From Luteitalea pratensis (GTDB taxonomy: Bacteria; Acidobacteriota; Vicinamibacteria; Vicinamibacterales; Vicinamibacteraceae), in assembly GCF_001618865.1 (NCBI RefSeq), contig NZ_CP015136.1, positions 6,173,001 through 6,237,000 of the forward strand: a DNA stretch of 64,000 bases. The letters run 5' to 3'. The notes under the pieces were generated by a model, which was not told the origin of the DNA, did no database searches, and saw only the letters and a program-made list of their open reading frames with translations. This document shows, piece after piece, positions 1 through 64,000 of this stretch. Position numbers and translations under genes: made by a program. Each line of letters opens with the position of its first letter. Within the stretch, counting starts at the first letter, position 1.

Positions 1-957
1 CACGCCCAGGTCGACGTCGAGACGCATGACGGCCGGCACGACGACTGCCGCGGCTGCCGTTCGCCAGCGCCGTGGCGTGACGAGGCCACGCGACACGAGC
101 GGCATGCCGGGCTGTTGGACGCCGTCAACGTGCGGCAGTGCCCGGGCCGGCGGCGTCGAGCGCGCCGCCAGGGCCTCTTCGATCTCTAGCCGTGCATCCC
201 CGAGGTCGCGCAACCGTCGCGCATGATCCTTCTCGAGGCACCGCTGGGTCAGACGGCGGATGGCTGCCGGTGTCGCCTCAGGCAGCGAACTCCACGCCGG
301 TTCGTGTTCGATCACGGCCGCCAGCGTGTCGGTCACCGTCTCGCCGTCGAAGGCGGCGCGGCCGGCGAGTATCTCGTACATCACGCACCCGAACGACCAG
401 ACATCGGTGCGTTTGTCCACCGGCCTGCCCCGCGCCTGCTCGGGACTCATGTAGGCCGGCGTGCCGGCGACCAGGCCTTCCCGCGTTCCGGCCAGCGACG
501 GGGACGGCGTGGGCGCAGGCGTGCCGTCCCGCGCCGTCAGCTTCGCCAGGCCGAAGTCGAGGACCTTGACGGCCCCGTCTGGGGTGATCTTGATGTTGGC
601 AGGCTTCAGGTCGCGATGGACGATGCCGCGGTCGTGCGCGCACTCCAGCGCCAGCGCGATCTGGCACGCCAGCCGCAGCGCTTCGTCCACCGGCAGCGGG
701 CCACGCTCGAGTCGTTCAGCGAGCGTCTCGCCCTCCACCAGCTCGAGCACGAGCCCGCGCCGTCCGTCGGCCTGCGCGAGCCCGTGAATCGTCGCGATGT
801 GCGGGTGGTTCAGTTGGGACGGCCAGGGCGTTGGCGGCGTGCGCGGCGGGGCTGCCTCGACGACGCTGCCCTGCAGGGGCTCCGTCTGGTCGCCGCTCGC
901 GTTCACACCAGTCGACATCAACACCACCACTCCCACGGTCATCAGCATCCGTCGCAT
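1..957 (-). CDS. Serine/threonine kinase-like protein lacking the N-lobe; 3' part beyond window
   Basis: The visible 319 codons run off the left edge. From about residue 48 the protein is a clear Hanks-type kinase C-lobe: an [11 protein letters not shown] segment, HRDLKPAN (HRD at 114-116), DFG at about 134-136, and a [12 protein letters not shown] activation/APE-type region. The whole N-lobe is absent: there is no Gly-rich loop, no VAxK lysine and no helix-C glutamate. In its place are about 47 residues that begin with a signal-peptide-like stretch ([17 protein letters not shown]) and a Pro-rich linker. The expected transmembrane helix after the kinase is also shortened. Relatives carry a TolB/WD40-like propeller, which would lie to the left of the window. 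Such a protein should not bind ATP normally, so it is a decayed or chimeric kinase or a pseudokinase. The start at 957 is the first ATG in the frame. Confidence 0.6.
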
Positions 958-1021
958 CGCCCTCGCTCCTCGAGAGGCCAGGGGTCGGCCTCCTGAGCGC
1001 GACGCGAGAAGATGCCGGGGA

Positions 1022-1423
1022 CTTGCCACGGACCTGCGTGAATTTGTAGAGCTGGCGTGGAATCACTCGCCAAGTTTTCGCGATCAATGCCGGCAACTCG
1101 GTGCGGCACGCGCCATGGTGATCGTGCGGTCGTCACAAGAGACAACCAGGGCAGGGGCGCGAATTGGGCGTTCCGCGGACGGTGTGACGGTGGCGCACGT
1201 CAGCGTGCGTCGAAGCCGCGACGCCATCGAGCTCATTGCCCACGAACTCGAACATGTGCTGGAGCACCTCGAGGGCGTGACGTTCCTCGACGTCAAGCGA
1301 CCTGGCTCGGGGATCTCGCTTTCTGGCGGCGCGTTCGAGACCAGGCGAGCCGACGATTCCGGCCGCCGCGTCGCTGCGGAGGTGCGCACGGCAACTCGAG
1401 CGCACGCAGGAAGCAGGAGATGA
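1022..1423 (+). pseudogene. HExxH-motif protein, apparently 5'-truncated
   Basis: The reading frame encodes about 130 residues with a putative zinc-protease motif HELEH (codons from 1241) followed by a conserved-looking FETRRADDSGRRVAAEV tail. This resembles a family of short secreted HExxH proteins common in Acidobacteria (recognised from memory; no search run). Such proteins normally start with a signal peptide. Here there is no credible in-frame ATG or GTG near the recognisable domain; the frame stays open upstream to an ATG at 797, but that stretch is antisense to the neighbouring kinase-like gene. The 5' end therefore seems lost, or displaced by the rearrangement that also affects the divergent gene. 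Stated start is simply where homology-like sequence begins. Confidence 0.4.
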
Positions 1424-1449
1424 GGCGCTGCGCGGGGCTCATCCCATCC

Positions 1450-4400
1450 CTACTTTCCTGGCGGAGGCACGCGCCATTTCAGGCCCCCGAACCAGCCATC
1501 GACGACCACGATCGGCGCCCGCGTGGCGTTCGGATCGGGCTCCCTGTCCTTGAGCATCAGGAAGCGCTGGCCGTCGCGAGAGACGTCGTAGTGGCGTGCT
1601 GGATTGGACTCGGCATACGTCGTATGGAAAATCGTCGACGGCCTGCCGTGGACGAACGTCGGACCAGAGGTCTGGACAGGCACTGTCGTCAGCGCACCTG
1701 ATTCGTCGAGGTAGAACAACTCGAGGCCGTTCCGGGCCCACACGGCTCGTGTCCCCCCTCCCTTCGAGATCTGCCAGCGGTTGCGATCCGCCTCTGGAAA
1801 CGGCCGCACGTAGATCTCCTTCCGCCCGGATTCTTCCGACTCGTACGACAGGTATCGACCATCCGGCGAGACTTCGCCAAACCCCCCTGGGATACGGACG
1901 CTGGCCACTGATGGCGCCGGCGGCTGCATGAGACCACCTGCGCCACCGGCCCCCGGTCGTACGGCCGTGGCTGTCAGTGGGAACGTGACGACGTCGGAGG
2001 TGAGCGTCCGTGGCGCTCGGTCGAAGCCGACGATCGTCGAGCCATCGGGCGTGGCCGACGTGGGCCACTGGGAGTTCACGCTCGTCGTGATCCGTTGGAC
2101 CGTACCAGTGAAATCGGCAGCCTGGCTGTACAGGTTCAGCACGCCCGTGCGGTCGGACATGAAGACGATCCGCCTGCTGTCGCGTGTCCACACGGGGAGT
2201 GCATTCATGCCGGAAGCTGAGGTCAAGGGCGTCAGTGTCTGCCGCGCAATGTCCCAGATCGAGATATTGGTACTGCCCTGATCGAGAATGCCGCTCGCGA
2301 TGCGTGTCCCGTCGGGCGAAACGCGTGGTGGACCGTAACGGCGGATTGGTGCCCCCCTGACCGGCTCCTCGCGTCCCCTCCGATCCACCCAGACGAGCGA
2401 CCGCATCGGGTTCTGTTCAACCGCTTGAGCCGCGACATGGACGAGCGTGCTTCGCGATACCGCGTAGTTGGCAGCCCCGCTCGGTTTGATCATCAGCTCT
2501 TCGACGACCGTCACCGGAGCGCTCCGCACCTCCAGTTGGGCCGGATCGAACTGGACGGCGCGCAGCGTCCCTGCCGTCGCGTAGAGAAGGTACCCACCCC
2601 GTCCTGCGCCTGACGAGTCGTCCGCGTATTGGGGCTCGCTCCCACCGGTCACCAGCGTCTTCCACGTGCCCGTCTTCAGGTCGAGGACGGCCACGAGGGA
2701 GTCGTCTGCCGAGCCAGGCCCGGCAATCGTGAACAACACACCGCGTCCGTCTGGCAGCACACACGGGAACTGATGGTCGATCTCACCTCGTGCCGCCTCC
2801 GGCCTGGTCAGTACTACGGGCTGGCCACCGTCGGCCGACACACTCCATAGCCCCGTGACTGGATCGTCGGTGGCAAAGACGATGGTGTTGTCGTCTCCCC
2901 AGCTGGCACCGAGCGATCTGCCGGCGACCGGACCGAGCGTGATCACCGGTCCTCCATCAAGGGACACCTTCTTGATTTCCGCGCTCTCGAAGAAGCCAAT
3001 CCACCGGCCGTCTGGTGAAAAGAATGGCGCGTAGGCGAGAGCGATGTCTGGGAGTGCCCGAGCCTCGACTTGCTCTCTCGAACGCACATGCAGCGGGCTG
3101 CCATTGCTTGTCGTGCCTCCCGCGCGATAGACGACATGCTGGCCGTCTGGCGACAGCGCGACGTCGCGATCGTTCCCCGAGACGTTCAGTGGCTGGCCGG
3201 TCGGCGGCACGATGGCAAAACGAGACGGGCGCACGGGCGGCACGAGCGCCGGTTGCGGCATCGCCCATGCGATGAACGCCACGAATGCCGCAACGCCGGC
3301 CACCGTCGCGAACACCGCACGCGCACGGCCTTGAACGCGTGGTGCCGGAAGCGCGACCACCTCGGCGGCCGGAGACGCGATTGCCTCGTCAATCGCAGCC
3401 CGTGCACGGTCCGCCGACTCGAGTCGTCGCTCACGATCCTTGGCCAGGCACCGTCGCAGCAACTGTCGCAGCAAGTCCGGCGTTCCAGCCGGCAACAAGG
3501 CCTGGGCCGGCTCGCGTTCGAGAATCGCGGCCAGGGTGTCAGCGACGGTATCGGCGGCGAAGGGCGCGCGGCCGGTGAGCATTTCGAAGCACACGCAGCC
3601 GAACGACCAGATGTCTGTCCGGCTGTCGACCGGCTGGCCCCGCGCCTGCTCCGGGCTCATGTAGGACGGCGTGCCGAGCATGGTCCGCTCGTCGATGCCG
3701 GTTCCGGTCAGGTTCGGCGATATCGCGAGGTCGGCATGCGGGGCGCCTTCCCACACTTTCGCCAGACCGAAGTCGAGCACCTTGACCACGCCGTTACCAG
3801 TGACCTTGATATTCGCCGGCTTGATGTCGCGATGAACAATCCCCTTCTCGTGCGCGGCTTCGAGGGCTTGAGCGATTTGACGCGCGATGGTCATCGCCTC
3901 ATCGATCCGCAGCGGTCCACGCGCGATCCGGTCCGCGAGCGTCGGCCCGTCGACCAGTTCCAGCACGAGCGCCTGCCTCCCGCTCAGCGCTGCTCCTGTC
4001 GCGCCTCGACACTGGTCCGGGCACTGTTCGATGCCGAAGATAGCGGCGATGTTGGGGTGATTGAGTGTCGCGAGCACCTGGGCCTCGCGTGCGAATCGTG
4101 CCAGCCGCTCCGGGTCGAGTGCGAATCGTTCGGGCAGTACCTTCAGCGCGACATCGCGTCTGAGGTTCGTGTCGCGCGCCCGGTACACTTCGCCCATCCC
4201 GCCGGCACCCAGGAGGCTGACGATGTCGTACGGACCGACGCGGACACCTGGAGTGAGGACCGTAGGAGACGTCGCGTGGTCGGTCGCCCGCGGTTGGACA
4301 GCGAACGGATCGTCAAGTACGGACGCATGGGCCGCGGGGAGACGATCGAGGAAGCTGCCCTCCAGGGCATCCGACGCCAGGAGCGACTCGACTTCGCGAC

Positions 4401-4515
4401 ACAGCGCCTCATCGTCGCCGGTCTCGGCGACCAACATGGCGTGGCGCTGGTCGATCGGCCATTGCACAGCCGCCTCGAACAGCGCCTTCACGCGCGGCCA
4501 TGAACTGTCGGTCAC
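1450..4515 (-). CDS. Serine/threonine protein kinase with C-terminal TolB-like propeller
   Basis: Protein of 1021 residues. A short N-terminal region (about 1-90) of the type found in sigma-linked kinases precedes a complete kinase domain: Gly-rich loop at about 103-108, VALK lysine at about 125, HRDIKPAN (HRD 228-230), DFG 248-250, and SPEQARG. One transmembrane helix follows at about residue 375, then a long extracytoplasmic part with repeated SPDG-type PD40/TolB blades. It is expected to phosphorylate unknown proteins on Ser/Thr, with the propeller as sensor. The start is the GTG at 4515: it overlaps the stop of the upstream sigma gene as GTGA, and the following VTDSSWPRVKALFEAA matches the usual N-terminus. 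The frame stays open about 120 codons upstream inside the sigma gene but is not coding there. Confidence 0.93.
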   Translation of the reverse strand: MTDSSWPRVKALFEAAVQWPIDQRHAMLVAETGDDEALCREVESLLASDALEGSFLDRLPAAHASVLDDPFAVQPRATDHATSPTVLTPGVRVGPYDIVSLLGAGGMGEVYRARDTNLRRDVALKVLPERFALDPERLARFAREAQVLATLNHPNIAAIFGIEQCPDQCRGATGAALSGRQALVLELVDGPTLADRIARGPLRIDEAMTIARQIAQALEAAHEKGIVHRDIKPANIKVTGNGVVKVLDFGLAKVWEGAPHADLAISPNLTGTGIDERTMLGTPSYMSPEQARGQPVDSRTDIWSFGCVCFEMLTGRAPFAADTVADTLAAILEREPAQALLPAGTPDLLRQLLRRCLAKDRERRLESADRARAAIDEAIASPAAEVVALPAPRVQGRARAVFATVAGVAAFVAFIAWAMPQPALVPPVRPSRFAIVPPTGQPLNVSGNDRDVALSPDGQHVVYRAGGTTSNGSPLHVRSREQVEARALPDIALAYAPFFSPDGRWIGFFESAEIKKVSLDGGPVITLGPVAGRSLGASWGDDNTIVFATDDPVTGLWSVSADGGQPVVLTRPEAARGEIDHQFPCVLPDGRGVLFTIAGPGSADDSLVAVLDLKTGTWKTLVTGGSEPQYADDSSGAGRGGYLLYATAGTLRAVQFDPAQLEVRSAPVTVVEELMIKPSGAANYAVSRSTLVHVAAQAVEQNPMRSLVWVDRRGREEPVRGAPIRRYGPPRVSPDGTRIASGILDQGSTNISIWDIARQTLTPLTSASGMNALPVWTRDSRRIVFMSDRTGVLNLYSQAADFTGTVQRITTSVNSQWPTSATPDGSTIVGFDRAPRTLTSDVVTFPLTATAVRPGAGGAGGLMQPPAPSVASVRIPGGFGEVSPDGRYLSYESEESGRKEIYVRPFPEADRNRWQISKGGGTRAVWARNGLELFYLDESGALTTVPVQTSGPTFVHGRPSTIFHTTYAESNPARHYDVSRDGQRFLMLKDREPDPNATRAPIVVVDGWFGGLKWRVPPPGK

Positions 4516-5084
4516 GGGTGGGGTTCGGAACCGAGTTCGCGCCGGAGCCAGGCTCTCGCGGTGCGCCAATCGCGACTGACAGTCGATGGGGACACCGCGA
4601 GGACATGGGCCGCTTCGTCGATCGTGAGCCCGCCGAACGCGCGAAGCTCGACGATCCTGGCCAGAGAGGCGTCGACCTGCTCCAGGCGTTCGAGTGCCTG
4701 ATCCAAGGCAAGGATCGGGATCTCGTTTGGCGCGGCGGCGTCCTTCGCTTCGTCGATGGACACACACCGCACGCCGTCGCCTCGCTTGATGGCGTCGTGA
4801 CGGCGGGCGTGGTCGACCAGGACCCGGCGCATCACCTGCGCCGCGACGCCGAAGAAGTGCGCTCGATTCTGCCAATCGACCTGGCGTTGGTCGACGAGCC
4901 GGATGTACACCTCATGGACGAGCGCCGTCGGCTGCAAGGTGTGGTCAGGGCGTTCGCGTCGAAGCTGGCGCGCGGCCGCTCGGCGAAGCTCTGCATACAC
5001 CAGCGAGAGCAGCTGATTGAGCGCGGTCCGATCGCCGCGACTCCAGTCGCCGAGTAGCGCCGTGATGTCGGGAGACGATGCCAC
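4512..5084 (-). CDS. ECF-like sigma-70 family RNA polymerase sigma factor (Sig-70_X6/TIGR02999 type)
   Basis: A 190-residue sigma factor with region 2 (LVYAELRRAAARQLRRERPDH, then ALVHEVYIRLVD and a VDHARR segment) and a C-terminal sigma-4 helix-turn-helix (GLTIDEAAHVLAVSPSTVSRDW). This layout fits the ECF-like family that is frequently encoded next to Ser/Thr kinases in Acidobacteria and Planctomycetes. The GTG at 5084 is chosen because AGAGGA lies just upstream and the protein then begins at the expected place. Its TGA overlaps the GTG of the kinase, so both are probably made from one mRNA at coupled levels. The kinase may control this factor or its anti-sigma partner (inference). Confidence 0.92.
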   Translation of the reverse strand: MASSPDITALLGDWSRGDRTALNQLLSLVYAELRRAAARQLRRERPDHTLQPTALVHEVYIRLVDQRQVDWQNRAHFFGVAAQVMRRVLVDHARRHDAIKRGDGVRCVSIDEAKDAAAPNEIPILALDQALERLEQVDASLARIVELRAFGGLTIDEAAHVLAVSPSTVSRDWRTARAWLRRELGSEPHP

Positions 5085-5277
5085 TCGAGTCCTCTGGTAT
5101 CTGTTGGAACGCCTCAGCTTAGCACCGAACCCGAGGGCCGCCTTGTCGCCGTTGACCCAGTGGCGGCACCGCTTGCGCGATCTCCAGGCAGTCGCCCTTT
5201 CGATGGCCGTCACCCTGGCGCCATCGACAGCGCGCTGCGTTCGAGCGGCGCACCAACCGCAATCCGAGGTCACGACC

Positions 5278-5742
5278 ATGGCACCGAAGTCTTCCGGGAC
5301 AATCCTCAGGCTCGTTCTCACCCTGATCGGCGGCTACTTCGCCGCGAGTCTCGTTCTGCCCGAGCCCTCGCTGACGGCGGCGGGACGAAGCGGACGGATC
5401 CATGCGACGAAGGCGTGCGCCGGGACCATGTTCGGCAACGCAGGAGACTGGTGCACGATCGCGTCCTCGGACATCGGACCACTTCCCGTCGGCTCGCGAT
5501 TGCTCTACAGCCAGGCAGCGGGCGTTCCGGCGGGTCTGCTCGACAGCAACGTCGTCCTCGATGCCGGAGACGGCAACAGGGCGGTCGGTAGGTGCACGCT
5601 CGACATGGCGACCGGTCTCGGACTGTGCACGTTCCATGAAGGGACCGGACAATTCGTCGGTTTCGAGGCCCGGATCGATGTCAACTGCCCGTCAGACGAC
5701 TGCACTCTGGACGGGTCCTACAAGTTCCGTCCAAACGACTGA
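5278..5742 (+). CDS. Small secreted protein of unknown function
   Basis: A 154-residue protein starting with a hydrophobic segment (TILRLVLTLIGGYFAASLVL) that should act as signal peptide or anchor. The mature part has paired cysteines (CAGTMFGNAGDWC, RCTLDM, GLCTF, NCPSDDC) and short beta-like stretches. The pattern vaguely recalls dirigent/allene-oxide-cyclase barrels, but the resemblance is too weak to name it. The ATG at 5278 has GAGGT 8-9 bases upstream; the frame is open further upstream without a better start. It is transcribed divergently from the sigma/kinase operon and the two promoters must share about 190 bp. Confidence 0.7.
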   Translation: MAPKSSGTILRLVLTLIGGYFAASLVLPEPSLTAAGRSGRIHATKACAGTMFGNAGDWCTIASSDIGPLPVGSRLLYSQAAGVPAGLLDSNVVLDAGDGNRAVGRCTLDMATGLGLCTFHEGTGQFVGFEARIDVNCPSDDCTLDGSYKFRPND

Positions 5743-5915
5743 CGACGTCGGGTGCGCGTGCCGCACGTTACATGAGCAGAAATGGTCCTGACCGGACAGG
5801 GAAGGGGTGCTTGTCGGCGCGCTCGTCTGCGCGCAATCAGGCGGCTGCGCGGGCGCGCAGGAGGGGCGGGTCGGAGTCCGTGCTCGCGAGTGCGAGGACG
5901 GACTCCGGACAAGGA

Positions 5916-6293
5916 CTACGAGGTTACGCGCTTGGCGGTGAACTCCCGTGGCTCGCCGCCCTCGCGCTGGGACGTGAACTTGATCTCGCCGGCCGAGACC
6001 TTGCCCTTGTAGAGAATCTTGACTTCCTGCCCCTGGAAACTGCGGACGACGGTGAAGGCGATGTCATCGCCCTTGACGGTGCCGTCCTTGATCTCGACGT
6101 CGGCGCCGCCTTGCATGCCCGAGGTCGTGCCGGTCAACTTCTCCCCGTCGGCCTTGAGGGTGAATGTCTGTTCGCGCGTCTGGCCGTCGCGCCCGGCAAC
6201 CTGTGCCGTCCACTTGCCAGTGACGTCAGCCGCGTGGAGGGAGGCGACCGCAAACGCGAGTACTGCCGCGATCATCGAGAGTTTTTGCCGCAT
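5916..6293 (-). CDS. Small secreted lipocalin-like protein
   Basis: The 125-residue product has a signal peptide (MRQKLSMIAAVLAFAVASLHAA) and a short all-beta domain: DVTGKWTAQV, TFTLKADGEKLTG, GDDIAFTV, ILYKGKV. Small exported proteins of this pattern are frequent in Acidobacteria and have no established function; they read like one-sheet lipocalin/avidin-type domains. CAGGAG lies eight bases before the ATG. An inverted repeat TTCGAA-5-TTCGAA sits 16-32 bp upstream of the start. Confidence 0.8.
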   Translation of the reverse strand: MRQKLSMIAAVLAFAVASLHAADVTGKWTAQVAGRDGQTREQTFTLKADGEKLTGTTSGMQGGADVEIKDGTVKGDDIAFTVVRSFQGQEVKILYKGKVSAGEIKFTSQREGGEPREFTAKRVTS

Positions 6294-6308
6294 GGTGTTC
6301 TCCTGTTC

Positions 6309-6325
6309 TTCGAAGGCCGTTCGAA
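6309..6325. promoter_or_regulatory. Inverted repeat upstream of small secreted-protein gene
   Basis: TTCGAA, five bases, TTCGAA, ending 16 bp before the start codon at 6293. It overlaps the untranslated leader, so it could be an operator or an mRNA hairpin. TTCGAA is itself palindromic, so chance occurrence is possible. Confidence 0.3.
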
Positions 6326-6433
6326 CACGCTATTTTCGCGCACATGGTACCAAACGCGGGTCGGCCCTGGCGGCCCGTGGCGCGGTCGCGCGTGCTCGGA
6401 GAACCTCAGCGGGCCAATACCAGACGCGACACG

Positions 6434-7090
6434 TCAGTAGGAGAAGGTGCCGTAGAACGCAGACCGCTTGTTGGGATCGCTCCACTTCGTGCCGAGCGAG
6501 TTGCCGCTGAACGCGTTCTCGAGCGTGGTGCCCGCCTGGGCATGGTGCACGGTCGCGAGCGGGCTGAACCACTGCTTGTTCCCGCACGACATCGTGTGGT
6601 CGAGTTCCTTGTGAACGGCCAGACGAAACGCGCCGCTTGCGATGCGCACGTCCTTCTCGCCAGCCACGAACTCGATCGGCGCCGACGTGACTTCCACCAC
6701 GTCGCTCACCGTCCGCGTGGACAGGGCCTGGACCATCGCGATCAACGCCGTGCGCTGTGCCGCGGTGGCGCGTGCGTCGACGACGATCGCGGTGCGAGTC
6801 TGGGCGCGCTCGCCACCGATCTCGTGCACGCCGAGGTTGGTGTCGCCGGCGACGGCCGCCATCACCGACAGCCCGTCGAGCGCCACGCCGTTGAACTGGC
6901 CGCGATCGACCTTCCACGCCAGCACGGCTTCGCGGCCGGTCGTCCCGGCCTCGCTGTTGATGACGCAGCCGCCGGCGAAGACCTCCGCGGTGCGCGCCTC
7001 GAGGTACGTCCCTTCGAGTGATGCCGGCGCCGCAGACAGGGTCGTCGCGGCGAGGGTGAGGAACACGGCGGACATTGAAAGCAGTTTCAT
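6434..7090 (-). CDS. DUF1326 domain-containing secreted protein
   Basis: A 218-residue protein with signal peptide (MKLLSMSAVFLTLAATTLSAA) followed by the DUF1326 pattern GTYLEARTAEVFAGGC and a middle VVDARATAAQRTALIAMVQALS helix. DUF1326 proteins are of unknown function. Many carry a CNC cluster at the N-terminus; here only one cysteine (AGGC) remains, with another in the later MSCGNKQWFSPL segment. GGAGACGCACC precedes the ATG. It lies between another small secreted protein and the REP cluster at 7.1-7.3 kb. Confidence 0.8.
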   Translation of the reverse strand: MKLLSMSAVFLTLAATTLSAAPASLEGTYLEARTAEVFAGGCVINSEAGTTGREAVLAWKVDRGQFNGVALDGLSVMAAVAGDTNLGVHEIGGERAQTRTAIVVDARATAAQRTALIAMVQALSTRTVSDVVEVTSAPIEFVAGEKDVRIASGAFRLAVHKELDHTMSCGNKQWFSPLATVHHAQAGTTLENAFSGNSLGTKWSDPNKRSAFYGTFSY

Positions 7091-7112
7091 GGTGCGTCTC
7101 CTACGCAGGGTG

Positions 7113-7337
7113 GCCGGCTCGGAGAGCCGGCCCTACCCGTTGCCGGACTCGGAGAGCCGGCCTTACCGTTGCCGGACTCGGGGAGCGAGCCCTACCTTCA
7201 CGGCGTGTCGGGCACCGACAGGCCGGCCCTGCCGTCTTTCACCGCGGCGGGCCGACCGCGCCCTACTCGTAGGCGTCGAGCTTGCTCGACGCTTCGTCAT
7301 CGACGGTAGGGCCCGTTCTCCGAACGCGGCCCTGACG
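7113..7337. repeat. Cluster of REP-like palindromes with GTAG signature
   Basis: A tight series of short palindromes. On the minus strand: GTAG-linked GCCGGCTC-TCC-GAGCCGGC at 7113-7136, a degenerate copy at 7142-7167 (GTAA instead of GTAG), a third at 7171-7195, and two looser ones at 7207-7234 and 7244-7266. On the plus strand: GTAG followed by GCGTCGAGCTTGCTCGACGC at 7269-7292, and GTAG followed by a CGTTC-TCC-GAACG stem at 7306-7332. A tetranucleotide GTAG 5' of an imperfect hairpin is the hallmark of REP elements mobilised by RAYT transposases. No RAYT gene is in this window. Confidence 0.75.
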
Positions 7338-7349
7338 TTTACGCCGGCG

Positions 7350-7577
7350 TCAGTGCTTGCAACAGCCGCGAGCGTGGCAGCACGAGTCTGGCCGCACCGG
7401 TTCACGGTCGGGCCCGAACCCCGTCTGCGTCATCGCGCACCAGTAGGCCGAGGTCTCGTAGCTGTCGTAGAACGAGGACTCGTCCGGATCGACCAGGGCC
7501 GGGATGTACATGCCCTTGGTGCGCAGCTTGAGGCAGTGCACGCCGACGACGATCTTCGGTGAGGTCAATGATTCCAT
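7350..7577 (-). CDS. Small Cys-rich protein downstream of the molybdenum hydroxylase genes
   Basis: A 75-residue protein, MESLTSPKIVVGVHCLKLRTKGMY at its start and ending SCCHARGCCKH. The C-terminal double CC motif with His could bind a metal or a cluster. The ATG at 7577 has GGGAGGCAC upstream. It follows the FAD-subunit gene by 19 bp on the same strand, so it is probably the last gene of the molybdenum hydroxylase operon. I do not recognise a named family; a role in maturation or as an accessory electron carrier is a guess. Confidence 0.65.
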   Translation of the reverse strand: MESLTSPKIVVGVHCLKLRTKGMYIPALVDPDESSFYDSYETSAYWCAMTQTGFGPDREPVRPDSCCHARGCCKH

Positions 7578-7596
7578 GTCTGTGCCTCCCTGGCGA

Positions 7597-8580
7597 TCAG
7601 GCGGTCTGCTGACCAGCGGCGCGCAGGATCGCGCGGGTGACGGCGGTTTTCGCGACGTCAATCTTGTACGCGTTTTCGGTGAGGGGCAATGCGCCCTGTA
7701 ACGCTGCCTCGGCCGCGGCCGCCGCGGTCTGCGGATTGATGGGCTTGCCGACCAGGGCCTTCTCCGCCGCAGGTGAACGCCACGGAATGGGGGCCACTGC
7801 GCCCATCACCACGCGCGCCGACCGGACGGTGTTGCCGTCCATGCGCAGCAGGACGGTCGCAAAGGCGATCGGCCAGTCGTGCGACGTCTTGTACCGCACT
7901 TCGTAGTGCCCGCTCTTCACGTTGCCCGGAGCCGGCAGGATCACGTGAGTCAACAGTTCGTCCGGAGCCAGCACGTTCTCGACCCGGACGTTGGTTGTCG
8001 GCGGCGTGAAGTACTCGGCCGCTGGAACGAGGCGCTCGCCCCTGGGGCCGAGGATGCGGAACGTCGCGCCGTACGCGAGCATCGGGACCGCGAGGCTCGA
8101 CGGATGGACGATGAAGCTCGGGCCGCCGCCGAGGATGGCATTGAACTGGTTCTCCCCGGTGATGGAGAAACAGGTCGTGCCGCCCTTCTTGAAGCAGACG
8201 AACTCCTCGTTGCGGAAATACCAGCAGCGCGGCCGCTGGTTCAGGTTGCCACCGACCGTTCCCTGGTTGCGGATCTGCGGCGTGCCGACCTCGATGGCCG
8301 CCTCGGTGATCGCCGGATACATCTCGGCGACCTGGGCCTGCTCGGCCAGGTCGTTGATCGTCATCGCCGCGCCTATCCGTAAGCCTCCACTGTCCTTTTT
8401 CACGGTCGCGTCGAGCGCATTCCGCGTGTTGACGAGACGATCGGGCTGGGTGATGTAGTCCTTCATGCGGGCCAGGAGGTCCTGGCCGCCACCGATGGCC
8501 AGCGCCTGCTCGAACTGCGGCGTCAGCGCGGCCACGGCTTCCTTCTCGGTCTTCGCGTCCACGTAGCTGAAGGCTTTCAT
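7597..8580 (-). CDS. Xanthine dehydrogenase family protein, FAD-binding subunit
   Basis: A 327-residue protein of the molybdopterin dehydrogenase FAD-binding family (CoxM/YagS-like). Visible are AIGGGQDLLARMKD (pyrophosphate-binding loop), RIGAAMTINDLAE, and the TVGGNLNQRPRCWYFRN region. The extra YFRNEEFVCFKKGGTTC segment, with Cys residues that in YagS-type enzymes can hold a [4Fe-4S] cluster, is present. It would pass electrons from the iron-sulfur subunit to an acceptor. AGGAGACCGC precedes the ATG. Twelve bp separate it from the Mo subunit gene upstream; it belongs to a four-gene operon. Confidence 0.93.
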   Translation of the reverse strand: MKAFSYVDAKTEKEAVAALTPQFEQALAIGGGQDLLARMKDYITQPDRLVNTRNALDATVKKDSGGLRIGAAMTINDLAEQAQVAEMYPAITEAAIEVGTPQIRNQGTVGGNLNQRPRCWYFRNEEFVCFKKGGTTCFSITGENQFNAILGGGPSFIVHPSSLAVPMLAYGATFRILGPRGERLVPAAEYFTPPTTNVRVENVLAPDELLTHVILPAPGNVKSGHYEVRYKTSHDWPIAFATVLLRMDGNTVRSARVVMGAVAPIPWRSPAAEKALVGKPINPQTAAAAAEAALQGALPLTENAYKIDVAKTAVTRAILRAAGQQTA

Positions 8581-8592
8581 GCGGTCTCCTGG

Positions 8593-10857
8593 CTAGGCGC
8601 GGGCCGTGGCCTGGCGCTGCTGTCGCATCGCATTGAGGACGCGGGCTGGCGTGAGTGGCAGGCTCCGCAGGGTCACGCCGCAGGCGTTGCGGACGGCTAG
8701 CGCGATCGCCGCAGCGGTCGGGACGGTTGGCGGCTCGCCGATGCCGATGACGCCGCGCTCGGGCTGATCCTTCAGCCGGATCTCGATCTGTGGCATGTCC
8801 GACATGCCGGCCAGCAGGTACCACTCCATGTTGGGATTGACCATCTGGCCGGTGTTGCGGTCGAGGATACGGTCCTCGTACATCGCGAAGTTCAGCGATC
8901 CGATGATGCCGCCATAGACCTGGCTCTCGGCCGTGAGCCGGCTGACGACCAGGCCGCAATCCTGAATCGCGAGGACGCGCGTGACCCTGGTGATCCCGGT
9001 CTCGACGTCGACGGTCACCTCGGCAAACTGCACGCCGCTGGTGGTGACCGAAGACATGCCAGGCTGCCAGTCGCCGTCGACGGCGATCGCCTGCGGCCCG
9101 ATGTGCTTGCACGCATCTGCCCAGGTCAGGCCCTTGGCCGTATCGCCCTGGACGTGCACGCGCCCGCCGGTCGCAACCAGCGTGGCAGGCTCGACACCGA
9201 GGACGGGCGCGACCTTCTCCTTCAACGCATCGAGCGCCTTGACCGCGGCGACTCGAATCGCCGGGCTGATGCTGGCGGCCGTGGTGCTCCCGCCCGACAG
9301 CGGGCTGACGCCGTACAGCGTGTCGCCGATCTGCGGCGTGACCTGTGCCGCCTGCAGGCCGAGCGTGTCGGCGGCGACAACCGCCACCAGCGTGCGCGTG
9401 CCGGTGCCGATGTCCTGCGTCCCGACGCGCATGATCACGCTACCGTCGGCGGCGATTTCGCAATGCGTCTGTGCGGGGCCGCGCCCGCCGCCGCCCCAGG
9501 TACAGACGGCGACGCCCATGCCTGTCTTGATCGGCCCCGCGGTCGGATCGCCGGTCTGGTGCCGCTTGCTCCAGCCGAAGGCCTCGGCACCTTCGCTCAG
9601 GTACGTGCGCCACATCGCGTTCGGCGCTTCCGGTGGCAGGTTCTTGATCCGGAACTCGACCGGGTCGATCCTCGCCAGATCGGCCAGTTCGTCCATCATG
9701 ATCTCGGTGATGAACGACCCTGCGGATGGCCAGGGGCACGCATCGGCCGCTGCTGGCCCGTGTTGATGAACACGTCCTTGTGCGTGCGTCGGCGATTGGC
9801 GATCCGGTAGATGTACGGCAGCGGGAACCCCGCCGCCGCCCCGGCGCCACCGGTCCCCCACGACTCCGCGTCGAAGGCCGTGATCAGGCCATCGGCCGAC
9901 ACGCCGGCCTTGACCCGCGCCGCCGACGAGGGACGGTTGCCGGCAACCAGGTGCTCCTCCTTGCGATCGAGCATCAATTTGACCGGCTTGCCGGTCTCCT
10001 TGGCCAGCTTTGCGCACAACAGGCCCTCCGCCCCGATGCTCAGCGCCTTGCTGCCGAAGCCGCCCCCCATGTACTGGCAGATGACGCGGATGTTGGCCTG
10101 CGGGATGCTCAGCGCGGTCGCGAAGTTCTCGCGCGCGGTATTGATGCCCTGCGTGGAGATCCAGACGGTGAGCTTGTCGCCCTCCCACTCGCACACCGTG
10201 CCGTGCGACTCGAGGCATACGTGCGTGATGACGTGGGTTTCGTAGGTCTGCTCGAGCGTGTGTGCCGCCGCCGCAAAACCCGCCGCCAGATCACCAGATT
10301 CCTGCGTCTGGCCCTGGCGCACGTTACCGGTCGTGAACACCGGCGGCGCCTGTCCGGTCAGCGCCGCGGCCACGTTGACAAGGTGGGGCAGCTTTTCGTA
10401 GTCGACCTTCACGAGGCGCGCGGCGTCGATGGCCTGTTCCTCGGTGTCGGCAGCCACGGCCGCGACCTCGTCGCCCTGGAACATCACGCGGCTGCTCGGC
10501 TCGGTGCCGGACTCACGATGAACCAGCGCCGCTCGGACACCAGGGGCACGACGCGCCGCCGTCAAGTCAATCGCGGCAACCCGCGCATGCGGATGCGGCG
10601 ACCGGACGATGCGTGCGTAAAGCATGCCGGGGCGATTGATGTCGAAGGTGTACCTGGCACGGCCGGTGACCTTGTCGGGCCCGTCGAAGCGCTTGACGGG
10701 CGTGCCGAGTACGGTGCGTGTGGCCGGCCACGCGTAACGTGGGTCGGCAGGCGCCTGCGCTGCGGCGGGTGGTCGTCCGCCCTGTCCCTGTCCCCTGTCC
10801 CTGTCCCTGGGCCGGCTGCGGTGGTGGCGGCTGCGGCTGTGGTGTCTGCTCAGGCAC
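8593..10857 (-). pseudogene. Xanthine dehydrogenase family Mo-binding subunit, interrupted by two compensating frameshifts
   Basis: Catalytic molybdopterin (CoxL/XdhA-like) subunit, about 754 residues if repaired. The GTG at 10857 overlaps the end of the 2Fe-2S gene and opens VPEQTPQPQPPPPQ; the frame is lost in a GGGACA repeat where one run has four G (CCCC at 10792-10795 on the plus strand). The second frame continues from PADPRYAWPATRTV through YMGGGFGSKA to RPMRAPGHPQG, then stops matching at 9716-9720, where one base is missing. The third frame resumes with SFITEIMMDELADLARIDPVEFRIKN and runs to the stop. The +1 and -1 errors cancel in length. Both lie in homopolymer or repeat runs, so sequencing error is as likely as real decay. 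No Tat signal is present on this subunit. Confidence 0.88.
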
Positions 10858-11461
10858 GCTGCCCTCCCGTCACGCTCGACACCGCTTCGAAGATGCGCGG
10901 GAACGTCCCGCACCGGCAGATGTTGCCGTCGAGGCCCTTGCGGATCTGTTCCGCGGTCGCGTTGGGATGCTTCTCGAGCAGGCCGACGCTCGCCATGATG
11001 AAACCCGGCGTGCAGAAGCCGCACATCAGCGCGTCCTTCTCGCAAAAGGCCGCCTGCACCGGATGCAGCGTGTCGCCGTTGGCGAGCCCGTCGACGTTGC
11101 GAATCTGCTTGCCCTGCACCGCGATCGCCAGGGTGGAGCACGAGTAGACCGGGCGACCGTCGACCAGCATCGTGCAGGCGCCGCAGGCGCCCCGATCGCA
11201 GCCGCGCTTGTTGCCGGTCAGGTCGGCGCGCATACGCAGCGCGTCGAGGAGCGTCACCCGCGGCTCGAGCATCAGGTCCAGCTGGCGGCCGTTGACGTTC
11301 AGACGGACGGGCACGGCGCCAGGCCCCAGCGCGGCCGGGCCGGATTGCGCCTCGGCACTCGGCGAGATGACGCTCGCCGCCACGCCGACGACACCTGTCG
11401 ATTTGAGGAAATTGCGGCGTCCATGATCAACGCCGGCCAAAGAGTCGTCCTTGGGTGTCAC
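10850..11461 (-). CDS. Xanthine dehydrogenase family 2Fe-2S subunit with Tat signal
   Basis: A 203-residue protein with twin-arginine signal (GRRNFLKSTGVVGVAA) and two [2Fe-2S] domains: plant-type ferredoxin motif CDRGACGAC ... C (about residues 90-112) and the helical domain CGFCTPGF ... CRCG. It carries electrons from the Mo site to the FAD subunit. The Tat signal on this subunit implies the folded complex is exported to the periplasm with partners riding along, as known for other Mo hydroxylases. The GTG at 11461 is preferred because AGAGGA lies six bases upstream; a TTG at 11467 is the alternative. First gene of the operon. Confidence 0.94.
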   Translation of the reverse strand: MTPKDDSLAGVDHGRRNFLKSTGVVGVAASVISPSAEAQSGPAALGPGAVPVRLNVNGRQLDLMLEPRVTLLDALRMRADLTGNKRGCDRGACGACTMLVDGRPVYSCSTLAIAVQGKQIRNVDGLANGDTLHPVQAAFCEKDALMCGFCTPGFIMASVGLLEKHPNATAEQIRKGLDGNICRCGTFPRIFEAVSSVTGGQRA

Positions 11462-11574
11462 GGCCAATCCTCTCTGCGCTGAGATATGTGCAGCCTTACG
11501 GATGTCCGTAGGTTACCGCTTTACCTCGAGCCAGTCTTGCCTGTTCCTCCATGAATCTTGCCGGTCACAGGTCC

Positions 11575-14113
<2,539 letters not shown>

Positions 14114-14261
14114 AGACGCTCCGGGGTCCGCTGCGCCGGCCAGGCCCGGCCTGTAATGGTTTTCTCGTGCCGTCGTGTGCGCCCGTGGCAACTCAGCGAC
14201 TGGACGATGAAGCAAGTTCGTCACAGGATTGGGCAAACCCCGTCGTCCTCGGAGCGCTACG

Positions 14262-15356
14262 ATGTCTGAACGCTCATCGCCCGAACACCTCATGTCGTCC
14301 CTCCGCTCTCACGTCGAGGCCACGATGCTTGACACCCGCACGGCGCCGGCGGCGCCGGCCGTCGTTGACCAGTTCACGCGGCATCCCGCGCCGGACCAGC
14401 TCGTCACCCCGGACAGTATGTCGGTCCGCCGGCTCGCCGACCTCCTGGCGCGCTATGCCCCGTACGACGGACGCTTCGAACTGAGGCGAACCGGCGTGTT
14501 TGCTCTCCGATGGTCGCGGCCGAGCCATGAGCCGGTGCATGTCACGCAGCGTCCGGCGCTCTGCCTCGTGGCGCAGGGCGGGAAGGTCGCGATGCTCGGC
14601 ACGGAGACTTTCGCGTACGACGCCGCCAGGATGCTGGTGTTTTCGGTCGATCTCCCGATCGCCGCACAGGTCACCGCTGCGAGCGCCGAGGCGCCGTATC
14701 TCGGGTTCAAGCTGGAGTTCGACCCGTACCGTGTCGCCGAGTTGACGCTGAAGGTCCACCCGCACGGGACGCCAAGACCGCCATCGGAGCGTGGGCTGTA
14801 CGTGGGCCACACCACCGAGGCGATCGTCGATGCGGTGACCCGCCTGCTGGTGTCGATGGCCCACCCCGCCGACACCGAACTCGTTGCGCCGCTGATCATC
14901 GACGAGATCCTGATTCGCCTGCTGCGCAGCCCCGTAGGCGCGCGGGTCGCGCAGATCGGACAAGCCGAGTCCGGCCTGCACCGCATCGCGCAGGCGGTCG
15001 CCTGGCTGCGTGAGCACTACGCGCAACCGACCGGCGTCGAGGAACTCGCCGAGCTGGTGAACATGAGCGTCTCCTCGTTCCACCAGCACTTCAAGGCCGT
15101 GACGTCGATGAGCCCGTTGCAGTACCAGAAGTTGATGCGCCTGCACGAAGCCAGGCGGTTGATGCTGTTCCAGGGCATCGACGCGGGTCGTGCGTGCCGG
15201 CTGGTCGGCTATGTCAGTCCATCGCAGTTCAGCCGCGAGTATGCGCGCTTCTTCGGACGCGCACCGATGCGCGACGTGAGCCTCTTGCGCGCCGAAGGCG
15301 TGGCTCCGATCGGCGCGGCCGGCGTAGACTCGGCTCGTGGCCAGGCGCCCCGCTGA
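14262..15356 (+). CDS. AraC family transcriptional regulator
   Basis: A 364-residue activator: N-terminal AraC_N-type cupin domain (VTQRPALCLVAQGGKVAMLG through LGFKLEFDP) and C-terminal double helix-turn-helix (GVEELAELVNMSVSSFHQHFKAVTSMSPLQYQKLMRLHEARRLM, then VGYVSPSQFSREYARFFG). Start at 14262 is supported by GGAG eight bases upstream. It is divergent from the cupin-CMD gene across 148 bp and near the aldo/keto reductase; similar AraC-reductase-cupin sets respond to reactive carbonyl or quinone compounds, but the inducer here is unknown. Confidence 0.93.
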   Translation: MSERSSPEHLMSSLRSHVEATMLDTRTAPAAPAVVDQFTRHPAPDQLVTPDSMSVRRLADLLARYAPYDGRFELRRTGVFALRWSRPSHEPVHVTQRPALCLVAQGGKVAMLGTETFAYDAARMLVFSVDLPIAAQVTAASAEAPYLGFKLEFDPYRVAELTLKVHPHGTPRPPSERGLYVGHTTEAIVDAVTRLLVSMAHPADTELVAPLIIDEILIRLLRSPVGARVAQIGQAESGLHRIAQAVAWLREHYAQPTGVEELAELVNMSVSSFHQHFKAVTSMSPLQYQKLMRLHEARRLMLFQGIDAGRACRLVGYVSPSQFSREYARFFGRAPMRDVSLLRAEGVAPIGAAGVDSARGQAPR

Positions 15357-15702
15357 TCCGTTCGCGTCGGTCGCCGCCATCGGCCGCACCCTGCCGGATG
15401 TCGAGCTCACGACCACCTTTGGCAAGCCGGCGCTGAAGACCGGCGGCACGATGTTCGTCTGCATCGCGTCGCACAAGTCGGCCGAGACCGACACGCTCGT
15501 CGTGATGATGGACATCGCCGATCGCGACCTGCTGGTCGCGGAAGATCCCGACAGCTATTACCTGAAGGAGCATTACGTCGGCTATCCGTGCGTGCTGGTG
15601 CGCCTCCGCCGCGTCGGCGCCGATGCCCTGCGCGGGCTGGTGATCGGCGCGCACCGGTACGTGAGCCAGAAAAAGAAGCCACCCCGTCGCGGCACGCGAT
15701 GA
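15337..15702 (+). CDS. MmcQ/YjbR family protein
   Basis: A 121-residue protein of the MmcQ/YjbR fold: PDVELTTTFGKPALKTGGTMFVCIA, then a YYLKEHYVGYPCVLVRL core. The family has a CyaY-like alpha/beta fold and is sometimes called DNA-binding, but its function is not settled. Starts with GTG inside the last codons of the AraC gene (20-bp overlap), so it is likely co-transcribed with it. Confidence 0.85.
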   Translation: MARRPADPFASVAAIGRTLPDVELTTTFGKPALKTGGTMFVCIASHKSAETDTLVVMMDIADRDLLVAEDPDSYYLKEHYVGYPCVLVRLRRVGADALRGLVIGAHRYVSQKKKPPRRGTR

Positions 15703-15855
15703 GGCCCCCGGGCTCGGGCTGGCTGCGAGTTCTTCCCGTGGACCGGAATTTTTCCCCGGCTCATCTGCGGTTCCCTGCCGATTCGCGGCCGTTGCCGGGA
15801 CGAATGATGGCGCGGGCGAGACGGATCGTTCCTTGCTTTGGTTGACTGGTCGGAC

Positions 15856-16908
15856 ATGGCTTCCCCACCTGCGCCTCGGTATGGACTCAACACGCGTTCC
15901 CTGACGGATCGCCGCCAACTTCTCGCCGCGTTCTCGCCGCGAAGCGGCGGCGACGGACGCGAGGAGGCCTACGGCCATTGGATCCACGTCCATCGTCGTG
16001 CCATGGCGTGCCGGTTCGAGGTCACGCTCGCCGCGGCGGACCGGGCATTCGTCCCGGCCGCGCTGACCGCGCTCGACGAAATCGACCGTCTCGAGCACGA
16101 GTTGAGCGTGTTCATCGCGACCAGTGCGATCTCCGAACTGAACCGCAACGCGGCTGACCGGGCCGTCGCGGTGCCGGCGGGTGTGGCGGAACTGCTGATG
16201 GACTGCCAACGCGTGCATCGGGACACCGATGGCGCCTTCGACCTGACGACGACGCCGCTCAGCCGGTGTTGGGGCTTCCTCGGGCGGGAGCCACGAGTAC
16301 CTCAGCGAGCGGCGATCGAGGAGGCGCGCCGCCAGGTCGGCTTCGGTGCGGTGCACGTAAGTTCCGATCCGCCGGCAGTGGCGTTCAGCCGTCCCGGGAT
16401 CGAGGTGAACCTCGGCGCCGTGGGCAAGGGCTACGCACTCGATTGCGCAGCCTCGGTGCTGCGCGACTCGGGGGTGCACCACGCACTGCTGTCTGCCGGC
16501 GGCAGCAGCATCGTGGCCATGGGTGGTCGCGGCGCAGGATGGGTGGTCGACGTCGTCTCGCCTCTCCGACCCGGGCAACCCATCGCAACGCTCTCGCTGC
16601 GGAACGCGGCGCTTGGAACGAGCGGCGCCGGCGAACAGTTCGTGGTCCAGGACGGGCGACGGTACGGTCACGTCATCGATCCGCGGACCGGCTGGCCGGC
16701 TGACGGCATCCTGTCGGTGAGCGTCGTCGCCTCGAGCGCTGCACGGGCCGACGCGCTGTCGACCGGTTTCCTGGTCGGGGGGGTCGACCTGGCGAGGCGG
16801 TACTGCAGCGAGCATCCCGACGTACTTGCGCTCATCACGCCGGACGACGAATCCGGACAGACGATCGTCGTTGGCCATTACCCAACTGCCAGGGTCGTCG
16901 GCGACTGA
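15856..16908 (+). CDS. apbE: FAD:protein FMN transferase (ApbE-like)
   Basis: A 350-residue enzyme that attaches FMN covalently to Thr of exported flavoproteins. Motifs: AMACRFEVTLAA start, ALDEIDRLEHELSVF, VNLGAVGKGYALD (conserved GKG), HALLSAGGSSIVAMG, GTSGAGEQF and HVIDPRTGWPA near the Mg/FAD site. There is no clear signal peptide; N-terminal 35 residues look unstructured. ATG 15856 is chosen over an upstream TTG; ribosome-binding site is weak. Followed after 13 bp by the DoxX gene. Its flavinylation target is not in this window. Confidence 0.92.
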   Translation: MASPPAPRYGLNTRSLTDRRQLLAAFSPRSGGDGREEAYGHWIHVHRRAMACRFEVTLAAADRAFVPAALTALDEIDRLEHELSVFIATSAISELNRNAADRAVAVPAGVAELLMDCQRVHRDTDGAFDLTTTPLSRCWGFLGREPRVPQRAAIEEARRQVGFGAVHVSSDPPAVAFSRPGIEVNLGAVGKGYALDCAASVLRDSGVHHALLSAGGSSIVAMGGRGAGWVVDVVSPLRPGQPIATLSLRNAALGTSGAGEQFVVQDGRRYGHVIDPRTGWPADGILSVSVVASSAARADALSTGFLVGGVDLARRYCSEHPDVLALITPDDESGQTIVVGHYPTARVVGD

Positions 16909-16921
16909 GGGACATCTCTTC

Positions 16922-17452
16922 ATGGCCTCATTGCATGTTTCCCCGTTGCAGCAGACGTCGCTGGTGATCCTGCGCACGCTGGTCGGGTGGCACTTCCTCT
17001 ACGAGGGCTACACGAAGCTCCTGCATCCCGCGTGGAGCCTGGCTGGCGCGCCGCTTCCATCATGGTCGTCGGCAGCGTACCTGAAGGCGGCGACTGGCCC
17101 GTTGGCACCGCTGTTTCACTGGATGGGCAGCGTGGCGTGGATCGGGTCACTCGATCTCGCGATTGCGCTTGCGCTGGCAGCAGTCGGCATGAGCCTGATG
17201 CTCGGGCTGTTCACTCAGTGGGGTTGCAGCGGCGCGCTGGCACTGCTGGTGATCTTCTACCTGGCGGCAATGCCCACCGGCGGCATCGACGTGCGCGCCG
17301 AAGGCACCTATCTCCTCGTCAACAAGAACCTGGTCGAGGCGTGCGCGGTGATCGTGCTGCTCGCGTTTCGTACCGGATCGATCGCTGGACTGGATCGGCT
17401 GTGGCTGCGGGCTCGCCCGGCAACCATCCCGGTTCAAGAGGCAGTGGCATGA
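16922..17452 (+). CDS. DoxX family membrane protein
   Basis: A 176-residue protein with four hydrophobic segments: ILRTLVGWHFLYEGYTKLL, a segment around LAIALALAAVGMSLMLGL, ALALLVIFYLAAM and ACAVIVLLAF. The RxxxGxxFLYEGxxKL opening is the DoxX signature. DoxX proteins are linked to thiol or quinone redox reactions at the membrane. GAGGGA precedes the ATG. The stop overlaps the next ATG (ATGA), so it is translationally coupled to the Gfo/Idh/MocA gene. Confidence 0.9.
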   Translation: MASLHVSPLQQTSLVILRTLVGWHFLYEGYTKLLHPAWSLAGAPLPSWSSAAYLKAATGPLAPLFHWMGSVAWIGSLDLAIALALAAVGMSLMLGLFTQWGCSGALALLVIFYLAAMPTGGIDVRAEGTYLLVNKNLVEACAVIVLLAFRTGSIAGLDRLWLRARPATIPVQEAVA

Positions 17453-18753
17453 ATCTCACACCCGAACAGATCGAACTTGGCCGACGCAACTTCCTGAAGG
17501 TGCTGGCGGGCACGCCGGCGGTGGCTGCGCTCGGCGCAGCCGCTGCGCTGCGTGGTCCGGCGCCGGGCGGCCGGGTGCGACTCGCGTTCATCGGCCTCGG
17601 CTCGCAGGGGCGGGCGCAGTTGACCAACGTCGATCCCGATTACGGCGACGTGCGTGCCATCTGCGACATCAACCCTGCGCAGCTGAAGCTTGCAGACGGA
17701 GTGCTTGCCAGGAACAGCATGCCTCCGGTGCGCCATTACGCAGACTGGCGCGAGATGCTCCAGAAGGAGGATGTCGAAGCCGTCATCGTGGCGCCGCCGC
17801 TGTGGTCCCACGCGGAGCTCGCCATCGGGTGTCTCGACGCCGGCAAGCACGTCCTGTGCGAGAAGATGATGGCGTGGGACGTCGAGAGCTGCGAACGCAT
17901 GCGCGCTGCGGCGCTTCGCAATGACCGCGTCCTCGAGATCGGATACCAGCGCAATCACAACCCGATGTACCAGGCCGCCCACGAGGGGATCGTGAAGGCT
18001 GGCGTCCTAGGCGACATCTATCACGTGCGACTCGCGTGGCACCGGAACGGCAGCTGGCGGCGCAAGGCGGAGCTGCCGTCGCCCGACTACGACCCGTCAG
18101 CTTTTGGTTACCCGACGTTCGACCACCTGATCAACTGGCGCCTCTACTGGAAGTACTCGCAGGGGCTGATGGCGGAGCTGGGCAGTCACCAGGTCAACGC
18201 AGTGAACTGGTTCCTCGGGTCTGCGCCGGAGGCAGTGATTGCCTCGGGCGGCCTCTACCGGTTCCCCGAGAATCGGGAAGTCTTCGATCACGTCTTCGTG
18301 AACTTCGAGTATCCAGGCGGCCGTACGGCCTCCTTCTCGTCCATCGAGTCCAACGCGTTCGACGAGTACTACGAGATGTACATGGGCACGAAGGGGACGT
18401 TAATCATGCTGGCCGAGCGCGAGGCGCTCCTGTTCCAGGAGGGCGGCGGCGGGCGTCAGACCGGCATCGAGGTGACGCCGGCCGGCCCGGGTGCGGTAGC
18501 GCAGTCCTCCGAGACCATGGCGGGCAACACGAATCAGGCGACCAATCGAGCGGAGACGCTGCCGGCGGCTGGCGCCGCCCCCGCGGCACGGTCATCGGCG
18601 ACGCGATTGCAGATGCGGCGGTTCTGCTCGGCCATTCGCGTCGGCACGCCGTTGCTCTGCGGGCCCGACAAGGCCATGGCGTCCGCACGTGCCTGCATCG
18701 GCGCGAACGAGGCCATCAAGACCAGGGCGCGTGTGATCCTGCGCACGACCTGA
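17449..18753 (+). CDS. Gfo/Idh/MocA family oxidoreductase with Tat signal
   Basis: A 434-residue protein. Twin-arginine signal GRRNFLKVLAGTPAVAALG, then Rossmann domain (LAFIGLGSQGRAQL; ICDINP; VIVAPPLWSHAELAIGCLDAGKHVLCEKMMAW, with the EK active-site pair) and the C-terminal alpha/beta domain (FDHLINWRLYWKYSQGLMAELGSHQVNAVNWFLG). Exported members bind NAD(P) tightly inside the cytoplasm and act as periplasmic sugar dehydrogenases or glycosidase-like enzymes. Coupled to DoxX by ATGA overlap, so ApbE-DoxX-oxidoreductase probably acts as a unit on sugars at the membrane (inference). A Gly/Ala-rich insert at about 355-385 is atypical. Confidence 0.92.
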   Translation: MNLTPEQIELGRRNFLKVLAGTPAVAALGAAAALRGPAPGGRVRLAFIGLGSQGRAQLTNVDPDYGDVRAICDINPAQLKLADGVLARNSMPPVRHYADWREMLQKEDVEAVIVAPPLWSHAELAIGCLDAGKHVLCEKMMAWDVESCERMRAAALRNDRVLEIGYQRNHNPMYQAAHEGIVKAGVLGDIYHVRLAWHRNGSWRRKAELPSPDYDPSAFGYPTFDHLINWRLYWKYSQGLMAELGSHQVNAVNWFLGSAPEAVIASGGLYRFPENREVFDHVFVNFEYPGGRTASFSSIESNAFDEYYEMYMGTKGTLIMLAEREALLFQEGGGGRQTGIEVTPAGPGAVAQSSETMAGNTNQATNRAETLPAAGAAPAARSSATRLQMRRFCSAIRVGTPLLCGPDKAMASARACIGANEAIKTRARVILRTT

Positions 18754-18770
18754 GGAACTGCCAGTCACGT

Positions 18771-18993
18771 ATGCCGAAGCCAGGCCACGCCGCGCCAGTG
18801 ACAGCCGCGAACCGCTTCGTGGCGCTCCTGCGCGGTATCAAACGTCGGCGGCAACAACCTGATCAAGATGAGCGTACTGCGCGAGAGCTTCGGGGCGCTC
18901 GGCTTCAGCGACGTGGTGACGTACATCCAGAGCGGCAAGGGCGTCACCATCCGCAACTGGAACACTACGACCAGGCTGCTGACGATGCTCTGA
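18771..18993 (+). pseudogene. DUF1697 family remnant
   Basis: The first codons (NRFVALLRGI) are typical of DUF1697. One extra A in an AAA run then shifts the frame; in the next frame the family pattern resumes (NVGGNNLIKM, LGFSDVVTYIQSG) and ends with TIRNWNTTTRLLTML, which belongs at the family's far C-terminus. So there is both a one-base insertion and a deletion of the central two thirds. Confidence 0.75.
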
Positions 18994-19020
18994 GCCGGTG
19001 GCCATACAAGTTTCCGCAGC

Positions 19021-19680
19021 CTAGAGCCGTTTGATTGTCGCGAACCACGCCGGTGCACCGTCGTCGTGGAGTCTCGTCTGAATGCGGTCCGGTTCGATGG
19101 CGGCGACAGTCCATCCAGTGCTGGGGGTGAACGCCGCTCTCAGCTCTGCCCGACTGATGGGGTGCGGGCCGGTGTCGGGACCTTCGTCACTGAAGCACAG
19201 CACATACAGGGTTCCACGGGGCTTGGTCACCGACGCCAGGCTCGCCACATAGGCTGGTCGCTCATCGCCGTCGAAGGTGTGGAACAATCCGCAGTCCAGC
19301 ACTGTCTGAAACCTGCGCCGCAAGCGCTCCAGCTTGAACGCATCAGCCGCAGCGAACTCGACCTCGATCCCACGATCGCCGGCCTTCTGTCGGGCGATTG
19401 CCAGTGCTGTCTCGGCCACGTCAACGCCCAGCACCGTCAATCCCAGCGAGGCGACGTGAAGGGCGTTCTCGCCGGTCCCGCAGCCCGCATCGAGCACCGC
19501 GCCGGAGAATCCGCCTTCGGATGCCACGCGCACGATGGCTGGCTGCGGCCGGCCAATGTCCCAGGGCGGCGGACCGTCCTCGTACGACGCATCCCAGGGT
19601 TGTCCTGCCAGGCGTTCGTGACTGGTCGGGTGGCGGCCATCGAACGGATCGCCAGCGAGGGTTCCTGATCGCTCTGACAA
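19021..19680 (-). CDS. Class I SAM-dependent methyltransferase
   Basis: A 219-residue methyltransferase. SAM motif I LDAGCGTGENALHVASLG, motif II VLGVDVAETALAIAR, acidic AADAFKLERL, and DCGLFHTF then YVASLASVTKPRGTLYVLCF. This pattern fits the thiopurine/tellurite-resistance-like methyltransferases; the substrate is unknown. Start is set at the TTG at 19680 because GGGAGGGACGACC lies directly upstream; no good ATG exists near the conserved WDASYEDGPPPWDIGRPQP start. Confidence 0.88.
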   Translation of the reverse strand: MSERSGTLAGDPFDGRHPTSHERLAGQPWDASYEDGPPPWDIGRPQPAIVRVASEGGFSGAVLDAGCGTGENALHVASLGLTVLGVDVAETALAIARQKAGDRGIEVEFAAADAFKLERLRRRFQTVLDCGLFHTFDGDERPAYVASLASVTKPRGTLYVLCFSDEGPDTGPHPISRAELRAAFTPSTGWTVAAIEPDRIQTRLHDDGAPAWFATIKRL

Positions 19681-19831
19681 GGTCGTCCCTCCCTGCAAAC
19701 AATCTTGCGCCGCGACCAGCGATCCGGCAACCGCGCCGCGAGGAGAATGGTTCGCGACGAGGTCGACAAGCTGCGATACGATGGCCCCGATACGCACCTC
19801 AGCCGGACAGGGTTCACATCAGGATTCCCCG

Positions 19832-21376
19832 ATGATCGACCGTCGCCAGTTCGTCCAGTCCATGATCGCACTCGGAGCGGCCTCGTCGGCCTCGCCGGAG
19901 GTGCTGTTCGGGCAAGGCTCGTCCGAGCTCCGCGACCTCGCCGATGCCGCCCTGGCAACCGCGAAGAAGCTGGGCGCGACCTACGCGGACATCCGCATCA
20001 ACCGCTACCGCAACCAGTTCATCTTCACCAGGGACCGCCGTGTGCAGAACATCGCCAACACGGACGACCATGGCTTCGGCATCCGCCTGATCGTCGACGG
20101 CACCTGGGGCTTTGCCAGCAGCAGCGCCGTGAGCAAGGACGAGATCGCGCGCGTCGCGGCCCAGGCCGTGGGGATCGCCAAGGCCAACCGTGCGATCAAC
20201 CAGGAGCCGGTCCGGCTCGCGCCCGTCGAAGGCTTCGACACGAGCTGGAACACGCCGGTCAAGAAGAACCCGTTCGAGATGCCGCTGCAGCCGAAGCTCG
20301 ACCTGCTGCTGCAGATTCACGAGGAGGCTCTGAAGGTCCCAGGCGCCAGCTTCGTGTCGGCGTTCATGCAGTTTGTCAACGAGCACAAGTACTTCGCGTC
20401 GAGCGAAGGCTCGCACATCGAGCAGTCACTGATTCGCACCTATCCGTCGTTCACGATCACGGCCGTGGACAAGGCGACGGGCAAGTTCTACTCGCGGCGC
20501 TCGCTCACGTCGCCGATGGGCATGGGCTACGAGTACGTCGAGTCCTACCCCTTGCTGCAGGAAGCGCGCGTCGCTGCCGAAGAAGCCGTTGCGACGCACA
20601 AGGCCAAGCCAGCGCCGTCCGGGCCGAAGACGCTGATCCTCCACCCCTCCAACCTGTGGCTGACGATTCACGAGTCCGTGGGACACCCCACCGAGCTCGA
20701 TCGGGCGCTCGGGTACGAAGCCAACTTCGCGGGAACGAGCTTCCTGACGACCGACAAGCTCGGGACCTTCCAGTTCGGTTCCAAGCTCGTGAATCTGGTC
20801 GCCGACAGGACGCAGGAGAACGGCATGGCGACCTGCGGCTACGACGACGATGGGGTCAAGAGCAGCCGATGGCACCTCGTCAAGGACGGGACGTTTGTCG
20901 ATTATCAGACGACGCGCGACCAGGCGCACCTCATTGGCCAGAAGGCCTCGCACGGCTGCAGCTATGCAGACAGCTGGGGCTCGGTGCCGTTTCAGCGCAT
21001 GCCCAACGTCTCACTCGAAGCGGGCACCAAGGACGTCAGTGAGGCCGACATCATCAGCGCGACCGCCGACGGCGTGTATGTGAAGGGAGACGCGAGCTTC
21101 AGCATCGACCACCAGCGCTACAACTTCCAGTTCAGCGGGCAGACGTTCTGGGAAGTGAAGAACGGCAAGATCACCACGCAGTTGCGTGACCTCGCCTATC
21201 AGTCGAACACGCCAGAGTTCTGGAAGGCGTGCGACATGCTGGGCGGCCCGTCCACTTACGCGCTGGGTGGCGCATTCAACGACGGCAAGGGGCAACCGGT
21301 CCAGAGCAACTCGGTCAGCCACGGCTGTCCGATCGCGCGCTTTGCTGGCGTCAACATCCTCAACACCGGGCAGTAG
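19832..21376 (+). CDS. tldD: TldD-like metalloprotease with Tat signal
   Basis: A 514-residue TldD/PmbA-family protein. It begins MIDRRQFVQSMIALGAASSAS, a plausible twin-arginine signal. The metal-binding motif HESVGH is at about residue 287, followed by the typical GYDDDGVKS and late GQPVQSNSVSHGCP regions. TldD forms a heterodimeric zinc protease with TldE that cuts unfolded peptides (microcin B17, CcdA in E. coli). AGGA lies upstream of the ATG. TldE starts 2 bp after its stop. An exported TldD is unusual compared with the cytosolic E. coli enzyme. Confidence 0.92.
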   Translation: MIDRRQFVQSMIALGAASSASPEVLFGQGSSELRDLADAALATAKKLGATYADIRINRYRNQFIFTRDRRVQNIANTDDHGFGIRLIVDGTWGFASSSAVSKDEIARVAAQAVGIAKANRAINQEPVRLAPVEGFDTSWNTPVKKNPFEMPLQPKLDLLLQIHEEALKVPGASFVSAFMQFVNEHKYFASSEGSHIEQSLIRTYPSFTITAVDKATGKFYSRRSLTSPMGMGYEYVESYPLLQEARVAAEEAVATHKAKPAPSGPKTLILHPSNLWLTIHESVGHPTELDRALGYEANFAGTSFLTTDKLGTFQFGSKLVNLVADRTQENGMATCGYDDDGVKSSRWHLVKDGTFVDYQTTRDQAHLIGQKASHGCSYADSWGSVPFQRMPNVSLEAGTKDVSEADIISATADGVYVKGDASFSIDHQRYNFQFSGQTFWEVKNGKITTQLRDLAYQSNTPEFWKACDMLGGPSTYALGGAFNDGKGQPVQSNSVSHGCPIARFAGVNILNTGQ

Positions 21377-21378
21377 AC

Positions 21379-22722
21379 ATGATCTGGACGAAAGAACAGG
21401 CAAAGACGCTGGCCGACCGCGCGCTCGCCCTGAGCAAGGCCGAGCAGACGTTCGTGGCCATCAACGGCAGCGAACGCGCCAGTGTGCGCTTCGCACGCAA
21501 CACGGTGACCACGGCCGGCGCGACATCGGCTGTCAGCCTGGCGATCACGTCGCGTTTCGGCAAGCGTTCCGGAACGGTGACCACTGCGCGATTCGACGAC
21601 GCGAGCCTGCAGACCGCGCTGCGCAACGCCGAGGAGATCGCGAAGGTCTCACCGGAGAACCCGGAGGCGATGCCGCTGCTCGGACCGCAGACGTACACGC
21701 CAGCGACCGCGTACTTCGACGACGTGGCGTCGGCCACACCCGAGTGGCGGGCGTCGTCTGTCGCGACGGCCATCGCGCTCGCGAAGAAGAATGAGGTCGT
21801 CTCGGCCGGCTTCGTGGAGACGCAGGCTGCCATGCAGGCGGTCGCGAGCTCGCAAGGCTTGTTTGCCTACGACCGCTTCACGGCAGCGGACTACAACCTG
21901 ACGGCACGCACGCCGGATGGATCGGGCTCGGGCTGGGCCTCGAAGTCCTTCAATCAGCTCGGACTCCTGCGGCCAGACGTCCTGGCGGAGACGGCCATCA
22001 GCAAGGCGGCGATGGCCCGGAACCCCACGGGCATCGAGCCCGGCACCTACACGGTGGTGCTGGAGCCCGCAGCGGTGGCCGACATGGTCGCCTTCATGCT
22101 GTTCTCGGCCAACGCCCGCCAGGCCGACGAGGGACGCAGCTTCTTTGCCAAGAAGGGCGGAGGCAACAGGATCGGCGAGCAGATCGTCGGCGATGGCGTC
22201 CGTATCTACTCCGACCCCGCGCATCCGCTGGCTCCGACCGTGAGCTTCGACAACGAGGGGTTGCCGGCCGAGAAGCGCGTGTGGGTCGAGAAGGGCGTAC
22301 TCCAGAATCTGTTCTACTCGCGCTTTTGGGCGCAGAAGATGGGCAAGGCGCCAATCTCCACGCCGTCGAACGTGATCATGGACGGCGGCACCGCCACGAT
22401 GGCCGACCTCATCGCCGGCACCCAGCGGGGACTGCTCGTCACGCGGTTCTGGTACATCCGCCCGCTCGATCCGCAGACGATCCTGCTCACCGGACTGACG
22501 CGGGACGGTCTTTTCCTGATCGAGAACGGCAAGGTGACGCGTCCGGTCAGGAACATGCGCTGGAACGAGAGCCCGGTCGTCGCGCTGAACAACGTCGACG
22601 CGATGACGGCGCCAGAACGCGTCGTGAGCGGCGAAGGCGTCGGCGGGTCCGGCCTGTCGCTCGTGTGTCCCGCGGCACGCATCCGCGAGTTCCGGTTCAC
22701 GAGCAGCTCCGACGCCGTCTGA
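21379..22722 (+). CDS. TldE/PmbA-like protein
   Basis: A 447-residue partner of the preceding TldD. It has the PmbA pattern (TFVAINGSERASVRFARNTV, GIEPGTYTVVLEPAAVADMVAFM, SFDNEGLPAEKRVWVEKGVL) and, like E. coli TldE, lacks the HExxxH zinc motif. Its N-terminus MIWTKEQAKTLADRALALS has no signal peptide. If the pair functions outside the cytoplasm, TldE must be carried through Tat bound to TldD. The two genes are 2 bp apart, surely one operon. Confidence 0.92.
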   Translation: MIWTKEQAKTLADRALALSKAEQTFVAINGSERASVRFARNTVTTAGATSAVSLAITSRFGKRSGTVTTARFDDASLQTALRNAEEIAKVSPENPEAMPLLGPQTYTPATAYFDDVASATPEWRASSVATAIALAKKNEVVSAGFVETQAAMQAVASSQGLFAYDRFTAADYNLTARTPDGSGSGWASKSFNQLGLLRPDVLAETAISKAAMARNPTGIEPGTYTVVLEPAAVADMVAFMLFSANARQADEGRSFFAKKGGGNRIGEQIVGDGVRIYSDPAHPLAPTVSFDNEGLPAEKRVWVEKGVLQNLFYSRFWAQKMGKAPISTPSNVIMDGGTATMADLIAGTQRGLLVTRFWYIRPLDPQTILLTGLTRDGLFLIENGKVTRPVRNMRWNESPVVALNNVDAMTAPERVVSGEGVGGSGLSLVCPAARIREFRFTSSSDAV

Positions 22723-22745
22723 GCTTCGGATCGAAGGACTTCCTC

Positions 22746-22794
22746 TTGACAGCGACAGGAGTGCGCTGGTAGCTTCTCTCGATAGCGACAGAAG
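22746..22794 (+). promoter_or_regulatory. Putative promoter and direct-repeat operator of padR
   Basis: A -35-like TTGACA at 22746-22751 overlaps the first of two 13-bp direct repeats, ACAGCGACAGGAG (22749-22761) and ATAGCGACAGAAG (22782-22794), spaced 33 bp or about three helical turns. A weak -10 (TAGCTT) lies at 22770. PadR proteins usually autoregulate, so the repeats are candidate operators. Confidence 0.45.
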
Positions 22795-22816
22795 ACGCCG
22801 CAATCCCGGAGCCGCC

Positions 22817-23152
22817 GTGCCCCCACGTTCGCCCATCGAAGCCCTCCGCGGCTCGCTCGACCTGCTCGTCCTGAAGACCCTCTCGCTCTCGCCGACGCAC
22901 GGCTGGGGAATCAGCCAGCGCGTCCAGCAGTTGTCGGCTGGCGAGTTCGCGATGAACCAGGGATCGCTCTACCCCGCGCTGCAGCGTCTCGAGAAAGACG
23001 GGCTGATCGCGAGCGACTGGGGCGTGACCGACAACAACCGGCAGGCCCGGTACTACCGGCTGACCGCCGCCGGACGCCGTGCCCTTGGCGAGGAGGTCGA
23101 GAGCTGGAAGCGCTTCGCTGCGGCACTCGACGCCGTACTGCGCACCGACTGA
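22817..23152 (+). CDS. PadR family transcriptional regulator
   Basis: A 111-residue PadR repressor: ALRGSLDLLVLKTLSLSPTHGWGISQRVQQ, the NQGSLYPALQRLEKDGLIASDWG winged helix, and TDNNRQARYYRLTAAGRRAL. The GTG start has GGAG six bases upstream. It precedes an ADOP-type permease by 82 bp, the recurrent PadR-ADOP arrangement of Acidobacteria, and likely represses that permease and itself. Confidence 0.93.
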   Translation: MPPRSPIEALRGSLDLLVLKTLSLSPTHGWGISQRVQQLSAGEFAMNQGSLYPALQRLEKDGLIASDWGVTDNNRQARYYRLTAAGRRALGEEVESWKRFAAALDAVLRTD

Positions 23153-23194
23153 TGCCTCATGCCTGATGCCTGAGACCTGAGACCTGCGACCTGA
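23153..23194 (+). repeat. Heptamer-phased repeat between padR and ADOP gene
   Basis: Six consecutive heptamers in register: TGCCTCA, TGCCTGA, TGCCTGA, GACCTGA, GACCTGC, GACCTGA. They start at the padR stop and fill half of the 82-bp spacer before the permease start. Confidence 0.75.
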
Positions 23195-23234
23195 GAAGCG
23201 TGCGTCCCGATCCCGTTTCGCACGAAAGACGCCG

Positions 23235-25928
23235 ATGCAATGGCTCGATAGCGCTCGCACGCGCCTGCGCCTGTTGTTCGCTCGCCGATCCGCCGAGTCG
23301 CGGATGGACGACGAGTTCCGGTTCCACATCGAGATGGAAGCTGACCATCTGATGCGGGGCAGAGGTCTCGCTGCCGATGAAGCACGTCGGCAGGCGCTCG
23401 CGGCATTCGGGGGCGTCCAAAAGCACAAGGAGGAGTTACGTGAGGGCCGCGGACTGGCGTGGTTGGGCGGCCTGTCGCTCGACGTGAAGCTCGGCTTCCG
23501 GATGCTGCTCAAGTATCCGGGCCTGACGCTTGCGGGCGGACTGGCGATCGCCATTGCGATTGGCATCGGCGCCGGCTGGTACGACCTGACCGGCAAGATC
23601 CTGTCGCCGCGGATCCCGCTGCCTGAAGGCGACCGCATCGTCACGATCGAGACGCAAGATGCGCGAACGAATGCGCCCGAACATCGGGTGCTGCACGACT
23701 TCCAGGAGTGGCGGCACGCACTCGCGACCATCGAGGATCTGGGGGCGTACCGCACGGACACGCGGAACCTGATCGTCGGCAACGCTGCTCCGGAACCGAT
23801 CCAGATTGCGGAGTTGACGGTCGCCGCGTTGGCCACGACACGGGTGCCGCCGCTGCTCGGGCGCGGCCTGGTGCACTCCGACGAACGGCCCGGTGCGCCG
23901 GGCGTGGTCGTGCTCGGCTACGACGTCTGGCAGCGCTACCTCAACGGTCGAGAAGACGTCCTCGGGCTGGTCGTGCGGCTGGGCAACGCACCGGCGACCG
24001 TCGTTGGCGTGATGCCCGAAGGGTTCGGCTACCCGTTCAACCACGATGCATGGGCACCGCTGGCGCTGCGCGCTTCGTACCAGCCGCTCGAGGGTGCCCC
24101 GATCAGCGTCATCGGAAGGCTCGCATCCGGGACCACGCTCGAGCAGGCGAATGCGGAGGTGCGCGCCTTCGGCCAGCGCTCGTCCGAGGCGTTCCCGGCC
24201 ACGCACGAGCATCTCCGGCCGGCCGTGACACGGCTCGGCGAAGCCACGGACTTCCTCGATGGTGGGGCGCTTGCCACGCGGAATCTGCCCGTGCTGATGG
24301 TGTTGGCGATTGCCTGCATGAGCGTCGGCACGCTGGTGTACGCGAGGACCGCGACACGGGAGGGAGAGATCGCGATTCGTGCGGCGCTCGGTGCGGGCCG
24401 GGCCCGCATCATCGGCCAGCTTTTCATGGAAGCGCTCGTGCTCGCGTCCGTGTCGGCGGCGATTGGTCTGCTGGCTGTCGATCGGGCGCTGGCGTGGGGC
24501 ATCGAAAGCGTCAATCGCGGCAGTGGAGGCGCACCGTTCTGGATGGCGCCTGGCCTGGATCCCTCGACGGTGCTGTATGCCGGTGGTCTTGCGGTCGTCA
24601 GCGCGGTGATGCTGTCCGTGCTTCCGGCGCTGCGGGTCACGCGCGCGCGTCTGCAGCCTCATCTCGCGAACCTGGGTACCGGTCGGGCGACGCTGCGATT
24701 CGGTCGCCTGTGGACGGGCGCGATGATCGCGCAGGTCGCGCTGACCGCCATGGGCATCCCGGCCGCGATGGAGAGCGCAAGCCAGACAACGCGGAAGATC
24801 CGCATCCGCGGAGAGTTCCCCAGTCGGGAGTATCTGTCTGCGCGCATCGATCTGGACCGCCCATTCGACGAGGAGACGACAGCGGAGCTCCAGAAACGCC
24901 GGACGGAGACGTTCGAGGCACTTGCGCGACGCGTCGAGCAAGAACCTGGCGTCGCGGCGGTCGTATTTGCCGATCGAGTCCCCGGGGCCGGTGCGACGAG
25001 GCGATTTGCAACGGTGGAGTCCTCTCGCGGCGCCACACCGGTGTACGACGGCGACGTTCTCACATCGGCGGTCATGCCACGGTTCTTCGACGTGTTCGAC
25101 AGGCCGATACTCGCCGGCCGACCATTCCACGAGGGCGATTCGTCTCCCACGGCCCGAACCGTCATCGTCAATGAGGCGTTCGCGCGAGCGTTTGCACGCG
25201 AGGCCGGTCATGGTTCACCGATCGGGGCTCGCCTGCGGTACCCGGCGTCGTCGGCCGTGGCTGACGCGGCCGCGCCTGAGCCCCCGTACGAGATCGTGGG
25301 CGTCGTGCGTGACTTCGACCTCGACCCTGACGACAAGGGCGACGAGCAACCGTCCGTGTTTCACGCCGCGACTGCAGGAGCCATGTCTCCCCTTCTGATG
25401 AGTGTGCGTATGCGTAGTGCTCCGGCTGCGCTCGCCGCTCGGCTGCCGCTCATGGCGACGACGGTCGATGCGCGCATCCTCGTGCCCGACGTACAGCCGA
25501 TGCAGGACTGGATCCGCGATACGTTCCTGCTGGTGTTCCTCGCAGCGGAGGTCGCGGTGACGGCTCTCGTCCTGTTCCTCTCGGCGCTTGGCATCTTCTC
25601 GCTCGCCTCGGTCAGTGTGTCTCGGCGGACGCGCGAGATCGGACTGCGTGTGTCGCTTGGCGCCATGCCGCGTCAGGTCCTCACCGGCATCCTGTCGCAG
25701 GCCGTGATGCTCATGGCGAGCGGCATCGCTGGCGGAACTGCCCTGCTGCTGATAGCCCTCGCCCTTGGTCAGGGCCCGTCGGGCCAGCCCTTCGAAGACA
25801 TCGCGCTCTTCGGCGGGTACCTCGGACTGACGAGCGCCGTCATGCTCGTCGCCTGCCTGCTCGCCTGCATCGGGCCTGCCATGCGCGCGCTCAGGCTCAA
25901 CCCAAGCGAGGCTCTGAGGGACGCCTGA
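23235..25928 (+). CDS. ADOP-type ABC transporter permease (MacB/FtsX-like)
   Basis: An 897-residue permease: N-terminal ADOP prefix domain (FRFHIEMEADHLMRGRGLAADEARRQALAAFGG), then MacB periplasmic core and FtsX units. Hydrophobic segments include LAGGLAIAIAIGIGAG, VLMVLAIACMSVGTLVY, VLYAGGLAVVSAVMLSV and a C-terminal trio from LVFLAAEVAVTALVLFL. Closing ALRLNPSEALRDA is the typical end. No ATPase gene adjoins, as usual for ADOP families, which are thought to share a MacB-like ATPase encoded elsewhere. Substrate unknown. Expressed with the PadR upstream. The first FtsX loop is less canonical (IGIGAGWYDL rather than IGIGANTAIF). Confidence 0.92.
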   Translation: MQWLDSARTRLRLLFARRSAESRMDDEFRFHIEMEADHLMRGRGLAADEARRQALAAFGGVQKHKEELREGRGLAWLGGLSLDVKLGFRMLLKYPGLTLAGGLAIAIAIGIGAGWYDLTGKILSPRIPLPEGDRIVTIETQDARTNAPEHRVLHDFQEWRHALATIEDLGAYRTDTRNLIVGNAAPEPIQIAELTVAALATTRVPPLLGRGLVHSDERPGAPGVVVLGYDVWQRYLNGREDVLGLVVRLGNAPATVVGVMPEGFGYPFNHDAWAPLALRASYQPLEGAPISVIGRLASGTTLEQANAEVRAFGQRSSEAFPATHEHLRPAVTRLGEATDFLDGGALATRNLPVLMVLAIACMSVGTLVYARTATREGEIAIRAALGAGRARIIGQLFMEALVLASVSAAIGLLAVDRALAWGIESVNRGSGGAPFWMAPGLDPSTVLYAGGLAVVSAVMLSVLPALRVTRARLQPHLANLGTGRATLRFGRLWTGAMIAQVALTAMGIPAAMESASQTTRKIRIRGEFPSREYLSARIDLDRPFDEETTAELQKRRTETFEALARRVEQEPGVAAVVFADRVPGAGATRRFATVESSRGATPVYDGDVLTSAVMPRFFDVFDRPILAGRPFHEGDSSPTARTVIVNEAFARAFAREAGHGSPIGARLRYPASSAVADAAAPEPPYEIVGVVRDFDLDPDDKGDEQPSVFHAATAGAMSPLLMSVRMRSAPAALAARLPLMATTVDARILVPDVQPMQDWIRDTFLLVFLAAEVAVTALVLFLSALGIFSLASVSVSRRTREIGLRVSLGAMPRQVLTGILSQAVMLMASGIAGGTALLLIALALGQGPSGQPFEDIALFGGYLGLTSAVMLVACLLACIGPAMRALRLNPSEALRDA

Positions 25929-25970
25929 ACGAGTTGCCCCGTCAGCCGCGATGACCATACGATCGCGGTC

Positions 25971-26456
25971 ATGCCCTCACTCACCAGCGCTCTTCGTGCG
26001 CACCTTGCCGACGTCCTCGAGTGGGAGGATGCACATGTCACGTTCGACAAGGCCGTCGATGGGATCCCGTTGGCAAGCCAGGGTGCGCGTGCAGACGGTT
26101 TCCCGCACTCGCCCTGGGAGTTGCTGGAACACATGCGCCTTGCGCAGGACGATATCGTCGAGTTCTGCAACAACGCGGCGTACGAGCACACGAAGGCATG
26201 GCCGGGCGACTACTGGCCGCGAACTCCCGCACCGCCGACGGCCACCGCGTGGGCCGACAGCGTCGCGGCGTACCTCCAGGGCCGCGAGGCATTGAAGGCC
26301 ATCGCGCGCACGGTGGAGGACCTGACGCAGCCCGTGCCGACGGGCTCCTCACGGCAGACGTACTTGCGTGCGATCCTGCTGGCCGCCGACCACACGGCCT
26401 ATCACGTCGGCCAGCTCGTGCTGGTCCGTCGTGCACTTGGCCACTGGCCCCAGTGA
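25971..26456 (+). CDS. DinB family protein
   Basis: A 161-residue four-helix DinB/YfiT-like protein. Metal-ligand histidines are placed as expected: SPWELLEHMRLAQDDIVEF near the middle and ADHTAYHVGQLVLVRRALGHW at the C-terminus. The family includes thiol-dependent transferases, but most acidobacterial copies are unassigned. It begins 42 bp after the permease stop without a visible promoter, so it may be read through. A hairpin follows the stop. Confidence 0.88.
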   Translation: MPSLTSALRAHLADVLEWEDAHVTFDKAVDGIPLASQGARADGFPHSPWELLEHMRLAQDDIVEFCNNAAYEHTKAWPGDYWPRTPAPPTATAWADSVAAYLQGREALKAIARTVEDLTQPVPTGSSRQTYLRAILLAADHTAYHVGQLVLVRRALGHWPQ

Positions 26457-26480
26457 GCTCCCTGCGTCCTCGGGGACGAC

Positions 26481-26512
26481 CGCCCGGCGCCGAGGTTTTC
26501 TGGTGCCGGGCG
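26481..26512. terminator. Hairpin, possible terminator
   Basis: CGCCCGGC at 26481-26488 pairs with GCCGGGCG at 26505-26512, extended inward by a wobble and two C-G pairs, leaving a T-rich 10-base loop. There is no U-tract after it on either strand, so intrinsic termination is uncertain. It lies 25 bp after the DinB stop. Confidence 0.4.
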
Positions 26513-26540
26513 TATCATCAGCTGAAGTCCAGCCACTGCC

Positions 26541-27296
26541 ATGTCTGTCGATGGCGCCAGGCACGCGTCGTCGCACCATCCCGCGTGGACGAGATGCGCC
26601 CACTGGGTCGCGGCCGTGAGCATCCTGGTGCTCGCCTTCACGGGTTTCGTGATCCTGATGGCACATCCGCGACTGTACTGGGGTGACGTCGGGAACGGCT
26701 TGACGCCTGCCCTGATCGAGTTGCCCATCAGCCCCAATTACCGGCACGGCGGGTGGGCGTCGGTGACGCCGTTCTTCGATCGCACGGGCTCACCCGTGTC
26801 GGCAAGCCGCACGTTTCCCCTGTTCAACGAAAATGCATGGGGGCGCAGCCTGCACTTCCTCACGGCCTGGCTGCTCACCCTTACGGGGCTTGCGTACCTC
26901 GCGGCGGGTGTCCTGACGGGGCACCTTCGACGCCGCATAGTGCCCGCCGCTGGTGATCTGGCGCCCGCGCGCCTCAGCGAGGACGTGCGGCGCCACGTTC
27001 GCTTCGCGGTCCGGCGCGATGCCGGCTCGCCGTATGGCACGCTGCAGAAGATCGCCTACACGTTCGTGATCGTCTTCTTGCTGCCGCTTGCCGGCCTCAC
27101 CGGTGTCACGATGTCGCCTGCAGTGACGACGGCCTTTCCGTTCCTGCTCACGCTGTTCGGCGGCATGCAATCGGCGCGCACGATTCACTTCGGGGTGTGG
27201 ATGGCGCTCATGGGATTCCTCCTGGTGCACGTGGTGATGGTGGTGGCAACGGGATTCCGTCAGCACATGCGCGCGATGACGATTGGTGACCGATGA
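26541..27296 (+). CDS. Cytochrome b/b6-domain membrane protein
   Basis: A 251-residue di-heme cytochrome b561-type protein. His residues that could ligate heme appear in TRCAHWVAAVSILVLAF, SLHFLTAWLLTLTGLAYL, QSARTIHFGVWMAL and LLVHVVMVVATGF, each in a transmembrane segment. It should move electrons between quinone pool and the molybdenum enzyme encoded next; its stop overlaps that gene's ATG. This parallels the MsrQ/MsrP and b561-sulfite-oxidase pairs. Confidence 0.9.
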   Translation: MSVDGARHASSHHPAWTRCAHWVAAVSILVLAFTGFVILMAHPRLYWGDVGNGLTPALIELPISPNYRHGGWASVTPFFDRTGSPVSASRTFPLFNENAWGRSLHFLTAWLLTLTGLAYLAAGVLTGHLRRRIVPAAGDLAPARLSEDVRRHVRFAVRRDAGSPYGTLQKIAYTFVIVFLLPLAGLTGVTMSPAVTTAFPFLLTLFGGMQSARTIHFGVWMALMGFLLVHVVMVVATGFRQHMRAMTIGDR

Positions 27297-28063
27297 TGAC
27301 AAGGCGAGCGATCCTCACCAGGCGCGACATGATCGTGACGGCTCTCGCCGGCGCGGGAGGTGTACTGCTGTCAGGCTGCAGTCGCGGTGAACTGCCACCG
27401 ACGTACGGGCACCTGCTGCGGATGGGTGACAACCTCACGTACGCCGCGCACCGCGCGCTCTTGCCACACGGGCTGGCGCGTGAGTACGGGCGTGAGCACA
27501 TCTCCTCGTTCCCCGCGATCGGGACCACGAACCCCGCGGACCCTAGCCAGCCCCTGGCGGCGACGTTGGGTCAGCGTTACGCCGGCTTGCGAGCCGGCGC
27601 GTTTCGCGACTACCGCGTGTCGATCGAAGGACGCGTTGCAAGGCCCGGCACGTACTCGCTGGCGGACCTCCAGCGCTTCCCCAGCCGCACGCAAATCACG
27701 CGGCACACGTGCGAAGAAGGCTGGTCGGCCATCGCGGAGTGGACGGGTGTGGCGCTGGGTCGTGTGCTGGCCGCTGCCGGCACGCTGCCGGACGCGCGGT
27801 TCGTCCAGTTCCACGCCTTCGACGGCCTGGGGGACGGCATCGACATGATCGATGCGCTCCACCCGCAGACGCTGCTCGCCTACGGGATGAACGGGCAGCC
27901 GCTGCCGATCCCGCACGGCGGTCCGCTGCGGCTCCGCGTGGAGACGCAGATCGGCTACAAGAGCGTGAAGTACATCGACCGCATCGTCGTCACCGACACC
28001 TTCGAGGACCACGGCCCTGCGGGGTACCTCCATTACGGCTGGTCGTGGTACGCCGGCATCTGA
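27293..28063 (+). CDS. Molybdopterin-dependent oxidoreductase, Tat lipoprotein
   Basis: A 256-residue protein of the sulfite oxidase fold. The N-terminus has twin arginine and a lipobox (TRRDMIVTALAGAGGVLLSGC), so it is probably exported folded and lipid-anchored. The Mo-ligand cysteine is in TRHTCEEGWSAIAEWTGV. Later IPHGGPLRLRVETQIGYKSVKYID is typical of the family. Only the catalytic domain is present (no dimerisation domain), as in MsrP. With the overlapping cytochrome b gene it forms a periplasmic reductase or oxidase; the substrate cannot be told from sequence. Confidence 0.92.
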   Translation: MMTRRAILTRRDMIVTALAGAGGVLLSGCSRGELPPTYGHLLRMGDNLTYAAHRALLPHGLAREYGREHISSFPAIGTTNPADPSQPLAATLGQRYAGLRAGAFRDYRVSIEGRVARPGTYSLADLQRFPSRTQITRHTCEEGWSAIAEWTGVALGRVLAAAGTLPDARFVQFHAFDGLGDGIDMIDALHPQTLLAYGMNGQPLPIPHGGPLRLRVETQIGYKSVKYIDRIVVTDTFEDHGPAGYLHYGWSWYAGI

Positions 28064-28078
28064 CGCCACGACAGTGGA

Positions 28079-28277
28079 GGCCGTCGGACTGTGGTTGTGT
28101 AGCCGTCGACCTTGGTCGACGGTCAGCGACGGCCGTCGTGGTTCGAAATTCAGATTCAGAGTGAACCCTGACCAACAGTCCGGTTCTACACGGTGAGACC
28201 GGGCGCGATCGGCGGCAGCGGCCGTCGGACTGTGGTTTGCGTAGCCGTCGACCTTGGTCGACGGTCAGCGACGGCGA
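28079..28277. repeat. Three-element REP cluster (BIME-like)
   Basis: Two direct copies of a roughly 55-bp unit contain GTAG followed by the perfect hairpin CCGTCGACCTTGGTCGACGG (GTAG at 28099 and 28241; hairpins 28103-28122 and 28245-28264), flanked by CGGACTGTGGTT upstream and TCAGCGACGGC downstream. Between them, on the minus strand (28162-28189), GTAG is followed by a different palindrome AACCGGAC-5-GTCAGGGTT. The plus-minus-plus array fills the spacer between convergent genes. Confidence 0.75.
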
Positions 28278-28284
28278 CCGCCGA

Positions 28285-29838
28285 TTATCGCCGCGTGACC
28301 GTCGTGCTGTCGAAGTAGCGGTACTCGCGATCGCCGACGCGAACGATGGACAGCTCGCCCGTCACCGCGTAGCGCCCATCGGGCGTGCGCGCCGTGTGAT
28401 CGGTGGTCGTGGCGGATCGCCGGGCTGGACCTGCGGCACGCGCGGCGAATGCCTCGTCGAGGGCGCGCCCCTGCACTGAGGGTGGGATTGCCAGGCCCAC
28501 CAGGGTCAGGAACGTCGGCATGAGGTCTACATTGGCGCTCGGTGCGTCAATGGTCAGGCCGCGCCCGAGATCGGGGCCGGCAGCAATCAGCGTGTTGTGG
28601 ACGTCCCATGGGCTCGAGCTGCCGTGCCCCGCGGTGCCGCCCGCCATGACCGAGCCCCGCACTCCGTGCGCGTTCGGTGCGTCCGACCAATCCGGCGAAA
28701 ACAGGATCTGCGCCGACCGATCGTGCTGCCAGTGCACGACGTCGAACGACAGCGTGCCGGCCACGTGGCCATCGAGGGAACCAGTCTGCGTTGCGCGTGT
28801 GAATATCGGCCCGATGCCAGGCGTCTGCTGCAACCCGCGCACGATGGCGGCCACGGTCTCCTCGTCGCGATCGCGCACATGGATCGCGCCGCCGCTGGCG
28901 ACGATGCGTGGTGTGCCATCTGGCATCGTACCCATGTACGGCTTCAGGATCGCGGAGACGTCCACCGCGCCCGTGTGCGTGGAGAAGCCGTGGTCAGACG
29001 AGACGCAGATGTTTACCGCATCGAGCAGGCCCGCAGCTTTCAGGCCGTCCTCGACGCGGCCGATCTCGCGGTCGAGATGCTCGAGCACCGCGACTGCTTC
29101 CGGACCGCCGATTCCCTTCGAGTGCGCGGTCGAGTCGAGCGATACGAGCCAGAGCACGCTGACCGTGGGACTCACGCGCGGCAGCCCGACCTTCAGGAAC
29201 GCGTCCACGGCATAACGGTCGCGTGCCATGGCCTGCCCATCGCCGGCCGGCGGGTCGCCAAGTGCCGCAAGGGCACCACGTAGTGTTTCGGGGATCACGA
29301 ACTCCGGATGCACCACCGCACCGCCGGCCACGGTTGGATCGTTGAGCATCGCCGAGCCTGGCGACCCGGAGCTTGCAACGAACATCCGTTTGCCCGCCGC
29401 CTGCAGGACCTCGGCGAGGGTGGGCGCCGTCAGCAACTTGCCCTCGACCTCGGCGATACGGGATAAGGCCTGCCGATTCGCGGTGTCGAGGAACCGCGCC
29501 GGATCGACGCGCGGAAAGTAGACGCTGTTGCCCATCAGACCGTGCGTGCCGGGGTAGGCGCCAGTCGCAAAGGACGCACCGTTGACGCGAGTCACCGTTG
29601 GGAACACCGCATGGTGTTTCGTGAAGACAACGCCCCGCTTGCCGAGCGCGGTAAGACGCGGCATCACGTCGGCGGTGACGTAGTCGGGCCTGAGGCCGTC
29701 CACCACAATCAGGACGTGCCGCCGCGGAGGCGCCTGGGCCGTCATCGCCGCCACCAGGCAGACTGCGATCAGGGCCGAGACGACAACCAGAGCACGAAGG
29801 TCGGATCCCAGGCGCATGATGCTGGTCACGCCGCGCAT
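28285..29838 (-). CDS. Alkaline phosphatase superfamily / nucleotide pyrophosphatase-like protein
   Basis: About 517 residues, secreted (hydrophobic ALVVVSALIAVCLVAAMTAQA). The type I phosphodiesterase fold is clear: HVLIVVDGLRPDYV (metal Asp), FPTVTRVNGASFATGAYPGTHG (Thr/Asn active-site region), VSLDSTAHSKG and CVSSDHGFSTHTG (Asp-His metal ligands), then SSPWDVHNTLIAAGPD. It likely hydrolyses phosphodiesters or nucleotides in the periplasm. Start could be ATG 29838 or ATG 29817; neither has a strong ribosome-binding site. Divergent from a PadR gene. Confidence 0.9.
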   Translation of the reverse strand: MRGVTSIMRLGSDLRALVVVSALIAVCLVAAMTAQAPPRRHVLIVVDGLRPDYVTADVMPRLTALGKRGVVFTKHHAVFPTVTRVNGASFATGAYPGTHGLMGNSVYFPRVDPARFLDTANRQALSRIAEVEGKLLTAPTLAEVLQAAGKRMFVASSGSPGSAMLNDPTVAGGAVVHPEFVIPETLRGALAALGDPPAGDGQAMARDRYAVDAFLKVGLPRVSPTVSVLWLVSLDSTAHSKGIGGPEAVAVLEHLDREIGRVEDGLKAAGLLDAVNICVSSDHGFSTHTGAVDVSAILKPYMGTMPDGTPRIVASGGAIHVRDRDEETVAAIVRGLQQTPGIGPIFTRATQTGSLDGHVAGTLSFDVVHWQHDRSAQILFSPDWSDAPNAHGVRGSVMAGGTAGHGSSSPWDVHNTLIAAGPDLGRGLTIDAPSANVDLMPTFLTLVGLAIPPSVQGRALDEAFAARAAGPARRSATTTDHTARTPDGRYAVTGELSIVRVGDREYRYFDSTTVTRR

Positions 29839-29887
29839 CCTAACACCGGGCCATCGGTCGAGCCGGGGCTCCACCTTTGCCAACTGT

Positions 29888-29963
29888 AAAGTGGACGTTC
29901 GTCAGATTCCACTTGACGAACAAGTGAAGCCGGTCGATCCTCTCCACTATGCCACCAAGTGGA
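29888..29963. promoter_or_regulatory. Array of AGTGG half-sites in the divergent padR promoter
   Basis: Five related half-sites: AAAGTGGA (29888-29895), TCCACTTG (29908-29915), CAAGTGAA (29921-29928), TCCACTAT (29943-29950) and CAAGTGGA (29956-29963). The central pair forms a dyad CACTTG-5-CAAGTG. The last two flank and overlap the padR ATG at 29949. TTGACG at 29913 is a candidate -35. PadR binding here could control both divergent genes. Confidence 0.5.
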
Positions 29964-30302
29964 GACGCGCCACGCGTCGACGTCCTGCCGGGCACGCTCG
30001 AGATCATCGTGCTGCGTGTCCTCGCGACGATGGGCGCGCAGCACGCCTATGGCGTCGCGGCACGAATCGAGCAGGCTGCAGACGATGCGATTCGGCTCAA
30101 CCAGGGCACCCTGTACCCCGCCCTGGTCCGGCTGGAGCAGAAGGGCTGGATCAAGGGCACCTGGCAGACCACGGAGAACAACCGCGAGGCGAAGTACTAC
30201 GCGATCACGAAGGCCGGCACACGGGGCCTCGCGGAGCAGTCGGAATGGTGGCAGCGATCCGCGGCGCTCGTGAACCGGCTGCTCACGGATGACGCGCAGT
30301 GA
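29949..30302 (+). CDS. PadR family transcriptional regulator
   Basis: A 117-residue PadR protein: LPGTLEIIVLRVLATMGAQHAYGVAARIEQ, IRLNQGTLYPALVRLEQKGWIKG and TENNREAKYYAITKAGTRGL. The ATG at 29949 has no Shine-Dalgarno and overlaps a putative operator. The stop overlaps the GTG of the ADOP permease (GTGA), so regulator and permease are translated together. Confidence 0.92.
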   Translation: MPPSGDAPRVDVLPGTLEIIVLRVLATMGAQHAYGVAARIEQAADDAIRLNQGTLYPALVRLEQKGWIKGTWQTTENNREAKYYAITKAGTRGLAEQSEWWQRSAALVNRLLTDDAQ

Positions 30303-32997
30303 TCGCCGGGCTTCGTCGATGGCTGTCGAGGCTGCTCAACGGCGTTCGCCCGTCGCGATTGGAGGCCGATCTCGCCCGCGAGATCGATGCGCACCTGGCA
30401 CTGCTCGAGGACGAGTTCGGTCGTCGTGGGCTGGCGCCCGAGGAGGCGCGCCGATCGGCGCGACTCGCGTTGGGCGGCATCGATCGCACGAAAGAGATGC
30501 ACCGCGACGCGCGGGCGATACGATGGCTGTCCGATGCGCTCTCGGACATCCGCTACGCCGCACGGCATGTCCGACACCGTCCCGGCTTCGCCCTGATCGC
30601 GATAGCGACGCTGGCCCTGGGCATCGGCGCCAACACGGCCATGTTCACCCTCGTGCATCGTGTCCTGCTCGACTCGCTGCCAGTGAAGGCTCCCGACGCG
30701 CTGGTCGAGGTGGGCTGCGTCGATGCCAACAAGCCGGACGACTTCTCGTGCGAGACCTCCTATCCAGGCTTCCTGATGTTCCGCGACGGCAACGACCTTC
30801 TCTCCGGTCTCTTTGCCTTTGCGCCGCTTCCGGATCTGAACGTGGTGCATGAAGACCACGCCGAGTTGGCGACGGCCCTCCTTGCCACCGGCGACATGTA
30901 CGACATCCTCGGCGTCGCGCCGGCGCACGGGCGACTGCTGACGGCCGCCGACGATGCCCAGGGCGCGCCGATAACCGTGGTCCTCAGCCACGCCTACTGG
31001 CACGACGCTTCAACGGCGACTTGCGCATCGTCGGTCAACCGCTCCGACTCAACACACAGACGGGGATCGTCGTGGGTGTCTCGCCAGCCAGGTTCCGCGG
31101 CGTCACGCTGGGCGGGGCTCCTGACATCACGGTGGCGATGGGCACTGGCGCACCGGCGTTTGCGGGCAGAGAGAGTCTCGCCAACGGCGGTAATTGGTGG
31201 CTACGAATGATCGGTCGACGCAAGGACGGGGTCACGCTGGCGCAGACGCAGGCCGGCCTGGAGCCGATCTACCGGAGGACGATCGACCACCTCCTGGCCT
31301 CGGTGCCGGGAGCGATTGCCGGCCCGGTGCGCGAGTATCTCCGACGCGTCGAATTCCGTGTGCAACCGGCTGCTGCCGGTGGGGCGTCGGCCCTTCGCCG
31401 CGACCTCGACCGGCCACTGCGCATCCTGATGGCCGTCGTGGGCATCGTCCTGTTCATCGCGTGCGCGAATCTCGCGACGCTGGTGCTGTCGCGAACGGCG
31501 GGACGCCAGCGCGAACTCACCGTGCGGCTCGCGATCGGCGCCGGCCGATGGCGCCTCGCGCGCCAGTTGCTCACCGAGAGCCTCGTGCTGTCGGCCGCCG
31601 GCGGACTGCTGGGTCTTCTCGTCGCACGATGGGGCGGGTCGACGATCTTGCGCCTCGGGGCCGGCGAGGCGGGCATTGGCGCCGTCGATCTTGCTCCCGA
31701 TTTGGCTGTGCTGACGTTCACTTTGGTCGTCGCGGTGACAGCCGGTGTGCTGCTCGCGCTCGGATCGGTCTGGCACCTCGTGCGGACTCCTCCCCAACGC
31801 GTGCTGCGCGATGCGGCAGGCGGTCATGCCGCGGCGGGGTTGGCCCGCCTGTTCGTGCCGATCCAGGTCGCCCTCGCCACGGCGGTGTTGATTGGAGCCG
31901 GGCTTCTCCTGCAGACCTTCGAGAACATCCTGCACGGCCATGACGGCTTCCGCCGCGAGCAGTTGGTGACACTCAGCGTGCGACCGCAACTGGTCGGCTA
32001 CGATTCAACTCGCGCCGCGTCGTACATCGACCTGGTGAAGACACGACTGGAGGCCCTGCCGGGCGTGACGTCGGTGACGCGATCGAACCATCCCCCGGGC
32101 GCGCTCGACGGCACGAGTCTGGTGGAGGCTCCCGGGTTCGAGTCGGCCGCGCCCATGCTACGCACGGCCGGATACCACCGCGTCGGGCCCAGGGTGATCG
32201 AGACATGGGGCCTGACGCTGCTTCGGGGCCGCGATCTCGACCCATCCGACGACGCGAGCACTCGATCGGCCCTCGTCAACGAATCATTCGCCAGGCATTT
32301 CTTCCATGGCCTCGACGTCGTCGGCCGCCGGTTCGCCTTCGCGGGTAACGGCGACCGTCCACACACGATCGTCGGCGTCGTCGCAGACGCGCGCGATCGA
32401 GGGCCACGACTCCCGATCGAACGTGTCGCCTATACGTACCTGCCGCCGGACGAGATGGGCTTCGGGTCCTTCGCCGTGCGCGGGCAGGGTTCCGAGTCAG
32501 CACTGATCGCTGCCGTCCGCCGCGCGCTCCGGGAGGCCGATCCCCAGGTGCCCGTCGTCGAAATCCAGACGATGGACGAGCGGGTCCAGGAGGGGCTCCG
32601 CCGCGAGCGGTTGCTGGCGGTGCTGGGAACGCTGTTCGGCGCGCTGGCGTTACTGCTCGTCGCGATCGGGCTCTACGGACTGCTCGCGGGTGCGGTAACG
32701 CATCGCACCCGTGAGATCGGCATCCGCCTGGCACTGGGCGGTGATCGACGGAACGTACTGCTCCTGTTCCTGCGGCAGGGACTGTCCCTCGTTGGGCTGG
32801 GCCTCGTGGCAGGACTCGGGGTGGGCACGTTGCTGGGCCGATTCATTCGCGGCGAGCTGTATGGCGTGACGCCGACCGATCCTGTCACCTTCGTCGCGGC
32901 GGCCTGCGTGCTGGTCGTGACGAGTGCGGCGGCGTGTCTCGTGCCGGCCGTGCGCGCCTCACGCACCGATCCGATGTCCGCACTCCGGGACGAGTGA
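30299..32997 (+). pseudogene. ADOP-type ABC transporter permease with one frameshift
   Basis: The first part has the ADOP prefix (EIDAHLALLEDEFGRRGLAPEEARRSARLALGGIDRTKE), then HRPGFALIAIATLALGIGANTAMFTLV and reads correctly to VVLSHAYWHD. At about 31003-31007 one C appears to be missing: adding it restores RFNGDLRIVGQPLRLNTQTG, and the next frame then continues to the normal end (RASRTDPMSALRDE at 32997). The repaired protein would have 899 residues. A single clean indel in an otherwise well-kept gene suggests sequencing error or very recent inactivation. The first gene fragment starts with GTG overlapping padR. Confidence 0.9.
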
Positions 32998-33030
32998 GAT
33001 TGGACACCGCACCAGCAGGCACGCCTCCCC

Positions 33031-33969
33031 TCAACCGTCAAGTGGACGGGGTGGTGACGCGGCCGTGACGTGGCGCAGCTTGTCCGAGTTGCGCACCACG
33101 TAGAGGGCCCGAACCACGTCGTCGTCGATCTCGAACGCCGACGTCTGCACCGGCCCCTCAGGCCCGTCCACGATGATGCCGGGCAGTCCATTGATCGTGG
33201 CAAAGCGCAGCGTGAAGTACTCGCGCCACCCCTTCTGCGTCGCGCCCACCAGGAAGCGTGCCGCGCGATCGGCGCCCTCGAGCACGTTCAGCGCCGCCAC
33301 AACCCTGCCGCCGCCGTCAGTCACGACGCGCACGTCGGATGCGAGCATCCGCATCAGCGCATCCAGGTCGCCGGACCGGCATGCGGCTACGAATGCGGAC
33401 ATGAGCTGCGCATGCTTTTCATCGATCTCGCCAGGGCGCCCAGTCGGTGCGCTCGTGCCGCGCGGTCGGGACGCTCGAACGTGAGCGCGGGCGCGGGCGG
33501 CAAGCTGTCGACAGGCAGGTTCGCTCCGCTCCAGCGCCCCTGCCACTTCGGTGAACGAGAACTCGAACACGTCGTGCAGCAGGAAGGCCGCGCGTTCGAG
33601 GGGCGACAGGCGGTCGAGCGTCAGGAGCAGCGCAATCGACAGGTCCTCGGCCAGCTCCGTGTGGCTGTCGGGCGCGAGCGCTGCCGTGTCGACAACCGGT
33701 TCCGGCAGCCACGGACCGACGTACTCCTCGCGCCGTGCGCGCGCCGACGTCAGCATGTCGAGACAGATCCGCGTCGTCGTGGTCATGAGAAACGCCCTGG
33801 GCTCCACCACTCTGTCGCGGTCGACCGCATGCCAGCGCAAGTAGGTCTCCTGCACTGCGTCCTCGCCATCGGCCATCGAGCCGAGCATGCGATAGGCGAG
33901 GCCGAGCAGGCGCCGGCGGTACGGCTCGAAGCTCGCGGCCGGATCCGAATTCGCGTTCGTGTCACTCAC
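33031..33969 (-). CDS. sigJ: SigJ-type ECF sigma factor (ECF41-like)
   Basis: A 312-residue sigma factor. Sigma-2 (YRRRLLGLAYRMLGSMADGEDAVQETYLRW) and sigma-4 (RLSPLERAAFLLHDVFEFSFTEVAGALERSEPACRQLAARAR) are followed by a C-terminal SnoaL-like domain (about 200-300: MLASDVRVVTDGGGRVVAALNVLEG). In this group the tail domain controls activity and the regulated neighbour is typically a CMD/AhpD-like or flavin protein; exactly such a gene sits directly upstream with a GTGA overlap. Confidence 0.93.
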   Translation of the reverse strand: MSDTNANSDPAASFEPYRRRLLGLAYRMLGSMADGEDAVQETYLRWHAVDRDRVVEPRAFLMTTTTRICLDMLTSARARREEYVGPWLPEPVVDTAALAPDSHTELAEDLSIALLLTLDRLSPLERAAFLLHDVFEFSFTEVAGALERSEPACRQLAARARAHVRASRPRGTSAPTGRPGEIDEKHAQLMSAFVAACRSGDLDALMRMLASDVRVVTDGGGRVVAALNVLEGADRAARFLVGATQKGWREYFTLRFATINGLPGIIVDGPEGPVQTSAFEIDDDVVRALYVVRNSDKLRHVTAASPPRPLDG

Positions 33970-34544
33970 GCCGTGCGCGCCTCCACACCCGTCGGCGCCG
34001 GCACGCGACCGTGGTCGAGCGTCACCGGCGTCCCGCCGACGACGACGCGCATGCAGGCTTTGCCATGGCCCAGGGCGTACTTGACGGTGGGATAGATGCG
34101 CGCGGCCGTGATCGCAAACGCCAGACTGACAAGGGCGCGGCGGCCCCAGCGCTTCACGATCGCCTCGCGATACTCATCGGCGTCGCCTTCGTGCGCGAGC
34201 GTGGCGCGGGTGAACCGCCACACGAGCGCGACGTCCGGCGGCATCGCGTCGGGGGTGTCGGCGAGCACGGCGCGCAGCACCGCCGCATCGACCCCGGCAC
34301 GTTCCGCCATCGTGACGGCGAGTTGCGTGCATGGGCCGCAGTCCTCATGGCGCACCGCGGTGATGCCGGCGGCGCACCAGGCCTCGACGGGGATGTCACG
34401 CCGAAACTGCCCGAGGGCGGTGACCCGCGAAAAGAGCCACGCGGCGCGCGGACTCGCGTCGATCATGTCGTGCATGTAGCTGGCGTCGTAGTTCCAGTCC
34501 CGCTCGAACCTGGCAACCGCTTTGTGTAGTGTCCACTTCATCAT
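33966..34544 (-). CDS. Carboxymuconolactone decarboxylase/AhpD-like protein
   Basis: A 192-residue helical protein with the CMD-type core SAWCAAGITAVRHEDCGPCTQLAVTMAERAG-like region, containing the redox CxxC of AhpD-type peroxidases (CGPC), followed by DAMPPDVALVWRFTRATL and RALVSLAFAITAARIYPTVKYALGHG. Start at 34544 has AGGAGA nine bases upstream. It shares an operon with the downstream sigJ gene, matching the known ECF41-CMD pairing, and may be the target of that sigma factor. Confidence 0.88.
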   Translation of the reverse strand: MMKWTLHKAVARFERDWNYDASYMHDMIDASPRAAWLFSRVTALGQFRRDIPVEAWCAAGITAVRHEDCGPCTQLAVTMAERAGVDAAVLRAVLADTPDAMPPDVALVWRFTRATLAHEGDADEYREAIVKRWGRRALVSLAFAITAARIYPTVKYALGHGKACMRVVVGGTPVTLDHGRVPAPTGVEARTA

Positions 34545-34700
34545 GCCGCTTCTCCTCGTCCTGACGGCAAGACGGCACAGGGTCCCGAAACGTGACATGG
34601 CGACCACCCCGGCCGAGCTGGCAACGTCGTACGCGCAGATGTCAGGAGAAGTACATGACACGTCGCCGTGCGGTCCGTACGATTCTTGTGAATTCCTGCC

Positions 34701-35444
34701 ATGCTCATCGCTTGCCTGGCGCTGATCCTTGCAGTCGCGGCGCTGGCGCATACCGCGCCGGCGCCGTCCGTGCTGGAAGCGTCCCCACGGTACAGATCAC
34801 TTTGGCGCGTCATGCCTCGCCACGGTGAGCCGCCGACGGTCTACCTGACGTTCGATGATGGACCGAACGCGCGCTGGACTCCCCCGCTCCTGGATGCGCT
34901 GCGTGAAAGCGACGTGCGCGCCACGTTCTTCGTCATCGACCGTCAGATCACGGCAGACACGGAAGCGATTGTGCGGCGCACGGCCGCTGACGGGCACACG
35001 ATCGGCGTGCACACCGGATCTCGCCGCCTGATGATGGCTTCACCGTCGCGAGTCGCACGCGAGGTGCAGCAGGCGGCGGCACGCATCACGCAGATCACCG
35101 GCCGACCCACGTGCGCGGTGTTCCGCCCGCACGCGGGGTGGCGGAGTGTCACCATGTACGAAGGGCTTCGCCAGGCGGGCTACACGCTCGTGGGTTGGAG
35201 CTGGGGCATGTGGGATTGGCATTGGTGGCAGCAGCCCGAGGGCGTCAGCGTTGCCGCCCGGCTGGCCGAACGTGCCTCGGCCGGCGACATCATCGTCATC
35301 CACGACGGCCACCACGACGATCCGCAAGCCGACCGCCGTCGTGCCGCTGACGCCGTCCGCGCGCTGGTCCCACGATTGCGCGACCGTGGCTTCTCGATCG
35401 CGCCGCTCTGCACTGGCGCCAGTCTCGTGAGCGACCCGCTCTAG
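34701..35444 (+). CDS. Polysaccharide deacetylase (NodB-like), divergent metal site
   Basis: A 247-residue exported protein (MLIACLALILAVAALAHTA). NodB motif 1 TFDDGP is intact and motif 3 is visible as FRPHAGWRS, with IIVIHDGHH at motif 5. Motif 2 normally reads HSxxH; here it is HTGSR, so the second metal-binding His is Arg. Family members remove acetyl or similar groups from N-acetylated sugars; with this change the metal site may be altered or inactive. Divergent from the AhpD-like/SigJ operon. Confidence 0.87.
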   Translation: MLIACLALILAVAALAHTAPAPSVLEASPRYRSLWRVMPRHGEPPTVYLTFDDGPNARWTPPLLDALRESDVRATFFVIDRQITADTEAIVRRTAADGHTIGVHTGSRRLMMASPSRVAREVQQAAARITQITGRPTCAVFRPHAGWRSVTMYEGLRQAGYTLVGWSWGMWDWHWWQQPEGVSVAARLAERASAGDIIVIHDGHHDDPQADRRRAADAVRALVPRLRDRGFSIAPLCTGASLVSDPL

Positions 35445-35512
35445 TCCGTGCGCCACACCGGCACGTCGGTACCGCGAGGGTTTCGGTGCTCGGGCCCCGT
35501 CAGACGATCGAC

Positions 35513-35762
35513 ATGAAAGCGACGACAAAGGAGGCGGCGTTGAAGGCGCTCGACGATTCGTTCGACTACGGCATCGCCCTGATCAAGGAGCAGTCGGATC
35601 AGACGCTGCTTCAGCAGCCGCCGGCACCGCCAAAGTTCCTCGGACCGTCGTCGCGCGCGAATCATCAGCTTCGTCGTCGGCCATGCGTGGGACGCCTACG
35701 GGCAGATGGCGGTCTATCTCCGGTTGAATGGCCTGGTGCCGTCGGCGAGCCAGAAGAGGTAG
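35513..35762 (+). pseudogene. DinB-like remnant
   Basis: It opens MKATTKEAALKALDDSFDYGIALIKEQSD and then shifts frame at about 35655; the other frame gives RIISFVVGHAWDAYGQMAVYLRLNGLVPSA, the C-terminus of small DinB proteins. The segment between, which should hold about half the protein, is missing. So both a deletion and a frameshift are present. Confidence 0.7.
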
Positions 35763-36144
35763 TCCGGTTCCGCACACAGGATCGAAGTGCGCGGTGCGCA
35801 CGCACGCCTTTAGGTGCATGGCCAGGAACAGCCGACGCTGATCGTCAACGACCTCAAGATGGGCGACCGAGGCCAGGGGTCTTGTCGCCCTCTCGCCATG
35901 CGTCCACTGCATCGCGCACGTCCGCAACCTGACGATCACGCCCGCCAACAGGGAGGACACGCGATGAGCCCAGACTGTCTCCTGCCCGGATGACCGTGCA
36001 CCTCGGCCGGCGCGCAGGTTCGGCACCGTGCGTCAGCCGAGCGCTTCATCGTCGAGATTGCGCCCGGGCGTGAGATTCCCGAGAACGGACCCCGCATTGC
36101 AGTAGGATCGCCTTCGACGTCATTCTCCAACCTGGAGGTCGGCC
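35763..36144. other. Gene-free stretch
   Basis: About 380 bp between a DinB remnant and a protease gene. Short open frames exist on both strands but none has recognisable domains or a start with a ribosome-binding site. It may be decayed sequence belonging to the DinB remnant's neighbourhood. The final 25 bp hold the ribosome-binding site CTGGAGGTC of the protease. Confidence 0.5.
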
Positions 36145-36975
36145 ATGCGCAGTCGCTCGTCAGCCATTGCTCTGGCACTGCTCGCCGTTTCCCCGGTAGC
36201 GTCCCTGCTCGCGGTCACCTACGGGTTCGTCGACACGGACGGCACCTATTCGAACACCGGCGCGTTCATCGTCAGGTCTCCGACGACGGGCAACATCAGT
36301 CCCATCTGCAGCGGCACGCTGATCGCTCCCGACGTGTTCCTGACGGCCAGTCACTGTACGGCTTTCTTCGAGCACGAGCTCGCCGCGCTTGGCTACACCG
36401 CGCACGTGAGCTTCGACAGCCCGATCGGGTTCGGCGATCAGACGAGTCCGGCGACACACCTCATCGAGGTGCAGCAAGTGGTCACGAACCCGGCCTACAC
36501 ACAGGCCCAGAACGACTCCGGCGACATCGCCGTGTTGCTCCTGAATTCACAGGACACGGCCGGCATCGCGCCGGCGACGCTGGCGCCCGCAGCGTTGCTC
36601 GACGAGATCGTGAAGGCCGACGGCTTCGACGATGCGTCGGTGACCAACGTCGGGTACGGCGTGCAGAACCGCGTCGTGGGCGGCGGCAGGCCGTTCTTCC
36701 AGGACATGAACCCGATACCGCGCATGTACTCGTTCTCCAGCTTCAATGCGCTGAACAAGGGATACATCCGTTACTCGCAGAACCCTGCGACCGGCGACGG
36801 CGGCACCTGTTTCGGCGATTCTGGCGGCCCACAGTTCTTCACGTACCAGGGCACCACGTACATCGTGTCGATCACGATTACCGGTGACACGGTGTGCCGC
36901 GCCACCAGCGTGGCGTACCGGCTGGACACGAAGAGTGCGCGGTCGTTCCTCGCACCGTACGTGACCCTGCCGTAG
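36145..36975 (+). CDS. Secreted trypsin-like serine protease
   Basis: A 276-residue S1-family protease with signal peptide (SAIALALLAVSPVASLLA). The catalytic triad is complete: His in LTASHC, Asp in DSGDIAVLLL, Ser in CFGDSGGPQFF. A Cys pair around the His (ICSGTLIAPDVFLTASHC) and one near the Ser suggest disulfides. CTGGAGGTC precedes the ATG. It stands alone with no visible inhibitor or secretion partner. Confidence 0.92.
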   Translation: MRSRSSAIALALLAVSPVASLLAVTYGFVDTDGTYSNTGAFIVRSPTTGNISPICSGTLIAPDVFLTASHCTAFFEHELAALGYTAHVSFDSPIGFGDQTSPATHLIEVQQVVTNPAYTQAQNDSGDIAVLLLNSQDTAGIAPATLAPAALLDEIVKADGFDDASVTNVGYGVQNRVVGGGRPFFQDMNPIPRMYSFSSFNALNKGYIRYSQNPATGDGGTCFGDSGGPQFFTYQGTTYIVSITITGDTVCRATSVAYRLDTKSARSFLAPYVTLP

Positions 36976-37123
36976 ATCCGCTCCCGCGCAGGTCGATCCA
37001 CTTCGACGTCAGGGAGCGGGCTCGAGGGAGGCGGTACAGGAACAGATTCCGCATCGCACGACACATTCGGCGGCGTCGGCATGTTCGGCGCGCACAATCA
37101 TGGCCGTTCGCGAGGAGGCCGCC

Positions 37124-38215
37124 ATGGGCACGGCGATGCGGTTCATCACTGCGTCGGGGGGCGTGGTCCTGATCGTGCTCGCGTGGGGATTGTTCGGCTA
37201 CCCGATCATCCAGACGATTGCGGAGCCTGAGTACGCCGATTTCCCCGGCGGTGCGGCCGGCATCGTCGTCATGCTGCTACTGATGGGATCGGTGCCGTTC
37301 GGTGGCGGCGTCCTGCTCATTCGCCGGGCTGTACGGGGCGCCGCGCGCGACCAGACAATCACCGATGACGTGCGAGGGCTGCCACAGTCCAGTACGTCCG
37401 CTCCTGCCTCACTGGTTGCAGGCGTCGTCGAAGCAGCCCCGCCGATCGCGTCTTCGCTGGATATCGCCGCGACTGCCGTACCGCCGGAGATCGAGCCTCG
37501 CGGCACGACCATCGCCGGTGCACCGGTTGGTACCGAAACCAACACGCCAGTCCAGCCGCCCCAGACGACGAGAGACACCGAGGACGTTCGGCCGCAACGC
37601 AAGCGCCGGACGTGGCTGGCCATGCTGGGTCTGGCCATTGCGCTCGGCGCGTTCCTGTTCGACGCCATCGTCGTGCTCGGCGCGGTCACGGACGACACGC
37701 TGTCTCTGGGCGCCAACGTGGTCATTCTGGTGGGCTTCCTGCTGCTCAGCGCGATCCCGCTGCTCGGCGGGCTGCGGCTCGCCCATGCTGGCGACCCCGA
37801 GATGGGCCGGCGATTCGTCATCGATCTCAGGGCGAGGGCTGGGCAACTCCGCCATCCCCTCGGCCTCGTTCGCACGTCGGCTGGCCTGGCGTTCGTGATT
37901 GCGCTCGTCAGCATGCCGGCGATGATCACCTGGCGAGACGCTTCGCCGATCATCGGCCCTTACGCGATGACCGTTTTCTCATTCATCGATCCGCTCGTGA
38001 ACATCCGTCGACCATCGTGGTGGGGCGGCGCGTTCGTTTCGGCCGCGAGCTGCTTCGTGCTGTTTCTCGTGACGGCGGTGACAACCGATGCCGTGACGAA
38101 CCAGCCGGACGTCCAGATCGGATTCATCCTGCCGCTGATGGTGTATCCAGCAACGATGGCGCTGTCCGGCCTGATCCGATTTCTGCTGTGGCTGGGCCGC
38201 GAGTCCGGCGACTGA
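37124..38215 (+). CDS. Multi-pass membrane protein of unknown function
   Basis: A 363-residue protein. Two N-terminal helices (GGVVLIVLAWGLFGYPIIQTI; AAGIVVMLLLMGSVPFGGGVLLI) are followed by a 100-residue polar Pro/Thr-rich cytoplasmic or periplasmic linker, then five or six further helices from WLAMLGLAIALGAFLFDAIVVLGAV to PLMVYPATMALSGLIRFLLWLG. Start at 37124 has a strong GAGGAGG; an upstream in-frame ATG at 37100 is less likely. No family recognised. Confidence 0.8.
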   Translation: MGTAMRFITASGGVVLIVLAWGLFGYPIIQTIAEPEYADFPGGAAGIVVMLLLMGSVPFGGGVLLIRRAVRGAARDQTITDDVRGLPQSSTSAPASLVAGVVEAAPPIASSLDIAATAVPPEIEPRGTTIAGAPVGTETNTPVQPPQTTRDTEDVRPQRKRRTWLAMLGLAIALGAFLFDAIVVLGAVTDDTLSLGANVVILVGFLLLSAIPLLGGLRLAHAGDPEMGRRFVIDLRARAGQLRHPLGLVRTSAGLAFVIALVSMPAMITWRDASPIIGPYAMTVFSFIDPLVNIRRPSWWGGAFVSAASCFVLFLVTAVTTDAVTNQPDVQIGFILPLMVYPATMALSGLIRFLLWLGRESGD

Positions 38216-38491
38216 CTGTCGTGACGCTCATCTCCGAGCTTGACGCAACGGCGCTGCGCCTTTGTGCCGCAACGTACCGTCACTGTCCCGAATACCAGCG
38301 CAGCCTGCGGTGCGGATCGCCCTTCAGCGCGAAGCATGCCAGTCGAGCACGAGGGTGACCTGCCCGACTGAATATTCAGGACGGAGGTGGGCGCACGGTC
38401 GCCGAGGCGCCCGGGCGAGTTGCTCTGCCGGTTCGAGGGTGAACCGCGCCGATGCGCTCCTTTCTACCGTCAGGGCGAGCACAGAATGAAG

Positions 38492-39454
38492 CTAGTCGCA
38501 GGTGTCGAGCCCCGAGTCCAGGATGCCCTCGACCGACCGGAACTCCCACCGGTAACTTCCCGGTTGCAGGACGAACTTGATGACGCCCCAGGCCACGGCC
38601 CGCGCCTCGGTCGTCGGTCGCAGCCCGCCGACGTCGTACAGGCGTGCGCCGCCAGTACCGACCGTGAACAGCCGCGCCCCTCGCGGGTCTGGCCGCCCGT
38701 CCAGGTTGATCCGCGCATGCCGTTCGTAAATGTGGTCGTGCGCCGCAACGACGATGTCGGTGCCTGCCTCCTGGAGCGCGCGCCAGAGATCGCGGAGCCA
38801 TGGATTGTCGCCGTTGGGCCCCGAGCTCACGAGCGGGTGGTGCATGATGGCCGCGACGCACCGCGCCTGCGCCAGCTGGAGATCACGGCGCAACCACTGG
38901 AGTTGCGCTGAGCCCTCGCGCCACCCCACGCTGCTGTTGAGGGACACGACGTGCCAGGCGCCGGCCTCAAACGAGTAGTAGCCCTGCCCCATCGGCCCGG
39001 CCCGCTCCCCGAAGTACTGGAAATAGCCACTCGCGTCCGGCGTGCCGTAGTCGTGGTTGCCCGGTGACGGGTACGTGCGGCTGCGATGCCGTCCCCACGA
39101 ACCCTCATAGCACGCGAACTCCTTCGGCGCGCCGTTCATGTAGACGTTGTCGCCGGCCGTGAACACCGTGCCGGGAATGCCGTCGAGCAGTGCGGCCGTC
39201 TGGACGGCGCCTTGCTGACCGCACTCGGCGATATCACCGGCCCCGACGAGCACCGCCTCCCTGAGTGGGGCGGGAGGGGCGGTAGGCGGACTGGGCGGAG
39301 ACGCCGGCGAGACGGGTTCGCCCAGCGACGTCGGAGCGACGGTCGTGGCCAGCGGCGAGACCTGTCGGTCGCAGCCACCGAGGAAAGCCAGCAGGAGGCC
39401 AACAACCGCTCCCGCCACGCGCAGGGGTTGCAAAGTCGTCGTAGTCGTCGTCAC
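38492..39454 (-). CDS. Metallophosphoesterase, putative lipoprotein
   Basis: About 320 residues. Near the N-terminus VVGLLLAFLGGC resembles a lipoprotein signal. The calcineurin-like fold follows: VGAGDIAECG, FTAGDNVYMNG, PSPGNHDYG, IMHHPLVSS and AAHDHIYER supply the metal ligands. A Pro/Ala linker separates lipobox and enzyme. Similar exported enzymes resemble purple acid phosphatases. The start is unsure: GTG 39454 is proposed, with no strong ribosome-binding site; a GTG closer to the hydrophobic segment would also work. Confidence 0.85.
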   Translation of the reverse strand: MTTTTTTLQPLRVAGAVVGLLLAFLGGCDRQVSPLATTVAPTSLGEPVSPASPPSPPTAPPAPLREAVLVGAGDIAECGQQGAVQTAALLDGIPGTVFTAGDNVYMNGAPKEFACYEGSWGRHRSRTYPSPGNHDYGTPDASGYFQYFGERAGPMGQGYYSFEAGAWHVVSLNSSVGWREGSAQLQWLRRDLQLAQARCVAAIMHHPLVSSGPNGDNPWLRDLWRALQEAGTDIVVAAHDHIYERHARINLDGRPDPRGARLFTVGTGGARLYDVGGLRPTTEARAVAWGVIKFVLQPGSYRWEFRSVEGILDSGLDTCD

Positions 39455-39923
39455 ACGCGCAGGCAAGTGCAAGGCACAGCTCCACCACTTCCGAGAACCT
39501 GAGTAGGGGTGGCATGCACACTGCCTGGCGAGTACGCACTCGTCCGGTGCCGCAGCACGACGAGCCCGATCCGACGTGAGTGAGAGGCGAACCCGCGCGC
39601 GGCCCGGCCAGGAGTCCAGAGCTTCGCGGTGCCGACACGCTAGCACCGGTCTGCCGAGGGGTGCTACTGACGTGAGATAGCGACTTTGCGCGGCTGTGTC
39701 CGTTTCGTCCCTACTATTTCGCGTATCGCTCCGGCTGAAGGGCGCACGCGGCCGTCTAAGGCCGCATGCCCGCGGTCCTCCCTCCCGTCGCGGACTGACA
39801 ACGGACTTACGAGACAGTGGACGGCATTGGTCGGCGCACCTCCAACCGCTGTCCGGTCAGGCATTGGCGATGTCGTCTCGGCGCGGATCGCACGCGAGTG
39901 CCCGCGACTGAAGGGGGTCCCCC
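39455..39923. other. Long intergenic region upstream of cotH-like gene
   Basis: About 470 bp between divergent genes. I see a possible -10 TACTAT at 39712 and a small hairpin GCGGCC-GTCTAA-GGCCGC just downstream, followed by pyrimidine-rich sequence. The region 39700-39900 may be a structured 5' leader of the CotH-kinase gene, but it matches no riboswitch class that I know. Confidence 0.35.
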
Positions 39924-41144
39924 ATGCGTCTGTGTCACTTGTGCAGGTTCAGCGCCATGGCCGTGCTCGTTCTCGTGTTCGGCACAGCGACGGGTGCGAG
40001 CGGGGCGGACGAACCGACATCCGCCGCCGTGTTCGACGACACCACGGTTCATGAAATCCGGCTCGCCATGCACAGCGGCGACTGGAGCCAACTGCAGGCG
40101 CACTATCTCGAGAACACCTTCTATCCCGCCGACGTCACGTGGAACGGTTACACCGTCCGCAACGCCGGTGTGCGGTCGCGCGGCTCTGGCAGTCGCGACG
40201 CACGCAAGCCAGGACTACGCATCACCTTCGACGAGTATGTCGACGACCAGACGTTTGCGGGGTTGAAGGGCCTCGTCCTGGACAATTTCCGCCAGGACCC
40301 CGGCATGATGAAGGAGGCCCTGTCGATGGCCCTCTTCGCCCGCATGGGCCTGGCCGCGCCGCGGGTGAGCCACGCCCGCGTCTACGTCAACGACGACTAC
40401 CTGGGCCTCTTTGCCGTGATCGAACCCATCGACAAGCGGTTCCTGCGGCGCACCCTCGGCGAGGATGGGGGCTATCTCTACGAGTTCGAGTGGGCTGGGG
40501 CGTATCACTTCGAGTGGCTCGGTGACGACCCGTTGCGCTACGCCGAGATGTTCGACTCCGAAACTCGCGAGAACGAGACACCTGCCCAGCGCTTCTCGAC
40601 ACTCGTGCAGATGATCACGGCGACGACCCGCGAGTCCACCAGCTCATGGGAACGGACCATGGGCCGGTACTTCGACTTCGAGCGGCTCTTTGCCTACCTC
40701 GCCGTCGAGAATTTTCTCTCGGATCACGACGGTCTCACCGGCGACTGGGGCATCAACAATTTCTACCTCTATCGATTCGCGGCCAGCGATCGCTTCCAGT
40801 TCCTGCCCTGGGACAAGGACGTGAACTTCCGGGAAATCGACCGTGACGTCAACGAATCGCTCGACGCCAACTTTCTCTTCGCGACGGCGATGGAGTTCCG
40901 CGACCTGCGCGACGCGTACATCCAGGCGCTGCGCAAATGTGCCGCGATCGCGACCCAGGCCGATGCCAGCGGGCAAGGTTGGCTCGAACGCGAGGTCGGC
41001 CGCCACGCGAACCAGATTCGCGGCGCCGCACATACCGACGAGAAGAAGGCATGGTCGAACGAGCGCTTCGAACAGGAGGTCGCCTGGATGTCGAGTTTCG
41101 CGCGCCAGCGCAGCGGACAGGTCGAGCGACAGGTGGGGCGCTAG
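39924..41144 (+). CDS. CotH kinase family protein, secreted
   Basis: A 406-residue protein with signal peptide (MAVLVLVFGTATGASGA). CotH core: NAGVRSRGSGSRDARKPGLRITFDEY, LVLDNFRQDPGMMKEALSMALFARMG, VYVNDDYLGLFAVIEPID, LAVENFLSDHDGLTG with a conserved Asp, and FQFLPWDKDVNF (DKD-type catalytic/metal motif). CotH enzymes phosphorylate spore-coat proteins in Bacillus; in non-sporulating soil bacteria they probably modify cell-surface or exported proteins. Preceded by a long leader region. Confidence 0.92.
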   Translation: MRLCHLCRFSAMAVLVLVFGTATGASGADEPTSAAVFDDTTVHEIRLAMHSGDWSQLQAHYLENTFYPADVTWNGYTVRNAGVRSRGSGSRDARKPGLRITFDEYVDDQTFAGLKGLVLDNFRQDPGMMKEALSMALFARMGLAAPRVSHARVYVNDDYLGLFAVIEPIDKRFLRRTLGEDGGYLYEFEWAGAYHFEWLGDDPLRYAEMFDSETRENETPAQRFSTLVQMITATTRESTSSWERTMGRYFDFERLFAYLAVENFLSDHDGLTGDWGINNFYLYRFAASDRFQFLPWDKDVNFREIDRDVNESLDANFLFATAMEFRDLRDAYIQALRKCAAIATQADASGQGWLEREVGRHANQIRGAAHTDEKKAWSNERFEQEVAWMSSFARQRSGQVERQVGR

Positions 41145-41219
41145 GAGACAGCCCCACTCCACTCGGCGCGGGAGCGGGCCGTTCGTGCTAACTTTTGGCA
41201 CTTTCGAGACAACGCTCCC

Positions 41220-42257
41220 ATGACCAAGACGCTCCTGCTCCGGGCGGCCGCGCTGGCCCTCTGTGTGTTCACCGGTTCGTCGCTCGTGCTCGCCCTGCAA
41301 GGGCTGCCGCAGGCCGCTCCCGCGACGCAGCCGCCACCGGCTCGCGACATGAACGCGCACTACACGCTCGGTCCGGACTCGCTCGAGCGAGAGGGCGTGC
41401 CGAAGGGCGTGCTGCGTGGCCCGTTCGTCCTCCCCGACAGCAAGGCCTATCCAGGGACGCAGCACACCTATTGGGTCCACGTGCCCGCTCAGTACGATCC
41501 GGCTGTCGACGCGGACCTGATGATCTTCCAGGACGGCCAGGCGTTCATCGACATGGCCGGCTCGGCCCGGGCGCCGAACGTCCTCGACAACCTGATCTAC
41601 CGTCGCGAACTGCCGGTGATGATCACTGTCTTCATCAATCCCGGCCGAACGCCTGAACAGCCTGAGCCCAACCCTTCGCAGTGGGGCGACCAGACGACGA
41701 ACCGGCCGACCGAATACAACGAACTCGACGACCGGTACGCGCGAGTCATCGTCAACGAGCTGTTGCCGGCGCTCGCCAAGGACTACAACATCACGAAGGA
41801 CCCGGCGCGGCGGGGCATCGGCGGCACCAGCAGCGGCGCCATCGCCGCCTTCACGGTGGCGTGGCAGCGCCCCGACCAGTTTCGGAAAGTCCTGAGCATC
41901 GTCGGCAGCTACACGAACATCCGTGGTGGCGACGCGTATCCGGACATCATCAGGAAGAGCGACACGAAACCCTTACGGATCTTCCTCAACGACGGACGCA
42001 ACGACAACCGCGGCGTCGGACGGGACGGCCAGTACAATGCGCGCCGTGACTGGTTCCTGCAGAACGTCCGCATGGCGGAGGCGTTGACCGAGAAGGGCTA
42101 CGACCTCAACTACATCTGGGGCATCAACACGCACGGTCAGCGCATGGGCGGCACGATGCTGCCCGAGATGCTGCGCTGGCTCTGGCGCGATCATCCGGTG
42201 TCGGCCGACCCGATGAACGCGGTGGAGCGCTCGTTCCGCGAACCAGTACCGCGGTAA
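41220..42257 (+). CDS. Secreted esterase (enterochelin esterase/esterase D-like)
   Basis: A 345-residue alpha/beta hydrolase with signal peptide. Nucleophile elbow [17 protein letters not shown] (Ser in GGTSSGA); His probably in [35 protein letters not shown] is the usual start of the enterochelin-esterase-like fold. Such proteins in Acidobacteria are thought to cleave acyl groups or feruloyl esters of plant polymers (family inference). It lies 76 bp after cotH on the same strand. Confidence 0.9.
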
Positions 42258-42351
42258 CGCGGGCAAGCTATTCCTGTCCTCACCGCATCGACCGAGGACC
42301 TGAGTCGCCGCCTGTGCCTCGTGTCGACGCAGGGTAGACTGGACGCGAACC

Positions 42352-42987
42352 ATGCTCACGCCTCTGCTCTGGTGCGCCACCTGCCTGCTGGCCGGCATCC
42401 CTGTCGACGCGGTGCAAGGCGAGCGGGCTGCGTCGCTCTTCGACGGGCGGACGTTTGCGGGATGGGAAGGCGACACGGCACGCATGTGGCGCGTCGAAGA
42501 CGGCGCACTCGTCGGCGGGTCGCTCACCGAGACAGTCCCGAAGAACGACTTCCTCTGCACCACGAAACGCTACGCCAACTTCATCCTGCGCCTGCAGTTC
42601 AAGCTGGTCGGCACCGGGTTCGTGAACGCCGGCGTGCAATTCCGCAGCGAGCGCCTGCGCGAGCCGGCCCACGAAATGGCCGGCTACCAGGCGGACCTCG
42701 GCGAGAAGTTCTGGGGCAGCCTGTACGACGAGTCGCGACGCAATCGTGTCCTGCTGGGGCCAGACCAGGCGCAGATGGCGACGCTCGTGAAGGCGGACGA
42801 TTGGAACGACTACGAGATCCGCGCCGAGGGACGCCGAATTCGCCTCACGCTCAACGGGCGCCAGACGGTGGACTACAGCGAAGACGACCCCGCCATTCCA
42901 CTCTCCGGGCTGATCGCCTTGCAGATCCATGGCGGCGGGAAGGCGCAGGTCTCCTACCGCCACATCACCATCGTCGAACTGCCCTGA
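42352..42987 (+). CDS. DUF1080 (3-keto-disaccharide hydrolase-like) protein
   Basis: A 211-residue exported protein with the DUF1080 jelly-roll: ASLFDGRTFAGWEG, NFILRLQFKLVGTGFVNAGVQFRS, and EIRAEGRRIRLTLNGRQTVDY, ending in IALQIHGGGKAQVSYRHITI. Members of this family hydrolyse glycosides that were oxidised at C3. It is one of three DUF1080 genes in the window and the shortest. Confidence 0.9.
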   Translation: MLTPLLWCATCLLAGIPVDAVQGERAASLFDGRTFAGWEGDTARMWRVEDGALVGGSLTETVPKNDFLCTTKRYANFILRLQFKLVGTGFVNAGVQFRSERLREPAHEMAGYQADLGEKFWGSLYDESRRNRVLLGPDQAQMATLVKADDWNDYEIRAEGRRIRLTLNGRQTVDYSEDDPAIPLSGLIALQIHGGGKAQVSYRHITIVELP

Positions 42988-43045
42988 GTTGGCGGACGCG
43001 GGCACGAGAGCGCATCTCCGACCATACACCGCGGCACCACTGAGG

Positions 43046-43837
43046 CTAGTCTTGCCGAGGTCCGCCTGGCCGTCCGAGCACTTCGATAGCCCGCTCGAGG
43101 GCCCCATCGCGACGGCTCTCCAGATCGCTCCTGGGAAAGACCGGTACCCGAATCGCCGGCGGCACGCCGGCGCCATCAAAGGACTCGCCTTTCACCGTGA
43201 GGTACAACTCGGTCGGTAATCCGAAGGTCCATCCGTTGGGGAGCCTCCGCCCCCATACGTCCGAAAAGACACCCTGGGTGTTTTCGCCGACGAACGTCAC
43301 CGAAGGCATTCTCCCCATGAGAGCCATCGGGAACGTCTCACCGCCGCTGAGCGCCTCCGGTCCGATCAACAGGGCGACGTTGCCGCGATAGCCCGGGCGC
43401 GCGGCAGGCTCGACCCAGATCTGTTGCGCCTCGGTGAACCTCAATGGTCCGCTCGGATTGCTCCGAGTCACTTTCGAGTAGGCGAGGTACCTTGCGCCGC
43501 TCAGTCGAGATGCAATGGCCAGGCACAAAGGATCGGCTCCGCCCGTGTTCACCCGTACGTCGATGATGAGCCCCCTCATTCCCTCGGCGCCCTTGAAAAT
43601 ATCGTCGAGCGCGGCCTCCAGGGCGCTCGCTTCTTTCTCGAAGCTTCCATCCTTCGTGTACTCACTGAAGGCCAGGATGCGCATGTAGCCGATCGCCCCG
43701 TCGAGCATGCCAAAGTGAATCCGATCGTTCACGTAGGGCCGCAGGGGGCCACTGGAGTACTTCGACTCGATGACCTCCCTGGTTCGCCGGGCCTGCTCAC
43801 TGAACCCGAGGACCGCGTCGAATGAGAGCGTACTCAT
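43046..43837 (-). CDS. S41-like peptidase fragment, N-terminally truncated
   Basis: The 263 residues correspond to the C-terminal half of C-terminal-processing-type peptidases: IGYMRILAFSEYTKD, MRGLIIDVRVNTGGADPLCL, NVALLIGPEALSGGETFPMALMGR (putative nucleophile Ser in LSGGE) and VFVGENTQGVFSDVWGRRLPNGWTFGLPTE. The signal peptide and N-terminal domain are missing: the frame begins at an ATG (43837) whose complement overlaps the ATG of the next gene. It is probably not functional as an exported enzyme. Confidence 0.75.
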   Translation of the reverse strand: MSTLSFDAVLGFSEQARRTREVIESKYSSGPLRPYVNDRIHFGMLDGAIGYMRILAFSEYTKDGSFEKEASALEAALDDIFKGAEGMRGLIIDVRVNTGGADPLCLAIASRLSGARYLAYSKVTRSNPSGPLRFTEAQQIWVEPAARPGYRGNVALLIGPEALSGGETFPMALMGRMPSVTFVGENTQGVFSDVWGRRLPNGWTFGLPTELYLTVKGESFDGAGVPPAIRVPVFPRSDLESRRDGALERAIEVLGRPGGPRQD

Positions 43838-44567
43838 GCCGTTGAGCGTGCGCCCGAGATTTGCGCGCCACTTTCACGCGCACGGCTGGAACGTCATCGC
43901 CACGATGCGCACGCCACGCCACGACATCCTGCCGCGATCGGAGCGACTGCGCATTCTGGCGCTGGACGTGACCAGGCCCGAGAGCATCGCTGACGCCATC
44001 GAGGCGTCCGGAGCCGTCGACGTCCTCGTCAACAACGCCGGTATCGGGCTCGTTGGCGTGTTCGAGGCCACGCCGATGGCGACGGTGCGCGAGGTGTTCG
44101 AGACCAACACCTTCGGCGTGATGGCAATGACGCAGGCGGTGCTGCCTCAGTTCCGCGCGCGACGATCGGGTGTGGTCGTGAACGTGACGTCGAGCGTGAC
44201 GCTGGCGCCGATGCCCCTGGCGGCCGCGTACACCGCGAGCAAGACGGCGATCGAGGGGTTTACGGGATCACTCGCGCATGAGCTCGACGCGTTCGACGTT
44301 CGAGTCAAGCTGGTGGAACCTGGCTACGGCCCGACCACTCGCTTTGCGAGCAACGTGGGCTCGCGCATGGACGACCTGTTTCCCGGCGCCTACGCCGATT
44401 TCGCGAAGCCGATCCTCGCGTCTTCGCAGGTGACCACGGTGACGACCGAATCCGACGTGGCGGAGGTGGTATTCCGGGCCGCCAACGATCGATCAGGGCA
44501 GCTGCGATTTGCAGCAGGTCCTGACGCAGTCGCATTGGCGCAAGCGGCGCTCGGCAAGAGCGCCTGA
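43836..44567 (+). CDS. Short-chain dehydrogenase/reductase lacking its N-terminal Rossmann segment
   Basis: A 243-residue SDR. NNAGIGLVGVFE, VNVTSSVTLAP (catalytic Ser), YTASKTA (Tyr-x3-Lys) and LVEPGYGPT are intact. The first 20-25 residues of a normal SDR, including the TGxxxGIG cofactor loop, are missing; the homologous part starts at ARHFHAHGWNVIATMRTPR. The gene begins at the same CATG as the antisense peptidase fragment. Without the glycine loop NAD(P) binding is doubtful. The frame is open upstream through the peptidase fragment, so an older annotation may start at 43770. Confidence 0.8.
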   Translation: MPLSVRPRFARHFHAHGWNVIATMRTPRHDILPRSERLRILALDVTRPESIADAIEASGAVDVLVNNAGIGLVGVFEATPMATVREVFETNTFGVMAMTQAVLPQFRARRSGVVVNVTSSVTLAPMPLAAAYTASKTAIEGFTGSLAHELDAFDVRVKLVEPGYGPTTRFASNVGSRMDDLFPGAYADFAKPILASSQVTTVTTESDVAEVVFRAANDRSGQLRFAAGPDAVALAQAALGKSA

Positions 44568-44637
44568 ACCGCCTTCTTGACGGCGTCTGGCTTCGTGAGG
44601 TGTGCCTGCGACGACAGCCGTTCGCCGCCAGCGGACG

Positions 44638-45573
44638 CTAGACGGCTGCGCCATCACGTACGACTCGAGTCTTGTCGAATCGGACCAGCGCGAAGGCCAA
44701 CGCCGTTGCCAGTGCCCACCCACCCAGCTGCGCCATCGTCGTGGCGTCCGGTGTGGTGACCGGGACGCCCCGCAATGCCTGCACCAGAAGGATGACGAAC
44801 AACGTCGCGTAGCTCGTCGCGGCCACGATCACCAGGCGCACCCGGGCCGTGGCGGCAAACCGCCGGCGGCGCATCAGGAGCGCAACGACGGGCAGCACCT
44901 GCAACGCATGCAGCCCGACGAAATGTGGCACGCGCATGTCGCCGTGATCCCGGCTCCAACCCGTGCCCACCATGCCTGGCCCGCCGTCGGCGGCGCCGAC
45001 GGTGTGGGCTCCGGCGATCGTCATGCGCTCCCGCGCGCGGGCCGCTTCGATCTGTGGCCCGGTGGGGCGGGTCATCAGGCCACCCGTGAAAGCCCCGACG
45101 ATCGTCACCGTCATGCCGAGCCGAAGTGCCCAGCCAAGCGCGGCGTCGTCGAAGCGCTGCTTCCACAGCGCCACCGCGACGGCAACGCTCAACAGCGTCT
45201 GCGCAACGATGGTCAGGCCCATGATCACCCACAGGACGCCATCGAGCGGTGTCGCGACGTTGAAGTGGCTGGTCGTGCCCCGCCAGGCCTGGCCACCGAT
45301 GATCACCATCTCGATCGCCAGCGCGGCCGCCGTGCCCCAGCCGACGACCCGCCGGGTGCGAGGCCACTCGGGAAGCAGGGTGAAGATCCACGCCAGCGTC
45401 GTCGTGTAGATTGCGATGGATACCGCGAACTTGGCCGGCTTGAGCCAGGCGGGCGCACCGGTGATGACCCGCGGGTCGACCAGCAGCCCGACAATGGCGC
45501 CCGTGAGGACGATGAGCATCAACACCGTTGTCGCGACGAGTTCGGGGCCGGTCTGCCAGAGGCGCTTGAACAT
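44638..45573 (-). CDS. Multi-pass membrane protein controlled by TetR
   Basis: A 311-residue integral membrane protein with about nine hydrophobic helices, e.g. LVATTVLMLIVLTGAIVGLLV, VGWGTAAALAIEMVIIGG, VLWVIMGLTIVAQTLLSVAVAVAL and FVGLHALQVLPVVALLM. A few conserved His (HFNVATP, DMRVPHFVGLHALQ) hint at a heme or metal site. Function unknown. ATG 45573 has GGAGAG nearby. Its divergent promoter region contains two strong palindromes, so it is very probably the target of the TetR encoded upstream. Confidence 0.82.
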   Translation of the reverse strand: MFKRLWQTGPELVATTVLMLIVLTGAIVGLLVDPRVITGAPAWLKPAKFAVSIAIYTTTLAWIFTLLPEWPRTRRVVGWGTAAALAIEMVIIGGQAWRGTTSHFNVATPLDGVLWVIMGLTIVAQTLLSVAVAVALWKQRFDDAALGWALRLGMTVTIVGAFTGGLMTRPTGPQIEAARARERMTIAGAHTVGAADGGPGMVGTGWSRDHGDMRVPHFVGLHALQVLPVVALLMRRRRFAATARVRLVIVAATSYATLFVILLVQALRGVPVTTPDATTMAQLGGWALATALAFALVRFDKTRVVRDGAAV

Positions 45574-45591
45574 GAGGTGCTCTCCACGCAA

Positions 45592-45641
45592 TGTTGTCGT
45601 TGTCAACATCACTATCGCCACTATTGTTGACGATGTCAACA
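45592..45641. promoter_or_regulatory. Twin TetR operators in the divergent promoter region
   Basis: The perfect palindrome TGTTGACGATGTCAACA (45625-45641) and the near copy TGTTGTCGTTGTCAACA (45592-45608) are 33 bp apart centre to centre. Towards tetR, TTGACG at 45628 and TACGAT at 45650 (16-bp spacer) form a promoter ending 9 bp before the ATG, suggesting a leaderless mRNA. On the other strand TTGACA with a 17-bp spacer and GATAGT serves the membrane-protein gene. Both promoters overlap an operator. Confidence 0.7.
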
Positions 45642-45664
45642 TCGTTGGTTACGATATTGCTGGG

Positions 45665-46318
45665 ATGAGTGCGACGAAGGCGGGACGGCCGCGCCGCAAG
45701 CGGGCCGGGCAGTACCATCACGGCGACCTGCGCCGGGCGCTGATCGAGCAGGCGCTGCGGACGATCGACGCGGCCGGTGCCGACCGATTGACGCTGCGTG
45801 GCGTCGGTGCGGCACTGGGAGTGTCGCGCACGGCGCTGTACCGCCACTTCGCCGACAAGGAAGCCCTGCTTGCCGCCGTGGCGCGCGAGGGCTTTCGCCT
45901 GCTGCGGGAGGCGCTGCTCGAGGCGTGGGAGCGGGACGGGCGCGGCGCCGCAGGGTTCGAGGCGATGGGCGTCGCGTACCTGCGCTTCGCGATCGATCAT
46001 CCTTCGCATTACCGCGTGATGTTCGGGCGGTTCGTCGAATCCGGCGAGCGCGATGCCGATCTCGAAGCGGAAGCGGAATCGGCATTCGGGGCGCTCGTCG
46101 ATGCGCTCACTGCGTTGCAGCGCGACGGCCTCGCGCGCGCCGACGATCCGCTCCTGCAGGCGCGATTCGTATGGTCGGTGACGCACGGCATCGCGATGCT
46201 CGTGATCGACGGACGGTTGCGCGGCTGCGACGAGGACGCGGCGGCGCTGAATCGTTATACCGCCGAGCGCCTCCGGCAGGCTCTCAGCGCGGAGCCGGCG
46301 CCAGGCGCGAACCGCTGA
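45665..46318 (+). CDS. TetR/AcrR family transcriptional regulator
   Basis: A 217-residue repressor. Basic N-terminus (AGRPRRKRAGQYHHGDLRRALIEQAL), then helix-turn-helix LTLRGVGAALGVSRTALYRHFADKEALLAAVA, and a TetR_C (WHG-type) ligand domain (YLRFAIDHPSHYRVMFG). ATG 45665 is the start; upstream codons belong to the operator region. Its 3' end overlaps the convergent hydrolase gene by 35 bp. Regulates itself and the divergent membrane protein (inferred from operators). Confidence 0.92.
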   Translation: MSATKAGRPRRKRAGQYHHGDLRRALIEQALRTIDAAGADRLTLRGVGAALGVSRTALYRHFADKEALLAAVAREGFRLLREALLEAWERDGRGAAGFEAMGVAYLRFAIDHPSHYRVMFGRFVESGERDADLEAEAESAFGALVDALTALQRDGLARADDPLLQARFVWSVTHGIAMLVIDGRLRGCDEDAAALNRYTAERLRQALSAEPAPGANR

Positions 46319-47185
46319 CCGCTGCGTCGCGGACGTCCCTGATCGCCTGCGCGACCACTGCCGGGTTGTCGCGATGGATCGCATGCCCGCTCTCGTCGAC
46401 GCGAACGAACCTCGAGTTGGCCGACAAGCCCGCAAGATCCCGGACCAACTCGTCCCTCTCGTCCCTGATCGCGGTCCATTGCTCCTGCGAGACACCGGGC
46501 GGCGGGGCCGAGCGCTTTCCCGCGGCGAGCACGATCAGGGGCCGCTGCCCGAGTGCCTGCGTGACTCGCTGTCGCGCCAGGAACATGGCCTGGAACTCCT
46601 CGGCCATGTAGTCCACGTCCGGATCGCGGGGTGACCCATCAGTCTGCGAGAGCCGTGGCGCGGGAACGGGCCGCCCGGTGGCCTTCTCCCGCAGCCGTAC
46701 CATGCCACCGTAGCGCCCGCTGCCAAGAATCCCGCTCTCGTGCGTGGGATCGACGAGCACCACTCCCGCGACGTCGCCAGGGTACGCATCTGCATACAGT
46801 CGGACGAGCAGGCCGCCAATCGACTGACCGACCATCACGTAGGGAGATGTTTCCTTCGTGGCGTCCAGAAGGGCGTGAAGTTCGTACACCTCTTGTCGCA
46901 TCGTGCGTGGGGGGGTCCCTGATCGCTGCGGCCAAGGCCGGCGCGGTCGTAGGCACAGGTGCGCACACCGGGACCAAGTTGCTCGCGCACCATCGACCAC
47001 TCGACAGACGAGCCACCGCCACCCGCCTCGAGGAGCACCGCCGGGCCGTTGCCCGTTGGGCCGGTGCAGCCAACGAAGAGCCGGTGCTCGCCGATCCTGA
47101 CGAGATCGCCAGGTACTTCCGGGGTGTCGGGACTTCGCGGCGGTGCTTGCTGCGCGATGACGGCGGCAAGTGCTAGCGCAGGCAT
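46284..47185 (-). pseudogene. Alpha/beta hydrolase with one frameshift
   Basis: The first part (MPALALAAVIAQQAPPR signal, VLLEAGGGGSSVEWSMV, RTCAYDRAGLGRSDQGPP) loses frame at a run of seven C (G7 at 46909-46915 on the plus strand). With eight C the frame continues RTMRQEVYELHALL, YVMVGQSIGGLLVRLYADAYP (nucleophile GQSIGG), HESGILG and FVRVDESGHAIHRDNP (catalytic His). The repaired protein has 300 residues. The homopolymer position makes an assembly error or slipped-strand variation likely. Confidence 0.86.
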
Positions 47186-47421
47186 GAAGCTCTTGATTAC
47201 TGCGGGTTGGACGTTGGACGGCCGGCTTCGGTTGACTCCAACCGCGACCCACGCAGACGCCGTTGCGCATCAGTTGCGGTGCCGCAGCGGGCTTGTCTGG
47301 CGCAAGCTCGTCGTCATCGACGGGTACTGAACTTGCATCGCCTCGCGAGGGTTCGACGGGGCTCTTCCTGCCCGTGAGTGCGGTAGAGCCTCCTCATCTT
47401 GAAAGCAGGAAGGAGAAGCCC

Positions 47422-47796
47422 ATGCTTGGTAACAAGAAGGCGGTGGCGAATGTCGCAGTGAAGGACCTCGTTGTCGCGACGACGTTCTACAAGAACACGC
47501 TTGGTCTCACGCCAGTGCATGAGGAAGACCACGAACTGGTCGTGTTCCGCAGCGGCACGTCAGAGATCAACGTGTACCGGTCCGAGTACGCCGGCACGAA
47601 CAAGGCCACGGCGGTGACCTGGACCGTCGACGACGTCAAGGAAGAGGTCGCGGATCTCAAGTCCAGGGGTGTCACCTTCGAGCACTACGACATGCCAGGC
47701 ATGAGTCGCGACGGCGATGTGTACGTCTCGGGTGACATGAAGGTGGCGTGGTTCAAGGATCCGGATGGGAACATCCTGAACGTGGCGGGTCGATGA
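47422..47796 (+). CDS. VOC family protein (glyoxalase-like)
   Basis: A 124-residue vicinal-oxygen-chelate protein: VAVKDLVVATTFYKNTLGLTPVHEEDHELVVFRSG, then VTWTVDDVKEEVADLKSRGV and VAWFKDPDGNILNVAG. Two beta-alpha-beta-beta-beta units are present. The metal ligands of true glyoxalases are not all visible, so it may be a binding or unrelated VOC enzyme. Strong AGGAGAAG upstream of the ATG. Confidence 0.9.
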   Translation: MLGNKKAVANVAVKDLVVATTFYKNTLGLTPVHEEDHELVVFRSGTSEINVYRSEYAGTNKATAVTWTVDDVKEEVADLKSRGVTFEHYDMPGMSRDGDVYVSGDMKVAWFKDPDGNILNVAGR

Positions 47797-47934
47797 TCCG
47801 ACCCTCGCGGGACGATGTCAGATGCCGCTGTGTGGTGGCGTCACGATGACTGCCAGCTGGGTGGACGGCGGCATCTGCTCGGCAGCACGGAAGTTGTCGC
47901 GTTCGCGCTGACCGGGCACAAGGAGCACACGAGC

Positions 47935-48411
47935 ATGAAACCCAAGAACACGATCTGTCTCTGGTTCGACAACGACGCGCATGAGGCGGCGCGCTTCTAC
48001 GCCGCCACCTTTCCCGATAGTGCGGTCACCGCGGTTCACCATGCGCCCAGTGATTATCCGGGCGGCAAGAAAGGCGATGTGTTGACGGTGACTTTCACCG
48101 TGCTTGGCATTCCCTGTCTCGGCCTCAACGGCGGCCCGACCTTCAAGCACAGCGAGGCCTTCTCCTTCCAGGTGGCCACGGAGACGCAGGAGGAGACCGA
48201 CCGCTACTGGGACGCGATCGTCGGCAATGGCGGCCAGGAAAGTGAGTGCGGTTGGTGCAAGGACCGCTGGGGTCTTTCCTGGCAGATCACTCCACGCGTG
48301 CTCTCCGACGCGCTTGCGGCGGGCGGCGGTGAGGCAAAGCGTGCCTTCGAGGCGATGATGCAGATGCAGAAGATCGACGTCGCCACCATCGAGGCGGCGC
48401 GGCGGGGCTGA
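47935..48411 (+). CDS. VOC family protein (PhnB-like, PF06983 type)
   Basis: A 158-residue protein of the so-called 3-demethylubiquinone-methyltransferase VOC group: ICLWFDNDAHEAARFYAATFPDSAV, GIPCLGLNGGPTFKHSEAFSFQV, EETDRYWDAIV, CGWCKDRWGLSWQITP. Despite the old name the family is not a methyltransferase. AAGGAG lies nine bases before ATG 47935. It follows the other VOC gene by 138 bp. Confidence 0.92.
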   Translation: MKPKNTICLWFDNDAHEAARFYAATFPDSAVTAVHHAPSDYPGGKKGDVLTVTFTVLGIPCLGLNGGPTFKHSEAFSFQVATETQEETDRYWDAIVGNGGQESECGWCKDRWGLSWQITPRVLSDALAAGGGEAKRAFEAMMQMQKIDVATIEAARRG

Positions 48412-48473
48412 CGCGACGACCGATTGCGCCACCTGACCCTACAATTGAGCGCCTTCAGCCCTGATGGACTCCG

Positions 48474-49544
48474 ATGATCCGATTCTTCGTTCCAACCGCT
48501 CTGGCGACACTCGTGCTGGTTGGCGCCTGCCGCCAGGCGGAACCACCGGCCGAAACCGTTAAGTCCACTCCGGCAGCGCCATTCGAAGCGCCCCGGCTGG
48601 GCGTCTACGTCACCAACGAAACCTCCGGGGATCTCTCGGTCATCGACGCGACGACCGGCACCGTCGTCGGCGTCGTCGCCCTGGGCAAGCGCCCACGGGG
48701 AATCGCGGTGTCCCCGGATCGCACCACGCTCTACGTGGCGTTGAGCGGTTCTCCGCCCGCCCCGCCTGGCGTGGATGAGTCGACGCTGCCGCCGCCCGAT
48801 CGGACCGCGGACGGTGTCGGCGTCGTGGATCTCCGCCAGATGAAGCTGTTGAAAGTGCTGCCGAGCGGAACCGATCCGGAAGTCGTCGCAGTGAGCCATG
48901 ACGGGACGCGCGTGTTCGTGGCGAACGAGGACGCGGCCAAGGCGAGCGTCGTTGACGTCGCGACGGGGGCCATCCTCGAGAGCTTTTCGATCGGTGAGGA
49001 GCCAGAAGGCGTCTCCGTACAACCGGGGGCCGATCGAGTCTGGGTGACGTCGGAAGCAGACGGTGCGGTGTTCGTGATCGACCTGTCCACACACAAGGTC
49101 GTCACGTCGGTCAAGGTTGGTCCCAGGCCCCGGTCGATTGCCTTCCTTCCTGATGGCTCGATGGCGTACGTGCCGGCAGAGAAGGGGGCCACGGTGACCG
49201 TCGTCGATGCCAGGACCCTGAAGGTGGTCACGGCCATCCAGCTCGGCGAGGGCATGCGACCGATGGGTACGGCGATGGCGCCAGACGGCAAGTTCCTGTA
49301 CGTCACGACCGGACGCAGCAAGAAACTCCTGATCGTCGACACGGCAACGAATGCCGTCGTCAGCTCAGTGGAAGCTGGTGCGCGCCCCTGGGGCCTGGCA
49401 ATCGCGGCTGACGGCAAGACCGCCTACACGGCCAACGGCCCATCCAATGAAGTGGCGGTCATCGACCTCGAAGCTCGCCGCGTCACCAAAACGATTCCCG
49501 TAGGTCAAGGACCGTGGGGTGCGGCATTCGTCCAACGCCCATGA
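48474..49544 (+). CDS. YVTN-type beta-propeller lipoprotein
   Basis: A 356-residue protein with a lipobox-like N-terminus (ATLVLVGAC) followed by seven repeats of the YVTN pattern: LGVYVTNETSGDLSVIDATTG, TRVFVANEDAAKASVVDVATG, DRVWVTSEADGAVFVIDLST, KFLYVTTGRSKKLLIVDTATN and others, each ending with VG/LGxxPxG-like turns. It probably forms a surface or periplasmic propeller. A Pro-rich insert (SPPAPPGVDESTLPPP) interrupts the second blade. Confidence 0.9.
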   Translation: MIRFFVPTALATLVLVGACRQAEPPAETVKSTPAAPFEAPRLGVYVTNETSGDLSVIDATTGTVVGVVALGKRPRGIAVSPDRTTLYVALSGSPPAPPGVDESTLPPPDRTADGVGVVDLRQMKLLKVLPSGTDPEVVAVSHDGTRVFVANEDAAKASVVDVATGAILESFSIGEEPEGVSVQPGADRVWVTSEADGAVFVIDLSTHKVVTSVKVGPRPRSIAFLPDGSMAYVPAEKGATVTVVDARTLKVVTAIQLGEGMRPMGTAMAPDGKFLYVTTGRSKKLLIVDTATNAVVSSVEAGARPWGLAIAADGKTAYTANGPSNEVAVIDLEARRVTKTIPVGQGPWGAAFVQRP

Positions 49545-49658
49545 CCACCGCGCCGCGGGAGTCATCTCGACTTTCACTCCGGCATGCTGGCGTTGGTGGA
49601 AACGCTCGCCCCCTCGGCGCGTCCAGCCAGACCTCCGCCGCCGACCCATGATGCTCGG

Positions 49659-50198
49659 TCAGCCATTGGCGCCACTGAACGCACCGGCCCATCGGCCATC
49701 CAGGGCTCTCTCGATCAGAACCTCGTCGATGTAGCGGCCGTCAATCTTCGCGTGCCGTTTCGCCGTTCCAACAACGGTGAAGCCCTGCCCCGTGTAGACC
49801 GCCAGCGCCGCCGGGTTGTCGGCTCGGACAAACGTGAAGATCTTCTCGAACCCCTTCTGAACGGCTGCGTGAAACGTCGCCGGGAACAGAGCGCTGGCGA
49901 TGCCCTGGCGCCTCTGATCGAGCGCGACATACGTGCCGAGCGAGCCGACATGGTCGAACGACGTGGTGTACGGGCCGAACGGCTCGAGGACCTGGAACCC
50001 GACGACCTCGCCGCCCGGCTGGCGCACGGCGAGCTTCCACACTCCCCTTGAAGGGAATCGCGCGATGTAGTCGCGCTCGGCGTCGACCGTGAAGCGCTGG
50101 TCGAACACTGTGTAGAGGCGCGCCTCGATGATGGGATTGAGAATCCTCACCACGGCCTCGGCATCGGCGGGCGTCACGTCACGAAGGAGGAGATCCAT
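49659..50198 (-). CDS. GNAT family N-acetyltransferase
   Basis: A 179-residue acetyltransferase. LLLRDVTPADAEAVVRILNP at the start, LGTYVALDQRRQGIASALF (acetyl-CoA pyrophosphate loop RRQGIA) and DNPAALAVYTGQGFTVVGTAKRHAKIDGRYIDEV. It resembles the phosphinothricin/L-amino-acid acetyltransferase group. Start ATG 50198 has GGAGGG upstream. It shares the strand with the monooxygenase gene at 50254 and may be co-transcribed. Confidence 0.9.
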   Translation of the reverse strand: MDLLLRDVTPADAEAVVRILNPIIEARLYTVFDQRFTVDAERDYIARFPSRGVWKLAVRQPGGEVVGFQVLEPFGPYTTSFDHVGSLGTYVALDQRRQGIASALFPATFHAAVQKGFEKIFTFVRADNPAALAVYTGQGFTVVGTAKRHAKIDGRYIDEVLIERALDGRWAGAFSGANG

Positions 50199-50253
50199 GC
50201 GCACCCTCCAGTCTGTCCGGCGTGCCGCCTCGGTCTGGAAGCAAAGCCAGGCG

Positions 50254-50559
50254 TCACGCGCTGCCCACGACTTCGTAGTGGACCACGTGGGGCTCGTACT
50301 CCACAAGGAAGTCTCGATCCTCTGGATAGTACTTGGCAGCCTGAACGTCGGCGCCGGCAAATTCCTGGATAGCCGTGATGCTGTCCCAGAATGTCATGGT
50401 GATGAAGTGAGTCACCGGGCCGTCCTGCCGCTCGAGGATGTGGACGCTGATGTTGCCCGGCACCGAGCGGTAGTCCGGGATCGCTCGCAGGTTCAGGAAC
50501 TCGCGATAGCGCGGCGCCTTCATTGTCGGAACACGTCCGTGCCAGATGCGGACTACCAT
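50254..50559 (-). CDS. Antibiotic biosynthesis monooxygenase (ABM) domain protein
   Basis: A 101-residue one-domain protein with ABM fold: MVVRIWHGRVPTMKAPRYREFL, VHILERQDGPVTHFITMTFWDSITAIQEFAG, then YYPEDRDFLVEYEPHVVHYEV. Such stand-alone proteins are often described as heme-degrading or quinone-modifying enzymes, but the specific function is unknown. AGGAGACAGCC precedes ATG 50559. Confidence 0.88.
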   Translation of the reverse strand: MVVRIWHGRVPTMKAPRYREFLNLRAIPDYRSVPGNISVHILERQDGPVTHFITMTFWDSITAIQEFAGADVQAAKYYPEDRDFLVEYEPHVVHYEVVGSA

Positions 50560-50718
50560 GGCTGTCTCCTGATTCCGCGTAACGCCAGATTGCCCAACCC
50601 GTTCAGGAGCATGATCGCACTCAGCATCTGAAACTTTCCCAATGGTGGCGTGTATGTGACGCAGGGGACGCGTCACGAATCCGTGAAACTCCTGCGCTTA
50701 GGGAAAGGGGCGTCGCCC

Positions 50719-53199
50719 ATGCGTCATGTGCTCGCACGTGATTTCGACCTGGACGGGCGTACTCGCGCGTTTCGCTGGATCGAGGATGCCCGGCGCGATG
50801 CCGCGCACGGACTCCGGGTGTTGCGTCGCAGCCCGGTGTTTGCCGCCACGGCAGTCCTGTCGCTCGCGATCGGGATTGGCGCCAACACCGCAATCTTCAC
50901 CATCGCCAACGCGCTGCTCTTCCGCCCACCGATGGGCATCGTTGATCCTGACGCGCTTGTCTCCATCGGCTCGGCTCGCGGCGATGGGGGCCTGAACCCG
51001 GTCAATTACGCCGCCTATCTCGAGATCGTCGAACGCACGACGTCGCTGACGAGCGTGTTCGCCGAGGAAATGTTCCCTCACGTCATGGGCCTGGTGCCGT
51101 CCGGCACTCAGACCGCCGAGCCGGTCGTGGGCCGATCGGTCACCGCGAGTTTCTTCACGGCGCTCGGAGCGTCTTCGTGGCGGGGACGGGTATTCGTCGA
51201 CACCGACGACACCGCGGTCGTGCTTGCCTACGACTACTGGAGGCAGCGGTTCACCGGCGACGACGCGGTGATCGGTCAGGTCCTGCAGATCAACGGGCGG
51301 CCAGCCACCGTCGTCGGCGTTGCAGCGCCGGGCTTCCAGGGGACGGGGATCCGGCGGTGCGACATCTGGATGACCTTCGGCACGTCCAGGGGGAACGGTC
51401 CGGTCCTGGCGGGCGGTCGCGTGCGACCAGGCATCGAGCCGGCGGCGGCCGCGGCTGAGGTGCGGGCGATCGGCGACGCCATTGATCGAGACGGTGGTTC
51501 GGCCGTCCAGGCGCGACGACTGGACGCGCTGCCGTTCTCACGTGCCGGCGGCGACCGGAACATCGTGCTCGGCTTTGCTGCGGTGCTGCTCGCGCTCGTC
51601 TCCCTCGTGCTCGTCGCGGCCTGTGCCAACGTCGCGGGCATCCTCCTGACACGGGCGACGGCACGGTCGCGGGAGATGGCGCTCCGCACCGCACTCGGCG
51701 CCCCACGTGGGCGCCTCGTTCGACAGTTGTTGACCGAAACGGCGGTGCTGTTTCTCTGCGGCGGCCTGCTCGGCATTGGCCTGGCACGTACGCTGATGAG
51801 ACTGGCGGCGCGGCTCCTGCCGGCGCTGCCGACACGCATCGAGCTGCCCCTGGCGCTCGACTGGCGTGTGTTGCTCTTCGCCCTCACGCTCTCGATCGGC
51901 GCGGCCGCGGTCTTTGGAATCGTGCCGGCGTTCAGGGGCTCCAGGGTCGACGCGGGCACGTCGCTCAAGGCCGGAGTGTGGTCAACGTCCGGGGGATCGC
52001 GGCTGCGGAGCGTGTTCGTGATCGGCCAGGTCGCGTGTGCGGTCCTGCTCGTCGTGCTCAGCGCGTCGTTTGTTCGCATCCTGCGCCATGCCGGCGCCGC
52101 CGATCCCGGATTCGATGCGCGCGGCGTCGAGGTCGCGACGCTTGATCTCGCCGTGGCGGGCCAGACGCGACAGGACAAGGCCGCGTTCTGGCAAACGATG
52201 CTCGATCGCATGCGGCAGATACCAGCTGTGGAGGTCGTGTCGCTCGCGCGCGTGCCGCCAGGCGGTTGGGAGGGCATTGGCCTGGGCGCTGTCGTTCCGG
52301 GCGATCGCACAGGCTCCCAGGAGGCCTTCGCGCCTGCGTGGAACATCGTCGAGAGCGGCTATTTCTCGACGCTCCGCATTCCCCTCATCGAGGGACGGGA
52401 CTTCACCTCGAACGACACCGCGGGGGCACCGGCCGTGGTCATCGTCAGCCAGGCGGTCGCCCATCGGCTCCGGCCCGGACAGTCGGCAATCGGAATGTCG
52501 CTGCGACTCCCGCCCGTCAATGCCAGCGGAGGCCGCACCGAACAGCGCCTCGCGACTGTCATTGGCGTGGTGGGCGATATCCGGTCGAGCAGTCTGATCG
52601 ACGGCCTGGCCGAGCCCTATGTCTACCTGGCGCTCGCGCAGGGCGAGGACATGGGCATGATCGGACAGATGTCGATCGTCGCGCGCGGTCGCGGCGCGAC
52701 GAGCCTGGCCCCGCTGATCGCCACCGTCGTGCAGCAGGCCGATCAGCGCCTGGTCCTCGCCCGCACGGAATCGCTGGCCGATGCGATTGCGTTGGGGCTG
52801 ACACCGCAACGTGTCCTTGCGACCATCAGCGGTGTGATGGGGCTCGTGGCGCTGTTGCTGACGTCGATGGGCATCTACGGTGTCACGGCCTATGCGGTCG
52901 CGCTCAGGCGCCGGGAGTTCGCCATTCGTCTCGCGCTCGGTGCTCCCCGCGCGCGTGTTGTCAGGATGGTGTGCCGGCAGAGCACGCTGCTGGTGGCAGC
53001 GGGCTTAGGTCTTGGCCTCGCGGTCGGACTCGGTGTGGTGCACGTCATCTCCGCCTTCTTCTACGGCCTGCCGGCTGCCCACGGGCCAACCCTTGTCGGG
53101 ACAGTCGTGCTCTTCGGCGCCATCGGCACGGCAGCGTCGATCGTGCCGGCGAGTCAGGCGGTTCGCGGGAGTTGGCGTCGCGCGCTTCATGAGGACTGA
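50719..53199 (+). CDS. ADOP-type ABC transporter permease without prefix domain
   Basis: An 826-residue MacB/FtsX-like permease: SPVFAATAVLSLAIGIGANTAIFTIANALL, MacB periplasmic core, FtsX repeats (VLGFAAVLLALVSLVLVAACANVAGILLTRATARSREMALRTALGA; VMGLVALLLTSMGIYGVTAYAVALRRREFAIRLALGAPRARVV). It lacks the helical ADOP prefix of the two other permeases and has no adjacent padR. The start could be ATG 50719 or a GTG at 50650. Regulation unknown. Confidence 0.9.
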   Translation: MRHVLARDFDLDGRTRAFRWIEDARRDAAHGLRVLRRSPVFAATAVLSLAIGIGANTAIFTIANALLFRPPMGIVDPDALVSIGSARGDGGLNPVNYAAYLEIVERTTSLTSVFAEEMFPHVMGLVPSGTQTAEPVVGRSVTASFFTALGASSWRGRVFVDTDDTAVVLAYDYWRQRFTGDDAVIGQVLQINGRPATVVGVAAPGFQGTGIRRCDIWMTFGTSRGNGPVLAGGRVRPGIEPAAAAAEVRAIGDAIDRDGGSAVQARRLDALPFSRAGGDRNIVLGFAAVLLALVSLVLVAACANVAGILLTRATARSREMALRTALGAPRGRLVRQLLTETAVLFLCGGLLGIGLARTLMRLAARLLPALPTRIELPLALDWRVLLFALTLSIGAAAVFGIVPAFRGSRVDAGTSLKAGVWSTSGGSRLRSVFVIGQVACAVLLVVLSASFVRILRHAGAADPGFDARGVEVATLDLAVAGQTRQDKAAFWQTMLDRMRQIPAVEVVSLARVPPGGWEGIGLGAVVPGDRTGSQEAFAPAWNIVESGYFSTLRIPLIEGRDFTSNDTAGAPAVVIVSQAVAHRLRPGQSAIGMSLRLPPVNASGGRTEQRLATVIGVVGDIRSSSLIDGLAEPYVYLALAQGEDMGMIGQMSIVARGRGATSLAPLIATVVQQADQRLVLARTESLADAIALGLTPQRVLATISGVMGLVALLLTSMGIYGVTAYAVALRRREFAIRLALGAPRARVVRMVCRQSTLLVAAGLGLGLAVGLGVVHVISAFFYGLPAAHGPTLVGTVVLFGAIGTAASIVPASQAVRGSWRRALHED

Positions 53200-53214
53200 G
53201 GGAGCCACGCTCGG

Positions 53215-53664
53215 TCAGTCCGGTCGCTTGTCGTCGAGCCAGTATCGCGGACCGGGGCCGAGCCTGCCGGCACGGTCGGCAGGGTTCGAGAGCCGACACT
53301 CCTCGAGGGACAAGCAGCCGCAGCCGATGCACGCGGTCAGGCTGTGGCGCAGCCGTTGGAGTTCGGCGATGCGCTCATCTACCCGACGTGTCCACCGACT
53401 GGAGATGCGCGCCCAGTCGGAGCGATCCGGCGTGCGGTTGGCGGGAAGCTGTGCGAGTTCAGCGCCAATCTCCGCCAGCGACAACCCAATCCGTTGCGCG
53501 AACACGATGAAGCCGAGCCGGCGCAGGACCGCGCGCGGGTACCGGCGATGGGCAGAGCCCGTTCGCTCGGACCGGATCAGCCCTCGCTCCTCGTAGAAGC
53601 GCAGCGCGGATGAGGCCACGCCGCTGCGCCGGGACACTTCCGAGATCGTGAGCAGGTCGGCCAT
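53215..53664 (-). CDS. soxR: SoxR-like redox-sensing MerR family regulator
   Basis: A 149-residue MerR-family regulator. DNA-binding helices LTISEVSRRSGVASSALRFYEERGLI, dimer helix around RVDERIAELQRLRHSL, and the C-terminal cluster motif CIGCGCLSLEEC, which in SoxR holds a [2Fe-2S] cluster oxidised by redox-cycling compounds. The ATG at 53664 gives the standard N-terminus. It is divergent from an SDR gene, and the intergenic DNA holds a dyad between -35 and -10 hexamers spaced 19 bp, the classical SoxR/MerR target geometry. Confidence 0.93.
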   Translation of the reverse strand: MADLLTISEVSRRSGVASSALRFYEERGLIRSERTGSAHRRYPRAVLRRLGFIVFAQRIGLSLAEIGAELAQLPANRTPDRSDWARISSRWTRRVDERIAELQRLRHSLTACIGCGCLSLEECRLSNPADRAGRLGPGPRYWLDDKRPD

Positions 53665-53687
53665 GGGAGGTGGTGCACGAATGGCAC

Positions 53688-53718
53688 TTGACTTAAAGTT
53701 CACTTTAACTTCTAGCAT
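53688..53718 (+). promoter_or_regulatory. MerR-class promoter with SoxR-type dyad
   Basis: TTGACT (53688-53693), a 19-bp spacer, then TAGCAT (53713-53718). Inside the spacer the dyad TTAAAGT-TC-ACTTTAA (53693-53708, extending with one mismatch to 53691-53710) is centred as in MerR-family operators. A transcript would start near 53725, the A of the SDR start codon, so the mRNA may be leaderless. Confidence 0.72.
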
Positions 53719-53724
53719 GAGGAC

Positions 53725-54501
53725 ATGTCAACCCACATACCTGCAGACCGCCGCGCGAACCGGCGCACATCGCCCCGCCTCGCCGGCCGGAGAGTGGCCA
53801 TCACCGGTGGAACATCAGGACTCGGGCTGGCGTTGGTCGAGGAAGCGCTGGCACGGGGAGCACACGTCGCCTTCGTGGCGCGCCGGCGCGAAGGCATCGA
53901 CCAAGTCATGAGGCGATGGCCCGAGGCTCACGGGATCGCCGGTGACGTCGCCCGGAAAGAGGACATCCATCCGACGGCGATCCAGCTGGCGAGCGCGCTC
54001 GGCGGCGTGGATGTGCTGATCAACAACGCCTCCAGTCTGGGGCCGGTGCCCCTCATGCCACTGGCCGATACGGACTGCGAGGATTTCGAGCACGCCATCG
54101 CCGCAAACGTGCTCGGCCCATTCCGCCTGACGAAAGCCCTGCTCGGCTCGCTCGCCGCCGCCGCCCGTGAAGGACGCGGGGGGCTCATCGTGAACATCTC
54201 GAGTGACGCCGCCATCAACGCGTATCCAAACTGGGGCGCGTACGGCACGAGCAAGGCCGCGTTGCTGCACATGACGCGAATCTGGCAGGAAGAGCTCGGC
54301 TCAATCGGAGTGCGGTCGATCTCGTTCGACCCGGGCGACATGGATACTCCGCTGCATGCCGCAGCCGTTCCCGATGCCGATCGGGCCGCACTCAAGAGCC
54401 CGGCCACCTCCGCCCGCGAGCTCGTCGAACTGATCGAGGACATGCTGACAAAGACGTCCCCGAGCCTGGCAGGAGCCCTGCGGGAACGAGCAGAGCGATG
54501 A
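53725..54501 (+). CDS. SDR family oxidoreductase under SoxR-type control
   Basis: A 258-residue short-chain dehydrogenase: VAITGGTSGLGLALVEEALARGAHVAFVARR (cofactor loop), INNASSLG, VNISSDAAI (catalytic Ser) and YGTSKAALLHMT (Tyr/Lys). Arg at the end of beta-2 (VARRR) suggests NADP(H). It ends in ATGA overlap with the QueA-like gene, so both are made together. The neighbour's identity and the redox regulator suggest a stress-induced reduction or modification step; the substrate is not known. Confidence 0.92.
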   Translation: MSTHIPADRRANRRTSPRLAGRRVAITGGTSGLGLALVEEALARGAHVAFVARRREGIDQVMRRWPEAHGIAGDVARKEDIHPTAIQLASALGGVDVLINNASSLGPVPLMPLADTDCEDFEHAIAANVLGPFRLTKALLGSLAAAAREGRGGLIVNISSDAAINAYPNWGAYGTSKAALLHMTRIWQEELGSIGVRSISFDPGDMDTPLHAAAVPDADRAALKSPATSARELVELIEDMLTKTSPSLAGALRERAER

Positions 54502-55550
54502 TCCCCGCGACCGCTCCCATCCAGCGGCCGGCTGACGCACGCCTGTTCGGCGTCGATCGTTTCGGGCAGCCGCGACACATGATGCGCTCCCGACTGATCG
54601 ACCTGCTGAAGCCGACCGACGTCGTGATTGCCAACGACGCCGCGACACTCCCGGCGAGCCTCCGAGGCACGCACGCGCCGAGCGGACGCGAGATCGAGGT
54701 TCGCCTCGCGGCTCGCACGTCGCTGTCGCCCTCCACGATCGGTCGAGTCCTCGCCGTGGTGTTCGGCGAAGGCGACTTCCGCGTGCCGACAGAAGATCGC
54801 CCGCAGCCGCCGGCGCTCAATCGCGGCGATCGACTCCTGCTCGGCCCACTTCGCGCGGCCGTCGTGTCGCGTGTGAATCATCGCAGGCTCGTGTTGCTGC
54901 AGTTCGACGGCACCGCGGATGAAATCTGGAGGGGGCTCGCGAGGCACGGACATCCCGTGCAGTACGCCCACCTGCAGGAGCCACTGGCGATCTGGGACAC
55001 GTGGACGCCGATTGCCGGCCTCCCCGTCGCGTTCGAACCGCCATCGGCCAGCTTCGCACTGAGCTGGGGACTACTCGAATCGCTGGCTGCCCGAGGCATC
55101 GGCTTCGCGACGGTCACGCATGCCGCGGGCCTTTCCTCGACTGGCGACCCGGTGCTCGACGCCATGCTCCCCTTCGACGAGCCGTATGTCATTCCGCGTT
55201 ACACGGCACGTCTCGTCAACCGCGCCCGCGCGCGCGGCAGTCGTGTCGTTGCCGTGGGCACGTCGGTCGTGAGGGCACTGGAGCACGCGGGCGCTGAAGG
55301 CCGTGTTCGCCCCGGTGAGGGACTCGCGACCGGACGATTGGGACCTGGCAGCGCGCTCCGCATCGTCGACGCGATTCTCACGGGTACCCACGAACCCGGC
55401 ACGAGTCATCACGAGCTTCTTCGCGCGTTTGCAACGAGTTCGACGCTCGCCCTCGTCGACGAGGAGCTCACTCGAGTCGGCTACCGCACCCACGAATTCG
55501 GCGATTCGGTGTTTCTCGAAAGGCAGGACCGCAACACACGCGGCGGCTGA
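54498..55550 (+). CDS. QueA-like protein (SAM:tRNA ribosyltransferase-isomerase family), divergent
   Basis: A 350-residue member of the QueA fold: MMRSRLIDLLKPTDVVIANDAATLPASLRG, then the domain around GDRLLLGPLRAAVV, RARGSRVVAVGTSVVRALE (canonical RVIAVGTTSVRSLE) and GDSVFL (QueA SYGDAMFI). Key catalytic motifs differ: the usual YQTVY...APTAGLHF region reads PVQYAHLQEPLAIWD...PIAGLPVAF, and LHVGxGTF reads THAAGLSST. So it likely acts on another substrate than preQ1-tRNA. The ATG overlaps the SDR stop. No other queuosine genes are in the window. Confidence 0.88.
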   Translation: MIPATAPIQRPADARLFGVDRFGQPRHMMRSRLIDLLKPTDVVIANDAATLPASLRGTHAPSGREIEVRLAARTSLSPSTIGRVLAVVFGEGDFRVPTEDRPQPPALNRGDRLLLGPLRAAVVSRVNHRRLVLLQFDGTADEIWRGLARHGHPVQYAHLQEPLAIWDTWTPIAGLPVAFEPPSASFALSWGLLESLAARGIGFATVTHAAGLSSTGDPVLDAMLPFDEPYVIPRYTARLVNRARARGSRVVAVGTSVVRALEHAGAEGRVRPGEGLATGRLGPGSALRIVDAILTGTHEPGTSHHELLRAFATSSTLALVDEELTRVGYRTHEFGDSVFLERQDRNTRGG

Positions 55551-55652
55551 TGCCTGCGTCCAAAGGGAGCGGTGATTTCGAGTGGTGACCTGCGTGTGTT
55601 AGCGTCTCACGCCAGGACACGCACCCGAGTCGCGGATCGAAGGAGAGTCGAC

Positions 55653-56414
55653 ATGAAAGCCATACGATGGTCGGCGTTGATCGTGTGCGCCGCAGCATTG
55701 ATCGTGCACGCGGGGCCGCGTATGTCGGCGCAGGCCACTGGTTGCAAGGGGACCAACGTCCTGTCTCCGTCGGAAAAGACCGACGGCTGGACGCTGCTCT
55801 TCGACGGTGCGACCAAGGCCGGGTGGCACGGCTACAACAAGCAGGATCTCGCCGCGTGGGCGATCGAGGACTGCGCGCTCAAGACGGTCGGGGTCAGCAG
55901 CAACTACGGCAGCGACAAGCGGGCCGATCTGATCACCGATCGCGAGTTCACCAACTTCGAGCTGCGCTTCGAGTGGAAGGCCTCCAAGGGCGGCAACAGT
56001 GGCGTCATGTACGGTGTCGTGGAGGATCCGAAGTACGACGCCGCCTGGAAGACCGGGCCGGAGTACCAGTTGATCGACGACGTCGACTTTCACATCAAGC
56101 TGGAGCCGGATCGCACGGCGGGCTCGAACTACTCGATGCATGCGCCCGACGCGGCGCAGAAGGTGCTGAAGCCGGTCGGCGAATGGAACACGACGCGGCT
56201 GGTCGTGCGTGGATCTCACGTCGAACACTGGTTGAACGAGAAGAAGGTGCTCGAGTTCGAGCGCTGGACCCCGGCATGGAACACGCTGCGTGACTCCGGC
56301 AAGTGGAAGACGGCCCCCGACTACGGCAAGGCGAAGACCGGCCGGATCGCCATCCAGGATCACGGCAGCATCTTCTGGTTCAGGAACGTGAAGATCAGGC
56401 CCCTCGCCGAATGA
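55653..56414 (+). CDS. DUF1080 (3-keto-disaccharide hydrolase-like) protein
   Basis: A 253-residue exported protein (signal SALIVCAAALIVHAGPRMSAQA). DUF1080 pattern: WTLLFDGATKAGWHGYN, FTNFELRFEWKASKGGNSGVMYGV, EYQLIDDVDFH, WNTTRLVVRGSHVEHWLNEKKVLEFE and IAIQDHGSIFWFRNVKIRPL. AAGGAGAG precedes the ATG. The stop overlaps the ATG of a ThuA-like gene (ATGATGA), a pairing typical for breakdown of sugars oxidised at C3. Confidence 0.93.
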   Translation: MKAIRWSALIVCAAALIVHAGPRMSAQATGCKGTNVLSPSEKTDGWTLLFDGATKAGWHGYNKQDLAAWAIEDCALKTVGVSSNYGSDKRADLITDREFTNFELRFEWKASKGGNSGVMYGVVEDPKYDAAWKTGPEYQLIDDVDFHIKLEPDRTAGSNYSMHAPDAAQKVLKPVGEWNTTRLVVRGSHVEHWLNEKKVLEFERWTPAWNTLRDSGKWKTAPDYGKAKTGRIAIQDHGSIFWFRNVKIRPLAE

Positions 56415-57235
56415 TGGCGCATCACACCTCCTTCCGTTTCAATCGCGTGACGCAAGCGACGTGCCTGGTCGCGCTGACACTGGTGGCGCTGGTCACGGGT
56501 GTCCCCGTGCCCCATCCGGCGACCGCGGCGGCGACGCAGCCTGCGGCTCGACGGGTCATCGCGCTCGCCGAACCGGGCCAGACCATCCACCAGCCATTCG
56601 CTGACGCCGCGCTGCGGTGGCTCCGCGAAACGGCGACGACTGAGGGCTTCGTCGTCGACTACATCCGCACGACCGATCCGATCGACGAGGCGTATCTCGC
56701 TGCGCACGATCTGTTCATCCAGGTGAACTACCCGCCCTATCGCTGGACGCCGGTGGCCGAGGCCGCTTTCAAGAAGGCCATGGAACAGGGCACCATTGGA
56801 TGGGTCGGGTTCCACCACGCGTCCCTGCTCGGCAAGTTCGATGGCTTCGAGATGTCGCCCTTCTTCCATCAGTTCATGGGCAGTATCGTGTTCAAGAGCT
56901 ACATCCCGGATTTCGCGACGGGCGTGGTGCACGTGGAAGATGCCGCGCATCCCGTCTTCAGTGGACTGTCCTCCACATTCACTATCGAGAACGACGAGTG
57001 GTACACGTACGACCGGTCGCCCCGGCCGGACGTGCGGGTGCTGGCGACCGTCGACGAGCAGAGCTACGATCCGCCGCGCACGGTGAAGATGGGCGATCAC
57101 CCGGTGATCTGGTCCAACCCGCACTACAAGGCCAGGAACGTGTACTTCCAGTTCGGCCACAAGAAGGAGTTGCTCGACAGCCCCACCTTCACGCGGCTTT
57201 TCCTCAACGCCATCCGGTGGGCGGGCGCACGTTAG
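56411..57235 (+). CDS. ThuA domain-containing protein
   Basis: A 274-residue exported ThuA-like protein: signal peptide to about residue 40, then VIALAEPGQTIHQPFADAALRWL, VNYPPYRWTPVAEAAFKKAMEQGTIGWVGFHHASLLG (flavodoxin-like core), GVVHVEDAAHPVFSGL, ENDEWYTYDRSPRPDVRVLATVDE and PVIWSNPHYKARNVYFQFGH. ThuA proteins act with Gfo/Idh/MocA dehydrogenases in 3-keto-sugar pathways. Co-translated with the DUF1080 gene. Confidence 0.92.
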   Translation: MMAHHTSFRFNRVTQATCLVALTLVALVTGVPVPHPATAAATQPAARRVIALAEPGQTIHQPFADAALRWLRETATTEGFVVDYIRTTDPIDEAYLAAHDLFIQVNYPPYRWTPVAEAAFKKAMEQGTIGWVGFHHASLLGKFDGFEMSPFFHQFMGSIVFKSYIPDFATGVVHVEDAAHPVFSGLSSTFTIENDEWYTYDRSPRPDVRVLATVDEQSYDPPRTVKMGDHPVIWSNPHYKARNVYFQFGHKKELLDSPTFTRLFLNAIRWAGAR

Positions 57236-57628
57236 GGCAGGAACACAGGAGCACAGGAGCCACAGGAATGCAGGAGCACAGCGAGACGCGAGGCGGCCTT
57301 CGTCATGCGGCCATCCGCCTTCGCCAAGGCTTCGGCTGACAAGTCGTAAGGACGGTAAACGCCCGCGAAACGGACGTAGCCGTCGAACTTGTTCGACGGT
57401 CAGCGGCAGAACACGGGAGACGCCACGCGCGACCGGCCTTCGTCTTTCGGCCATCGGCCTTCGTAGTGGGATGTGAGCGCGAACACGGACGTAGCCGTCG
57501 GACTCCCACGATATTCGCGCCTACGGCCTACGGCCTGCAGCCTACCTGGAGCGGATATCGTGACTACCAGTGGCGCAGGCGCCATGGATCACTTGTCCGG
57601 CGCGCTTCCCGCGGGACAAGTCCCGCGG
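57236..57628. repeat. Gene-free island of REP and heptamer repeats
   Basis: This 393-bp spacer between convergent genes has no credible gene. It contains an 8-9 bp periodic ACAGGAGC tract (57244-57280), heptamer arrays at 57295-57322 (GGCCTTC, GTCATGC, GGCCATC, CGCCTTC), 57435-57462 (GGCCTTC, GTCTTTC, GGCCATC, GGCCTTC) and 57520-57547 (CCTACGG, CCTACGG, CCTGCAG, CCTACCT), a REP element with GTAG at 57376 and hairpin CCGTCGAACTTGTTCGACGG at 57380-57399, and a broken copy with GTAG at 57491. Confidence 0.72.
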
Positions 57629-58396
57629 CTAGATCCCACGGTCGAGCAGAAACCGGACGCTGTTGTCGATCATCGCTGGCAGCACGGGAGTGGAATAGAT
57701 CCGGTCGCCGTGACCGTAGTTGAGGTAGACCATCCTGAACCTGGTGTTGATCCAGGCCACCGGGACGTCGCCACCGTTGAGCGTGTTCTTCACGCCCAGC
57801 GGAAAGTTCGACGCGTCCAGTGTCAGCAGCACCTTGACGTCCGGATTGGCGCGCGGACTCGGTGTCCATGCGTACCACTCGTTGATCGGCGCAACGAACG
57901 TCGGCGGCGTGCCCTTCACGATCGGGTGTCCGGCGTCGTCGACGTTGACGCGCGCCGGCAGCGATGGCCAGTTGCTGGCGGCGAACCGGCTACCCCCCAT
58001 GAACTCGGTGAACCATGGCCATGCGGCGGTGCCGAAGCCGGAGACGTGGAATCCGAGCCACGCGCCACCACCGGCCATGTATCGTTCGAAGGCCTGACGC
58101 TGCGCTGGTGTGCGGGGCATGTCGTTCAACCAGATCACCAGACCGACGTCGCGGAGGTTGGTGTCGTTCAGCGCCTCCCAGTCGGTCGTCGCCGCGAACG
58201 CGTAGCCGCCGTCGGCGGCCCCGGCCGTCAAGGCGCGCATCGCCTGCTGGGCGAACAGGACATGATCGAGTTCGCCGCCAGCCGTGAAGAACGCCAGCAC
58301 GCGCGGACGCGGCGCGGCGGTCGGCTGAACGGCGAGTACGCCGGGCCCCACCAGCAGCCACGCGACGCCGACGATCGAAGGCAGGACGCTGTTCAC
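57629..58396 (-). CDS. ThuA domain-containing protein
   Basis: A 255-residue exported protein: hydrophobic SVLPSIVGVAWLLVGPGVLAVQ, then RVLAFFTAGGELDHVLFAQQAMRAL, VIWLNDMPRTPAQRQAFERYMAGGGAWLGFHVSG, VNVDDAGHPIVKGTP, INEWYAWTPSP and DVPVAWINTRFRMVYLNYGHGD. It is a second, divergent ThuA-like protein. The start is unsure: GTG 58396 fits a signal peptide but lacks a ribosome-binding site; the frame stays open through the divergent promoter region. Confidence 0.86.
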   Translation of the reverse strand: MNSVLPSIVGVAWLLVGPGVLAVQPTAAPRPRVLAFFTAGGELDHVLFAQQAMRALTAGAADGGYAFAATTDWEALNDTNLRDVGLVIWLNDMPRTPAQRQAFERYMAGGGAWLGFHVSGFGTAAWPWFTEFMGGSRFAASNWPSLPARVNVDDAGHPIVKGTPPTFVAPINEWYAWTPSPRANPDVKVLLTLDASNFPLGVKNTLNGGDVPVAWINTRFRMVYLNYGHGDRIYSTPVLPAMIDNSVRFLLDRGI

Positions 58397-58430
58397 CGTG
58401 TGGTCGGCATAGTACAGTGCGCCGACCACG

Positions 58431-59507
58431 ATGAGAGTCTCCGGAGCGGGCGCTCGACTCGCGATCGCTGCGGCTGTCAGCATCTGCGCGCGTGAAGGCG
58501 GCGCCCAGGTCGGCGTCACGGACGGCCCCAGGGGCGTCGTCGTCAACACCCGCAACGGCAAGGCGTACGCGGCATTCCCCGACCTCGGCGTCGTGAAGAT
58601 CGTCACGGGTGCCACCGGTGACGTGGTCGTGCTCAGGACCGGCGCCAACGTCAAGGACCTGACGCTCGACCCGCGCGACGGCCGGGTCTACGCCATGAAC
58701 CGGGGGCCCGGAACGATCTCGGTGATCGACCCTGACACCGATACCGTGATCGACACCCTGAAGGCCGATCGCGGCAGTCTGACGGCCCTCAATCCGTCCA
58801 CCAACAAGCTGTACGTCTCGGCGAGCACCGGGACGGATCCTCTGGTCATCGATCTGGCGACCAGGACGTCGACGGTCATTCACGCCGGCACCGAGGGCAA
58901 CGCGCTGTCGGTGAACGTCAAGGCCAACCAGATCTACTTCGTCGGCTACGAGGACAACTTCCTGACCGTCGTCGATGGCGTCACGAACCAGCCGACACGA
59001 ATCGAAGTGCCTGGCTTCCATCAGTGGGACTCTGCCTTCAACGCGACGACCGGCCTGCTCTACCTGCCGAGCCCAAACAACGATGCGCTCACGGTCATCG
59101 ACACCCGGACCCGCGTCGTGTCCACGGTCGGCACCGGCAACGTGCCCATGGCCGCGGCCGTGAACGACATCACCAACCGCGTGTACGTCGTGAACTACGG
59201 AAGCAGCGACGTCACCGTGATCGACGGTGGCTCCCACCAGACGATGGCGACGATCAAGGTCGGATTGTGGCCACAGCAGATCGCGATCAACACGAAGACG
59301 AACAGGATCTACGTCGTCAACACCCACGCGAACAGCGTGTCGGTGATCGATGGCCGGACCAACACCGTGGCCGCCACGGTGCCTGCTGACAAGGCGCCAT
59401 GGGCGGTGGCAGTCGACCCGGTGCGCGACCTGATCTTCGTCGCCAATCGGTTGAGCGACAAGGTCACCGTGATTGATGGCCGCACGAACCGTGCGGTCCA
59501 GAGATAG
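58431..59507 (+). CDS. YVTN-type beta-propeller protein, secreted
   Basis: A 358-residue protein, mostly repeats with the pattern NxxTNRIYVVNxxxxxVxVIDGxT: GRVYAMNRGPGTISVIDPDTD, NKLYVSASTGTDPLVIDLATR, NRVYVVNYGSSDVTVIDGG, NRIYVVNTHANSVSVIDGRTN and DLIFVANRLSDKVTVIDGRTN. The N-terminal MRVSGAGARLAIAAAVSICA could be a signal peptide. It is divergent from the ThuA gene with only 34 bp between starts. Confidence 0.88.
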   Translation: MRVSGAGARLAIAAAVSICAREGGAQVGVTDGPRGVVVNTRNGKAYAAFPDLGVVKIVTGATGDVVVLRTGANVKDLTLDPRDGRVYAMNRGPGTISVIDPDTDTVIDTLKADRGSLTALNPSTNKLYVSASTGTDPLVIDLATRTSTVIHAGTEGNALSVNVKANQIYFVGYEDNFLTVVDGVTNQPTRIEVPGFHQWDSAFNATTGLLYLPSPNNDALTVIDTRTRVVSTVGTGNVPMAAAVNDITNRVYVVNYGSSDVTVIDGGSHQTMATIKVGLWPQQIAINTKTNRIYVVNTHANSVSVIDGRTNTVAATVPADKAPWAVAVDPVRDLIFVANRLSDKVTVIDGRTNRAVQR

Positions 59508-59534
59508 GCCGCACGCTCCCGCCCAGCCAGCCCT

Positions 59535-59777
59535 ATGGCCCGCATTGTGACGATGGCGCCCGTGGCGTTGCTGCTGGCGGCGCTCATTCCGTGCTGCGGC
59601 TCGTACCCGTCATCGTCCTCGCGTGTGTCGTGCTGTTGCCGGCGTTCTGCGTGCGTGGGGGGCGCTCCCGGCACCGTGCGTGATCGCGCTGCGGGCACGG
59701 CGGGGCTTGTCGCGGCAAGCGCGATCTCGGTCGCCACCGCACCACCGCTGGTCTGGCTCGCACGTGCGCTGATGTGA
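59535..59777 (+). CDS. Small hydrophobic protein, possibly frameshifted
   Basis: An 80-codon frame starting MARIVTMAPVALLLAALIP. Its middle is Cys/Ser-rich and implausible, while the next frame there encodes a good membrane helix (VLRLVPVIVLACVVLLPAFC); beyond a run of six G the first frame again looks membrane-like (AGLVAASAISVATAPPLVWL). It may be a small membrane-protein gene with indels, or not a gene. Confidence 0.3.
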   Translation: MARIVTMAPVALLLAALIPCCGSYPSSSSRVSCCCRRSACVGGAPGTVRDRAAGTAGLVAASAISVATAPPLVWLARALM

Positions 59778-59787
59778 GCGGCCTTCG

Positions 59788-61143
59788 TCAATGCGCTGGC
59801 GTGCTGCCGTCGACGGGCTGGGATTCGGCACCGGGGATCAGGGATTGCGCCTCGAGCCTCGAGCGTGGCGGCAACGGCTGACGATTCCGGGACCTGACAA
59901 ACGATTCGGCCACTTGCAGAGCGAAGGAATGCAGGCCCCTGGCCTCCGTCACGTTGGCGGCGACGGCAACCGCGAGACCGAGGTCGGGGAATGTCAGGAG
60001 CGAGACGGTGCCGCCCGAGGGACTGCCCCGATGACTGACCATCCGTGCCGGCTCGCCACCGAGTTGCACCTTGCTGACAGTCCAGCCCAGCGCGTAGGTC
60101 GTGGAGGCGCCGGACGGAAGCCGCGCGGGAGTTTGAAAGGCGGCGATCGTGTCAGCCTTCAACAGGCCAGGCTTCAGCATCGCTGAACCGAGGCGCACCA
60201 GGTCCGACGGGGTCGAGAGAAATGCCCCCGCACCCGCCAGGCAGGAGTAGTCCGGCCGCTTCGCCTCCTCGACGCCGAGCTGGGGACGCAGCATCGCGCG
60301 CGGCGCGTAGAACGGGTGAGCGCTGTCAAGACCGGCGGTTTCCGCGACGACAGTGCGCGTCATGGCGAGCGGCTCGAACACCTGGTGAGCCATGAAGCGA
60401 CTGAAGGACTCCCCGGCCGCTCCCTCGACCACGGCACTGACGAGAATCCAGCCCCAGATGGAGTACCGGTGCTGCGTGCCCGGCTCGAACAGCAGCGGGT
60501 CGTCGGCCAGCAGCGCCACAGCCTCGCCGAGGCTCTCACAATGGCTGACGGGCATGGCGTCGTTGTTGTCGCCGCGGATGCGGTGGACGCCCGCGATGTC
60601 GCCCAACAACTGGCGTGTGGTGACCGTCCATTGCTTCGGTGGGTAGGCCCGAACGTAGCGCTGAATCGGCGCGTCGAGATCGAGGCGCCCGCGGTCGTGC
60701 AGCAGAGCGGCAGCCACCGCCGTCAGCGGTTTCGAGAGGGCCCCCAGACGGAAACGCGTGAGCGGCGTGAGCGTGGTGCGGCCCTCGACGTCGGCCCAGC
60801 CGAAGCCTTCAGCCCAAACGATTTCGCCATTGACGGCGACGGCCACAGAGACGCCTGGCAGATTGTCGCCTGCGGCCAGCGCGCGAGCGAGCCGCCCGGA
60901 CTCCTCGGCGGGACCCGCGTACGGGACCGATGGCGCGTCATCCGCCGTTGACGGCACCGCAGCGGCGTTCTGGTGAACGGGCGCCGTGGACAGGACCCAG
61001 ACGGCTCCGGCGCCCACGACCACCATGACTGTGGCAAGGAGGACGGCGAGCGCCGCCTCAGCCCGCCCGCGTGTCGATCCCACGCCGACCATCCGCATTT
61101 CATGCAGCCGTCTGACCGGCGTTCGAGGACGCATGGACACCAT
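59788..61143 (-). CDS. Beta-lactamase/serine hydrolase family protein lacking the catalytic serine
   Basis: A 451-residue protein with an N-terminal membrane anchor (ALAVLLATVMVVVGAGAVWVL) and a LACTB/class C beta-lactamase fold: LPGVSVAVAVNGEIVWAEGFG, TRFRLGALSKPLTAVAAALL, YSIWGWILVSAVVEGAAG (Tyr motif) and MVSHRGSPSGG (HxG-like). The usual GSVSK nucleophile motif is GALSK: the Ser of SxxK is Ala (codon GCC). So hydrolase activity should be lost unless another residue serves. Start ATG 61143 precedes the anchor; the frame is open further upstream. Confidence 0.86.
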   Translation of the reverse strand: MVSMRPRTPVRRLHEMRMVGVGSTRGRAEAALAVLLATVMVVVGAGAVWVLSTAPVHQNAAAVPSTADDAPSVPYAGPAEESGRLARALAAGDNLPGVSVAVAVNGEIVWAEGFGWADVEGRTTLTPLTRFRLGALSKPLTAVAAALLHDRGRLDLDAPIQRYVRAYPPKQWTVTTRQLLGDIAGVHRIRGDNNDAMPVSHCESLGEAVALLADDPLLFEPGTQHRYSIWGWILVSAVVEGAAGESFSRFMAHQVFEPLAMTRTVVAETAGLDSAHPFYAPRAMLRPQLGVEEAKRPDYSCLAGAGAFLSTPSDLVRLGSAMLKPGLLKADTIAAFQTPARLPSGASTTYALGWTVSKVQLGGEPARMVSHRGSPSGGTVSLLTFPDLGLAVAVAANVTEARGLHSFALQVAESFVRSRNRQPLPPRSRLEAQSLIPGAESQPVDGSTPAH

Positions 61144-61365
61144 GCCGAAGGATCGCTCCGACCGGCCCTCCTTGTCTTCAGCGTGACGTGAGCCTTGCGT
61201 GAGGTTTCGCTGAGCGTCCCGCCGGAGCCCCCTTCCTCGGACGCTTCTCGTCCCGGCTGAACCGCGCGCATCCCCGGCGTGGAGGGAAGGCGGGCATTCC
61301 GGGCGAGCGGCGTGCACCTGCCCTGCGTCCAGCCGAGCGATGGGAAGGCTGAGCCCCATCAACTT

Positions 61366-61418
61366 CCTGTTGTTTTCCAAAATGAAAACACGATAGACTC
61401 ATTTTGGAACCCAACAGG
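61366..61418. promoter_or_regulatory. Large nested palindrome upstream of padR
   Basis: TTCCAAAATGA (61375-61385) and TCATTTTGGAA (61399-61409) are perfect 11-bp arms around a 13-bp AT-rich centre. A second pair, CCTGTTG (61366-61372) and CAACAGG (61412-61418), encloses it. The structure ends 10 bp before the GTG of padR and overlaps its ribosome-binding site, as expected for an autorepressor operator. Confidence 0.7.
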
Positions 61419-61428
61419 AGCCTGGCGC

Positions 61429-61773
61429 GTGACCAAGCGGGATGTTCAGCAGGGCACTCTGGCACTCATGGTGCTGAAGACGCTGGAAGTGCTCGGGCCA
61501 CTGCACGGATTCGGGATCGCCCGCCGCATCGAACAGATCAGCGGCGACCTGCTTGCCGTCAATCAGGGCACGTTGTATCCGGTGCTCCTGAAACTCGAAC
61601 ACGAGGGGGCGATTGCCTCGGAGTGGGGTACCTCGGACAACAACCGGCGGGCGCGGTTCTATCGGCTGACACCGGCCGGTCGCCGCCGTCTCCGCGTCGA
61701 GGCGCAGGACTGGGCACAGACGACGGCGCTGATGGATCGGTTCATCGCCGTCAAGGCGGAGGACCTGACCTGA
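61429..61773 (+). CDS. PadR family transcriptional regulator
   Basis: A 114-residue PadR protein: TKRDVQQGTLALMVLKTLEVLGPLHGFGIARRIEQ, LLAVNQGTLYPVLLKLEHEGAIASEWG, SDNNRRARFYRLTPAGRRRLRVE. GTG 61429 has AGGAG ten bases upstream. Unlike the two other PadR genes here, no permease follows; its targets may be itself and the divergent serine-hydrolase-like gene. Confidence 0.92.
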   Translation: MTKRDVQQGTLALMVLKTLEVLGPLHGFGIARRIEQISGDLLAVNQGTLYPVLLKLEHEGAIASEWGTSDNNRRARFYRLTPAGRRRLRVEAQDWAQTTALMDRFIAVKAEDLT

Positions 61774-61822
61774 TGGTCCTGCGAAGGAATTTATCGCTTT
61801 TCAATACTTGACTTGACGATAT

Positions 61823-61856
61823 TCGATAAATCGATTATTGATAGTCGATATATCGA
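61823..61856. promoter_or_regulatory. Twin palindromes upstream of DUF2975/XRE genes
   Basis: TCGATAAATCGA (61823-61834) and TCGATATATCGA (61845-61856) are 22 bp apart centre to centre, two helical turns, in an AT-rich island upstream of ATG 61869. TTGACT/TTGACG at 61808-61818 supplies candidate -35 hexamers. Likely operators for the XRE protein encoded second in the operon. Confidence 0.65.
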
Positions 61857-61868
61857 AGGTCGTGAATC

Positions 61869-62396
61869 ATGTCGAGCCCCGCCTCGTCATCCGCCGCGCT
61901 GCCCATCGCGTACGTCGCGTTACGGATACTCATCGTCGTCAATTGGCTGTCCGGCGTCGCGATCGCCGCCCTGCTTGTCGCCACGCCTACCAGGCAATGG
62001 ATCATGTCCTCGCTCGACCTGACCCCTTCGCCTGAGGCAGATCAGGTGATCCTGGGCTTTCGCGCAATCGCGCTGATCGGACTTGCCGCGATCCCGTTGC
62101 ACTACGCCGTCCTCAAACGGCTGCTCGCGATTGTCGAGACGGTTCGGGCGGGCGACCCGTTCGTCGCCGCGAACGCGGGGCGCCTGCAGGCGATTGCGTG
62201 GGTGCTGCTTGCGCTGCAGCTTCTCAGCATCGTCATCGGCGCAATCGCCAGGTCCATGTCGACCCCGGCACATCCGATCCACCTGGATGCAGGCTTCTCG
62301 ATCAACGGTTGGCTCGCGGTACTGCTCACGTTCCTGCTGGCGCGCGTGTTCGCCCAAGGCGCACTCATGCGCGACGACCTCGAAGGGACGGTGTGA
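61869..62396 (+). CDS. DUF2975 domain-containing membrane protein
   Basis: A 175-residue protein with four transmembrane helices: LPIAYVALRILIVVNWLSGVAIAALLV, ALIGLAAIPLHYAVL, IAWVLLALQLLSIVIGAIA and GWLAVLLTFLLARVFAQGALMRDDLEGTV. This end sequence is a DUF2975 hallmark. The family almost always pairs with a small XRE regulator; here that gene starts 2 bp after the stop. Role unknown; membrane state sensing has been suggested for such pairs (inference). Confidence 0.92.
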   Translation: MSSPASSSAALPIAYVALRILIVVNWLSGVAIAALLVATPTRQWIMSSLDLTPSPEADQVILGFRAIALIGLAAIPLHYAVLKRLLAIVETVRAGDPFVAANAGRLQAIAWVLLALQLLSIVIGAIARSMSTPAHPIHLDAGFSINGWLAVLLTFLLARVFAQGALMRDDLEGTV

Positions 62397-62397
62397 C

Positions 62398-62655
62398 ATG
62401 GCGATCGTCGTCATGCTCGACGACGTCCTCCACGACCGGCGGATGACCCTGACCGAGCTCGCGGATCGGATCGGCCTCACGCTGGCCAACCTCTCGATCC
62501 TCAAGACCGGGAAGGCGCGCGCCATCCGCTTCTCGACGCTCGAGGCGATCTGCGAGGCGCTCTCGTGCCAGCCTGGCGACATCCTCCGGTTCGCGGCGGA
62601 GCACGGAGAGCGCGAGGACCCGCAGCGTCGAACCCAACGGAGCGCAAGCCGATGA
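62398..62655 (+). CDS. XRE/Cro family helix-turn-helix regulator
   Basis: An 85-residue regulator: MAIVVMLDDVLHDRRMTLTELADRIGLTLANLSILKTGKARAIRFSTLEAICEALSCQPGDILRF contains a five-helix Cro-type DNA-binding domain typical of the YozG/DUF2975-linked group. It most likely binds the TCGAT palindromes upstream of the operon. Confidence 0.92.
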   Translation: MAIVVMLDDVLHDRRMTLTELADRIGLTLANLSILKTGKARAIRFSTLEAICEALSCQPGDILRFAAEHGEREDPQRRTQRSASR

Positions 62656-62798
62656 ACGAAGCGCCTGCCCAGCCGCCGTCTGTCGCGTTCCCGTCCTGCC
62701 GATATACTTGGCGCCGATGCGCGACGCGGCCGCTCATTCGTTGACCACCATCGGCGTCCACGGACGACCCACCGCAGGAGCCGAGCCCGGGAGGGCCC

Positions 62799-63755
62799 AT
62801 GATTGCTCGCGTCGCATACGGCGTCGCCTTGATGCTCGTCGCTGTCGGCTACTCGGCAACCCTCGCACAGTCACCCAGCGCATCCGATGCGCTGCTGGAC
62901 CGCTGGGACCTCGTCGTCCAGCGCGGCACGCAGACGTCGCCATCGTGGCTCGAGGTGGAACGCTCCGGCACCGCGACCCTGGTGGGACAGTTCGTGGGGT
63001 CGGGCGGCAGTGCGCGCCCGATCGGCAAGATCGAGTTCACCGGCGGCACCTTCCGCTTCGCAATCCCGCCGCAGTGGGACAGCAATCCTCGCGACATCAC
63101 GTTCGAGGGACGCCTCGATGGCGATCGCATCACCGGGTCGATGACGATGGGAGACGGCCAGACGGTGACGTGGTCCGGCGCTCGGGCCCCGTCGTTGCGG
63201 CGCGCAGGAGCGCCGGCCTGGGGCACGGCGGTCACGCTGTTCGACGGCAAGTCACTCGAGGGCTGGCAACCGCTCGGGCGCCGCGACAGCAAGTGGAGCG
63301 CGGTCGGCGGCATCCTGAAGAACGCCGACAGCGGCTCGAACCTGGTGACGGCGCAGAAATTCGACGACTTCAAGCTGCACCTGGAGTTCCGCGTGCCCAA
63401 GGGCGCCAACAGCGGCGTCTACCTGCGCGGCCGTTATGAACTGCAGGTCGACGACGCCGCCGGGCTCGAGCCATCGTCACATCATCTCGGCGGGCTCTAT
63501 GGCTTCATCGCGCCGAGCGAGAGCGTGGCCCGCGCCGCGGACGAGTGGCAGACGATGGATGTCACGCTCGTCGGCCGGATGCTCACGTTCACGTTGAACG
63601 GCACCACGGTCATCTGCAACCGCGAGATCCCGGGGATCACCGGCGGCGCGCTCGACAGCGCCGAGGCGGACCCAGGCCCGTTGCTGCTGCAGGGCGATCA
63701 TGGCCCGGTGGAGTACCGCAACATCGTGATCACGCCGGCGAAGAGCGCGCGGTAG
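62799..63755 (+). CDS. DUF1080 protein with extra N-terminal beta domain
   Basis: A 318-residue exported protein (signal to about residue 24). Residues 30-125 form a small beta domain (WDLVVQRGTQTSPSWLEVERSGTATLVGQFVGSGG; ITFEGRLDGDRITGSMTMGDG). The DUF1080 domain follows: VTLFDGKSLEGWQPLG, FDDFKLHLEFRVPKGANSGVYLRGRYELQVDD, GLYGFIAPSE and WQTMDVTLVGRMLTFTLNG. Strong GGGAGG before the ATG. Third DUF1080 gene in the window, with a two-domain layout unlike the other two. Confidence 0.92.
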   Translation: MIARVAYGVALMLVAVGYSATLAQSPSASDALLDRWDLVVQRGTQTSPSWLEVERSGTATLVGQFVGSGGSARPIGKIEFTGGTFRFAIPPQWDSNPRDITFEGRLDGDRITGSMTMGDGQTVTWSGARAPSLRRAGAPAWGTAVTLFDGKSLEGWQPLGRRDSKWSAVGGILKNADSGSNLVTAQKFDDFKLHLEFRVPKGANSGVYLRGRYELQVDDAAGLEPSSHHLGGLYGFIAPSESVARAADEWQTMDVTLVGRMLTFTLNGTTVICNREIPGITGGALDSAEADPGPLLLQGDHGPVEYRNIVITPAKSAR

Positions 63756-63777
63756 CTCGCCGCAGCCTCTGCCCCGT

Positions 63778-64000
63778 TCACTCCATCCGAAGCGCGATCA
63801 TCGGATCGAGGCGTGAGGCTCGTCGTGCCGGGATGTATGCCGCGCACGCAGAGACGGCTGCGAGCACGCCGACTGCTGTCCCGTACGCAACGGGATCGAA
63901 CGGAGTGGTGGCGTACAACAAGCCGGCCGCGGCGCGTGCGGCGGTGAAGGCCAGTGGCAGCCCGATCGCTCCACCCAGCAGCACCGACAGCAGCGCCTCG
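63778..64000 (-). CDS. ABC transporter permease, C-terminal end only
   Basis: The last 73 codons of an FtsX/MacB-type permease: LLGGAIGLPLAFTAARAAAGLLYATTPFDPVAYGTAVGVLAAVSACAAYIPARRASRLDPMIALRME. The final ARRASRLDPMIALR is the characteristic ADOP/MacB ending. The rest of the gene lies beyond the right edge. Confidence 0.88.
   Translation of the reverse strand, partial: EALLSVLLGGAIGLPLAFTAARAAAGLLYATTPFDPVAYGTAVGVLAAVSACAAYIPARRASRLDPMIALRME

Follow-up and report, generated by a model that had tools for sequence, protein, structure and literature searches.

Duplicated GTAG-tagged REPs between two convergent genes of Luteitalea pratensis belong to a genus-wide class, most likely spread by a RAYT mechanism

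Two direct REP units between convergent genes

A short array between two convergent genes of the soil acidobacterium Luteitalea pratensis consists of locally duplicated REPs of a genus-wide class, here termed class A, which were most likely spread by the RAYT/TnpA-REP mechanism; we put the probability of this reading at roughly 85%. The array was found in a stretch of 64,000 nucleotides that was analysed as a whole (the window; G000:C1:6173001-6237000) and belongs to a genome of 7,480,314 bases in one contig (G000). The features at the array, in window positions, are as follows:

27293..28063, + strand: upstream gene with a molybdopterin-dependent oxidoreductase domain (PF00174, by Pfam), reading towards the array
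28079..28133, + strand: direct unit 1, 55 bp, holding a class A REP; 96% alike to unit 2
28099..28122, + strand: class A, C-type REP in unit 1, GTAG followed by CCGTCGACC-TT-GGTCGACGG; covariance model, 42.6 bits
28164..28189, - strand: claimed inverted REP, GTAGAACCGGACTGTTGGTCAGGGTT, judged to be no REP from copy number, covariance model, and fold
28220..28275, + strand: direct unit 2, 56 bp, holding a class A REP; 96% alike to unit 1
28241..28264, + strand: class A, C-type REP in unit 2, with a hairpin identical to that of unit 1; covariance model, 42.6 bits
28285..29883, - strand: downstream gene for a type I phosphodiesterase (PF01663, by Pfam), reading towards the array

The two nearly identical units of about 55 bp, each with GTAG and a hairpin, had been described in the original prediction and were borne out. 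In both, GTAG is followed by the hairpin CCGTCGACCTTGGTCGACGG, and both fold well as single-stranded DNA (z of -4.6 for unit 1 and -3.0 for unit 2). The REP proper is shorter than the unit, as only about 4 + 20 bp and a short TC(A/G)GCG tail recur elsewhere. The 18 bp upstream of the REP core are present in both units as well, which points to a local duplication; the array is a C/C direct doublet. The stretch GCCGTCGGAC that flanks the units (28079-28096 and 28220-28237; also at 57491-57526) shows similarity to the left arm of the related hairpin CCGTCGGACTTGTCCGACGG and is perhaps a truncated REP half. No REP was present at the orthologous site of the congeners G001 and G004, where the upstream gene is conserved; since the downstream gene differs too, the site does not qualify as cleanly empty.

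The extragenic location, which was scored at the array only, could also suggest that the hairpins are transcription terminators or stabilizers of mRNA 3' ends, kept by selection rather than spread by transposition. The array sits exactly in the gap between two convergent genes, and known REPs are mainly found downstream of genes, many of them plausibly transcribed (PMC3733652). However, no T-run follows the stem, a scan of window positions 27000-29500 gave no Rfam match, and termination would leave the GTAG tag, the subtype pairing rule, and the RAYT linkage described below unexplained. We consider this explanation improbable, while termination or stabilization may be a secondary role of the array hairpins.

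A dispersed family of GTAG-tagged hairpins

The array hairpin is not unique in the genome: it has 91 matches within 3 mismatches, 24 of them perfect, against 0 for a reversed control pattern, and at least 132 class A matches were found with a covariance model. Among all 256 tetramers, GTAG ranked first directly before perfect stems of at least 8 bp, with 44 sites where about 1.2 were expected from the all-tetramer rate; these density figures refer to a 464-kb sample, made up of the window and 20 stretches spaced evenly along the genome. The view that GTAG-tagged hairpins are REPs was thereby confirmed.

Sorted by stem, the hairpins comprise class A, with a CGTCGA core and a loop of TT or TTCA, class B, of the form GGACGGCTC-TCC-GAGCCGTCC, and further related groups of smaller size. 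Class A consists of GTAG and a perfect stem of 9-10 bp closed by a TT or TTCA loop, the lower stem being variable and the loop conserved. Across 37 distinct sequences of class A and related hairpins, both partners had changed in 7 of the 9 stem pairs, and 99.7% of cells were paired; the covariation count is inflated, as these seeds for the covariance model had been selected for their perfect stems. Most differences among the 91 near-copies, which were found by similarity to a single sequence, are compensated pairs as well. Four further members lie in the window:

7112..7136, - strand: class B REP, GGCCGGCTC-TCC-GAGCCGGCC, of the class that flanks intact RAYTs; sequence search
7269..7292, + strand: class A, G-type REP, GCGTCGAGC-TT-GCTCGACGC; covariance model
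57376..57399, + strand: class A REP variant, CCGTCGAAC-TT-GTTCGACGG, with a compensated C-G to A-T pair; covariance model
57609..57632, - strand: related hairpin, CCGCGGGAC-TT-GTCCCGCGG, with the mutated tag CTAG; covariance model, 26.5 bits

The third of these, with the full hairpin CCGTCGAACTTGTTCGACGG, is the related stem that had been noted at 57.4 kb. Low-complexity sequence with repeated CGGCCTTCGTC/GGCCATCGGCC-like words surrounds it (57200-57500). In the sampled stretches, comparison of class A strand with GC skew revealed neither a clear bias nor a clear skew. As far as can be read from sequence, the array units are GTAG-tagged REPs, with the tag directly 5' of a palindromic stem, many dispersed copies, and a cognate RAYT flanked by the same REPs.

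A failed inverted member and a genome-wide pairing rule

The original prediction had presented the array as a BIME-like plus/minus/plus arrangement of two REP subtypes. Its flanking direct units stand, while its inverted middle member does not. The sequence GTAGAACCGGACTGTTGGTCAGGGTT occurs once in the 7.48-Mb genome with up to 3 mismatches allowed and scores 0.1 bit with the family covariance model against 42.6 for each flanking unit. Its fold is unremarkable, as 16% of GTAG sites, and likewise of random 28-mers, reach the same energy. The middle element was therefore rejected as a second, inverted REP subtype and, being the sole inverted candidate, took the plus/minus/plus BIME at 28079-28277 with it. 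On the simplest reading, a GTAG happens to stand next to a weak palindrome in the spacer. It is improbable that a true BIME stood here, of which the middle G-type REP has decayed past recognition: although the flanking units share an orientation, the spacing of the middle GTAG (41 and 51 bp) resembles that in BIMEs, and alternating orientation is the rule elsewhere in the genome, the three results on the middle element argue against it, and same-orientation C/C doublets exist elsewhere (10 of 13 same-orientation pairs).

The original prediction had proposed sorting the genome's GTAG hairpins by orientation and testing for a BIME spacing bias, and inverted pairing of the BIME type was indeed present. 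Among class A neighbors within 250 bp in G000, 37 of 50 pairs were inverted. GTAG-C was joined with GTAG-G in 35 of the 37 inverted pairs, against 2 of the 13 same-orientation pairs (Fisher p = 1.5e-7); the loci counted were mostly chosen for holding a class A copy, which should favor neither combination. The congener G001 showed the same pattern (16 of 19 inverted against 1 of 5 same-orientation pairs), with different prevalent stems (GCGTCGGCC, CCGTCGGCC, and CCGTCGCCC). Judged by these counts, the BIME organization of class A is real genome-wide, though not at the array locus. The pairing rule offers a simple, testable prediction of which two hairpins a RAYT joins.

Two kinds of RAYT genes

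Two intact RAYT genes of one kind, RAYT-B, were detected at 4.000 Mb and 1.498 Mb with PF01797 and protein searches, each adjoining class B hairpins; they score 85.3 and 94.7 with NF047646 (REP_Tyr_transpos; cut-off 80). The third gene, RAYT-A, lies among class A hairpins (G000:C1:5981718-5982168, minus strand) and is split over two frames. When joined with one X, its pieces reach 64.1 bits with the same model and cut-off. All three pass the Pfam cut-off for Y1_Tnp, and the HUH histidines and a candidate catalytic tyrosine are invariant across a five-protein RAYT alignment. Being single, the frame break of RAYT-A could be a sequencing error.

The surroundings of these genes were inspected as well. 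The RAYT-A locus (L036; G000:C1:5980227-5983343) carries class A REPs on both sides of the frameshifted gene and several decayed REP-like stretches downstream. Directly beside an intact RAYT, about 14 class B units are repeated in tandem with a 56-bp period (L009:484-1240; G000:C1, about 3,999,440-4,000,200). At 2.12 Mb (L010/L011; G000:C1:2121113-2124366), fragments of an IS200-like Y1 transposase, interrupted by an in-frame stop, lie next to an apparent second transposase gene. This locus has no GTAG hairpins nearby and appears to be what is left of a broken IS200-type element.

The closest relatives of RAYT-A are open, with 59% identity in G004 and 54% in G001. In all three species (3/3), RAYT-A is flanked by class A REPs, with a C-type upstream in direct and a G-type downstream in inverted orientation. 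The gene neighborhood also looks alike when partly out-of-frame ORF listings are judged by eye: G000 and G001 share a family-9 glycosyltransferase-like gene upstream of RAYT-A, and G000 and G004 share a solute-symporter-like gene on its other side. Class A itself had between 27 and at least 133 covariance-model matches per genome in 5 of 5 genomes of the genus, none in 2 of 2 genomes of the sister genus, and traces of 1-13 matches elsewhere in the order. On this distribution, class A is a genus-wide REP class. Searches for RAYT-A gave no match in G002 (27 class A copies) and G003 (at least 130), both of which are fragmented drafts. RAYTs of other genera in the order (L055, L060-L062, and others) come with distinct GTAG hairpins of their own, which are often arranged as short tandem arrays.

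To explain stems that share only GTAG, the original prediction had offered either a single tolerant transposase or a set of RAYTs, and both hold in part. By association, the three RAYT genes of G000 represent two kinds with a hairpin class apiece, and within each class the stems show much compensated variation, suggesting that one RAYT would process all variants of its class; the middle unit of the array is not a second subtype. Tolerance could also extend across classes, if the intact class B RAYTs mobilized class A REPs in G000. Class A does keep many identical copies (24 perfect) despite its frameshifted RAYT, and the neighborhood of one RAYT-B gene (L012) also contains a degenerate class-A-like hairpin. 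Nevertheless, the RAYT-B genes adjoin class B hairpins, whose loop differs, class A accompanies RAYT-A in three genomes of the genus, and published REP/RAYT pairs co-evolve (PMC8266576, PMC2817692), all of which makes such cross-mobilization unlikely.

Proposed mechanism

According to published work, RAYTs are flanked by their REPs and co-evolve with them (PMC2817692), every RAYT is paired with a REP family of its own (PMC6006769), and group 3 REPs, which are perfect palindromes, tolerate changes at the base of the stem, while a loop base is critical in assays (PMC8266576). Class A, in which the lower stem varies and the loop is conserved, agrees with these rules, and we therefore take its hairpins to be what RAYT-A acts on. 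Under this model, a class-A-specific HUH tyrosine transposase would recognize the single-stranded GTAG hairpin and cleave next to it, thereby spreading REPs, mostly as inverted pairs of the subtypes GTAG-C and GTAG-G, which may represent the two ends of a REP-RAYT-REP unit. Because RAYT-A is frame-broken, class A is probably not spreading now in the G000 strain, and its copies there are probably relics, provided that neither intact class B RAYT mobilizes them.

A more specific version is tentative, and we think it rather less likely than its negation. Here, the C-type hairpin would be the left end and the G-type hairpin the right end of an IS200/IS605-like unit (C-REP > RAYT < G-REP, the arrangement in the three species), and BIMEs its gene-less derivatives; in G000, the family would have outlived its own transposase and persist as an orphan or be cross-mobilized by another RAYT. 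With its frame-broken RAYT-A and still abundant REPs, G000 presents a natural case for the fate of REPs once their transposase dies.

Comparison with known systems

In a 2013 survey, hosts of GTAG REPs were Proteobacteria, Cyanobacteria, Chloroflexi, and the PVC group, with Acidobacteria represented only by relatives flanked by TIRs (PMC3733652). Searches of open papers turned up no account of these repeats in the genus; the genus and the hairpin sequences thus appear undescribed as a REP/RAYT system, for which we do not claim priority. Reported here from an acidobacterial genus are two REP classes, with a dedicated RAYT for each.

The group 3 REPtrons of Stenotrophomonas maltophilia (Sm) and Marinomonas (Mb) share with class A the GTAG tag, a short perfect stem, a tiny loop, and a dedicated RAYT, and the stem-base changes that they tolerate and their critical loop base in published assays agree with class A, where the lower stem varies and the TT loop is conserved (PMC8266576). 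Class A differs from them in its acidobacteriotal host, its stem and loop, and its frameshifted RAYT, and is known here from sequence. The BIMEs of Escherichia coli, built from Y and Z2 palindromic units, are likewise inverted pairs of two REP subtypes, and the yafM RAYT is flanked by both Y and Z2, just as RAYT-A has one of each subtype (PMC2817692). Class A stems, in contrast, are perfect and lack the E. coli bulge, and it is the first stem pair, C-G or G-C, that determines their subtype. The TIRYTs and TIRtrons of Acidobacteria are also IS200-like tyrosine transposases with flanking repeats in Acidobacteriota, but these repeats, unlike classes A and B, are unrelated to GTAG REPs (PMC3733652). 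Class 3 TnpA-Y1 transposases are IS200-like and have flanking repeats as well, with a CnGA tag instead of GTAG (PMC6006769). Throughout, the array and its family match the known REP/RAYT/BIME system.
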